Shown here piece by piece: positions 1 through 39,889 of a DNA stretch of 39,889 nt. The notes beneath the pieces are model-generated. The model was given only the letters and a program-made list of their open reading frames with translations, was not told the origin of the DNA and did no database searches. Source of the DNA: SAR324 cluster bacterium. Its GTDB lineage: Bacteria > SAR324 > NAC60-12. Positions within the stretch are counted from its first letter, which is position 1; each line of letters starts with the position of its first letter. Where the stretch lies: positions 1 through 39,889 of the forward strand of contig JAQWOT010000390.1 in the NCBI GenBank assembly GCA_029245725.1. Reading direction: 5' to 3'. The position numbers and the translations under genes are program-made.

Positions 1-109
1 CAGCTGTCATTTCTCTTCTCTTAAAAATTTGAATTAAAGAATTTAGAGTCTCCATTAAGTTAGTAATTCTAGAAAGACTAGAAAAAATTCTGTTTTTAGT
101 AGTGACTCT

Positions 110-373
110 TTAGTCTGCAAGAGGAGTTACTTTGATACTCTCTACATTCACTCCTGAATCAGCGATTGCCTTTGCATTGTCAGGGCGCTGCATAAATTCC
201 TGCATTGCTTCCATAGAAGGAATTTCAACTATCAATACTACATTATTTGGATTTTCTGCTTCATGACCTACAAAGATGTCCTGTTGAAATCCGACTCTTG
301 CGGGAGCGTGAGCATCGTAGGCTTTTTTCCAGTGATCCCAGTCTCTACATTCCACTTGCATCATTACTTTCAT
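110..373 (-). CDS. Small ABM-superfamily-like (dimeric ferredoxin-fold) protein
   Basis: An 87-residue cytosolic protein without signal peptide or membrane segment. The pattern is a short N-terminal strand (MKVMMQVEC), an amphipathic helix (WDHWKKAYDAH), a central pair of strands (residues 33-52, including NNVVLIVEIPS), a second helix (MEAMQEFMQRPD) and a final strand. This is the order seen in dimeric alpha-beta barrel proteins of the antibiotic-biosynthesis-monooxygenase/YCII type. Members of that fold are small oxygenases, isomerases or proteins of unknown role, so no reaction can be assigned. The ATG is preceded by a weak GAG-type ribosome site. It lies downstream of ggt on the same strand, but with nearly 500 bases between, so it is probably transcribed on its own. 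The coding prediction is firm; the family placement is moderate. Confidence 0.65.
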   Translation of the reverse strand: MKVMMQVECRDWDHWKKAYDAHAPARVGFQQDIFVGHEAENPNNVVLIVEIPSMEAMQEFMQRPDNAKAIADSGVNVESIKVTPLAD

Positions 374-867
374 TGTTCATCTCAAACTAAAATTAGTATT
401 TCATTTCGTCACATTGACAGATCAATCTTTTTTCAAAGCAATTTAGCTATCATTCTTTTTTGATTTAAGTTCAAAAAATTGGAAATATAAGAATATATCA
501 ATTAGAAAAACCGGTTGATCTAAACCAACCATCATTTTGACACGGAGGATAAGCGGGATCCCTGAATCAGCCACTGCGGCATCAGGCTCAGGTAATTTGA
601 GCAGAGAGTCTAAATATCTATCAGAAGGTAGTTAAAATACAAGCAATCTGTTAGCAAAAAATTGAATTGGTCAGTTTAAACATACAATTTCAGGGAACTA
701 GCCAAAAAAATTTGGTAAGATTGCTATACTAGGTGTGTAAAATCACCAAATTCAAAAAATTGAACAAGACACAGAAAATGCCATTCAGTAGATGAGGATC
801 ATTTTGATAAATTTGACAACCCACCAACGAACCCAGGACAAGTAGCGTCTCTTACAATTTATGAAAC
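374..867. other. Intergenic region, AT-rich, no gene recognised
   Basis: About 490 bases between two minus-strand genes with no convincing coding frame on either strand. It includes a 12-base word (CATTCAGTAGAT, 782-793) and a second (CCACCAACGAAC, 821-832). Each recurs once in other intergenic stretches of the first 3.4 kb. No tRNA-like fold or clear terminator was seen. Confidence 0.5.
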
Positions 868-2571
868 CTATTCACCAAGAACCAATCCTTCTCTACGTGG
901 ATCTGCCCCACCAACCAGTCCACCTGATGAGACAACAATCCCCTGAATTCCACTCGTAAGTGAACGCACACTAACTTTGTGTCCCCGTTGTTCCAATTCT
1001 GCCATCAGTTGCTCTGTGGGAGTTTCAACTTCCAGTTCCAGAGTTCCAAAATTTTTAGCTAGGTTTGGCAGACTGATCGCGTCCTGTATATCCATGTTCC
1101 ATTCAAGTACCCCCAACAGAGTTTTTGCAACGTATGGAATGATCCGACTACCACCAGGTGAGCCAACAGCCATGTGCAACTCACTTTTTGCGTTGAATAC
1201 AAGTGTGGGAGACATCGAAGAGCGAGGACGCTTCCCGGGCTCAAGTCGATTGGCAATCAAGCGACCATTCTGTTCTGGTCGGAAGGAAAAATCAGTCAAT
1301 TCGTTGTTGAGCAAAAATCCCCTGGTCATCAGGCGAGAGCCAAAGCCGTTTTCAATAGTGGTCGTCATACTGACAGCGTTGCCTTGAGCATCTACAATCA
1401 CGAAGTGACTCGTAGAAGGTAGTTCTAACGACATGTCAGGACTAAGTTGATAACTCAAAGCTGTCGGCGGTGAGCCTGCAGACAGATTACCAGAGGCTTT
1501 ACTCGGGTCGATCAACTTGGACCGCATCTCTAAATATTCAGGGTCAAGCAAACCTTCAGTTGGCATGTCTACATAGTCACTATCCGCCATGTAAAGACCT
1601 CGATCTTTGAATGCCAGTTGGTTGGCCTCTGCAAAAAGATGGGTGAATTTCAGTCCGGTTGGAGACATGTCTCACAAATCGAAGTGACTCAGCATCCCCA
1701 ACATTTGTCCAATGGTAAGCGCTCCTGAAGAAGGTGGTCCCATTCCACAAATTTGATACTGCTTGTAGTCATGGCAAATTGGTTGTCTCTCAATAACCCA
1801 ATAATTTCTTAAATCAGCGAGTGATAGTTTGCCTGGGTTACCCTTTGCTTCTTGAACAGTACGAACAATGTCCCTCGCAATTTCACCATAGTAAAATGGG
1901 TCGCTACCCTCTGCGGCAATCAGGCGCAATGTTTTGGCGAAATCTGGATTACGCAACAGAGTTCCCTCGGGAACTGGCGTATCACTGTCTAGAAAGAAAT
2001 ATGATTTTGTTGCTGGGAAAGTTTTCAAACGTTTTGCATCCCTCTCCACCGATGCCGCTAGCCTTTTGGAGACCCTGAAGCCCTCTTCGGCAAGTTTAAT
2101 TGTTGGTTGAATCAACTCTCGCCAAGGGAGAGAACCAAAATTTTTATGGGTGACTTCTAGGAGTTTCAATGTTCCTGGTGTTCCAACGGAGCGCCCCCCC
2201 ACAACGCCTTCAAAGAATTTCAAAGGGCTGCCATCCTCTTTGAGAAACAAGTCTCCCTTTGCCTTGAGTGGTGCTGTTTCCCTACCGTCACAACTGGTAA
2301 CTTCCTTCCGTTTGGCATCATAAAACAACAAGAAAGCACCACCACCAATCCCAGAACTCTGTGGTTCCACAAGATTCAGCATGAGTTGAACACCAACCAT
2401 GGCATCAATCACATTGCCTCCCCTGCTCAGAATATCGTAGCCAACTTGGGAAGCCACGGGATTTGCGGTAGCTACCATGAACTTGAGCGCTTTCTTGGAG
2501 CTTTGGGCAAATGCTGGATTCCACAAGAGAGCAACAAAGACCAAGCTAGAGAACAGTCTATTGAAAATCAT
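868..2571 (-). pseudogene. ggt: Gamma-glutamyltransferase interrupted by one in-frame TGA
   Basis: Gamma-glutamyltransferase hydrolyses or transfers the gamma-glutamyl group of glutathione in the periplasm. It is made as one chain that cuts itself at a catalytic threonine. The frame opens with a signal peptide (hydrophobic core and Ala-x-Ala near residue 22) and contains the typical early block around SSGIGGGAF. The nucleophile is the Thr of the TSHF motif, near combined residue 387, and a GGSR block follows at the substrate pocket. Combined length is 567 codons, normal for the family. The reading frame is intact except for TGA at 1672-1674 (codon 300), between HFDL and DMSPTG, in a variable loop before the LAFKDR helix. 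The family has no conserved cysteine there, and the break lies well before the self-cleavage site. An ATG two codons later could restart translation, but no good ribosome site precedes it. A nonsense mutation or a base-call error is most likely. Confidence 0.85.
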
Positions 2572-2885
2572 AATCTCTTCTTTCTTTACTTGGGTTCATC
2601 AAGGATAAATTCATTATTTGTAACAACTTTCGTACTGAGTACTCCGGATCATTCCTCAATTATAATCTTTCATCTATCTTCTGCAGGTAATGAGAGATTG
2701 CCTTCAAGAATGCTAGTCAATAATTTTTGTAGCTGAAGTATTCTTCGACAAATTTGATCCACCAACGAACTGGTATGTTAGAACTGATATTTAGCTGACT
2801 AGATCCCGTGTGCATTAGCAGTTACTAAGCAAGAGATAGTTGGTAGTTCCATGAGCGATAGCAATTCTTACATGGGGGTGAGACC
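2572..2885. other. Intergenic region upstream of ggt
   Basis: About 310 bases between the ggt start and the end of the next minus-strand gene. It should hold the ggt promoter, but no clear -35/-10 pair stands out. It contains a second copy of CCACCAACGAAC (2759-2770) preceded by an AAATTTGA-like stretch, as also seen near 805-832. No gene was recognised. Confidence 0.45.
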
Positions 2886-3200
2886 CTAGACTTTCATGAT
2901 TTCTGGGAAAATCTCTCGAGGGGCACCATCAATACAATCTGCAAAAATTTCCTCAAACTCTGCACCAGGTAAACGCTCTGGGTCTTGGCCATAATTTTCA
3001 AAGTCTTCCAGCTTTTCCCATTTCTCCCACAGGTGGAAAGTGGTTTGACCCACATCATCTTTCGATAGTCCAACTTCTGCCGAAATGAAACCTGGCTTTG
3101 ATTTGGTGATTGCAAAGCCTTTAGGGCCATTTACGAATTGAAGAAATCGTTCTTCCTTACCTATTTTCAATTTTGCTTCAAAATAAAACAGTGTTGGCAT
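2886..3200 (-). CDS. Antibiotic-biosynthesis-monooxygenase-like (ABM fold) protein
   Basis: A 104-residue soluble protein with the ABM-domain pattern. An N-terminal strand (FYFEAKLKIGKEERF) leads into a helix, then a strand containing GFISAEVGLS. Next comes a strand with the usual hydrophobic-x-aromatic pattern (TTFHLWEKWEKLEDF), then a helical tail. ABM proteins are dimers with a pocket for aromatic or haem-like substrates. Many are uncharacterised, so the substrate is unknown. It starts with ATG at 3200 and is divergent from the DapA-like gene at 3482, so the two could share a control region of about 280 bases. It is not closely similar to the 87-residue protein at 110-373 despite the shared fold. 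Confidence 0.7.
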   Translation of the reverse strand: MPTLFYFEAKLKIGKEERFLQFVNGPKGFAITKSKPGFISAEVGLSKDDVGQTTFHLWEKWEKLEDFENYGQDPERLPGAEFEEIFADCIDGAPREIFPEIMKV

Positions 3201-3481
3201 TGCTAACCTTAATCATAGAAATTTTTAAAAATTACCGGCCTCAGCAGAATGAAATACCAAGCCCAAAAAATTAGAAAAAGTGTCGAAAGTATCATTCAGT
3301 AGATAGTGAAGTAGCAAGCAAAGTTTGGAGGCTGGACCAATGGATTCTGTTCCGGTAAGTTTAGCTGAACAGACAACATTCCTAAAATGGAACCTAATTA
3401 CTTGATTTGAACTAAGCAGATCTGAGTCTGTTGAATCAAATCGAAGCATGCCCCATAGAGATTCACAAACTGAGTAGCACA

Positions 3482-4435
3482 ATGAAGCCACCACACACGT
3501 TTTATGGTTGTATTTCAGCCCTGATGACTCCCTGTGATGAATCTGGCATCCCCAATTTTGATGCGCTAGTCCGCAAAGGCCAGGAGCTGATGGAAGAAGG
3601 AATGAGTTCAGTGTTGTACTGTGGATCAATGGGCGACTGGCCGTTACTTTCTGAGGAGCATCGTCGCCACGGAGTGAATACCCTGATCGATGCTGGTCTT
3701 CCAGTCATTGTGGGAACCGGTGCTCAAAATACTCAGAATGCAGTTGCTCATGCTGTCCATGCAAAGGCTAGTGGAGCAAGAGGGTTGATGATCATTCCCA
3801 GGGTACTCTCCAGGGGCACCTCACCCACAGCTCAAAGAGCACATCTGGCTGCGGTTTTGGAAGCTGGGGTTGACCTTCCATCTGTTATTTACAACAGCCC
3901 ATACTATGGATTTGAAACGAAAGCAGAGTTGTTTTTTGATTTACGGAAAGATTACCCGCATCTTGTTGGATTCAAGGAATTTGGAGGTGCCAAGGCGCTG
4001 AGTTACGCTGCAGAACACATCACCAGCGGTGAGAAAGTGTTGGAACTACTGGTTGGGGTCGATACCCAAGTTTGCCACGGAGTACTTCGATGTGGCGCCA
4101 TTGGATTGATTACTGGGGTTGGCAACGTCCTGCCACAACCTGTGCTGAAGTTGTTTGCACTCTGCCAAATGGCTCTCAGCGGAGATTGCCAAGCAAAAAA
4201 CTATGCTTATGAACTCGAAGACGCCCTAAAAACGCTATCCACTTTTGATGAAGGCCCAGACCTTGTCCTCTATTACAAATACCTGTTGTTTCTCAAGGGA
4301 GATGCTGACTATCAACACCATCTCAATGCCTTTGATAAATTGAGCCCAAGCCAGAAAGATTTTGCGGCGAGCCAGTTGACTTTGTTTGAACGATGGTGGG
4401 ATAGATGGCCAGGAAAACAGCATCCTGCGGGATAG
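3482..4435 (+). CDS. DapA/NAL-superfamily lyase or deaminase (DHDPS family)
   Basis: A class I, Schiff-base (beta/alpha)8-barrel enzyme of the dihydrodipicolinate synthase/N-acetylneuraminate lyase superfamily. From the ATG at 3482 it has 317 residues. The catalytic tyrosine sits in YNSPYYGF (Y137) and the Schiff-base lysine in GFKEFGG (K165). The usual GGTTGE loop is replaced by CGSMGDW, so true dihydrodipicolinate synthase activity is unlikely. Proteins with this loop and the FDEGPDLVLYYK block are, as far as I recall, often found in hydroxyproline or related 2-oxo-acid catabolism, but the substrate cannot be fixed here. An upstream TTG in the same frame (3431) would add 17 residues that do not look like the family, so the ATG is preferred. 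The gene stands alone, convergent with the S9 peptidase. A second, more canonical DapA lies at 22890-23801. Confidence 0.85.
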   Translation: MKPPHTFYGCISALMTPCDESGIPNFDALVRKGQELMEEGMSSVLYCGSMGDWPLLSEEHRRHGVNTLIDAGLPVIVGTGAQNTQNAVAHAVHAKASGARGLMIIPRVLSRGTSPTAQRAHLAAVLEAGVDLPSVIYNSPYYGFETKAELFFDLRKDYPHLVGFKEFGGAKALSYAAEHITSGEKVLELLVGVDTQVCHGVLRCGAIGLITGVGNVLPQPVLKLFALCQMALSGDCQAKNYAYELEDALKTLSTFDEGPDLVLYYKYLLFLKGDADYQHHLNAFDKLSPSQKDFAASQLTLFERWWDRWPGKQHPAG

Positions 4436-4480
4436 TTTCCAAATTCTGAACGATGTTCTCAACCGACAAGTTGAACTTTT

Positions 4481-6412
4481 TCATTCCTCTAGGTTGTCAA
4501 TCACAATCGGTTCAATCGGATCCGCCGGTTGGAAACCAAAAATGCGAGCATAGAAATACAGCTCAAGCTCCAGGCAACGCTTGATGTTCTCTGCGATGCG
4601 GAAGCCATGCTGCTCTTTTTCAAAGGGCACATACGCCACAGGGATCCCCTTCGTCCGCAGTGCTTCGACCATCATCTCTGCCTGGTTGGGGGGTACCACT
4701 TGATCCTCCAGTCCATGGAAGAAAATGCAGGGGCTCGAAAGTTGATCTAAATGATTGATCGGTGAACGAGCCTGGTAGACTCCTTTCTCTTCGGGGTAAT
4801 CGCCGATTAGTTGATCCAGGTAGCGCGATTCGAATTTGTGAGTTTCCTGGGCTAGAATTTCCAAGTCACTAATGCCATAGAGGCTCGCTCCTGCTTTGAA
4901 AGTGTCTGCAAAGGTCAAGGCAGCCAGTGTGGTGTAGCCTCCGGCACTGCCTCCCCGGATGGCCAGGCGCAGTGGATCTGCTTTTTGCTGACGCACCAAG
5001 TACTCCGCCCCAGCGACAGCGTCCTCCACGTCGATGATCCCCCACTGACGGATCAACTCATCCTGGTAGGCTCTTCCGTATCCTGTAGATCCCCGATAAT
5101 TCAGGTCGAGCACTCCAAATCCACGCGTTGTCCAGTACTGCATCTTGAAGCTCAGCACTGCGTGGGTAGCGCTGGTGGGACCACCATGTAGCATCACGAT
5201 CAGTGGAGGAGTTTCTCCATCCAGGCCCTGCAAATCTTGGTTTGTCGGAGGGTAGTAAAACCCGTGGGAAACTGCATTTCCCACAGTAGGGAACTCAATC
5301 GTTTGTGGGACAGAGAGGTAGGCCTGATCCAACTCCAAATCTGTCGAAGTCTTGATGGTTTGTATCGTTTCCGTGGAGAGCTCGATTTCGATAATTTCTG
5401 GAAAAAGCGTTGGTGAAGATGCCACTGTCAGGAGTCTGTTATCAGAAAGAGAAAGATTCCTGATGGAGGTATACGGGAGATCCAGATCTTCCAGCTCACC
5501 TGTCTCTGGATTCAGCAAGGCCAGTTGATCAAGATTCTTCTCGCTGTAGCAACAGATGATTTTGCCTGAATCGAGAAACTCGTAATGGTGCATCCCAAAC
5601 ACCCAGTGAGGACCACCAAATTCAGCTTCTCTTGGACATACGCTCTGTCCGGACTGCTCCCGATACAGGTTCCAGTAACCACTCTCATCAGAGATGTAAA
5701 AGAGCTCCCCAGTTGCTGAAAACTGCGGTTGTTGGACAGAGATTTTCTGCTCTACTTGCTTTCCACCCGCCACCGGAATCATTTCTCTGGGCATGCCAGC
5801 TTCGTCCAGTTCAGTAACCCAGATTGTCGATTCGTCCCAGGGCATATTAGGGTGATCCCAAGTCATGAACGCCATCCTTGATCCATCCGGACTGATCACT
5901 GGGGAGCTATAAAAATCGTGCACCTTGACAAGAATCATCAGCTCACCTGTTTCCAGATCAACTGTGCCGATCAGGTTTTGGGGTTCCCCAGAGACGTTGT
6001 GGTCTTCAACCACATAGATCATGCGGTTCCGCCGAGTATCAACACAGCCATTCGCAAAACGATAGCCCTCAGCATGTGTGAGTTGAGTCGGAGCCAGATC
6101 TTCCCATCCCTGGTGATACAGCTGCTGATCTGAAAAATTAGAGAAATAGATGCTGTCTCCATGAATCAGCGAGGCTCCTCCTCCATACTCATGAACCCGG
6201 GTTCTGATGTTGAAAGGAGCTGGTGTGATGTCACTGACCTTGCCGTCTGGATCCTGTTTGACCAGTACCGACCGACCTCCTTCCTGGGGCCGGGACTCAA
6301 TCCAGCAGCGACCATTTTGTAGGGCTTGAGGGGAGGACAAGCCAATGGAACCAGCAACGATCAAGTCCGTGCTGATTGGTGACTTCCAGGAACCGTAAGG
6401 AGCTTTGGCCAT
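4481..6412 (-). CDS. S9 family peptidase (prolyl oligopeptidase / acylaminoacyl-peptidase type)
   Basis: A 643-residue cytosolic serine peptidase. The N-terminal half (about residues 1-360) is a beta-propeller with WD-like repeated strands, for example SPDGSRMAFMTWD and FSATGELFYISDESGYWNLY. It gates access to the active site. The C-terminal alpha/beta-hydrolase domain carries the catalytic triad: Ser489 in RGGSAGGY, Asp570 in GLEDQVVPP and His602 in KEQHGF. The oxyanion region is MLHGGPTSA, typical of S9C enzymes. There is no signal peptide, so the likely job is trimming short or acylated peptides in the cytosol. The ATG at 6412 is followed by a normal N terminus. It lies on the same strand as the MerB-like gene, 205 bases downstream of it, with a small hairpin between them. 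Family assignment is firm; exact specificity is not. Confidence 0.92.
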   Translation of the reverse strand: MAKAPYGSWKSPISTDLIVAGSIGLSSPQALQNGRCWIESRPQEGGRSVLVKQDPDGKVSDITPAPFNIRTRVHEYGGGASLIHGDSIYFSNFSDQQLYHQGWEDLAPTQLTHAEGYRFANGCVDTRRNRMIYVVEDHNVSGEPQNLIGTVDLETGELMILVKVHDFYSSPVISPDGSRMAFMTWDHPNMPWDESTIWVTELDEAGMPREMIPVAGGKQVEQKISVQQPQFSATGELFYISDESGYWNLYREQSGQSVCPREAEFGGPHWVFGMHHYEFLDSGKIICCYSEKNLDQLALLNPETGELEDLDLPYTSIRNLSLSDNRLLTVASSPTLFPEIIEIELSTETIQTIKTSTDLELDQAYLSVPQTIEFPTVGNAVSHGFYYPPTNQDLQGLDGETPPLIVMLHGGPTSATHAVLSFKMQYWTTRGFGVLDLNYRGSTGYGRAYQDELIRQWGIIDVEDAVAGAEYLVRQQKADPLRLAIRGGSAGGYTTLAALTFADTFKAGASLYGISDLEILAQETHKFESRYLDQLIGDYPEEKGVYQARSPINHLDQLSSPCIFFHGLEDQVVPPNQAEMMVEALRTKGIPVAYVPFEKEQHGFRIAENIKRCLELELYFYARIFGFQPADPIEPIVIDNLEE

Positions 6413-6535
6413 ATTTCGTAATCGATGAGGAAAATAAAAGGAATTTGGGTTTGTTTTAAAGCGTTTCGGTCAGCAAAGAGTTACTGACCAATTTGTTGAA
6501 AATATTTTGATGTAGAATAAGAATCCGCAAACGCC

Positions 6536-6550
6536 CTTGGTGCTACCAAG
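6536..6550 (-). terminator. Small hairpin after the MerB-like gene (weak terminator candidate)
   Basis: CTTGGT-GCT-ACCAAG is a perfect 6-bp stem with a 3-base loop. It lies about 70 bases downstream of the MerB-like stop and upstream of the S9 peptidase. On the minus strand it is followed by only a mixed GC/T stretch and no T run, so termination activity is uncertain. Confidence 0.3.
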
Positions 6551-6617
6551 TGAAAGATGACTGCCTTAATCCTGCAAGTGACCAAAATTTTCGTCGATAT
6601 GCACTAACAAGGACTCT

Positions 6618-7295
6618 TCAAAAACTCCAGAATGGCCCTGTCATTCCTAATTCAGCAAACATCGCCTGCGTTGAGTCAACCGAGTGTCTTTCCCAATGTT
6701 TTTCTGCTCGCCCAGAGTACCACTGAATCGCTAATTGCTGGCAGGTTTGAAGAGAAATCGTTGCTCCATGATTCTGAGCTGTTCTCTTCAACCAATTCTG
6801 CAAGTGTGCTTTCGAACTGAAAGCGAGGATGGTAGCTCAGGTGAAACCAATTTTTTCCCAGAACCGTTTGGCAGGAACAACAAAATGCACAAGCCATTCG
6901 GAGGTAATTGGCTGGTTTTTACTGATCAGCAAATCCAAATGATCATTACACTCTCCACACCCACACGGAGTGTGACCTTCGGTGTTTTTGCCCAGGATGG
7001 CAGCGATACCGAAGACATCCCAAATTCAATTGCCATAATATTTTTTTTCGTCTATTTGGGCAGTGTAGTTGGTAGGCAAAGCAGAAAACGGATGAGCCAT
7101 CCAGATCGAGTGGCTACCAGGAGCCAGCGCAATATCGTGTGTAGCTACAAGCCGCTCGAAAGCGCTTTCTATTATATTAATCGGCAGTTGAAATCGTTTT
7201 GCAGTTTCTTCTGTCGTCGGTGGTCTCAATGCACTTACGAAGTTTTGATATATGAAGTGCCTCACTTCGGTATCAAACATAGATTCTTTAGCCAT
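6618..7295 (-). CDS. MerB-like organomercurial lyase, predicted selenoprotein with two Sec (TGA) codons
   Basis: Alkylmercury lyase (MerB) cuts the carbon-mercury bond by protonolysis using two cysteines and an aspartate. Here one frame of 225 codons runs from ATG 7295 to TGA 6618 with no TAA or TAG and just two internal TGA codons, 90 (7026-7028) and 153 (6837-6839). Residues 5-75 form the winged-helix N-terminal domain, ending in the family block SIWMAHPFSALP. The core continues YYGN-TGA-IWDVFGI, then PCGCGEC, then VHFVVPAKRFWEKIGFT-TGA-ATILAF, and ends at LGMTGPFW, the normal family terminus. The two TGAs replace the cysteines equivalent to Cys96 and Cys159 of R831b MerB: both pairs are 63 apart. 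Asp93 matches Asp99 and Cys111 matches Cys117. Hairpins follow both TGAs, the second a good bacterial SECIS shape. A pseudogene is the alternative, but two random stops landing only on the two catalytic cysteines is improbable. No merA, merR or merT is in the window, so the true substrate is open. Confidence 0.85.
6808..6824 (-). promoter_or_regulatory. Predicted bacterial SECIS hairpin for the second TGA (codon 153)
   Basis: Reading the coding strand after TGA 6839-6837, the sequence GCTTTC-AGTTC-GAAAGC forms a perfect 6-bp stem with a 5-base loop. The loop starts 18 nt after the TGA and has G as its second base. Published bacterial SECIS models require a short apical loop with a G among its first two bases about 16-37 nt from the UGA. 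This hairpin meets that description while also coding for AFSSKA. SelB would bind it to deliver Sec-tRNA. Confidence 0.65.
6995..7020 (-). promoter_or_regulatory. Candidate SECIS hairpin for the first TGA (codon 90)
   Basis: Downstream of TGA 7028-7026, an outer stem GGAT/ATCC encloses an inner stem GGTA/TGCC (one G-U pair) with loop TCGC. A one-sided GTCTTC bulge separates the stems. The apical loop starts about 19 nt after the TGA, within the usual range. The G is third rather than first or second in the loop, so the match to the consensus is weaker than for the second site. An energy fold is needed to choose between alternative pairings. Confidence 0.4.
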
Positions 7296-7434
7296 GGTGC
7301 TACTCCAAGGTTCTCATGTCACATGCTTCCTGGTTTGAAGAGGACATTCTAGCGGGAATTATCTGTAAAGAAACGCAATGAAGGTGGTTTTGATTTGGCG
7401 AATGCATGAACTTGCCTGAACACACGTATTTTTC

Positions 7435-7602
7435 ATGAAATCCTGTGATCAGTGTCTCAAAGAAATGAATATCCTGTTTCGAGTACGTGCTTCCACAAGT
7501 AAGGAGTGGATCTTTGTGTGTAGGGGATGCTTAGAAATCGTGCGACCCAATAATCTGAACTATCAGTATGGAGGAACGTGGAAGAACCGAAAAAAAAAAT
7601 GA
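7435..7602 (+). CDS. CxxC/CxxC zinc-ribbon-like mini-protein
   Basis: A 55-residue protein with two CxxC pairs, CDQC (residues 4-7) and CRGC (29-32), 21 residues apart. This is typical of a small zinc ribbon or a redox knuckle. The tail has a conserved-looking NYQYGGTWKNRKKK block, which I associate with small uncharacterised bacterial CxxC proteins ending in YGGTWK. The ATG is at 7435, with no strong ribosome site, and the frame closes at TGA 7600-7602. The gene is divergent from the selenoprotein MerB-like gene, with 139 bases between starts, so the two may share control elements. Overlapping longer frames in this stretch lack any family signal. Function is unknown; metal or thiol chemistry is a reasonable inference. 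Confidence 0.6.
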   Translation: MKSCDQCLKEMNILFRVRASTSKEWIFVCRGCLEIVRPNNLNYQYGGTWKNRKKK

Positions 7603-7650
7603 AGACCCCTTGAACAAGTTGCACCGGAGATTACAGAAAGTGGTACTGCT

Positions 7651-8064
7651 TCAGCATTGGTCATCTTTCATTTCTCTTCTTCTCATGGGCATCGTATCAA
7701 TTAGAGAGAAAATGTCTTCCAACAACGCAGTACTCGACCTCAGCTTTATCCCACCATCTTTACCCAGTAGCAATAATTGAAACCCAGTATTTGATACTGC
7801 AAACTGTTGGCTCATCTCATCAAACTCCTCCGTCCCTTGAAGCAGATCTATGTGCACAAGATTTCTGTTGGTGAGTGCACAGGTTTTTTCATCAATCTGC
7901 TTTTGAAGGGCCAGGAGTTCTGGTTCTTCCAATGATGAGGAGAAGGTAATGATCACACGGTTTTTCCAAAGATGTTCTTTCAGCAGAGTGGCTTGAAGGG
8001 GCATGGTGGTCACAGGGTTGATGAGCGTGAGGAGCAAAGTAACGGCTAGACGATGGGACACCAC
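7651..8064 (-). CDS. DUF4174 domain-containing exported protein
   Basis: A 137-residue protein. An N-terminal hydrophobic segment (residues 5-20, LAVTLLLTLINPVTT) suggests export. The remainder matches DUF4174: WKNRVIITFSSS at the start of a thioredoxin-like strand, a helix with LALQKQIDEK, and a strand NLVHIDLL. The family signature GKDGGIKLRSS then leads into LFxLIDTMPMRRREM. DUF4174 proteins are predicted thioredoxin-fold proteins without the CxxC. Their function is unknown. The start is GTG at 8064 with a GAGG-type site upstream; an ATG at 8004 would lose the export signal. It ends convergent with the CxxC mini-protein, 48 bases apart. Family is firm, role unknown. Confidence 0.8.
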   Translation of the reverse strand: MVSHRLAVTLLLTLINPVTTMPLQATLLKEHLWKNRVIITFSSSLEEPELLALQKQIDEKTCALTNRNLVHIDLLQGTEEFDEMSQQFAVSNTGFQLLLLGKDGGIKLRSSTALLEDIFSLIDTMPMRRREMKDDQC

Positions 8065-8106
8065 TAGCTCGACCTCATTCAGCCCTCATTTGCAGAAATC
8101 TTGTTT

Positions 8107-8262
8107 TCAACACAAAATCTCCAAACCAGAACCGTTGAGGATTTCATCGGCCTGCAAATCCCAAAGCTCGTACTCATCCAACTCCTCCAGTTCATCTAGT
8201 TCCAACACTTTTTGACGTTCCTGATCTTTCTCAAGAATATCGTCAATGCAGATCACCCCCAT
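8107..8262 (-). CDS. Small acidic protein of unknown function
   Basis: A 51-residue frame starting at ATG 8262, preceded at good distance by a GAGGAA ribosome site. It is strikingly acidic, with a Leu/Glu/Asp-rich stretch (LELDELEELDEYELWDL) that would form an amphipathic helix, and ends in GLEILC followed by TGA. It lies 42 bases upstream of the DUF4174 gene on the same strand, so co-expression is likely. No family was recognised. The good ribosome site and codon pattern support a real gene, but homologues would be needed for certainty. Confidence 0.45.
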   Translation of the reverse strand: MGVICIDDILEKDQERQKVLELDELEELDEYELWDLQADEILNGSGLEILC

Positions 8263-8502
8263 GTTTCCTCACTGTAAAACAGTTCTATCAAGGTCATTGC
8301 TCAAAAAAAAATCATCAGATATGGGCTATTTGTCTCTTGGTCAAGCAATGGAGTGAAGCCTTAATTGTTAAGTAAGCAGTTTTTTTGACAAATCTAGGAT
8401 TCGTTTTTCCTCAAAAGCTATGAGTTCAACTGCTACTAGCAAAAGCTGATGCATCCGTTACTCTAATCCTTACAAGGAACTCAATGACAAGCAGGAACCA
8501 TC

Positions 8503-8634
8503 TCACTGTGGATTTTCGAAAAAGATCAACAGAAATCCAAGGAAAACAATTGCTGCAGCCAGAGAGCTATAAACAACGATTGCACTGACTATTTTTCGGA
8601 TTTTTGGATTGATCAAGACTGTTTCAGAAAACAT
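8503..8634 (-). CDS. Small single-span membrane protein
   Basis: A 43-residue frame from ATG 8634. A short basic N-terminal part (NPKIRKIVSA) leads into one long hydrophobic helix (about residues 17-38, IVVYSSLAAAIVFLGFLLIFF) and a few polar residues. An AGAGAAG-like ribosome site sits just upstream. The basic side predicts a cytosolic N terminus. No family was recognised. It is one of several tiny genes in an AT-rich stretch, and could be a regulatory or respiratory accessory peptide, but nothing in the sequence says which. Confidence 0.4.
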   Translation of the reverse strand: MFSETVLINPKIRKIVSAIVVYSSLAAAIVFLGFLLIFFENPQ

Positions 8635-9122
8635 GAACTTCTCTTGTTTGTGGAATTAGTCGATTGGTGGATAAAAACAGGATCTATAATTATGGATGAC
8701 AGCTCCGTCAAAAAACAAATAATTCTTTTCCAAAAATATTCTTAAATTCAACTATAAGCTCGATAGCATCCCACCAAGAAGTTCACTCCCCCAAGCTTGC
8801 AAATCCAAGCGACTGACTACTGTAAGGAGACAGAAAGCAAATGCAGATACCATGAAGCACTTCAGAAGAGTTATGGATGAAGTCCCAGTCGATTAGTAAA
8901 GCTGCTGATCCATCATTTCCTAAGAAAATCATTACTAACGCCTGCATATCTCATCAATTTTATCATGCGACTGCTTTTCTTCAGGATTTAAAATTAAATC
9001 TACAATAATTTCAGTATTTTAATTTTTAATTCTGCGTGGCAGAAGGTTTGAAGATGTTTATACCTTCGAAACATTGTCCCATTATAGCAAATTATCAATG
9101 TAGTAATCATTCGGAGAATCTT
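8635..9122. other. AT-rich intergenic region, no gene I can support
   Basis: Nearly 490 bases between a minus-strand and a plus-strand mini-gene. A minus-strand frame at 8783-8947 (54 codons) and a plus-strand frame crossing a TGA near 8854 exist. Neither has a ribosome site plus recognisable protein features. No RNA gene fold was recognised by eye. Confidence 0.4.
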
Positions 9123-9281
9123 ATGAAAAATCCCCACAAGGGCGTACACAAATCATATGGCATACATTGGACAGACATTTTGGAATTAAATGACGCTGAG
9201 GAAATGGCAAAACGATCTGCCATCCTAATTGGTTTGATCTGTTTAGCATTCATGGGTGCTGCTAGCTTTATGTTATTCTAG
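9123..9281 (+). CDS. Small C-terminal membrane-anchored protein
   Basis: A 52-residue frame from ATG 9123, preceded by a CGGAG ribosome site at normal distance. The first 30 residues are polar (NPHKGVHKSYGIHW...). They are followed by a predicted helix with LNDAEEMAKRS and a terminal membrane span (about 33-52, ILIGLICLAFMGAASFMLF). Two upstream starts in frame (9036 as GTG and 9054 as ATG) would add a Cys/His-containing extension but have poorer ribosome sites. The gene stands in the same direction as the TPR gene 180 bases downstream. Function is unknown. Confidence 0.45.
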   Translation: MKNPHKGVHKSYGIHWTDILELNDAEEMAKRSAILIGLICLAFMGAASFMLF

Positions 9282-9460
9282 CCCAAAACTTATCAGTTAC
9301 TGAAAGATTCGTAAACTGCGAGAACTAGTTTTAGAGTCTCTTATTATTCACTTCAAAGCAATCGACTACATTGATACTCTAATTAGCTTTATTTTGATTT
9401 TTATAAAAAAATTATAAATAGTGTTCTCTTTCTCAAACTCTATTATAAGTAAAAGAAACA

Positions 9461-9973
9461 ATGGCATCATCTAATTCAAAAAATAAGATTTCATCTTACA
9501 CTACCCTAATCTTTTTGATTTTATTGCTGATGTGTGCTTTGCCACCAATGATCGAAGCTGCAGGTAGTTCAGACTATGAAGATAGTACGTTAAGAAAGTC
9601 AAGAGGTTATCAGCAAGCTGTTAGCTACATAAAGAAATCGGATTATGGTTCGGCTATTCCGCTGTTGAGAAGAGAATTGAAAAACAATCCAAAAAATGCT
9701 GATGCTCATAACTACATGGGCTACGCATTACGCAAAAGTGACGATCTTAAAAATTCTGCAGTTCACTACACAAAAGCGCTTGAGATTAATCCACAACACT
9801 TGGGAGCCCTTGAATATCAGGGAGAGCTTTACCTGACGATAGGCAATTTAGACCTTGCAAAAGCCAATTTGCAAAAGCTGGATAAACTATGCTGGCTGGG
9901 GTGCGATGAGTATGATGAACTCAGAGCCTCTATCGAAGATTATCAGCAAGGAAGAAAGAATAGTAAATATTGA
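9461..9973 (+). CDS. Exported TPR-repeat protein
   Basis: A 170-residue protein with an N-terminal signal peptide (hydrophobic core LIFLILLLMCALPP, predicted cleavage after IEAAG). Tandem tetratricopeptide repeats follow, at about residues 49-150. The first contains YQQAVSYIKKSDYGSAIPLLRRELKNNP, the second AHNYMGYALRKSDDLKNSAVHYTKALEINP, and a third imperfect one LYLTIGNLDLAKANLQKL. TPRs bind partner proteins, so this is probably a periplasmic scaffold. Two Cys close together (CWLGC) lie near the C terminus and could form a disulfide. It precedes a small lipoprotein and a HiPIP gene in the same direction, suggesting an envelope-related group. Confidence 0.8.
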   Translation: MASSNSKNKISSYTTLIFLILLLMCALPPMIEAAGSSDYEDSTLRKSRGYQQAVSYIKKSDYGSAIPLLRRELKNNPKNADAHNYMGYALRKSDDLKNSAVHYTKALEINPQHLGALEYQGELYLTIGNLDLAKANLQKLDKLCWLGCDEYDELRASIEDYQQGRKNSKY

Positions 9974-10040
9974 TAATATAATAGATTTACGAAGAATGTT
10001 TCTTTGTTAGAATTTTTTGAATCATAAATCTGAGTTTAAA

Positions 10041-10166
10041 ATGGAAATTAAAACGCTGCTGATATTAACAGCAATCTCACTTTTGATAGCTGGATGCCCT
10101 AGCAAAAATACTCCACCACAAAACAACAATAACGAATCTGGTTATTCTAAAAAATCTATGTACTAA
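10041..10166 (+). CDS. Small lipoprotein
   Basis: A 41-residue protein. The N terminus is a classic type II signal: MEIK, a hydrophobic core (TLLILTAISLL) and lipobox LIAGC, with the lipidated Cys at position 19. The mature part is only about 23 residues and is rich in Asn, Ser and Lys (PSKNTPPQNNNNESG). It lies 67 bases after the TPR gene and before the HiPIP gene, all in one direction. Short lipoproteins of this kind can stabilise outer-membrane machines, but no family was recognised. Confidence 0.6.
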   Translation: MEIKTLLILTAISLLIAGCPSKNTPPQNNNNESGYSKKSMY

Positions 10167-10253
10167 AATTTCTTTACAGTTGAGTCATGAACTGTGTTAA
10201 TGAAATTGTTGTGAGTGTGACTACTCGTTACTCAATCAACCATGGAGCAGACT

Positions 10254-10583
10254 ATGTCATCAAAGATCCCAGATAATTCTCGAAGACACCTCCTAAAAAT
10301 AGCCGCTACAGGAGCTCTGTTAGCGCCCTTCGCAAAATTTGCGAGCCAGTCAGCGTATGCTGGCGGTCACGAAAAGAAATTGGAGTTGGACAATCCACAA
10401 GCCAAAGCCCTGCAGTACGTTCATGTGGCTACAGAATCAACAAGCTCCCTTTATAAGGATGGATCAATCTGCGGTAATTGTGTGCAATGGAAGGGTGGAG
10501 ATGCCGAGTGGGGCCAGTGCGTTCTTTTTGCTGGCGTTGTTGTGGCGAATTCAGGGTGGTGCTCTGCATGGGCGAAAGGATGA
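10254..10583 (+). CDS. High-potential iron-sulfur protein (HiPIP)
   Basis: HiPIPs are small periplasmic electron carriers with one [4Fe-4S] cluster. From ATG 10254 the protein has 109 residues. A twin-arginine signal (SRRHLLKIA, residues 9-17) ends near AYAGG, as expected because HiPIP is folded before export. The four cluster ligands are visible as Cys73, Cys76, Cys89 and Cys103 in CGNC, WGQCVLFAG and GWCSAWA, with family spacing. A GGAG ribosome site lies just upstream of 10254; it is part of the frame if the earlier ATG at 10242 is used, so 10254 is preferred. It probably passes electrons between a cytochrome complex and an oxidase or reductase. No partner gene is adjacent. Confidence 0.9.
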   Translation: MSSKIPDNSRRHLLKIAATGALLAPFAKFASQSAYAGGHEKKLELDNPQAKALQYVHVATESTSSLYKDGSICGNCVQWKGGDAEWGQCVLFAGVVVANSGWCSAWAKG

Positions 10584-10640
10584 TTCAATTTGACTGACAT
10601 CGAATTGATCCAACATTTTTCCAAAACTTTCCTCAACTGT

Positions 10641-10661
10641 GGGGCAGAACAATCCTGCCCT
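10641..10661. terminator. Hairpin between convergent HiPIP and nuclease genes
   Basis: GGGCAG-AACAATC-CTGCCC is a perfect 6-bp GC-rich stem in the 100-base convergent gap. It could end transcription from both sides, but neither side has a clear T run, so the call is tentative. Confidence 0.4.
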
Positions 10662-10684
10662 GCAGCCTCGCCGGAACAACCGCC

Positions 10685-11329
10685 TCACAAGCTTACGAAT
10701 TCCCACCACTTGTTATATCCCAGATAGCCCAGAGCCAGTAACAAGTTCCAGATCACTAGCAGCAGCAAGACTCGGCGGAGACGTCCACCAATCGATAAGG
10801 CTTTCCGCTGCCGATTGAAGAGCAGTCGCCCACTGAGCAACATCGGAAAGAGTTGCACAACAGCCCACGCAAGCCAAGGATTCCAGACCAGTACAGGTTC
10901 CTCGGTTCCCAGAACACACCAGTCCTTGGACTTGGTTTCGCCATCATAAGCCTCAGCATGACCTTCCTCCAGCAGCAGCTGTGAGAGATCACGACCATCG
11001 ACCTTGACCTTGGCAACTACCCGAAAATACTTATCTCGTTCCACATCCACGAGATCAATCTGTTGGGCCTGTTCCAGCAGTTCCCTTACACGATCCCGGG
11101 CTTGCAACGCCATTTGCTCTTCCTGAGCACACTTGCCCCGAATCTCCGGAGCATCAATGCTTGCCACCCGAATGCCAAGCTCCTCACCAAAAACAGATGG
11201 TAGGTTCTTCAAATTTACGGTGAGTGTATCGGCATCGTAGGCGCGGACGTACTGCACACCAACAAAGTCCTCCGCCTGTACTTGAAGGGTTGATAGTAAC
11301 AGGCAGAGTAATAGCAGCTGTCGCAGCAT
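10685..11329 (-). CDS. Thermonuclease-family (SNase-like) protein with C-terminal membrane segments
   Basis: A 214-residue protein. A signal peptide (residues 1-19) precedes an SNase-like OB-fold domain (about 20-145). Its markers are YDADTLTVNL (first Asp/Thr metal site), the strand GIRVASIDAPEIRGKC with its Arg and Asp, a helix of ARDRVRELL, and DVERDKYFRVVAKVKVDGRDLSQLLLEEGHAEAYDG. The last block is the second half of the active site. The last 65 residues are unusual: two hydrophobic segments (about 148-168 and 188-208) separated by a basic loop. The nuclease domain is therefore probably tethered to the membrane facing the periplasm. It is co-directional with the Arg-rich gene 39 bases upstream. 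The nuclease family is firm; the cleavage target is unknown. Confidence 0.85.
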   Translation of the reverse strand: MLRQLLLLCLLLSTLQVQAEDFVGVQYVRAYDADTLTVNLKNLPSVFGEELGIRVASIDAPEIRGKCAQEEQMALQARDRVRELLEQAQQIDLVDVERDKYFRVVAKVKVDGRDLSQLLLEEGHAEAYDGETKSKDWCVLGTEEPVLVWNPWLAWAVVQLFPMLLSGRLLFNRQRKALSIGGRLRRVLLLLVIWNLLLALGYLGYNKWWEFVSL

Positions 11330-11368
11330 GGGTGGCCTCAGCAGCTGGAAATGATGGGAGGAGGAGGG

Positions 11369-11671
11369 CTAGCGTAACGAGCGGAGTGGATCAACTGACA
11401 GCCTTGGGAACTCTGTGCGCTCAAACTCACGGCGGTCGGCTTTGCGGCGTTCATTGGCTACAGGAATGCTTTGAACTCGGCGATCAGTAGGCTGGCGGCG
11501 GTCGGCAATACCACGTCGATCACCCCTACGGCGATCTTCCTTGATGCCTACCTCAGAGAGGTCCACGTGAACCTTGCGGCGCTCCACACGGGTTCGGCGT
11601 TCCGGTAAATCAGCTTCAATGATCCCACCAAGGGTTAGGTGAATCGAATCACCTGTCTTTGTCTTTTTCAT
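11369..11671 (-). CDS. Arg-rich protein with repeated DRR/ERR motifs
   Basis: A 100-residue cytosolic protein of unknown function. Its centre is a run of short repeats of the type (E/D)RR separated by four to six residues: ERRTRVERR, EDRRRGDRR, ADRRQPTDRR, NERRKADRR. The net charge is strongly positive, and the spacing suggests an extended or helical basic surface for nucleic acid or acidic lipid. The N-terminal 30 residues (SIHLTLGGIIEADLPE) look more structured. Similar DRR-rich linkers occur in PilZ and other signalling proteins, but no such domain is present. It is likely co-transcribed with the nuclease downstream. Confidence 0.6.
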   Translation of the reverse strand: MKKTKTGDSIHLTLGGIIEADLPERRTRVERRKVHVDLSEVGIKEDRRRGDRRGIADRRQPTDRRVQSIPVANERRKADRREFERTEFPRLSVDPLRSLR

Positions 11672-12236
11672 AGATTTCTCAGCTCACTCCTCGACTCTGA
11701 AAGGGGTGTTTTCATGAAACAATTGGTCACATCAGGGAAACCCGTCAATGATCCTCAGTCTTTCAAGTCGGTATTTTGATTCTGCTCTCAAGTTCTAAGA
11801 TCAACCCCTAAGATCAGAGGTTTTACACTTTAATAGCGAGATATACTCCAAAGGCAATCTATTGCCAATTCTTTCTTACCAAAGCAACTTTTTTGTAATG
11901 GTTCTAAACTAACAAGTAGAGAATACGACAAGCCCAGCAGAGGAATGCTCAACCCTGAACAAACGCAGTACGAAGACAAGCCATTCACCCCTCGACAGCT
12001 CGTATTCTCTGCCTAAGCAGCAACCCATCTTCTTACCCTCTCAATGATTGCATGACGAGCTTTCAGAAAACCGATAATCTTGGGACAGTTCAATCAGATA
12101 ATTTGCTGATTTCAGGCAACATCCACCACTAGTTCCCTGGCAATTATCCTGATCTCAGAGTTGGAACCGTGTTCCGTAATTTTCCATCCTCTCCAAACTC
12201 CTTTTCTTCAGAAGGAGTAGACTCACGCAGGCCTCT
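11672..12236. other. Long intergenic region before the MFS gene, with possible gene remnant
   Basis: About 565 bases between divergent genes. An inverted repeat GGCAAT-CT-ATTGCC lies at 11853-11866. A frame at 11945-12053 begins MLNPEQTQYEDKPFTPRQLVFSA, hits TAA, and continues AATHLLTLSMIA, which may be a decayed membrane-protein start. CTCCTT...AAGGAG at about 12200-12219 can pair just upstream of the MFS gene. No intact gene was recognised. Confidence 0.4.
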
Positions 12237-13460
12237 ATGACCACCGTTGCTATTCCTTCACAAAAGTATCGCTGGGTCATGCTCTTTGGAGTTTGGTTGA
12301 TTTATTTCTGTTTTGGGTTGACAGTTTCGGCGCTTGCTCCACTGGTTCGCCCTATCACAGAAGACCTCTCGATGAGTTATGCCGCAATGGGGAGTGTGCT
12401 CGGTGCCTGGCAGTTCATTTATATTGGGACTGCTCTACCTTGTGGCGCGCTGATTGACCACTTTGGTCTGCGGCGTTCACTACTGATGGCCTCACTACTG
12501 ATGGGAGCCTCTGCGCTGTTACGTTCACAGGCTGAAGACTATACGATGCTGCTGGTCGCAGTAGCCCTGTTTGGGCTGGGGGGCCCGCTGATCTCAATTG
12601 GTGCTCCAAAGCTGATCAGCCTCTGGTTTGAGGGTCCACAGAAAGGACTGGCGATGGGTCTGTATGTAACAGGGCCAGCATTGGGTTCCATTGCTGCTCT
12701 CTCGCTGACGAACTCCGTTGCCATGCCCTTCTTTGAGAACCAGTGGCGCAGCGTACTGTTCAGTTACGGAGTGATCGTGCTGCTGTCTGGGGTTGTCTGG
12801 TGGGTGATTAATCTGGAACCGGGAAGTCGGCAACTGGAGCAAGAAAGCTTACAGGAGGCCCGACCCGCCCAGTGGGGTCTATTTCTGCAGTTAAGTCAAA
12901 TTCGCGCTGTGCAGTATGTTTTACTGATCAGCATTGGCATTTTTCTTTACAACCACGGTCTGAGTAACTGGTTGCACGAGATCCTGATGACCCGCGGTCT
13001 GAGTTCAGAGAAAGCCGGAATCTGGGCTTCACTGCCCACGATGATTGGCGTACTGGGGGCGCTGCTGATTCCCCACAAGGCGACACCTCCCTATCGAGTT
13101 CGCATTCTGACCGCTCTGTTTCTACTGGCGGGTTCAGCCTCACTTTGCTTTCAGTCTTCGACAGAGTGGATTCTGCTGCTGGGCCTGGTTCTCAAGGGCA
13201 TCACGCAGGGTTCAATGATGACAATCCTGTTGCTGGTACTGATGGAAATCCCAGAGGTGGGTGCGAAAAACTCCGGCTCAGCAGGAGGAATGTTCTTTGC
13301 CGCAGCAGAAATTGGTGGGGTCCTGGGCCCACTGGGGCTCGGAGTATTGTCGGAGTGGACCGGAAATTTCCAGAGACCGCTGGGAGGATTGACCTTCGTC
13401 TGTTTCGTGCTGATCCTCCTGCTTAGCCTGCTTCGGCGTTCCGATGAACGCTCTGCTTGA
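12237..13460 (+). CDS. Major facilitator superfamily transporter
   Basis: A 407-residue inner-membrane transporter with 12 predicted membrane helices in two six-helix halves. Helix 1 is WVMLFGVWLIYFCFGLTVSALAP. The loop between helices 2 and 3 carries the MFS signature as CGALIDHFGLRRSLL (form of GxLaDrxGrr). Helix 4/5 shows the glycine-rich GLGGPLISIGAPKLIS often seen in the nitrate/cyanate (CynX/NNP-like) and oxalate-type families. The central cytosolic loop is short. The substrate cannot be read from the sequence; small anions or drugs are possible. The ATG at 12237 closely follows an AGG-containing site. It is a single-gene unit, convergent with the next gene by 12 bases. Confidence 0.88.
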   Translation: MTTVAIPSQKYRWVMLFGVWLIYFCFGLTVSALAPLVRPITEDLSMSYAAMGSVLGAWQFIYIGTALPCGALIDHFGLRRSLLMASLLMGASALLRSQAEDYTMLLVAVALFGLGGPLISIGAPKLISLWFEGPQKGLAMGLYVTGPALGSIAALSLTNSVAMPFFENQWRSVLFSYGVIVLLSGVVWWVINLEPGSRQLEQESLQEARPAQWGLFLQLSQIRAVQYVLLISIGIFLYNHGLSNWLHEILMTRGLSSEKAGIWASLPTMIGVLGALLIPHKATPPYRVRILTALFLLAGSASLCFQSSTEWILLLGLVLKGITQGSMMTILLLVLMEIPEVGAKNSGSAGGMFFAAAEIGGVLGPLGLGVLSEWTGNFQRPLGGLTFVCFVLILLLSLLRRSDERSA

Positions 13461-13472
13461 CTCTATGAGGAA

Positions 13473-13892
13473 TCAACGCATCTCCACGATTTGCAGTCCA
13501 ATCTTTGCCAGTTGCTGAATGGGATCGTCGCTGTAGGTCATTGCTTGTTCGAGAGCAAATACTGCAATGTAAGCATCATCTTTCTCTGGCACATCCAGCA
13601 GGGGTGAAGCACGACCTGAATTGATCTGTTCCCGGAGTTGATAAAGCGCCCGGAAGTAATTCAACTGTAGAAACTCTTCGATGAAACGTCGAGTGACTTC
13701 TTGATTCTCTAGATATACCACGAGGGTCGCGGCACCACTGTCAAAACTTTGCCGAGTACGTCCCTCTATCAGAGCAACGAGCTCCTGGCGTGAAAAATTT
13801 GGAACTGAGTTGGAAGCTATCCAGACTTCTTGTGGCTCAGCGGAACCCAGCAAGAGAAGCCAGGCTCCCAGTAGGGCCATCAGCTTTTGCAT
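13473..13892 (-). CDS. Short periplasmic phosphate-binding-like (PstS-like) protein
   Basis: A 139-residue exported protein. A signal peptide (residues 1-20) is followed by EVWIASNSVPNFSRQELVALIEGRTRQ. This is the pattern of the small PstS-like proteins in which a VxVN strand precedes a helix ending at the FxG(k/r)x turn. The later helix (TRRFIEEFLQLNYFRALYQLREQ) matches the block before the conserved W in that family, though here the tryptophan is absent. The protein is much shorter than transport PstS, so a sensing or envelope role is more likely than ligand delivery to an ABC transporter. It lies 6 bases downstream of the porin-like gene, as an operon. The assignment is by pattern and moderate. 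Confidence 0.55.
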   Translation of the reverse strand: MQKLMALLGAWLLLLGSAEPQEVWIASNSVPNFSRQELVALIEGRTRQSFDSGAATLVVYLENQEVTRRFIEEFLQLNYFRALYQLREQINSGRASPLLDVPEKDDAYIAVFALEQAMTYSDDPIQQLAKIGLQIVEMR

Positions 13893-13898
13893 GGACCC

Positions 13899-15200
13899 TC
13901 AGAATTCATAGGTCACCGAAATCGCCTGGGCTTGCCAGTTCTCACCCATCTCTTCACGCCACTCTGAGGATTTGGAAGTTTCTTTGTTTTGCGAGTAACG
14001 CAGGCCGAAGTAGCCCGTCTTGTCATGGAATTCATACTTCAGAGTCCAATCGTAGTGGGGCTTGTACTTGAAACCCCCAAAGCGATGAGTACCCCCAAAT
14101 CTTTGCTCATTGTTTTCCTCAACAGACCAATCCCCATAGCCAACATGAGTAGTGAGTTGTTCCATATGCAAAGCCAGCACAGCAGAACGGTGTGTGTCCA
14201 GTCGCTTGCGAAGGCCTGAATCAGCTGTCGCAGTGACACACTGCATGAAGGAATAGTAGTCTTGCTGTGTACCTTCTGACTTGTAGTACAACCGTGACTG
14301 CTCCAAGGACAGCTGCCATCCTTCCAACCACAACTCCAAGCCATCGTAGTCAATCACATAGGGCCGAATGAATTTCCCGGTTGGTGGGACCCCACATGGA
14401 TGAGACTGCAGAAAATCATCAACACCAATCTGCTGCTTAAGCTCGAGCGATTCCCAGTTTTTTTGAAATAATGATTGGGCTGCAGACTTTTGATAATAGG
14501 AGTAAGGGATTTGAATGAAATGAGTGGGTTCGTGGTGATCCTTGCGAATCCGGATCATCTCCCAGAGTTCCAACTCCATCGAGGCGAATTGGTTTTCCTG
14601 GTGATCCAGTTTCATATCCAATTCGGTCAGTGTGGTCAGATAATCTTCCTGAGGTTCTGGATCATTGCGAACAATACGGCCTGCTTCAAACTGTGCTTGA
14701 AAGCTTGAACTTCTGGGTGTGTAAAAGTAAGTCATCCAACCATCACCTCGATCGAAGATGGCTGCATTCTGTCCCCAATAGATCTGCATCGGCTGGGCGT
14801 GATGAATGCCAAGTCGATCCGCAGGATTCAGGCGCTGCATGTTGTAAAAGCCATAGGGTAGCTGTAGGCGACCAAAGCGAGTACCGACGATACTCTCACC
14901 AAGGTAGGTGTTTGCATCCAGCAGCAAAAACTCAAATTCGCTTTCCGGGCCGTCATTGAGGTAAGGCTGGTAGGCATAAAGGGTTCGGAAGGCAAGCCAC
15001 GGCTGCATGGCCCAATCCAGGCGTAGCGCAGCTTCCCAACCGTCATCCTCCTGCTGCGGCAGACGCAAAGGCTCTGGATCAGTCTGCATCCAAGCCTTGG
15101 AAACCCAGCCACTCCATTGTAGTTTAGCGAATGGCGATGCCGCTTCATCGGCCCAGAGCACACAAGGCCAAAGCAGCAAACACCAGAAGGTTTTTCTCAT
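13899..15200 (-). CDS. Outer-membrane porin-like beta-barrel protein
   Basis: A 433-residue protein. A signal peptide ends at VLWADEA. The mature part is rich in alternating aromatic strands, for example LQWSGWVSKAWMQTD, AFRTLYAYQPYL, FGRLQLPYGFYNMQR and YDWTLKYEFHDKTGYFGLRYSQ. It ends in ISVTYEF, a C-terminal Phe as used by the BAM machine to recognise barrels. No haem, plug or enzyme motif is visible. The FGRLQLPYGFYN block resembles porins that carry a constriction loop near a G-x-F-x-x-P-Y-G motif. It starts an operon with the short PstS-like protein and is divergent from the histidine kinase. This arrangement suggests a shared sensory or uptake function, though the ligand is unknown. Confidence 0.7.
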   Translation of the reverse strand: MRKTFWCLLLWPCVLWADEAASPFAKLQWSGWVSKAWMQTDPEPLRLPQQEDDGWEAALRLDWAMQPWLAFRTLYAYQPYLNDGPESEFEFLLLDANTYLGESIVGTRFGRLQLPYGFYNMQRLNPADRLGIHHAQPMQIYWGQNAAIFDRGDGWMTYFYTPRSSSFQAQFEAGRIVRNDPEPQEDYLTTLTELDMKLDHQENQFASMELELWEMIRIRKDHHEPTHFIQIPYSYYQKSAAQSLFQKNWESLELKQQIGVDDFLQSHPCGVPPTGKFIRPYVIDYDGLELWLEGWQLSLEQSRLYYKSEGTQQDYYSFMQCVTATADSGLRKRLDTHRSAVLALHMEQLTTHVGYGDWSVEENNEQRFGGTHRFGGFKYKPHYDWTLKYEFHDKTGYFGLRYSQNKETSKSSEWREEMGENWQAQAISVTYEF

Positions 15201-15241
15201 GATTTTCTAAGAGTTGTTGTCGAACACGGCAAACTATACTA

Positions 15242-15257
15242 AAGTGTCTAAGTGTCA
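15242..15257. promoter_or_regulatory. Tandem 8-base repeat between porin-like and kinase genes
   Basis: AAGTGTCT and AAGTGTCA follow each other directly in the 94-base divergent gap. Repeats of this kind often mark a response-regulator site. On the minus strand the same stretch reads TTGACA near TATAGT, with a spacer of only 14, so it is not a standard promoter. This is a candidate operator only. Confidence 0.3.
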
Positions 15258-15294
15258 ACTTATTGTGATTATTATTAATTTGTAATCCTGACTG

Positions 15295-16998
15295 ATGAAT
15301 TCGATGCCCAGCTTGCTTGAAAAACTCCGACGCCAACCGCTGAATCGACAGCTCAGCTTATCGATCTGGATACTCTTCATTGGCACTGGAATGCTGTTTG
15401 GATGCGGTCTCTACCACTACATGGAGGACATCGCTGAGGAGAATTTTCAGCAGAACCTTGGGCAGGATAAACTACTTGCCCAGATTTTCCTACAGAACCA
15501 ACTCAACGAGTTTACTGATGAAACACAGGGCATCGTCAACACCTACAATTTCCTACTGGAAGTCACGGCCGAAGATCCAGACCGCAACCGCTCTGTCTTG
15601 AAAGCGATGTTTGCAAAGCTGAAGGAGTCTCCGGGATTTCTTTGGTTTTTCGATAATACTTGTCAACTTCGGACTTCCTACAGCAGTACCGGAGAGTTCC
15701 CAGTACTACCCAATCTTTGTGAAGAGGCTGGAACACTGCTAAAGTCCAGCGAAAATTCTCAACAAGCTTTCCTGCTTGCACACCATATCCTGCAGGACCG
15801 AAAGGGTCTGCCTTATGGCCAATTACTGATTGCCAAAAAGCTTGATCTGCAAGAGTGGGAGCAGCCATCACAGGTACTCCAAGTCTCTGCTGATCTCGTA
15901 CGCCCTACTATGGAGCCGTTGACAACAGATACTTCAGATGGTTTCCGAATTCACAGTCTACCTGTACCCACCACCCGCGATTTCTATCTGAATCTCTTTT
16001 ATGACAACAAGCGACTTGAAGCAATCGCTATCAACACCACTGCGGTTGCCATGCTCGTCTTTCTGATGATGGGGCTCATTCTTTATCTTGGTGTGAGGCT
16101 GGTTCTTGAGAAAACCATCACAGGGCCAACCAACCAATTATTGGGGGATGTGCGGGCATTTGTGGAAAACGATCATCAGGTTCCTCTACGTAAGCAGCAA
16201 TCCCAGGAATTGGATCAACTCTACCAGGCAATTCATGAGATGACGGTAGCCATCCAGGAATCTCGTAAGCGGCAACTTGATCAATTAGAGGAACGACTGC
16301 AAATGCGTTCCAAGCTGGAGATTGCAGACGCATTGGGTCACATCAGCCATGAAATCAATCGCTACCTTGGTGCAATCCGCATCTCTGCAGAGTTTTTGCG
16401 GCTACTTCCTGACCAGGACCCTAAACCTCAACTACTGCAGATTGAAGCTTCCGTCGACAAGTGTGCAGCAACGCTGAGAGAGGTGATGCAGGCCTGCCGC
16501 TCCGGCCAATTGGGATCCTTCAACCTCAAGAAATTATTGAAAGAGCAACTTCCTCTTTACCAGTCCCAGGAGCAGATGCCATTAAGGCTGGACTACTTCA
16601 CCAACGTGGAAGAAGTCTATTTTCCCCGCAGCTTGATCAGCAGTTTTCTGGAAAACTGCATCCAAAATGCAGCAGATTCCATTCGTCAGGCTCAGCCCGC
16701 TTCCTCATCCATCCGTATCGAAGTTGGAGAATACTTCCAACAGGATCGTCCTTTCCTGCGTATCAGTGTCTATGACAATGGGACTGGTATTCCAGTAGAC
16801 ACAATGGACCAGCTCGGTAAGCAGTCCGTCACCTCGCTCAAGGCAAGCGGAAACGGCTTTGGTCTCTATTCCCTGAACAACCTGCTGGAACGGCATGGAG
16901 CAGTACTGCACTTCACTAATCTGCAAGAGGGAGGGGCGATGATTCGCCTGGTCTTCCCACTGGATTTAACCCCAATTGATCCAAATCTGCGCAACTAA
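15295..16998 (+). CDS. Membrane sensor histidine kinase
   Basis: A 567-residue inner-membrane kinase. Helix 1 (about 20-40) and helix 2 (about 247-270) bracket a periplasmic sensor domain of some 205 residues. A HAMP-like segment (272-325) and coiled coil follow. The phosphoacceptor is His352 in GHISHEINRYLG. The ATP-binding domain shows the N box (SSFLENCIQNAADSI), G1 (YDNGTGIP) and G2 (GNGFGLYS). The dimerisation helix HEINRYLGAIRISAEFL resembles kinases such as DctB/ZraS. No response regulator is adjacent, so its partner is elsewhere. The gene is divergent from the porin-like/PstS-like pair, which may be its output or its sensory accessories. Ends convergent with tldE. Confidence 0.9.
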   Translation: MNSMPSLLEKLRRQPLNRQLSLSIWILFIGTGMLFGCGLYHYMEDIAEENFQQNLGQDKLLAQIFLQNQLNEFTDETQGIVNTYNFLLEVTAEDPDRNRSVLKAMFAKLKESPGFLWFFDNTCQLRTSYSSTGEFPVLPNLCEEAGTLLKSSENSQQAFLLAHHILQDRKGLPYGQLLIAKKLDLQEWEQPSQVLQVSADLVRPTMEPLTTDTSDGFRIHSLPVPTTRDFYLNLFYDNKRLEAIAINTTAVAMLVFLMMGLILYLGVRLVLEKTITGPTNQLLGDVRAFVENDHQVPLRKQQSQELDQLYQAIHEMTVAIQESRKRQLDQLEERLQMRSKLEIADALGHISHEINRYLGAIRISAEFLRLLPDQDPKPQLLQIEASVDKCAATLREVMQACRSGQLGSFNLKKLLKEQLPLYQSQEQMPLRLDYFTNVEEVYFPRSLISSFLENCIQNAADSIRQAQPASSSIRIEVGEYFQQDRPFLRISVYDNGTGIPVDTMDQLGKQSVTSLKASGNGFGLYSLNNLLERHGAVLHFTNLQEGGAMIRLVFPLDLTPIDPNLRN

Positions 16999-17056
16999 GG
17001 ATCACGCCAGCATTTCTCAAGAAGAATCGTGCGAAATTACTAGAAAATGGGAAAGA

Positions 17057-17085
17057 GGAACTTCTCAAAGAAGCAGAGAAGTTCC
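17057..17085. terminator. Strong hairpin between convergent kinase and tldE genes
   Basis: GGAACTTCTC and GAGAAGTTCC form a perfect 10-bp stem with a 9-base loop, midway in the 109-base convergent gap. Being symmetric, it can serve both strands. T content downstream is modest (TCTTTCCCATTTTC on the minus side), so it fits a bidirectional terminator, better on the minus strand. Confidence 0.55.
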
Positions 17086-17107
17086 ATACAAGGAATGGGA
17101 GGACTTC

Positions 17108-18448
17108 TCAGCCAGAGATGGCGAGTCCGTCCAGTAGCATTGGTGGTGCGAAGACCTTGCTGAGGTAAGGCTGGTAGCAGTTGCCCAAACCTTGAATTTG
17201 GCCGAGTAGATCAAAGAAATTTCCGGCAATCGTGATACTGTCCACGGGTTTTACTCTCTCGCCCTTTTCCAGCAGGAAGCCCTGCACACCAATAGAAATA
17301 TCGCCACTGATAGAGTTGCAGCCTGCTGCTCCTTCCAAGCTGGTCACCAACAGAGCTCGCTCAGGCTGTTGGCAGAGTTCCTCTAGAGAGTAGCTTCCCT
17401 TCTCCATCACCAAATTGTGTGAACCCGTCCCGATACCGCTATTGTAGCTACGCCGCGCGTGACCAGTGGATGTTCGCTGCTCCTTACTTGCCGACTCCAC
17501 ATGGTAGAGAAAGTTTTCAAAAACTCCCTGGTCCACGAGTGAGAGCTTCTGAGTCAACACTCCCTCCGAATCGAGGTGAGAGGAACCACACGCTCCAGGA
17601 ATATGTGGATCATCATACAAGGTGACGTTCTCTCCAGCGATTTTCTCTCCAAGGCGTCCTGCCAATCGAGAAGTACCCTTCTGTGCAGCATCTGCGTGAA
17701 AGGCTCGAAAGAACATACCCAGCAATTGAGGAGCACAGTACTCATCCAGAATCACTGGCATCTTGCAGTTCTGAATGCTCTTGGCTCCCAACAGAGAAGT
17801 TCCCTCCTTCACCGCTTTTGGGCCAATGGCCGCTGCCTCTGCACGGTTCCAGTCTCGCATCTGCCAAAACCAGAAACCTGTTTTGCGAGACTCTCCCTCC
17901 TGTAGCAAGGCCCCACAGTAGGTTGTTGCGCTGTTGGCTCGTTGTCGATAGTGCGTCCCCTTGGAGGTTCCAAGAATCCATTCACCTGATTCCCGAGACA
18001 CTCCCAGATAGGGAAGTGTAACCATCCGTTGGTCCATTTGCTTGGCGGTAGCTTCGATCTCCAAACCTACCTCAGCCAACTCTTCAAAGCTCAGTTGCTC
18101 CAACTCTGGGTTGTAAAGCTGCAGGGCCTCTGCTGCAGGAACATCCTCTGCAGGATCCGGCAAGTTCACTTCTAACTGATCCTGTAATTCTGCATTTTCC
18201 AGTGCTTCATCCAGCACACGGCGTAGCGCTGATGCTTCTAAACGTTCGGTGTAGGCTAGCCCTGTCCGCCCATCGAGCAAGACTCGCACACCCAAGCCCA
18301 AGCTTGTCGATTGATCAACCTTCTCCACCTTTGCATCACGGATCTTCAAGCCCAGTGATTCTCCACGCTCCACGAGAACATCTACTTCTGCCAATCCACT
18401 TTGCCGAGCAAGGCCCAGAACATGTTCAATAGCCGCTTCCGGTTGCAT
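17108..18448 (-). CDS. tldE: TldE/PmbA, partner subunit of the TldD-TldE metalloprotease
   Basis: A 446-residue cytosolic protein. TldE forms a heterodimer with TldD that degrades unfolded or leader peptides and matures some ribosomally made peptides. TldE itself lacks the catalytic HExxxH, and none is seen here. Family blocks are visible: GESLGLKIRDAKVEKVDQSTSLGLGVRVLLDGR near the N terminus, CGSSHLDSEGVLTQKLSLVDQGVFENFLYHVESASKE in the centre, and ISIGVQGFLLEKGERVKPVDSITIAGNFFDLLGQI near the end. Its start shares one base with the tldD stop (TGATG), which predicts coupled translation and equal amounts. It is the last gene of the twelve-gene run. No candidate peptide substrate is adjacent. 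Confidence 0.93.
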   Translation of the reverse strand: MQPEAAIEHVLGLARQSGLAEVDVLVERGESLGLKIRDAKVEKVDQSTSLGLGVRVLLDGRTGLAYTERLEASALRRVLDEALENAELQDQLEVNLPDPAEDVPAAEALQLYNPELEQLSFEELAEVGLEIEATAKQMDQRMVTLPYLGVSRESGEWILGTSKGTHYRQRANSATTYCGALLQEGESRKTGFWFWQMRDWNRAEAAAIGPKAVKEGTSLLGAKSIQNCKMPVILDEYCAPQLLGMFFRAFHADAAQKGTSRLAGRLGEKIAGENVTLYDDPHIPGACGSSHLDSEGVLTQKLSLVDQGVFENFLYHVESASKEQRTSTGHARRSYNSGIGTGSHNLVMEKGSYSLEELCQQPERALLVTSLEGAAGCNSISGDISIGVQGFLLEKGERVKPVDSITIAGNFFDLLGQIQGLGNCYQPYLSKVFAPPMLLDGLAISG

Positions 18449-19827
18449 CAGCGCCCTCCTACAAGGATCGAGTCGATCTTGAGGGTAGGCTGACCAACTG
18501 TGGTCGGAACCATCCCACTAGAAGCACCACAGATACCCGCGGCCAACTCCAGATCATCAGCAATCATCGAAATCTTGGGGAGCACTTCGTAGCCCTTGCC
18601 AATCAAGGTTGCTCCACGCACTGGCTCTGCTACTTTTCCCTTGCGGATGATGTAGCCTTCCTGCACTGCAAAGTTGAATTCACCTGTTCCCGGATCGACA
18701 GAACCACCACCCAGTTTCTTGGCATAAAGTCCGTGATCGACGGAGCGGATAATGTCCTCAATCTTGTCCGGTCCCTTGTCAATGTAGGTATTCCGCATTC
18801 GGGAAACTGGCGCATACTTGTAAGATTCTCGCCTTGAAGAGCCCGTTTGAGGGACCCCTACCTGGGCTGCCCCCACTCGATCACTGAGGTACTGCTGAAG
18901 CACCCCATCCTTGATCAACACCGTTCGCTGCGCTTCGTTGCCTTCATCATCAATATTTAGCGAGCCCCAGGCGTTGGCAATCGTGCCATCATCCACAGCT
19001 GTCAACACTGGACTGGCAATTGACTGGCCTAGTTTACCCGTGAATGGTGATGCATTCTTACGAATGGCTTCTGTTTCCAGCGGATGCCCACAAGCTTCAT
19101 GGAAGATCACACCACCAAACCCATTGCCCATTACAACCGGCATGACCCCCCCATCGATGTAACCTGCACCTGCCATGCGCAGTGCTGTTTCGGCTGCTTC
19201 TCGGGCCAGCTTCTCCAGATCGACTTCTTCCAGAAATTCATAGCCTCCCAGCACTCCTGGTGATTCAGCACTACCCTGGGGTCCATCTCCAGTATCCGCA
19301 ATCGCAGACAAGCGAACTCGCATATATTGTCGGCTGTCTTCTCGGAATAGGCCCTCACTGTTGGCGATCAACATTGAACGCTTCTTCTCAACAATCGAAG
19401 CACTGACCTGCCGAATCGCTTCTCCATGGCTGCGTGTCAACTGATCCAAGCGGCGGAGCAACTCGACCCGATCCATCTTGCCTACTTTTTCAGGGCTCAG
19501 TCGAATTCGGTGCTGGTCGTTGACCGGAGCCCGTCGCAAATCTTTTGGAGTGACCCGCTCTTCTCCACGCTTGGAGCGCGCCAGATTTTCTGTCAATTGC
19601 AGCAGACCGGCCGGATCTGGATCAGAGCTGTAGCCATAGCAGGACTCGTGACCAAACAATAGGCGGATTCCGATGCCATACGAATTCCCCGAATTGATCT
19701 GATCGATCTTACGATCCAGCAGATCCAATGAACGGGAAACTGAGTCCTCGATGAATACTTCGGCAAAGTCGGCTCCTTGGCGGAGACCATGTTCCAGCAC
19801 TTTAGCAATCGTTTGGTCGGCAAGCAT
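18448..19827 (-). CDS. tldD: TldD metalloprotease subunit
   Basis: A 459-residue catalytic subunit of the TldD/TldE peptidase. The zinc motif HEACGH is at residues 243-248 in GFGGVIFHEACGHPLE, as in characterised TldD. The C-terminal half carries GSLNIDDEGNEAQRTVLIKDGVLQQYL and SRMRNTYIDKG, which shape the substrate channel. Length and order match the family. Its stop overlaps the tldE start by one base. It lies 107 bases below the Nudix gene. In other bacteria the pair ripens antibiotics such as microcins or acts as general quality control. Nothing here points to a special peptide, so the general role is the default. Confidence 0.95.
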   Translation of the reverse strand: MLADQTIAKVLEHGLRQGADFAEVFIEDSVSRSLDLLDRKIDQINSGNSYGIGIRLLFGHESCYGYSSDPDPAGLLQLTENLARSKRGEERVTPKDLRRAPVNDQHRIRLSPEKVGKMDRVELLRRLDQLTRSHGEAIRQVSASIVEKKRSMLIANSEGLFREDSRQYMRVRLSAIADTGDGPQGSAESPGVLGGYEFLEEVDLEKLAREAAETALRMAGAGYIDGGVMPVVMGNGFGGVIFHEACGHPLETEAIRKNASPFTGKLGQSIASPVLTAVDDGTIANAWGSLNIDDEGNEAQRTVLIKDGVLQQYLSDRVGAAQVGVPQTGSSRRESYKYAPVSRMRNTYIDKGPDKIEDIIRSVDHGLYAKKLGGGSVDPGTGEFNFAVQEGYIIRKGKVAEPVRGATLIGKGYEVLPKISMIADDLELAAGICGASSGMVPTTVGQPTLKIDSILVGGR

Positions 19828-19934
19828 GGCAATTCTCGAAAGATTGGTTAGAGAAAATGAAAGCTATTGTGACCTGTGAGTTCAGCGGGACACAAGAGGA
19901 AAGACTCCCAGCCAATGAGGAAGAAGGTCTTGGT

Positions 19935-20807
19935 TCAAGCTGGAGTAGGGCTACGGCGCAGTCCCTCGACTAATTCAGCATAGTAGGCTTGATCCGCATG
20001 AAGGACACCATGTCGCACTAGAAAGTCCAAGACTACCAGGTTACAGTTGGTCTTGATTTCATCTGTTTCTGCTACCAGATGCACCACCTCAGCGATCGGC
20101 ATCAGTTGGAATTCTTCCACTTCTCCGTCCTGATTACAGGGTTGAAAAGTTTCTGGAAGTTCCAAGTCGTAGGTGTAGAGGATTTCGCGCCTCAACTGTC
20201 CCTTGGAGTTGTGATGGCATAGCGTCACTAGTCCTACAGATTTTAGCGTCTCTGCCAGTGTCATTGGGACTCCAGCTTCTTCTTGGCATTCTCGCTTCAT
20301 GACCTGCTGAGGGCTCTGGTAGGCAGTCATCCCTCCAGCAACCATTTGATCCAACTTACCAGGATAGCGTGGTCGGTTCCTCGCCCGTCGAGCCATCCAA
20401 AGCCAGATTCCATCAATACGCTTCACAAAGCCATTGAGATGAACACCAAGGTTCAGTACTCCCAGTAAAGCTGTTGCACTTCGCTCCACACTGAACAGGG
20501 GAGTTCGCTCATCATTGCTAATCAGGTAATGCTCATCCCGCCAACCGGTGATGTGTCCTTGATCGCGCCATTGTCGCAGAACTGCATCCAGCTGAGCCGA
20601 TCTTTCTTTCGGTGATGATGGTTCGCCCAGCAACACGACATACTCTGATTCAACCGCAAAGAGTTCTGGTGACTGTTCGAACAGCGGGAGATCTTCTGGA
20701 CGAATCCAACCGACCTTGTATCCAGCAACATAGAAAGGTCGAAATTGATTCAACTGATATTCGTGGCACCGTTGAACCCAACGGAGCAGGGGGCGTAGTT
20801 CATCCAT
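19935..20807 (-). CDS. Nudix hydrolase with N-terminal DUF4743 domain
   Basis: A 290-residue protein. The first 120 residues (LLRWVQRCHEYQLNQFRPFYVAGYKVGWIRPED...) match DUF4743, the domain fused to Nudix in the Tnr3/thiamine-pyrophosphokinase-like family. The Nudix domain follows. Its box is GGMTAYQSPQQVMKRECQEEAGV (about residues 159-181, given here in part): the REcQEEaG catalytic core is present, while the first Glu is replaced, as usual in this subfamily. Such enzymes cleave nucleoside-diphosphate derivatives, and some act on thiamine diphosphate analogues. The gene begins 2 bases after the pncB stop, so the two are almost surely co-translated. A role in NAD or cofactor housekeeping is therefore an inference. 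Confidence 0.85.
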   Translation of the reverse strand: MDELRPLLRWVQRCHEYQLNQFRPFYVAGYKVGWIRPEDLPLFEQSPELFAVESEYVVLLGEPSSPKERSAQLDAVLRQWRDQGHITGWRDEHYLISNDERTPLFSVERSATALLGVLNLGVHLNGFVKRIDGIWLWMARRARNRPRYPGKLDQMVAGGMTAYQSPQQVMKRECQEEAGVPMTLAETLKSVGLVTLCHHNSKGQLRREILYTYDLELPETFQPCNQDGEVEEFQLMPIAEVVHLVAETDEIKTNCNLVVLDFLVRHGVLHADQAYYAELVEGLRRSPTPA

Positions 20808-20809
20808 TT

Positions 20810-22273
20810 TCAGTTCGCATGACGTGACCGGTTACGGACCTCCAGGGTCAGACGAGTGCGTAAGTCGAAGAGCCCACGCTCCATGCCCACAGGATATTCA
20901 TGGGGATTGACCGTACGCAGTACCGCGTTATGGAAACCATTCAGCTGTGACTGTACTCGCTCACGGATACTGTTCAAGAATGGCAGCTCCTGGACAGCTT
21001 TCCCTTGCCGGAATACTGGCTGCAATAGGTCTTCCCAGTTTGCTTCAGACTCAAAATGTCGCTGGCGGGTGATGTCGAAGGGATCCACCATTGTACAGGG
21101 GATGTCGAATCCCTGCTGCACATCGTAGATCATATCAGCAGCATAGTGGCCGTTCTGTCGATATCTTCTGACTTGCTGAATGCCCGGAGTGGTCAGTTTG
21201 TTTGATTGCTCAGCAATCTTGATCTTGTACTGCCAGTCTTTACCTGGATCTCGAATTGCTCCCATCTTGTAGACACCATCAAGCGCCGGCTGATCATAAG
21301 CAGTAACAAGCTTAGTGCCGATTCCCCAAGCATCGATCTGGGCTTGTTGGAGTTGCAGAGAATCCACAACAAATTCATCCAAGTCGTTACTGGCTAGTAT
21401 CTTCGTTTCCTGAAAACCGTTCTCATCAAGCATTCGCCGAGCTTCCACACTGAGGTAGGCCAGGTCTCCTGAATCTAGTCGAATTCCAGCCAATTCATGG
21501 CCTTGCACTCGTAGTTCTCGCCCAACTTCAATTGCGTTCTGAACTCCTCGCAGCGTTGAATAGGTATCGACTAGCAACACTGTGTTATTGGGCATCACCT
21601 TAGCGTAGGTCGCAAAGGCTTCACGTTCATTGTCGAAGGACATCACCCAACTGTGCCCCATCGTGCCTCGGACTGGGATCCCGTAATGTTTTCCGGCGAG
21701 AACATTCGATGTCGCCACACAGCCACCGACATAGGCTGCTCGACTGGCAGCCAGGGCACCATCCGATCCTTGTGCGCGGCGTAGTCCAAACTCCAGCACA
21801 GGCTTGCCCTTTGTCGCAATACAGATACGAGCAGCCTTTGTAGCAATCAGTGTCTGGAAATTGACGACATTGAGAATGTGGGATTCCAGCAACTGACACT
21901 GAATCAACGGTCCCTGAACACGCAACAAGGGCTCATACGGGAAGACCACCGTTCCCTCGGGAACCGCATCCAGATCACAGACCAGTTCCATCTCCTCAAG
22001 GTACTTCAGAAACGGCTTTTCAAACAACGGCTTGCCATCACTGCCCTCTAGAGTTGCCAGATAGGCTAGGTCAGAGTCGGTGAAGCGAAAATCTCTGAGA
22101 TAATGCACCACATCCCCCAAGCCACAGGCAATCGTGAACCCACCCTTGAAAGGAGCGGTACGAAAAACCATATGGAAGACGCCTTCTCGATTTTGCAGAC
22201 CACTCTTCCAGTAGCCGTAAGCCATGGTAATCTGGTAGAGATCCGTGCGCAGAGCAGAAAATTCAGACAGCAT
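20810..22273 (-). CDS. pncB: Nicotinate phosphoribosyltransferase
   Basis: A 487-residue enzyme. It couples nicotinate and phosphoribosyl pyrophosphate to make nicotinate mononucleotide, the entry step of NAD salvage (Preiss-Handler route). Visible features: [15 protein letters not shown] at the start, EFGLRRAQG (161-169) in the substrate site, [12 protein letters not shown] with the His that is phosphorylated (about His207), and the [10 protein letters not shown] block. Length and N terminus fit the longer bacterial/plant-type enzyme rather than the 400-residue E. coli type. It lies 7 bases after nusB and 2 before the Nudix gene, so these three form a tight operon. Confidence is high. Confidence 0.95.
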
Positions 22274-22280
22274 GCAGAGT

Positions 22281-22841
22281 TCAGGAGTTTGGTTCTGCGG
22301 ATTCCAGTGTGGTTTCTATGGGAGGTGTTTGAGTAGAGTCAACCTGAGGCTGGCGCTGCCGATCGTAGACTTTCTGGAGAACACTGTTAACAAAGCTCTT
22401 AGTCTTTTCATCAATGAAAGAGTCTGTCAATTCCAATGCCTCATTGATCACAACCCGGTGTGGCACTTCGTTCGCCTGAAAAAGCATCTCGTACACTGCC
22501 AGTCGAAGGACGTTACGAGTCAGCACAGAGAGACGGCCTAATTTCCAGCTCTCTAGATTGTGCTTGATCACACGATCCAGTTTCTTGCGATGGAGGGAGG
22601 TACCCTGTATCAGGTTACGAGCGAATTCAAGAGTTTCCTGTAGCTTCTTGCCGAACTCCTGGTGCTTCGCATCCATTTGTTCCGTCGCGGACTTGTCTTC
22701 CTTGAGACGACTACGGAAGTGTTCCCATTCATCCTGACGAGTTCTGGCGAGGAAGGCATCAATTAGATCTAGTTCTGTGGTCTTGTGGATTTCCAGCTGA
22801 TAAAGGCCTTGCAGGGCGATCTCACGGGCTTTGTGGCGCAT
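22281..22841 (-). CDS. nusB: Transcription antitermination factor NusB
   Basis: NusB binds boxA RNA with NusE (ribosomal S10) and keeps RNA polymerase processive on rRNA operons. The N-terminal [13 protein letters not shown] block and the helices [23 protein letters not shown] and [26 protein letters not shown] are diagnostic. The protein is 186 residues, longer than the usual ~140, because of an inserted charged segment (about residues 28-75, including [18 protein letters not shown]) and an extra tail after RQPQ. It starts at ATG 22841, preceded by an AGTAGG-type site. The leader carries overlapping complementary words (see findings). Confidence 0.93.
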
Positions 22842-22855
22842 CCTACTTTCTCGTG

Positions 22856-22869
22856 ACGAGTTAGCTCGT
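22856..22869 (-). promoter_or_regulatory. Hairpin in the short leader before nusB
   Basis: On the coding strand ACGAG-CTAA-CTCGT forms a 5-bp stem 15 nt before the nusB ATG. A further ACGAG follows directly (CTCGT-C-ACGAG), so two exclusive pairings are possible, one closer to the ribosome site. It may be a small control or processing element between dapA and nusB; functional meaning is untested. Confidence 0.3.
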
Positions 22870-22889
22870 ACTAGTAAGTTCTAGGGGAC

Positions 22890-23801
22890 TCAGGCGACAA
22901 GTTGGAAGTCTTCGTCACGCAGTAATTCGAGGGAGGGACCAACCAAATCACCAGACTCAAACTGCTGCAGCAAATCCATTCCAGTCTGGCGGAGTTTGGT
23001 GTCCAACGGGACATAAGGTAGTCGAAAGACCGGTTTGGTAGCACCAGTCATTGCCAGAGCCGTGTTGACTCCGATCGGATTAGGATGGACAAACAGCCAG
23101 TTCATCAAGGGTTCCAATCGGTCAGCCAGGGTTGAGTCTGGCTCATCCATCAAGCGGCGCATCAAGCCAGGCACTACGTTGGCGGTGACAGAAATCACAC
23201 CATGTCCACCACAACGGTGTCGAGCTTCCCATGCCTGATCGTCATTACCTGACCAGCAAGCGATTCCTTCTTTTTCATAGGCTGCAATTCGGTCATTCCC
23301 TGCGCATTCCTTAACACCCAACAGGTTCGAATGTTTAGCCAATTCATGAATCAGTTCTGGAGGCAGGTCTTGTCCAGTGCGAGAGGGTACATTGTAGATG
23401 ATGGCGGGGCCCAATTCCAACACCCGCTGAAAGTGCTCTTTCAGCCCTGTTGGGTTGGTCTTGCCGTAATAGGGATTGATCTGCAGTGAGGCGTGCATCC
23501 CTGAAGCAAAGCCGTATTCAGTGGCCTTGAGTGCTTCCCGCGTGTTGTTGCTTCCGGTATTGCCAATCACCTTCAGCTGATCTCCAAAAAAATGAACGGT
23601 GTGAGCAATCAACATCAGTTGCTCTTCCCAATGCATCAAGTGGCCTTCTCCAGTAGTACCACCAACTACAATTCCCTCAACACCGCGTTTGATCTGTTCC
23701 TGCAGCAGAAAGTCATAGGTTGCTAGGTTGATTGATCCATCAGAACAGTAAGGCGTCTTGATTGCGGTCATAAGGCTGGCTGCCAGCAAGTCGGCTTTCA
23801 T
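22890..23801 (-). CDS. dapA: 4-hydroxy-tetrahydrodipicolinate synthase
   Basis: A 303-residue lysine/diaminopimelate pathway enzyme joining pyruvate and aspartate semialdehyde. Motifs: GGTTGEG (47-53) binding pyruvate, Tyr136 in YNVPSRTG, the Arg in SRTG that binds the semialdehyde, and Schiff-base Lys164 in GVKECAG. The blocks SGNDDQAW and NPIGVNTALAMTG are those of the plant-like DapA group. Unlike the homologue at 3482-4435 it retains all biosynthetic residues, so it is the true DapA. Its start is 21 bases after the secreted protein's stop and it precedes nusB by 48 bases. Confidence is high. Confidence 0.93.
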   Translation of the reverse strand: MKADLLAASLMTAIKTPYCSDGSINLATYDFLLQEQIKRGVEGIVVGGTTGEGHLMHWEEQLMLIAHTVHFFGDQLKVIGNTGSNNTREALKATEYGFASGMHASLQINPYYGKTNPTGLKEHFQRVLELGPAIIYNVPSRTGQDLPPELIHELAKHSNLLGVKECAGNDRIAAYEKEGIACWSGNDDQAWEARHRCGGHGVISVTANVVPGLMRRLMDEPDSTLADRLEPLMNWLFVHPNPIGVNTALAMTGATKPVFRLPYVPLDTKLRQTGMDLLQQFESGDLVGPSLELLRDEDFQLVA

Positions 23802-23822
23802 GGTTTGTTTTAGGAAAGAGTT

Positions 23823-24272
23823 TTAAGGAGCTTTTTGAAGATTGGATTCGTAGTAACGAGTGTATAGCCCAGCTTTCTCCGGAAAGCGGATGCCATAGAC
23901 GTTGCTGCGCAATTCTGGTCGAAAGAAGCTATTTTCAACTAATCCAACCCAATCATGCGTCAAGTGTTTGGGAAGATTGATCTGTACACGCTCTCCTTCT
24001 TGAAAGCGAGGATTGATCGGTTTGGGCATTGGACAAACTGTCTCTCTATTGGAGGTATCTCCATAACAGATCCAAGAAGCCCGAATGATCACGCCAATCC
24101 GCTGGGGACCTCCATTAACCTGAATAAAATCACTTGGTGAAAACGAAGTAATGATAACCCGAGAACGATCATTGATACGATCAAAAATCTCTAGTTCGTA
24201 GGCCCGATACTCCGCATGAGCCGTACCAATGCAAAGAAGGGTGAGCGCCAGCCATCCTAGCAACCGTTTCAT
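23823..24272 (-). CDS. Conserved-looking secreted protein of unknown function
   Basis: A 149-residue protein. A signal peptide (MKRLLGWLALTLLCIGTAHA) with Ala-x-Ala cleavage leaves about 129 residues of mostly beta-strand (EYRAYELEIFD, SRVIITSFSPSDF, RIGVIIRASWICYG). Two cysteines (C68 in WICYGD, C79 in TVCPMP) are 11 apart and probably form a disulfide in the periplasm. The ATG overlaps the stop of the pentapeptide gene by four bases (ATGA), so the two are translationally coupled. No family was recognised. Position in the run suggests an envelope role, but this is a guess. Confidence 0.7.
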   Translation of the reverse strand: MKRLLGWLALTLLCIGTAHAEYRAYELEIFDRINDRSRVIITSFSPSDFIQVNGGPQRIGVIIRASWICYGDTSNRETVCPMPKPINPRFQEGERVQINLPKHLTHDWVGLVENSFFRPELRSNVYGIRFPEKAGLYTRYYESNLQKAP

Positions 24273-25093
24273 TGAGTCACTCCCTCCAGGTTGGCTCCCT
24301 TCATCAGAGTCCCCTGCGTCTCGGCACCAGTCAAGTTACTGCCCTGCAAATCTGATTGCAGAAAGCTGGCTTTGTTGAGCTTAGCATTCGTAAATACTGC
24401 TTCCTTACCATTCACATCGCAGATCAACGCATCTTCCAGATTGGCTTCGTTGAATTGTGCTTGAAACAGCTTTGCCTTGTAGAAATTGCTACCCTTGAGC
24501 ATCGCTCTATTGGCTGAGACGACTGTTAGATCACAGAAGCTGAATGAGGAATTAGCAAGCACTGCCTGCTCCAAAGATGCCGCTGTCATTAAGGAACCCG
24601 TGAAGTCTGCCTTGGTAGCCATCAGTCCTTCGGCTTCCACCAATGAGAAGTCACAGAGTAGGAACTTGCCCCGCATCAGATAGGCTCCGTTCAGCCGAGC
24701 TTGGGAAAAGCTCGCTAACTCAGCATTCACCTCAATCAGAATCACTCGTTCCATCCTGGCGCCGCTGAAGTCGGTACGCACCAGTGATGAGGAACGGAAA
24801 CTTGTCTCACCCAAACTGGAATTCTGAAGATTGGTACCGTCCAGATCGCAGTTCTCCAGCGCAGCTTCACGCATGCTCGCCCCACGCATATCGCAACCAC
24901 CGAGGATACAAGCCTCAAAACGAACTGCGTCTAGTACAGTGCTCAAAAAAGTGGTGTCGTTGAAGCGGCATCGTCGAAACACACCACCTGCCAGAGACAT
25001 CCCATCCAGCTTTAGGCTACTCAGGTTCAGATCACGCAGGGGTTCCCGACGACGGATTCGGCGTTCAATTTCATCTCGGTTGATATCCGCCAT
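24269..25093 (-). CDS. Pentapeptide repeat protein
   Basis: A 274-residue protein made largely of A(D/N)LXX pentapeptide repeats from about residue 20 to the end, for example LDGMSLAGGVFRRCRFNDTT, CDLDGTNLQNSSLGETSF, and KASFLQSDLQGSNLTGAETQ. Such repeats fold into a right-handed quadrilateral beta-helix that may mimic DNA (as in Qnr/MfpA) or serve as scaffold. Nothing shows DNA gyrase protection here. The N-terminal 20 residues are polar and basic (RRIRRREPLRDL). There is no signal peptide. It lies 3 bases after the DUF342 gene and overlaps the secreted gene by 4, so these three are one transcriptional unit. Confidence 0.9.
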   Translation of the reverse strand: MADINRDEIERRIRRREPLRDLNLSSLKLDGMSLAGGVFRRCRFNDTTFLSTVLDAVRFEACILGGCDMRGASMREAALENCDLDGTNLQNSSLGETSFRSSSLVRTDFSGARMERVILIEVNAELASFSQARLNGAYLMRGKFLLCDFSLVEAEGLMATKADFTGSLMTAASLEQAVLANSSFSFCDLTVVSANRAMLKGSNFYKAKLFQAQFNEANLEDALICDVNGKEAVFTNAKLNKASFLQSDLQGSNLTGAETQGTLMKGANLEGVTQ

Positions 25094-25096
25094 GGC

Positions 25097-26716
25097 TCAC
25101 TCCTCCGGCAAGTCGATCAAGTACTTCTGGTAAAGTTCCAGAACTGGTTCGTAGGGCCGTGTCTGCACGCCATTCTGAGAAAACTGATAGGCCATCCCTT
25201 CTGCATCACTAACCAGATTGAATCTTGTTCGGCGTACAAAGATTGATGTTCCAGCGATAGCTTTGCCTGTCAGAATGACTGCACCTCCATCCATTTGCTC
25301 ACTGATATCGCTAATCCGCTTGAAGCCTCTGATCTCTCGCATGTAGCGATGAGTCTTGCTCACCTTTTGGGCTATTTCCTCTCCAAGAGGAGCCAGGTCT
25401 TTCTCATCATTTCCAGTAGGCTTCCCTTTACCCCAACGACGCACGATCGAATCCACTTCTTCACGTTCTTTACTGAAGTCCGCAACCAGTGATTTGAGTT
25501 CATCTTCACGTTCTCGGATCCGCTTCCGCTCACTCAGTGAAATGCCAACCTCCAAGGTTGATTTCTTAGCTCCTTCCTGAGCTCCAACACTTGGAACCAA
25601 GACCACGTATCCCCCTTCAATCTTACTTCCAGCAACGTCTCCGTCCTTGTTCAGGATGCGCACACACTCTCCACCACTTACAGTCGAATCCGTGATATTC
25701 CCCAGCACAAACAGGTGCTCTCCAGCTGTGACAGTAGCCTCCATCAACTCATTAGCACTAAAGGAACCTCCCGCTTGAATCGTTCCTTTCAAAACATTCT
25801 GCTGTACATGTATGTCACTGGTCGCCCGCACCACCGACTGTCCAATGGAGCCACTGACCTCAATACGGAAGGCTTCCACGCGGCAACTGTCTCCAATGTT
25901 ACCCTTGACCTGCAAGACCCCGTCAAATCGAACAACACCCGCATGGATATTGTCGACTGTCTTGAGGTCATGAACATGGAGGGCACCATTGTGGTAGCAG
26001 ACCACTCCATCCTTATCAGCCACAATTTCGTTACGTGCCGTACCATAGCGTGCATTCTGTCCAGGCACCAATTGGCAGATACGTCCTGGAACGGCACTGA
26101 TCGCCCGTCCCTTGACAGAGTATCCATCATCACCATCGGTCGGTGCGTATACGCGTGCCAGGACTTGTCCAGCCTCAACCTTCTGCATCATCGGCACGGT
26201 ACGCAGATCAATCCCCGAAAGATCATCATAACCTGAGCGATCCATGAAAGTCAGTTCTGGGGTTCCGTTTGTACCGTTGCGAGCTCGGCCACCCTGAGCT
26301 ACACAGATGAAATCATAGTAGCTCTGCTCATCAATCATCTTCTGTACAGATGTCGTATTGAGGCCTTGCACTACGTCATGCTGCTCTAGAAAATGCTCGA
26401 CCTCCTCAATCATGACAGTTGCATCGTCCGCAGCTGGTGGAATCAAATTTAGAAATGCGCTCTGCTCATCATGACTGATTTCCACCTGCATCAAAAATTT
26501 GCCACTTGTCAGGTCACTGAGTTCCTCGAAGTTCCCTGTGCTCCGTTCGTAAATTTCTAGTAGGCGTTCCGGTAGATAGGGCACATCCATAACGTGCAAC
26601 TCACGCTGGATATCGTCCAAATTGGCGACTTCAGCCCCAACCAGCTGTGGTGGAACACGCAACAGCAACCGGTCATCAACAACTGCTAATTTGTAAAGTT
26701 CCTTCTTTTTTGCCAC
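25097..26716 (-). CDS. FapA (DUF342) family protein
   Basis: A 539-residue protein. The central part (about residues 165-390) is the FapA/DUF342 beta-helix. It includes GQVLARVYAPTDGDDGYSVKGR, EIVADKDGVVCYHNGALHV and a ladder such as VRFDGVLQVKGNIGDSCRV / IEVSGSIGQSVVRATSDIHV. Two helices with a coiled coil (RIREREDELKSLVADFSKEREE) and a short C-terminal strand region follow. DUF342 proteins are linked to flagellar or polysaccharide regulation and to polymer-binding at the membrane, but their exact role is unsettled. The start is GTG at 26716 and the ribosome site is weak. It lies 45 bases after rluB. Confidence 0.85.
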   Translation of the reverse strand: MAKKKELYKLAVVDDRLLLRVPPQLVGAEVANLDDIQRELHVMDVPYLPERLLEIYERSTGNFEELSDLTSGKFLMQVEISHDEQSAFLNLIPPAADDATVMIEEVEHFLEQHDVVQGLNTTSVQKMIDEQSYYDFICVAQGGRARNGTNGTPELTFMDRSGYDDLSGIDLRTVPMMQKVEAGQVLARVYAPTDGDDGYSVKGRAISAVPGRICQLVPGQNARYGTARNEIVADKDGVVCYHNGALHVHDLKTVDNIHAGVVRFDGVLQVKGNIGDSCRVEAFRIEVSGSIGQSVVRATSDIHVQQNVLKGTIQAGGSFSANELMEATVTAGEHLFVLGNITDSTVSGGECVRILNKDGDVAGSKIEGGYVVLVPSVGAQEGAKKSTLEVGISLSERKRIREREDELKSLVADFSKEREEVDSIVRRWGKGKPTGNDEKDLAPLGEEIAQKVSKTHRYMREIRGFKRISDISEQMDGGAVILTGKAIAGTSIFVRRTRFNLVSDAEGMAYQFSQNGVQTRPYEPVLELYQKYLIDLPEE

Positions 26717-26761
26717 GTCAGTTTACAATCAAGATAGGGAAGAGGCGAATTGTGTGATTCA

Positions 26762-27526
26762 CTAACTAGGATTACCAGCAAGATCGAGCAGTTGCTGGCG
26801 TTCTTCCTTGGAGAGAATCCGATGTTCTCCAGGTCGTAAGGTCCCCAGATCAATACTGCCAATCCGAAAGCGCTTAATCTTGAGCACCGGATAGCCCAAT
26901 CCAAGGAACATTTTCTTAATTTGCTGGTTTGTGCCTTCGTGAAGAATCACTTCCAGCCAGGTTTTGCCATTACGCTGATGAAGAATTTTGCTCTGGACTG
27001 GCATGTGAGAGCGTCCATCAATCACAGGTCCGCGACGCAATGGTTCCATATCTGAAACCTGGATCAGACCGCGTACTTTCACGAAGTAACTCTTAGCGAT
27101 CTTGAAGCGCGGATGCATAATGCGGTGAGCAAATTCACCATCGTTTGTAAGTAGCAGCAATCCTTCTGCGTCGTAATCCAGACGACCCACCGGGAAAAGG
27201 CGCTGCGACTTGCGGGGGAAGTAATCAACGATCGTTCGCCGACCTTCCGGATCGCTCAGAGATGTGATGCAATTCTTGGGCTTGTAGAGTGCGTACACCT
27301 TGCGCTGTCCGACTTCTGGAAGCCGAACCTTCTTTCCGTCAACCACCAAATGGTCCCGACCTGGGACCATTCGTTGACCCAACTCCGTGACTGTTTGACC
27401 GTTGAGGCTAACTATGCCCTCAAGAATCATCTTCTCTGCAGCTCGTCTGGAAGCGATACCAGCCTGGGCCATCACTTTCTGAATTCTAACCGCAGCATTC
27501 TCAACTACTAGAGGAAGACTTGTCAT
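26762..27526 (-). CDS. rluB: 23S rRNA pseudouridine synthase, RsuA/RluB type
   Basis: An S4-domain pseudouridine synthase. From ATG 27526 it has 254 residues. The S4 RNA-binding domain (VRIQKVMAQAGIASRRAAEKMI...) is first, then the catalytic domain with GRLDYDAEGLLLLTNDGEFAHRIMHP, the Asp being the nucleophile. It isomerises one uridine in the 23S large-subunit RNA (E. coli RluB modifies U2605). The RsuA/RluB/RluE subtype is indicated by the S4 and GRLD form; exact site is inferred. A longer frame from 27628 would overlap the coding end of rnc by 98 bases with basic low-complexity residues, so 27526, 4 bases after the rnc stop, is preferred. It is co-transcribed with rnc. Confidence 0.88.
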   Translation of the reverse strand: MTSLPLVVENAAVRIQKVMAQAGIASRRAAEKMILEGIVSLNGQTVTELGQRMVPGRDHLVVDGKKVRLPEVGQRKVYALYKPKNCITSLSDPEGRRTIVDYFPRKSQRLFPVGRLDYDAEGLLLLTNDGEFAHRIMHPRFKIAKSYFVKVRGLIQVSDMEPLRRGPVIDGRSHMPVQSKILHQRNGKTWLEVILHEGTNQQIKKMFLGLGYPVLKIKRFRIGSIDLGTLRPGEHRILSKEERQQLLDLAGNPS

Positions 27527-27530
27527 GCTT

Positions 27531-28262
27531 CTAGCTTGCGGAGGACGCTTGGTCAACGAGGGTTTCGAGAGCTTGCTGGGCCGCTCGCTGACCCGCTTGT
27601 TTTTTGCTTTTACCTGTTCCACGACCATATACTTTCTGTTCTACCAAGGCTGCCATCTCGAACTCTTTCTGATGATCAGGTCCGGTCTGGTGCATCAACT
27701 CATAAGTAACCAGTACACCAAAGTGCTTCTGGACATATTCCTGTAATTCTGACTTAAAATCCCTCACAGCGACATCTTCGACCCGACCCGGCAACACACT
27801 GCTGAAGAGTTTGTAGACGATTCGCGTCACCTCTTGCAGTCCCTGCTTTTCTCGGCTATCCAAATAGATCGCAGCAAAAAGTGCTTCGACGGCATCTGCC
27901 AACAGTGATGCTTTCTCACGCCCGCCCGTCATTTCTTCACCTTTGCCCATCAGTAGAAACTGGCCGAGCTCCAGCGAGTTTGCAATCCGGCGTAACCCAC
28001 TCTCGTTCACCAGAGAAGCACGCAATTTCGAAAGACCACCTTCCGACAACTCTGGGAATCGATCCATCAGCAATTCACTTATCAGCAGATCTAGTACCGC
28101 ATCTCCCAAAAATTCAAAGCGTTCATTGTTCTGTTGAGGACTCCTGGCGTTGCCATCGTGAACACAAGATTTATGAGTTAGTGCCTGCTTCAGCAGTTCA
28201 GGTCTGCTGAACTGATAGCCGAGTCGATCACAGAGTTCTTGCGTTGGAGCTTGGGGTGGCAT
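27531..28262 (-). CDS. rnc: Ribonuclease III
   Basis: A 243-residue endonuclease that cuts double-stranded RNA, processing the rRNA precursor and regulating mRNAs. The catalytic signature NERFEFLGDAVLDL is at residues 46-59, with the acidic residue pair further on (KASLLADAVEALFAAIYLD). The C-terminal double-strand RNA-binding domain follows (FKSELQEYVQKHFGVLVTYELMHQTGPDHQKEF; GKSKKQAGQRAAQQAL). The tail ends SSAS. Its neighbours rluB and nusB are also RNA-related, which makes an RNA-maturation cluster. The start ATG is at 28262. High confidence. Confidence 0.96.
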   Translation of the reverse strand: MPPQAPTQELCDRLGYQFSRPELLKQALTHKSCVHDGNARSPQQNNERFEFLGDAVLDLLISELLMDRFPELSEGGLSKLRASLVNESGLRRIANSLELGQFLLMGKGEEMTGGREKASLLADAVEALFAAIYLDSREKQGLQEVTRIVYKLFSSVLPGRVEDVAVRDFKSELQEYVQKHFGVLVTYELMHQTGPDHQKEFEMAALVEQKVYGRGTGKSKKQAGQRAAQQALETLVDQASSAS

Positions 28263-28348
28263 TCCGATCTCCTGAACGATTCACTTTTGGTGATGGAGGG
28301 AGTCCTAAGGCAGGTCAAGGATACCAAGCTGACACGGCAAGAGTGCAC

Positions 28349-28657
28349 TCAGCGCGGTCGCTGGCACCAAACTCGAACCGTCTGGGGACTATACATCCCG
28401 AGCGTCAGATAGTGAAAGGCTCCATCTGCGGCTGTCTGTTTCACTTCCGTCTGGGAGACTCCACCCGGACAGACAGTGCGCAGGGCACGCGCTTCTTCCA
28501 ATTCGGTCGTCGCAAACAAGGTACTGATCTGGCTTACCACGGCATCGGGCTCAGGAGGTTGCTCACTAGCTTCCAAATAGAGATGAGTTTGATAGCAGCC
28601 GCTGGTACCCAGCATCAAGATGACACTGAAGATTGTGGTCTGTTTTGCATTGACCAT
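28349..28657 (-). CDS. Bor/Iss-family lipoprotein-like protein
   Basis: A 102-residue outer-membrane lipoprotein candidate. The type II signal ends at LGTSGC, giving Cys21 as the lipid site. The mature part ends with the pattern ARALRTVCPGGVSQTEVKQTAADGAFHYLTLGMYSPQTVRVWC. The CxGG, the QTxxDGxxxxLTLGxYxPxxxRVxC run and final cysteine are typical of Bor/Iss (phage lambda Bor and relatives). Those proteins sit in the outer membrane and are linked to serum or stress survival. A longer frame to 28822 would run through a region that is coding for tatD on the other strand, so ATG 28657 is preferred. Upstream of rnc by 86 bases. Confidence 0.75.
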   Translation of the reverse strand: MVNAKQTTIFSVILMLGTSGCYQTHLYLEASEQPPEPDAVVSQISTLFATTELEEARALRTVCPGGVSQTEVKQTAADGAFHYLTLGMYSPQTVRVWCQRPR

Positions 28658-28727
28658 GTGAAGATGATCTTTGTAACGTGGGAAGCCTATTTGACTAAAA
28701 ATTTCCATCCTAGTGATCTTCCCTGTG

Positions 28728-29492
28728 ATGACAAGTTTTATCGATACCCATTGCCACCTGGACAAGCTCGCACTTTCTTTACCAGACGCCCTTACACAAG
28801 CTAAGGCCGCCCAAGTGAACAAATTGTTGACGATCTCAGTAGATTCAGAATCAATCAGCTTTGTGGCTGAGACAGCAGCAAATCATGAGGAGGTCTATGG
28901 AGCTCTGGGCATCCACCCGCATGATGCCGGTCAATACAATGATACTATAGCAGAGCAAATTCGTGGCCTAGCCAATCGGACAGAAATTGTTGCTGTCGGA
29001 GAAACTGGCCTCGATTACCACTACATGTATGCAGAGAAAGAGGTTCAACAAGCTGCCTTTACCGCCCAATTACAGCTTGCTGAAGAACTGCAACTTCCGA
29101 TTGTCCTTCATAGTCGTGAAGCAGAAGATGACACCATGGAGCTTCTGCACAAGTACCCTCCCAGTCGAGGTGGAGTGGCTCACAGTTTCACTAGTTCTGC
29201 CAAGATGGCTCATCAGTTGGTAGAAATGGGTTGGCTGCTGGGAGTCAATGGCATCGTCACCTTTCGAAATGCCCAAGAGCTGCGAGACACTCTGAAGCAA
29301 GTCCCCTTGAGTCATCTGATTTTAGAAACGGATTCTCCTTTTCTCAGCCCTATTCCCCATCGAGGCAAACCCAACGATCCTTCTCGTATTCCCATTGTAG
29401 CCAGCTTTCTCGCAGACTGGCTAGAGATCCCCATTGAACAACTTGCAGAAGAAACCAATGAAAATGCTCAGCGTCTCTTCGCTTTCTCTTAG
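28728..29492 (+). CDS. TatD family metal-dependent deoxyribonuclease
   Basis: A 254-residue TIM-barrel hydrolase of the TatD family. The metal residues are visible: DTHCHLD near the N terminus, the Glu in VAVGETGLDYH, HSREAEDD, AHSFTSS and ETDSPFL (the last catalytic Asp). These nucleases act as 3'-5' exonucleases on DNA in repair and quality control. The frame could open five codons earlier at GTG 28713, but ATG 28728 gives the natural start MTSFIDTHCHLD. The gene is divergent from the Bor-like gene with 70 bases between the starts. It overlaps the beginning of the next gene by about 35 bases, so the two are probably in one operon. Confidence 0.93.
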   Translation: MTSFIDTHCHLDKLALSLPDALTQAKAAQVNKLLTISVDSESISFVAETAANHEEVYGALGIHPHDAGQYNDTIAEQIRGLANRTEIVAVGETGLDYHYMYAEKEVQQAAFTAQLQLAEELQLPIVLHSREAEDDTMELLHKYPPSRGGVAHSFTSSAKMAHQLVEMGWLLGVNGIVTFRNAQELRDTLKQVPLSHLILETDSPFLSPIPHRGKPNDPSRIPIVASFLADWLEIPIEQLAEETNENAQRLFAFS

Positions 29493-30741
29493 AGGTACCC
29501 GCTTCCTGCTTGGTCTATTCGGAGCCTTTCTACTTGGGGCAACTCTGGTACATGCTGCACCCTATCTAGTGGTCTCTGGCGATTTGCGTGGTGAGATCAA
29601 GCCTTGTGGCTGTGCAGAGGAAGGAGATATGGGTGGACTCCAGCGTCGAGGGACTGCACTGAGTAATTGGCGCTCAGAACACTCAGATTTGCTGTATCTG
29701 GATTTGGGCAATAATTTTCCCGAGCCCTCTGCTCAGGGAAAGCTGAAATTAGACTTGATTCAACAGGCGCTGAAACTACTAAAACCAGCTGCTATTCTTC
29801 CAGGACCTCACGAATGGAACTATGGTCAAGTAACCTGGGATACTTCCTTGCCCTATTTGCTCAGCAACGCTATCGATTTACCTTGGTCTCAGGTCATCAG
29901 TCTGGACATTGGTGGAGAGCGTTGGGAGATCTGGGGCTACGTCACACCCAATTTGCTCTACCAGAACGAAAATGATCTACCTAACGTTGTTCCGGTCAGT
30001 GATGCACTGATTCAACAGTGGCAATCCCAGAGCAAACCAGGAACCAAGCGATTGCTGCTCTTCCGAGGTACATCTTTAGAAGCAGATAGATTTCTGCAGA
30101 GCGATTGGTTCGATCGAATTCTTGTTGGTAGCACCAACGATGATGAGTTGAATCAGGTCACAACATTTACAACAGCAGTTCAGCCCTTGCAGATGATACC
30201 CACCAAAGGGCAGGGACTCTATCATGGCTTCTCTTCAAGTGATCAGTTAGATATTCGCTGGCTCCGTCTGGATACTGCTAATTGGGAACCCCTCACCCCA
30301 CTGTTCACAAACTATGATCAAGAGGTCAAACAATTATTCCTAAGTGGATTAAAGCGGATGGAGCAACTGCAACAGGAAACACAATTTGTTGGAGCTGCAG
30401 CTTGTACCACCTGCCATACTCAAGCTCATCAAAATTGGGAATCCAGTCGACACAGCCGTGCGTTAGCCACCCTGACAAGAGTGGGTAAGGACTTTGATCC
30501 TGAGTGCTTGCAGTGCCATGTTGTTGGGTTCCAAAAGAGAGGCTTTCTCAGCAATCAACTCACACCTCAACTTGCTAATGTTCAGTGTGAAAACTGTCAT
30601 GGATCTGCCCAAGAACACATCAAGAATCCACTGAACCACCCACCACTAGATGCCCGACAAGTCTGTGTGAACTGTCATGTCGGCAGCCATTCTCCCAGTT
30701 TTAACTTCTCGACTTACTGGCCTAAAATTCAGCACAAGTAG
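29458..30741 (+). CDS. Periplasmic calcineurin-like domain fused to tetraheme cytochrome c
   Basis: A protein of 427 residues with a signal peptide (hydrophobic GLFGAFLLGATLVHA). The N-terminal portion has YLVVSGDLRGEIKPCGCAEEGDMGGLQRRG. I recognise this CGC...GGLxRR pattern from metallophosphatase-like (5'-nucleotidase) domains. The usual catalytic His/Asp set is not fully visible, so activity is uncertain. The C-terminal part has four c-type haem motifs: CTTCH, CLQCH, CENCH and CVNCH. The haem domain resembles cytochrome c-554 (multihaem NapC/c554 group). It probably carries electrons in the periplasm. The start at ATG 29458 lies inside the tatD end; the TTG at 29434 is less likely. There is no dedicated partner enzyme nearby. 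Confidence 0.82.
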   Translation: MKMLSVSSLSLRGTRFLLGLFGAFLLGATLVHAAPYLVVSGDLRGEIKPCGCAEEGDMGGLQRRGTALSNWRSEHSDLLYLDLGNNFPEPSAQGKLKLDLIQQALKLLKPAAILPGPHEWNYGQVTWDTSLPYLLSNAIDLPWSQVISLDIGGERWEIWGYVTPNLLYQNENDLPNVVPVSDALIQQWQSQSKPGTKRLLLFRGTSLEADRFLQSDWFDRILVGSTNDDELNQVTTFTTAVQPLQMIPTKGQGLYHGFSSSDQLDIRWLRLDTANWEPLTPLFTNYDQEVKQLFLSGLKRMEQLQQETQFVGAAACTTCHTQAHQNWESSRHSRALATLTRVGKDFDPECLQCHVVGFQKRGFLSNQLTPQLANVQCENCHGSAQEHIKNPLNHPPLDARQVCVNCHVGSHSPSFNFSTYWPKIQHK

Positions 30742-30864
30742 ATTTCCTATTTTTGGCACACCCTCTGCAGGAAGTAGAAAAAATGATCGAAAACAAGCCC
30801 GCGGTTCGATCTTTAGATGCACGATTTCCCGGGTCCCTGACGTAAACCGAACAAGGAGGTTAGG

Positions 30865-31053
30865 ATGTCACTGACTTTGCGAGAGATGGTTGGCAAACTG
30901 GAAAGCCTGACGCGTCAACAACTGACGATATCACAAGGCTTGGATGTGCTGGAAGAGCAGGCCAAAACCTGCAACGAACTACTGATTATCAACGTGATGC
31001 GTGACGCATTTTACGAGACGATGTTGGAAGAACAATTAGTGAGTGGAGCTTGA
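30865..31053 (+). CDS. Small helical protein of unknown function
   Basis: A 62-residue frame opening with an excellent ribosome site (AAGGAGG, 5 bases before ATG 30865). It is highly helical, with heptad-like spacing (LREMVGKLESLTRQQLTISQGLDVLEEQAKT), and has two cysteine-free halves apart from a single Cys51-type residue (KTCNE). It might form a coiled-coil dimer. It begins 123 bases after the cytochrome gene; a 20-residue leader-like frame (MIENKPAVRSLDARFPGSLT) lies between at 30783-30845. No family was recognised. The ribosome site makes a real gene likely. Confidence 0.55.
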   Translation: MSLTLREMVGKLESLTRQQLTISQGLDVLEEQAKTCNELLIINVMRDAFYETMLEEQLVSGA

Positions 31054-31366
31054 AGTGTTAGTAGAAGGTGTGCTTGACGGAGGTTCTCATTCATTTGCTG
31101 GACAAATGCACCCAACTTGGCTCGCTGACCGAGATCAACGCTTTGTTCAGTCAATTACAAGAGATAGTTCTGATGCCGTCGGTATTGGAATGATTGATTG
31201 CTTTGATATAGCTAGTGAACAGAAATTTGAGTTTGAATCCGTTGTTCTCTGCATCAACGGATAATCGGTCTCACTGAGAACCTTGTTCCACTGAAAATGT
31301 AAGTTTGCGCAGCCGATTCTGGTCGAGGTTCACTTCGTTAGGTAAGTGTACAGATAGCCAGAATTA
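31054..31366. other. Intergenic region between the small helical gene and the outer-membrane gene
   Basis: About 310 bases in a convergent gap. A plus-strand frame (31043-31264) overlaps the previous stop and a minus-strand frame has several stops. Neither shows a family or ribosome site, so I do not call a gene. No hairpin of terminator strength was seen by eye. Confidence 0.4.
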
Positions 31367-32335
31367 CTAGTAGAAGGTGTAGGTGATCGCTGCTCTCATC
31401 AACACCCCACGTAAGTGAACACGTTCTGGCACTTCTGTTGACATGTAGAAAGCATCAAAATCTTCTTGAGGAATTGGACCCATTCCACCCGCGAAGGGAT
31501 TATCAATTACCTCTGCTTCCCCCGTAAATAAAAAGTCTAGATTGAAGCCATAATTTTCTCCATTCACAGCTAGACCAGCACGCTGAAAAAATGTTGTTCC
31601 CTGTGAAGCACTCAATTCAGAAACAGCTTCACCTCCCAAGCCATAAGTATCCCCCCAAATTACTGGATCACCAAGAAGAGCGGTTTTTCGAATTCCTGCC
31701 CTGAGAGTACTCTCAATGCGCATCAATCCAATGCCAAAGAAAATATCAGTACTTCTTGGCTCTGGCATTCCAGTCAAGTAAACAGAACCTCCAAAAATAT
31801 AGTAGTGGGAACGCAGTCGAATCAGTGGATAAATCGCACTATTGTTTTCTTTCTGTGGATTTTTCCCTGATTGATCCGTTAGATAGGTCTGGGTATAGCC
31901 TCCCATTACACTAACTGCAGATTCAGCGAAACCAAGTTGGAAAGGAACAATATATTCGATTGAGAAGGGAGGTAAGCTATGAAGAATTTGTTCAACCTCA
32001 CTTTCCACTTTTTCATGACCGTCAACGTCTCCACCCATTAACAACATCTTCTCGTAGTTCCAATCTACCGACAGATTCCGAGCTCCACTTCCCCCATCAA
32101 ATCCTCTGAATCCGGTCATTTGGTAGAAAACATGATCTTTTCCTTCCCGGAAAGTCAGCACATCGAATTCAAAAAAACTCAATCGATAGATGCCACCCAT
32201 ACTACCAGGTTGAGCCTGCTGGTTCTGCTGTTGTTGCTCTTGTTGCTGGGCAGAAGCTAACCCAATCATCATACCGATCAGGCAGGTGAAGGATACCAGA
32301 ACTTGCCGCAGCATTTGGTAGAGTGAAGACAGCAT
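31367..32335 (-). CDS. Outer-membrane beta-barrel-like protein
   Basis: A 322-residue exported protein. The signal peptide (core VLVSFTCLIGMMIGLASA) is followed by a Gln-rich linker (QQQEQQQQNQQAQPG). Alternating strands follow, for example IYRLSFFEFDVLTFR, IEYIVPFQLGFAESAVSVMGGYTQTYL and RAGLAVNGENYGFNLDFLF. It ends in AAITYTFY, with an aromatic last residue in the style of BAM substrates. The strand number is low for a porin and fits an 8 to 12-strand barrel. Function is unknown. It lies 616 bases downstream of the HAD gene start and 19 below its end, in the same direction. Confidence 0.65.
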   Translation of the reverse strand: MLSSLYQMLRQVLVSFTCLIGMMIGLASAQQQEQQQQNQQAQPGSMGGIYRLSFFEFDVLTFREGKDHVFYQMTGFRGFDGGSGARNLSVDWNYEKMLLMGGDVDGHEKVESEVEQILHSLPPFSIEYIVPFQLGFAESAVSVMGGYTQTYLTDQSGKNPQKENNSAIYPLIRLRSHYYIFGGSVYLTGMPEPRSTDIFFGIGLMRIESTLRAGIRKTALLGDPVIWGDTYGLGGEAVSELSASQGTTFFQRAGLAVNGENYGFNLDFLFTGEAEVIDNPFAGGMGPIPQEDFDAFYMSTEVPERVHLRGVLMRAAITYTFY

Positions 32336-32354
32336 CGTATTTGTCCGTCAGGAT

Positions 32355-32951
32355 TTAGGGGACTTTAGGAAGGGACTTTAAAACTTGTTCCCAGTGCTTG
32401 GCCCGCTGAATCGTTGGATGGTCAAAATCCTGATTAAACGGTCGGCTCATCAACCAAACCCAAGCCTCGGGAAAGCTCTCTTTCACATCAACACAGTTCC
32501 GTGGGTGATCATCCACGAATAGGATCTGTTCTCCATCCTGAACCAGATCAGCAATCACCTGAGATTTTGTACGTGGTGGTTGCTCATTGAATGAGAGAAA
32601 TCCACCTGGGTGCACTGACTCAAAGTGGTATCCCACTTGGCTTAGATTCTCGCGTCGAGCGTCCATATGTTCAGGCGGAATGTTGGTCACGAAATGCACG
32701 GGATATGCCCCAAAAACCTCGTTAAACCTAGGTGCAGGGACTAAACTTTCCAACTCTCGAAAGGCATTACTGTTGACAAAATACTCCCAACCTTCGAGTT
32801 GCTGTTGTTCCGTCAGAAGTTCGCTGAAATCCCAACGGGTAGTTTGAAAATTTTCGGGGAGATCCAGTTGAAAGTAAGCACTAATCACCCGTAGATAAGC
32901 ACTCTCAAAATCCAACACCACTCCGTCTACATCAAAAAAACAACGTAACAT
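32355..32951 (-). CDS. HAD-superfamily phosphatase
   Basis: A 198-residue HAD hydrolase. Motif I is DVDGVVLDFE (catalytic Asp7 and Asp9, near the N terminus). Motif II is FVTNIPP. The final acidic motif is LFVDDHPRNCVDV, with paired aspartates that hold magnesium. The cap helices (residues 20-85) suggest a small C1 cap. The substrate is unknown. Start chosen at ATG 32951 because a GAGGAGG ribosome site lies 8 bases upstream. A longer frame reaching 33050 overlaps the dynamin-like gene and encodes a polar non-family stretch. Confidence 0.8.
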   Translation of the reverse strand: MLRCFFDVDGVVLDFESAYLRVISAYFQLDLPENFQTTRWDFSELLTEQQQLEGWEYFVNSNAFRELESLVPAPRFNEVFGAYPVHFVTNIPPEHMDARRENLSQVGYHFESVHPGGFLSFNEQPPRTKSQVIADLVQDGEQILFVDDHPRNCVDVKESFPEAWVWLMSRPFNQDFDHPTIQRAKHWEQVLKSLPKVP

Positions 32952-33013
32952 CCGTGAAGCCTCCTCATCCGATTGATTTTGAAATTTTTGGGACTGACTC
33001 TTTTCTAGCAAAG

Positions 33014-35158
33014 CTATTTGGGCAGCAACCTGATGTTGAGTTTTTCCCAATTACTCTGCCATTGCACCAGCAAAGGCATTAGTTGCTTTTGCTCAGAGCG
33101 TAATCTCTCCAATTGTTCTAGCACACCACTCAGGTCTGCTTGGCAACCTCGAGCTGATTCTTGCCAACAAACCAAAATGGTGTCTAGCAGTTGTTGAGTC
33201 CCAGACCAAAGATATCGATATTTTAAATTTTCCTGATAATTCAACACATCAAAATTTAAGTTCTCTCGCAACTGTCGTTCTAACTCACGCTGGCTTTGCT
33301 GATGAAACTCTGCCTGAAGATTTTGCTCCTTATGCCATAGAGAACGAACCCAGCTCCGACCATAAAGTAACCAACTACGCAGTTGCTCCGGAGTTTGAAA
33401 CGCCAACGTAGTCGTAAATGAAATCGGTTCAATCTCTGGAAATTGCCAGTAGACTTTAGGGTTTTCAGTAGATAATAACGAATCCTTCCGCAATCTGCTC
33501 TGAAGTTGGTACTCTCTTTGTTGTAGTTCGTCTAGAACCTCAAAGAACGGTTCTACGGCTTGATTAATCAGCATCGTTATTTCACTGCATAATCTTGCCA
33601 TTTCTGGCAACAGGGACACGTTGATTTCATCCACGACCCAATGCAGCAGTTTTTCTCGAACTTCTTGCACCCAGAGCATGCTTTGTATGCTTGGTGAGAA
33701 GTTATCCTTTGGTGGTGTCAGTTCCACTTGCCTGAGAAATCGATCCAAACTGCTCCAAATCTTGCCTTCTTGGCGGTCAAACAACGCCCGAACACCATAG
33801 TCAATATGCTGCCTCCACTGTTTCTCTCCACCCTTCAGAGTATGCTGCAGATTTTGTTCATGATAGTGCAAATATCGCTGACGATGCTGGAGTTCGCTTT
33901 GCCATTCTTCCCAGTCTAGGGTCTCCGTAGAAAGCGTTGCCTGCAGCCGCTCAACAAATTCGGACACTTGGCGATGCAATCTATGCCAATGACTCCATTC
34001 TCCGACTAGTAGCGTCTGTGATTGATGATGTACCAACCGCAGCTTCAGTTCCTCCTGAAATACTTTCCAAGCACTTGTACTGATCTGAAAAACAGGGTGA
34101 TCTTGCCAAAATTCGAGTTGCTTTTGTTCACGATTTGTAAGTTCTAACTTACGTTGCAACAACAAATGCAATGCTGAGAATGTAAAATAGTGAGGCTGTT
34201 GCCAACCACATTGACGCAGGTCTCGCAGAATCTGCTCTGTAATGCGATCTACATCGGCTTGTTCCTCATGCTCGTTGAGATCTAAATTGATTACAAAGAT
34301 GATCTGATCCGCCAAGCCAAGTTGATGTAGGTTACGCAAGAGACGTACATCTGCTTGACGAATCCCAATTCTGGAACTGACTACATAGATGAGCAGGTTG
34401 CTACGTGAGGCATATTCCTGCACCTGCACAAAATGGAAGGGGTTTGGTGAATCACTCCCTTGACAATCCGCAATCTCAGTACCTTGCCAAGTCCAACCCG
34501 GTTCTTCTAACAGGAGATCTTCCAAAAAAACCGCCCGAGCGTCTTGCTCAACCCAAGCTTGATGCTGATAACTTTCTTTACCAGACCAAGTTTGCACCTG
34601 CGTTGAATTACTGAGGTAGCCAACAGCCGCAGAATAGCCGACTAAGCACGCTCGCAGGAAAGCGCGTTCCTCACCAAAATGAGATGTGTCTTCTGCAACA
34701 AGTTGTTCATCCAGCCAGTGAAGCACAGACTGACGTTCTGAGGCATGATCTAGTTCGCAGGAAGGTAGGGATGAATCTGAAGATTGTAAGAAAGCTAGGG
34801 CAGCTTGAAATTGGCGATCAAGTAACGATTTGGATTTGAATCTCAAATGTGCTCGACTGATCTCTCCAGGCTGAATTCGAGTGACAATCGAAGTGAGAAT
34901 GCCAGCCCCACGGCGGAGGCGATCTGCCCCCAACAAGGCATTAAGTAGCGTGGACTTACCAGATTTGACAGCGCCCAATACAGCAATACGGACTCTTGCT
35001 TGCTGCAGCCTTGCTTCTGCATGCTGCAAGGTCTCCTGCCAATGGCGTAGTTGGGGAGCATCCTTCCACTGAAGTAGCTCAGCCAGTTTTTCTAATTGGG
35101 AACGTGTTTCAGCAAGAGGGGGGAAAAGCAAGAGCCCCGACGAAGAATCGTCAGGCAT
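33014..35158 (-). CDS. Dynamin-like large GTPase
   Basis: A 714-residue GTPase of the bacterial dynamin-like type. The G1 loop is GAVKSGKS (about 62-69). A switch with IVTRIQPG follows and G3 is ADCQG. G4 is NLDL in place of NKxD, a degenerate base-specificity motif that is common in this family. The stalk and rear half are long helices with repeated Gln/Leu/Trp content and no obvious membrane span. Bacterial dynamin-like proteins remodel or tether membranes, or assist chromosome and envelope processes. Start is ATG at 35158, overlapping the end of the HTH gene by eight bases. A TTG one codon earlier is not needed. Confidence 0.82.
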   Translation of the reverse strand: MPDDSSSGLLLFPPLAETRSQLEKLAELLQWKDAPQLRHWQETLQHAEARLQQARVRIAVLGAVKSGKSTLLNALLGADRLRRGAGILTSIVTRIQPGEISRAHLRFKSKSLLDRQFQAALAFLQSSDSSLPSCELDHASERQSVLHWLDEQLVAEDTSHFGEERAFLRACLVGYSAAVGYLSNSTQVQTWSGKESYQHQAWVEQDARAVFLEDLLLEEPGWTWQGTEIADCQGSDSPNPFHFVQVQEYASRSNLLIYVVSSRIGIRQADVRLLRNLHQLGLADQIIFVINLDLNEHEEQADVDRITEQILRDLRQCGWQQPHYFTFSALHLLLQRKLELTNREQKQLEFWQDHPVFQISTSAWKVFQEELKLRLVHHQSQTLLVGEWSHWHRLHRQVSEFVERLQATLSTETLDWEEWQSELQHRQRYLHYHEQNLQHTLKGGEKQWRQHIDYGVRALFDRQEGKIWSSLDRFLRQVELTPPKDNFSPSIQSMLWVQEVREKLLHWVVDEINVSLLPEMARLCSEITMLINQAVEPFFEVLDELQQREYQLQSRLRKDSLLSTENPKVYWQFPEIEPISFTTTLAFQTPEQLRSWLLYGRSWVRSLWHKEQNLQAEFHQQSQRELERQLRENLNFDVLNYQENLKYRYLWSGTQQLLDTILVCWQESARGCQADLSGVLEQLERLRSEQKQLMPLLVQWQSNWEKLNIRLLPK

Positions 35159-36320
35159 CAATAGAAGGACCAGACTGGCGAAGTTGCAAATGATAAGAAC
35201 GGATTTTTAGAACAGCACGACCGGCTACTTGACGTACTTCTGAGACAGGGATGCTCAGAGCAAATGCGATGGATTCCAACGATTGGCGATCCTCTCCAAA
35301 CCCTAGGTAGCGTCTTGCAACTTGAGCTTCCAACTCGTCAAGCAAGTCCGCAAATTCTGAAAACTGGCACTTCTTTTCCTGATCCCATCCGTCTTCTACA
35401 TCATCAGAATCTACAACGGGTGTTTCTAATGTAGACTCTGCTTCTGCTGGAGCCATCTCTTCGAAGATATCAACTTCAATAGATTCTTCTTCTACTGAAA
35501 ACTCATTAGAGACTTCTTCTTCATCTTCCAACTCATCGAAGAGCATCAAATCTGCTTCATCATCTTCGAGTTCCACAGAATTTCCAGGAACTTCCTCAAT
35601 ATCATTTATTTCCTCCTGACTTTCTAGTTCCTCTTCCTCTGCTGCACTTGCATCGATAGAGAATGAAGTAGAAAACTCTGTTTCTATCAGAAGTTCTTCT
35701 TCATGCTCCACAGAAGAGGTTTCCTCAGCAACTGGCGGAGTTTCTACCTCGGAAGTTTCTGAAATAGCCTGTTCTTCTAGCAGGTGTAATCGTTGCTGCA
35801 GTTCCTGTTTTTCTTCCAGTATCCTCTGTAGTGAGCGCTCTTTCTGCAGGAGCAGTTGCTGGAATTGATATGCTTGTTTGAGCAGTTCTGTTTTTTCGCG
35901 ACTATTGGAATCTAGTTGCTCCTGCAACAAATCTGCACGACGCTGTGTTTCTACAAAGCGCGCTTCCCAACTTTGTAGTTCTTTTTGGCTGGACGCTTCC
36001 CGCTCAAGATACTGCAAACGCTCTTTCTGCCATTGCAGGCGTTCTTCACTCAGACCTTGTAACTGCTCACGAACCTGTTTGAGTTCTTTCAGTTCTTGTT
36101 CAACAAAAGTTAAGGCTACCCCGCTACTGTTAGTTGCAGTTGTATTGGTGTCACGTCGGCGTGAGTTGCTACGCCGCTGTTTTCGGATCTGCTCAACCTC
36201 CTTGGCAGTGAGCCCAATCCGTCCTTCTTTTTTCTTTTCAATTTCAAGGCGCTTGATCCAATTATCTAGAGCAGCGCGACTGATTCCAAGTTGTTCAGCG
36301 GCTTCTGAAAGTGTCAGCAT
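35151..36320 (-). CDS. HTH / coiled-coil protein with acidic region and sigma-region-4-like end
   Basis: A 389-residue protein with three parts. Residues 1-50 (LSEAAEQLGISRAALDNWIKRLEI) are a MerR/excisionase-type winged-helix start. Residues 60-205 form a long coiled coil rich in Glu, Gln and Leu. Residues 205-320 are strongly acidic (Glu/Asp/Ser-rich). The last 65 residues (FSEFADLLDELEAQVARRYLGF...SLESIAFALSIPVSEVRQVAGRAVLKIR) resemble sigma-70 region 4, which has the same helix-turn-helix cadence. This combination is unusual. It might link DNA or promoter contacts to a scaffold. It overlaps the dynamin-like gene and is followed closely by it, so both probably act together. Confidence 0.6.
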   Translation of the reverse strand: MLTLSEAAEQLGISRAALDNWIKRLEIEKKKEGRIGLTAKEVEQIRKQRRSNSRRRDTNTTATNSSGVALTFVEQELKELKQVREQLQGLSEERLQWQKERLQYLEREASSQKELQSWEARFVETQRRADLLQEQLDSNSREKTELLKQAYQFQQLLLQKERSLQRILEEKQELQQRLHLLEEQAISETSEVETPPVAEETSSVEHEEELLIETEFSTSFSIDASAAEEEELESQEEINDIEEVPGNSVELEDDEADLMLFDELEDEEEVSNEFSVEEESIEVDIFEEMAPAEAESTLETPVVDSDDVEDGWDQEKKCQFSEFADLLDELEAQVARRYLGFGEDRQSLESIAFALSIPVSEVRQVAGRAVLKIRSYHLQLRQSGPSIDA

Positions 36321-36369
36321 AGTCTAATCTCTGTGACTCTGGGGAAAGACTTTGCAGTTTCAGCAAGTA

Positions 36370-36888
36370 TCATTCCTTGAGGCGTGGGATCAACTCTGCA
36401 AAGTTACAGGGGCGGTGACTTGCGTCTAACTGAGAACATAGAATTTTTTCCCAGCCTAGTCGACAAGCTCCTGTTGAACCCGGCAAGCAGAAAAGATAGG
36501 TCCCGTTCGCCACTCCTGCAACTGCCCGGGATTGTACGGTGGATGTGTCAATTTCCTGAAAGGAGAGATAGCGGAAGAGTTCACCGAAACCCTCAATGGT
36601 TTTGTCAAAGAGGGGAACCAGTGCTTCTGGTGTCCCATCTCGCCCCGTCAAACCTGTCCCTCCCGTAGTCAAAATAATTTCAACACTTGGATCAGCAATC
36701 CAATGGGAAACGACCGCCCGGAGTTGGTAGATATCGTCAGGAATCAAATTACGAGCGATTAGCCGGTGCCCAGCTTGCTGTAGTTGTTCGCTGAGATAAT
36801 CACCGGAAGTATCATTGGCTACAGTACGAGTGTCGCTGACAGTCAATACTGCGATTTGGAGGGATTGAAATCTAGCATCTGACGACAT
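36370..36888 (-). CDS. moaB: Molybdenum cofactor biosynthesis protein MoaB-like
   Basis: A 172-residue protein from ATG 36888, preceded by a GGAG site. It carries the MoaB/MogA molybdopterin-binding fold: [21 protein letters not shown] at the start, [18 protein letters not shown] (the diagnostic GGTG and RD block), and [19 protein letters not shown] near the end. In the cofactor pathway these proteins adenylate molybdopterin before metal insertion. Some MoaB have lost activity, so the call is by family. A TTG at 36900 would add four residues only. No other mo- genes are adjacent; it lies between the HTH gene and a short unknown protein. Confidence 0.9.
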
Positions 36889-36942
36889 GGAATTCTCCAA
36901 ACATTGATCTCATGTGTGAAGATGGATTGTCGTCAAAGCATC

Positions 36943-37491
36943 TCACAGTTTGGAATGGGAAGCAACGCCTTCTACATGCTGCTCATGCTGCTGGAAAGGA
37001 CGAGCCAATCCGTTGGCCATCTGATTTGAGTGTAATTGCTTTGATTCAGAATGGCCCAAATTCTCTGCTGCAACCTCAGTGGTTAAGGTAATAGTAGAGC
37101 GCGAGGCGAGGTCCTCAATAGTCCGCTGACGCCGTTGCGCGTTGCGTTCTCGTAGTTCCTGAAGTCTGCGAACTCGATCTTGAAGCTTGGGGATGGCGGG
37201 TGGACTGATAGATGGTATGTAAGGTGGGTCTAAAAACTGTCCTGCTCGACGCTGTTCTGCATAATCAATGGCTGGGTCTGGGACCTGGAAGTCGCTAATG
37301 CGCTCCAAAATATTTTTTGGAGTGATTCCAGTGTCAACGGTTGAGTTAGCTGCAACGTATTGCTGAGCTTCACGGCGTGCTTCGGTGGTCAAGCGAGTTG
37401 GATCAGAGGAACCAAAATGAACATGATTGCCGCGTCGTAGACGATGCCAACGTTCCAGAATATGCTCTACATGATTGACTGTCAGCCGCAT
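36943..37491 (-). CDS. Hypothetical protein, probably linked to flagellar genes
   Basis: A 182-residue protein with no signal peptide or membrane segment. It is polar and Gln/Arg-rich, with a helix-rich segment (KLQDRVRRLQELRERNAQRRQR) in the centre and a Pro-rich stretch (VPDPAIDYAEQ, LDPPYIPSISPPAIP) before it. Its N terminus (MRLTVNHVEHILERW) is a short amphipathic helix. No family was recognised. It starts at ATG 37491 with an AAGGA site, 11 bases after the FlgN-like gene, and could be a regulator or chaperone in the flagellar group; this is inferred from position only. Confidence 0.55.
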   Translation of the reverse strand: MRLTVNHVEHILERWHRLRRGNHVHFGSSDPTRLTTEARREAQQYVAANSTVDTGITPKNILERISDFQVPDPAIDYAEQRRAGQFLDPPYIPSISPPAIPKLQDRVRRLQELRERNAQRRQRTIEDLASRSTITLTTEVAAENLGHSESKQLHSNQMANGLARPFQQHEQHVEGVASHSKL

Positions 37492-37501
37492 TGGATGATC
37501 C

Positions 37502-37882
37502 TTAGAAAATAGTCTTGCGACGTCGCGGTTGTAGGCGATTGCTTTTTACCGCACCATAACTCAATTGCTGGAGCAAGGTTTTGATTTCAGTAATTGTCAC
37601 ATTACGTTCTTGAGCAACACGTCTTGCGAATTCTTGCTCAGCTCTACTGATTTTTTCTAGCAAACGCTGTAAGCCCTGGGGCTCCAAAATTTCATCTAGT
37701 TTAGTTGGGAAACTTTGATCCCAATCATCTAATAGTGAGTCGATACGCTGCAGGTCCTCAAGACAATCTTCTTTTTCTTCTAGCAGCGGTAAGGCATCAT
37801 CAAGGTGTGACAACGCCAGCTGCTGTTGCGCTAGCACATCCCATCGCCGCAACAGTGCGCGTTTTTTCTGTAGCAACAACAT
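37502..37882 (-). CDS. FlgN-like flagellar chaperone candidate
   Basis: A 126-residue all-helical protein from ATG 37882. It has three long helices with heptad spacing (KRALLRRWDVLAQQQLALSHLDDALPLLEEKEDCL; LQRIDSLLDDWDQSF; KISRAEQEFARRVAQERN) and a basic tail (NRLQPRRRKTIF). This pattern is that of FlgN and similar chaperones for late flagellar proteins. The similarity is structural, not a clear family match. A TTG at 37915 would extend it into mnmE. Its place between mnmE and other short genes beside flagellin supports the idea. Confidence 0.5.
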   Translation of the reverse strand: MLLLQKKRALLRRWDVLAQQQLALSHLDDALPLLEEKEDCLEDLQRIDSLLDDWDQSFPTKLDEILEPQGLQRLLEKISRAEQEFARRVAQERNVTITEIKTLLQQLSYGAVKSNRLQPRRRKTIF

Positions 37883-37904
37883 TCCATCACTGTGCTGCAG
37901 CCTA

Positions 37905-39275
37905 TCATTTGCCAATACAGAACTCCGCGAAAACCCGACTCAGCAAATCATCTGCTGTCGTTTGCCCAACGATATCACCAAGTGCGTTTAAGGCTCTCCG
38001 CAGTTCAGCAGCAACAAATTCTTCACCTGTACGCTGCTGAAGAAGATTTTGTGCTATTTCCAAACTCTCCGATGCTTTTTCGGCTGCTGCCTGTTGACGC
38101 AGATTTGTCAACCAAGATTCTTCCAAAGGCGGAACATTTTCTGAAATGCTGTTGTGGTAGAGAGCTTCTTCCAGTTCCTCTAGTTTTCCTGCCTGATGGA
38201 CTGAAAATGGAATCCATCGAGATTGAATGCTATCTTTCCATTTCGGCAGTTCTTGGTCCCACAGATCTGCTTTTGTAGCCACAATCAGTGAAGGCTTGTC
38301 TTCAACTTCTGCTAATAGTTCTTGATCTTCTGCCTGCAACTCCTGGGAACCGTCGAGTAGCAACAAAACAAGATCTGCTTGCTCAATAGCTTTTTTTGTT
38401 CGCTCTACCCCTTGCTTTTCTACCAGATCTTCCGTTCGGCGTATTCCCGCAGTATCGCTGAGCCGAAAAGCCACTTGGTGAATTTCTAAGGACTCTTCAA
38501 TTATATCTCTAGTTGTACCTGGAACTTCCGTAACGATCGAGCGATTTTCACGTAGCAAGGCATTCATCAGCGAAGACTTGCCTACGTTTGGCCGACCACA
38601 GAGGACTACATGCACACCGTTTCGCAGCAAACGCCCTTGCTTACCTTTCTGCAACAGTCCTTCCAATTTGCCGAGTAAGGACTGGAGTCTGCACTCACAA
38701 TCAGTGTGACCAGTGAATTCTTCGTCCTCATCTGGGAATTCAATCCAAGCTTCAATCAACGAAGCAATCTGGATGAGTTCTTCCTGTAGTTGCTGAATGG
38801 TCTCGTATAGCCGTCCTCTTAGCTGTTGGGCGGCGAGTAGGACCGACATTCGGGAGTCTGCATGGATTAAGTCAGCAATCGCTTCTACACGAGTCAGGTC
38901 CAGTCGTCCGTTGAGAAATGCGCGGCGAGTGAACTCTCCGGGTTCTGCCAGTCGCACACCCAGCATCAGAATTTGCTGCAACACCATCTGGAGCATCTGA
39001 GGACTGCCATGGCACTGCAATTCAACAACATCTTCTGCAGTGAAGGAATGTGGCCCGCGCATGACACCCAGCATTGCTTCATCAACTAGTTGTCCCTCTA
39101 TATTCAGCCAACCATGTCTCAGCTTTCTATTCGGTGATTCCGCAACCGTTCCACCATGACTTGGCTGAAAAATGGTTTCTACCGAAGTGATTGCTGTAGA
39201 ACCACTGATACGAATTACGCCTAATCCACTGGGTTGCAGTGGTGTGGCAATAGCGACGATAGTATCAGCGAACAT
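37905..39275 (-). CDS. mnmE: tRNA uridine-5-carboxymethylaminomethyl modification GTPase MnmE
   Basis: A 456-residue GTPase that, with MnmG, modifies U34 in several tRNAs. The N-terminal tetrahydrofolate-binding domain (TIVAIATPLQPSGLGVIRISG) is complete. The central helical domain surrounds a G domain with G1 (GRPNVGKSS), G3 (DTAGIR) and G4 (TKAD). The C-terminal motif FCIGK carries the catalytic Cys. Length and domain order match the family. It starts at ATG 39275, 22 bases downstream of the flagellin stop on the same strand, so it probably shares that transcript. mnmG is not in the window. Confidence 0.96.
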   Translation of the reverse strand: MFADTIVAIATPLQPSGLGVIRISGSTAITSVETIFQPSHGGTVAESPNRKLRHGWLNIEGQLVDEAMLGVMRGPHSFTAEDVVELQCHGSPQMLQMVLQQILMLGVRLAEPGEFTRRAFLNGRLDLTRVEAIADLIHADSRMSVLLAAQQLRGRLYETIQQLQEELIQIASLIEAWIEFPDEDEEFTGHTDCECRLQSLLGKLEGLLQKGKQGRLLRNGVHVVLCGRPNVGKSSLMNALLRENRSIVTEVPGTTRDIIEESLEIHQVAFRLSDTAGIRRTEDLVEKQGVERTKKAIEQADLVLLLLDGSQELQAEDQELLAEVEDKPSLIVATKADLWDQELPKWKDSIQSRWIPFSVHQAGKLEELEEALYHNSISENVPPLEESWLTNLRQQAAAEKASESLEIAQNLLQQRTGEEFVAAELRRALNALGDIVGQTTADDLLSRVFAEFCIGK

Positions 39276-39297
39276 ACCTGTCTAACCAGGCCTTTCC

Positions 39298-39889
39298 CTA
39301 GGACTGTGACTGAACTAAATGCAATAGATTTCTGGGCAGTACGTTCGCTTGTGCGGCTTGTGCGACTGCGAACTGATTCATGATTTGGAGGCGTGTGAAT
39401 TCAGCAAGTTCCATCGCCACATCAGCATCGCGTATTATCGATTCAGCGGCAGACAAGTTTTCTGCATCTAATCGAAGACTAACCAAGTTGCTTTGCAGGG
39501 CCGAACGCTGTAAAGCACCTAACTCTCCACGTGAACTAGCAATCTCACTGATCGCTTTATCTACAATGCTGATCGCAGATGCTGCACCCGATGGAGTACG
39601 AACGTCAACCTCTGCCAAACTTGAACCTCCATCCTCAGAACTACCAACCCCCAATTTGTCGGTGGTAATGTTTGGCAAAGCCAGCTTGAGAGTATTGTCT
39701 TTGTTAGCACCAATCTGAAATTCCAATTCTGGGTTTGTTCCATTCAATAATGGCTTGGACCCAAATTGCGTGTTCTGAGCAATTCGATCGATCGAACTCA
39801 GAGCATTCTGAATCTCAGACTGTGACGCTGCAACAACTAACTCATTATTCACACCAGTATTTGCTGCAGCAACTGCTCGTTGACGAATA
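39298..39889 (-). CDS. fliC: Flagellin, partial (5' end outside the window)
   Basis: The coding frame stays open to the window edge. It reads upstream of 39852 as IRQRAVAAANTGVNNEL, so the true start lies beyond 39889. Visible are the end of the N-terminal D0/D1 helix (QRAVAAANTGVNNELVVAASQSEIQNALSSIDRIAQNTQFG), a short variable middle (LKLALPNITTDKLG...) and the conserved C-terminal D1/D0 helix (ELGALQRSALQSNLVSLRLDAENLSAAESIIRDADVAMELAEFTRLQIMNQFAVAQAAQANVLPRNLLHLV). The variable part is short, so the filament protein is small. At least 197 residues are within the window. It is a certain flagellin. Confidence 0.95.
   Translation of the reverse strand, partial: IRQRAVAAANTGVNNELVVAASQSEIQNALSSIDRIAQNTQFGSKPLLNGTNPELEFQIGANKDNTLKLALPNITTDKLGVGSSEDGGSSLAEVDVRTPSGAASAISIVDKAISEIASSRGELGALQRSALQSNLVSLRLDAENLSAAESIIRDADVAMELAEFTRLQIMNQFAVAQAAQANVLPRNLLHLVQSQS

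Follow-up and report, generated by a model that had tools for sequence, protein, structure and literature searches.

Candidate double selenoprotein of the MerB fold in a SAR324 bacterium, with UGA codons at both catalytic cysteine positions

The DNA stretch considered here, referred to as the window, comprises 39,889 nucleotides of contig JAQWOT010000390.1 from a SAR324 cluster bacterium (assembly GCA_029245725.1). Its minus strand contains a MerB-like gene, which in this genus is situated between genes for an S9 peptidase and a DUF4174 protein, an arrangement kept in four genomes. An earlier reading of the sequence alone had singled out the frame as that of an organomercurial lyase with selenocysteine (Sec) in place of both mercury-binding cysteines. 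When re-examined, the frame of 225 codons was indeed broken only by TGA codons 90 and 153, below called site 1 and site 2. The distances described in that reading were reproduced as well: 63 residues between the two TGA codons, with Asp93 at +3 and Cys111 at +21 from the first. The features are listed in Table 1.

Table 1. Features of the MerB-like locus, in window coordinates
Feature	Positions	Strand	Details or basis
Double-Sec MerB-like gene (predicted)	6618..7295	-	225 aa and TGA terminator (6618-6620); ATG at 7295
UGA codon 90, predicted Sec, corresponds to MerB Cys96	7026..7028	-	profile alignment
UGA codon 153, predicted Sec, corresponds to MerB Cys159	6837..6839	-	profile alignment
Asp93 codon, corresponds to MerB Asp99	7017..7019	-	profile alignment
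Cys111 codon, corresponds to MerB Cys117	6963..6965	-	profile alignment
Conserved RNA structure after UGA 90, possible non-canonical SECIS	6969..7021	-	alifold, synonymous shuffles
SECIS-like hairpin, loop 18 nt after UGA 153	6808..6824	-	identical in four genomes
Flanking S9-family peptidase gene	4481..6412	-	adjacency in four genomes of the genus; not shown to be part of the system
Flanking DUF4174 gene	7651..8064	-	adjacency in four genomes of the genus; not shown to be part of the system

The protein translated through both TGA codons scores 69.7 bits with the Pfam family MerB (PF03243), whose gathering cut-off is 27. Single-sequence search of PDB sequences produced no match, and a profile search was required. 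When a profile of 35 relatives was aligned with solved MerB structures, site 1 fell on Cys96, site 2 on Cys159, and the acidic residue at +3 from site 1 on Asp99. This confirms the proposed correspondence of the TGA codons to Cys96 and Cys159 of R831b MerB; the equivalents of Asp99 and Cys117 are kept too. Both Sec sites are among the eight invariant columns of the 35-sequence alignment. The AlphaFold model of the read-through protein has pLDDT 92.5 and pTM 0.90, and all 11 PDB fold matches with E < 0.001 are MerB, the best TM-score being that of MerB2 (0.66/0.71). The family fit suggested from sequence motifs is thus upheld by the Pfam profile and by the top fold match. The protein has the same fold as MerB (PF03243; R831b MerB, PDB 1S6L/3F0P; MerB2, PDB 5C17) and retains recognisable positions 96, 99, 117 and 159. 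However, the identity in the structural alignment is only about 15%, the residues predicted at 96 and 159 are Sec instead of Cys, and the gene is not accompanied by a mer operon.

Both TGA codons are present in four of the six genomes of the genus (that of the window and three others), and the genes of the three further genomes contain no internal stop beyond these two. The dN/dS ratio among the four genes is 0.06-0.31, with comparably low values in the segments before the first TGA, between the two and after the second. Genes that are about 20% identical and have two TGA codons in the matching columns were found in more distant genomes of the class; we call them the sister clade.

GTDB genomes were scanned with the sister clade, and the best 80 of 112 loci were retained. 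In a set of 86 related genes, 64 are Sec/Sec, 21 are Cys/Sec, and one is Cys/Cys. Accordingly, site 1 is TGA in 64/86 relatives and a Cys codon in the rest, and site 2 is TGA in 85/86; the exchange between Cys and Sec, expected for a selenoprotein family, is thus seen at both columns. Only one other internal stop occurs in the 19,439 codons of these genes: it is a TAG at codon 212, near the C-terminus, of a Dehalococcoidia copy (L096). Random stops across the gene, which would have spoken against the sequence-only reading, are absent, and its argument that chance or decay is an unlikely source of the two TGA codons is strengthened by their matching positions in four genomes. In a tree of 85 genes the state of site 1 changes several times, with 8 changes in all. 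As the scan started from Sec/Sec sequences and kept the best 80 of 112 loci, Cys/Cys relatives are under-sampled. The scan patterns left the second site out, and thus Sec at site 2 was not selected for.

The family extends over several bacterial phyla: among the best 80 of 112 loci, carriers were observed in Lambdaproteobacteria (SAR324), Desulfobacterales, Syntrophaceae, Nitrospinae, Chloroflexi including SAR202, Rokubacteria, Poribacteria, and Olavius symbionts. Nearly all carrier genomes are metagenome-assembled, and single assignments may be wrong.

Cys/Cys relatives (merB of Sphingomonas panacis, Paraburkholderia sp. PGU19, and genome G009) have 27-30% identity over nearly the full length and Cys at both Sec columns. 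They differ in the motif at positions 96-99, CxxC as against CxxD, and in the lack of an equivalent of Cys117. The loci from S. panacis and Paraburkholderia (L135, L136) lie on plasmids, and that from G009 (L020) is chromosomal. At position 99 the sister clade has Glu and the nearest Cys/Cys relatives have Cys. Because of these replacements and the missing Cys117, substrates may differ between the clades.

The window genome is 99.3% complete and contains the Sec machinery. We found a tRNA-Sec with anticodon TCA, SelB (349 bits), SelA (508 bits) and SelD (382 bits), the selD gene itself having one in-frame TGA. Hence selA, selB, selC and selD, on whose presence the sequence-only reading depended, are all there. 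SelA scores above the cut-off in 45 of the 50 sister-clade carrier genomes and in 1 of the 14 controls. The presence of SelB was considered as a discriminator at the level of the phylum and dropped, as nearly all genomes carry SelB.

A loose bSECIS scan discriminated poorly, with 144/149 Sec sites passing but also more than half of the controls (188/344), and it was replaced by a stricter test of the loop position. Sister-clade genes have a hairpin with a G[G/U] loop 15-22 nt after the UGA. The loops are typically GGUCU at 17 nt for site 1 and GGUC at 19 nt for site 2. At site 1 of the sister clade the hairpin follows the UGA in 59/60 genes and the Cys codon in 8/21 genes (Fisher p 7e-9), and at site 2 it follows the UGA in all genes (80/80). 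None of 27 terminator UGA codons is followed by such a hairpin in the loop-position test. Synonymous recoding rarely recreates the sister-clade hairpin. In a group of mostly Rokubacterial Cys/Sec loci (L104, L105, L107-L113) the hairpin is largely lost at site 1 and kept at site 2.

In the genus of the window, site 2 is followed by the hairpin GCUUUC-AGUUC-GAAAGC, identical in four genomes, and synonymous recoding yields a match at a rate of about 0.003-0.023. The region of site 1 is also structured, with an alifold energy of about -24 kcal/mol over 60 nt and a mean z of -2.8 relative to synonymous shuffles, which ranks second among 57 positions. However, no canonical apical SECIS loop was found at site 1, and here the case for the window gene is at its weakest. 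As to the SECIS hairpins expected after both TGA codons, the genus thus has one of the canonical type at site 2 and an RNA structure without the canonical loop at site 1, whereas the hairpins of the sister clade are clear at both sites. Covariation in the two structures does not exceed that of shuffles; four genomes offer too little variation for it to speak either for or against them. No SECIS family was detected in the gene by Rfam scans, either at the gathering level or in the permissive mode.

No mer genes were observed near the MerB-like gene in either clade, and all matches to the MerA profile in the window genome are below the cut-off. This is weak evidence, since merA is missing from about half of the merB-bearing genomes (PMC8261052). 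In a further genome of the genus (G004, contig C46 around 6426-6437, L137), the flanking genes are kept and the MerB-like gene is nearly all deleted, with about 17 first codons left. Thus the gene is dispensable. In SAR202/Chloroflexi genomes (L089, L091, L093, L094) the Sec/Sec gene is followed, after tens of bases, by genes resembling modA, modB and modC, and a divergent XRE-type regulator is encoded upstream of the MerB-like gene at SAR202 loci. The modABC-like neighbours could be a clue to the substrate or to the regulation in SAR202; they were assigned by resemblance only, without a family-library scan.

One MerB-like selenoprotein has been described, the organometallic lyase SaoL (NF040728; Haft and Gwadz 2023, as listed in PMC13188914), with one Sec in the motif CU. 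Unlike SaoL, the window protein has two predicted Sec residues and no CU motif. It scores 29 bits with the SaoL equivalog, whose cut-off is 140 (37-54 bits for sister-clade members), and 19.3 bits with the NCBIfam MerB equivalog NF009710 (cut-off 193). No MerB-like model of NCBIfam of June 2026 exceeds its cut-off on the window protein or sister-clade members. The last column of the SaoL profile aligns with the second Sec of a relative, L029, and from this we infer that the Sec of SaoL probably occupies the Cys159 position. Another catalogued family, NF041115 (metal-binding, putative mercuric reductase, motif UxxU; PMC13188914), resembles the window protein in being mercury-related and having two Sec residues. 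However, the window protein belongs to a different family, with a different motif and no NCBIfam match. The 2026 catalogue of 119 prokaryotic selenoprotein families contains no MerB with two Sec residues, SaoL being its only MerB-like entry (PMC13188914). A MerB selenoprotein is not mentioned in PMC2398784, PMC5029168, PMC12013277 or PMC8318568, a set without the primary papers that deal with SaoL, the gene neighbourhoods of selenoproteins or the Olavius selenoproteome. Hence, as far as these sources go, the suggestion that a diselenol MerB is new holds for the second Sec, whereas the single-Sec MerB-like selenoprotein had already been catalogued; the novelty is the double-Sec form.

The conserved frame, the alignment of the UGA codons with the catalytic cysteines, the fold, the Sec machinery, the hairpins, and purifying selection beyond both UGA codons are supported directly. 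Sec insertion itself is inferred, and there is very little doubt in our minds that Sec is encoded at both sites. It is likely that the product is a full-length functional MerB-fold selenoprotein with MerB-type chemistry, although there are no data on the protein, its selenium or its activity. That its job is that of an organomercurial or organometal lyase is somewhat favoured, the substrate and catalysis being inferred. Thus the initial interpretation as a MerB-like diselenoprotein is supported, and the lyase activity and the mercury substrate remain inferences from it. Given the absence of a mer operon and Glu in place of Asp99 in the sister clade, the latter assignment should be made with caution.

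In MerB, mercury is held by Cys96, Asp99 and Cys159; Asp99 also helps in transferring protons, and Hg(II) is finally taken off by thiols (PMC4525700). By analogy, the host Sec machinery would read UGA 90 and UGA 153 as Sec and the third UGA as stop, so that two selenols and Asp93 would take the places of Cys96, Cys159 and Asp99. The two selenolates could then capture an organomercurial or a similar organometal, and the carboxylate would help to deliver a proton to the metal-bound carbon, after which the hydrocarbon would leave. The metal may stay at the Se-Asp-Se site until it is removed by thiols or some other acceptor; this route of release is inferred. Mercury binds selenium more strongly than sulfur. 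Tighter binding of the metal by the selenols is expected from general selenium chemistry, in the absence of binding data.

It is possible, and we retain it as a tentative alternative, that the natural job of this MerB-fold double selenoprotein is not organomercurial cleavage. It could act on another organometal or a metalloid, bind or transfer a metal tightly, or perform redox reactions through a Se-Se bridge. Such a role would agree with the lack of mer genes near the gene in both clades and of a clear MerA in the genome, with Glu or Cys replacing Asp99 in the sister clade and the nearest Cys/Cys relatives, with the modABC-like transporter genes after the gene in SAR202 genomes, and with the filing of SaoL together with organometallic metabolism and transporters (PMC13188914). 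On the other hand, the window clade keeps the equivalents of all four residues Cys96, Asp99, Cys117 and Cys159, and a missing merA is common among merB-bearing genomes (PMC8261052).

The other explanations concern the UGA codons themselves. The absence of a canonical SECIS loop at site 1 in the genus leaves room for a model in which only one UGA encodes Sec and UGA 90 acts mostly as a stop, producing an 89-residue fragment or a regulated mixture. We consider this improbable, as the most strongly structured RNA region of the gene is that of site 1, hairpins follow both sites in the sister clade, and purifying selection between and after the UGA codons implies that the read-through part is used; besides, bacterial SECIS elements outside the consensus are acknowledged (PMC13188914). 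A decaying pseudogene or sequencing errors might be suspected from the gamma-glutamyltransferase gene of the same window, which has a unique TGA at an Arg codon, and from the deletion of the MerB-like gene in one genome of the genus. We reject this explanation as scarcely credible: it is contradicted by the recurrence of these two codons in four genomes and by dN/dS ratios that stay low before and after each TGA, and TGA stands at both columns in 60 sister-clade genes (best 80 of 112 loci). Finally, UGA in frame could reflect a changed genetic code with UGA read as Trp or Cys. However, UGA also terminates this very gene, its in-frame occurrences are confined to the cysteine sites, and the genome has the full Sec system. 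The changed code is rejected too, its chances being negligible. Sec at both sites thus remains the preferred reading.

Methylmercury detoxification is the textbook role of MerB. The Sec/Sec enzyme makes it testable whether the second selenium speeds up cleavage, tightens the capture of trace amounts or traps the metal, and a comparison is possible as Cys/Sec and Sec/Sec forms coexist in nature. Ordinary gene annotation would truncate such double-UGA genes. Moreover, there may be a widespread uncatalogued family of organometal lyases outside mer operons, in Lambdaproteobacteria/SAR324, Desulfobacterota-type bacteria, Chloroflexota and others, with Sec in place of Cys159 and either Sec or Cys at position 96, providing selenium-dependent breakdown of methylmercury or other organometals; we see this possibility as evenly balanced. 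If it is true, gene surveys miss the family because the genes are cut short at the UGA. Surveys requiring Cys at both 96 and 159 (e.g. PMC8261052) would also leave it out, and the number of organometal-attacking bacteria in oceans, sediments and groundwater may thus be underestimated.

The gamma-glutamyltransferase gene of the window (868-2571, minus strand) is split by one in-frame TGA at 1672-1674, at a position occupied by CGA (Arg) in G001, the one relative compared. This lone TGA looks like a recent nonsense mutation or a sequencing error, not Sec, and is instructive when set against the two TGA codons of the MerB-like gene. The HiPIP gene of the window (10242-10583) has a relative with one in-frame stop in the same genome G001 (L120, 11305-11643).
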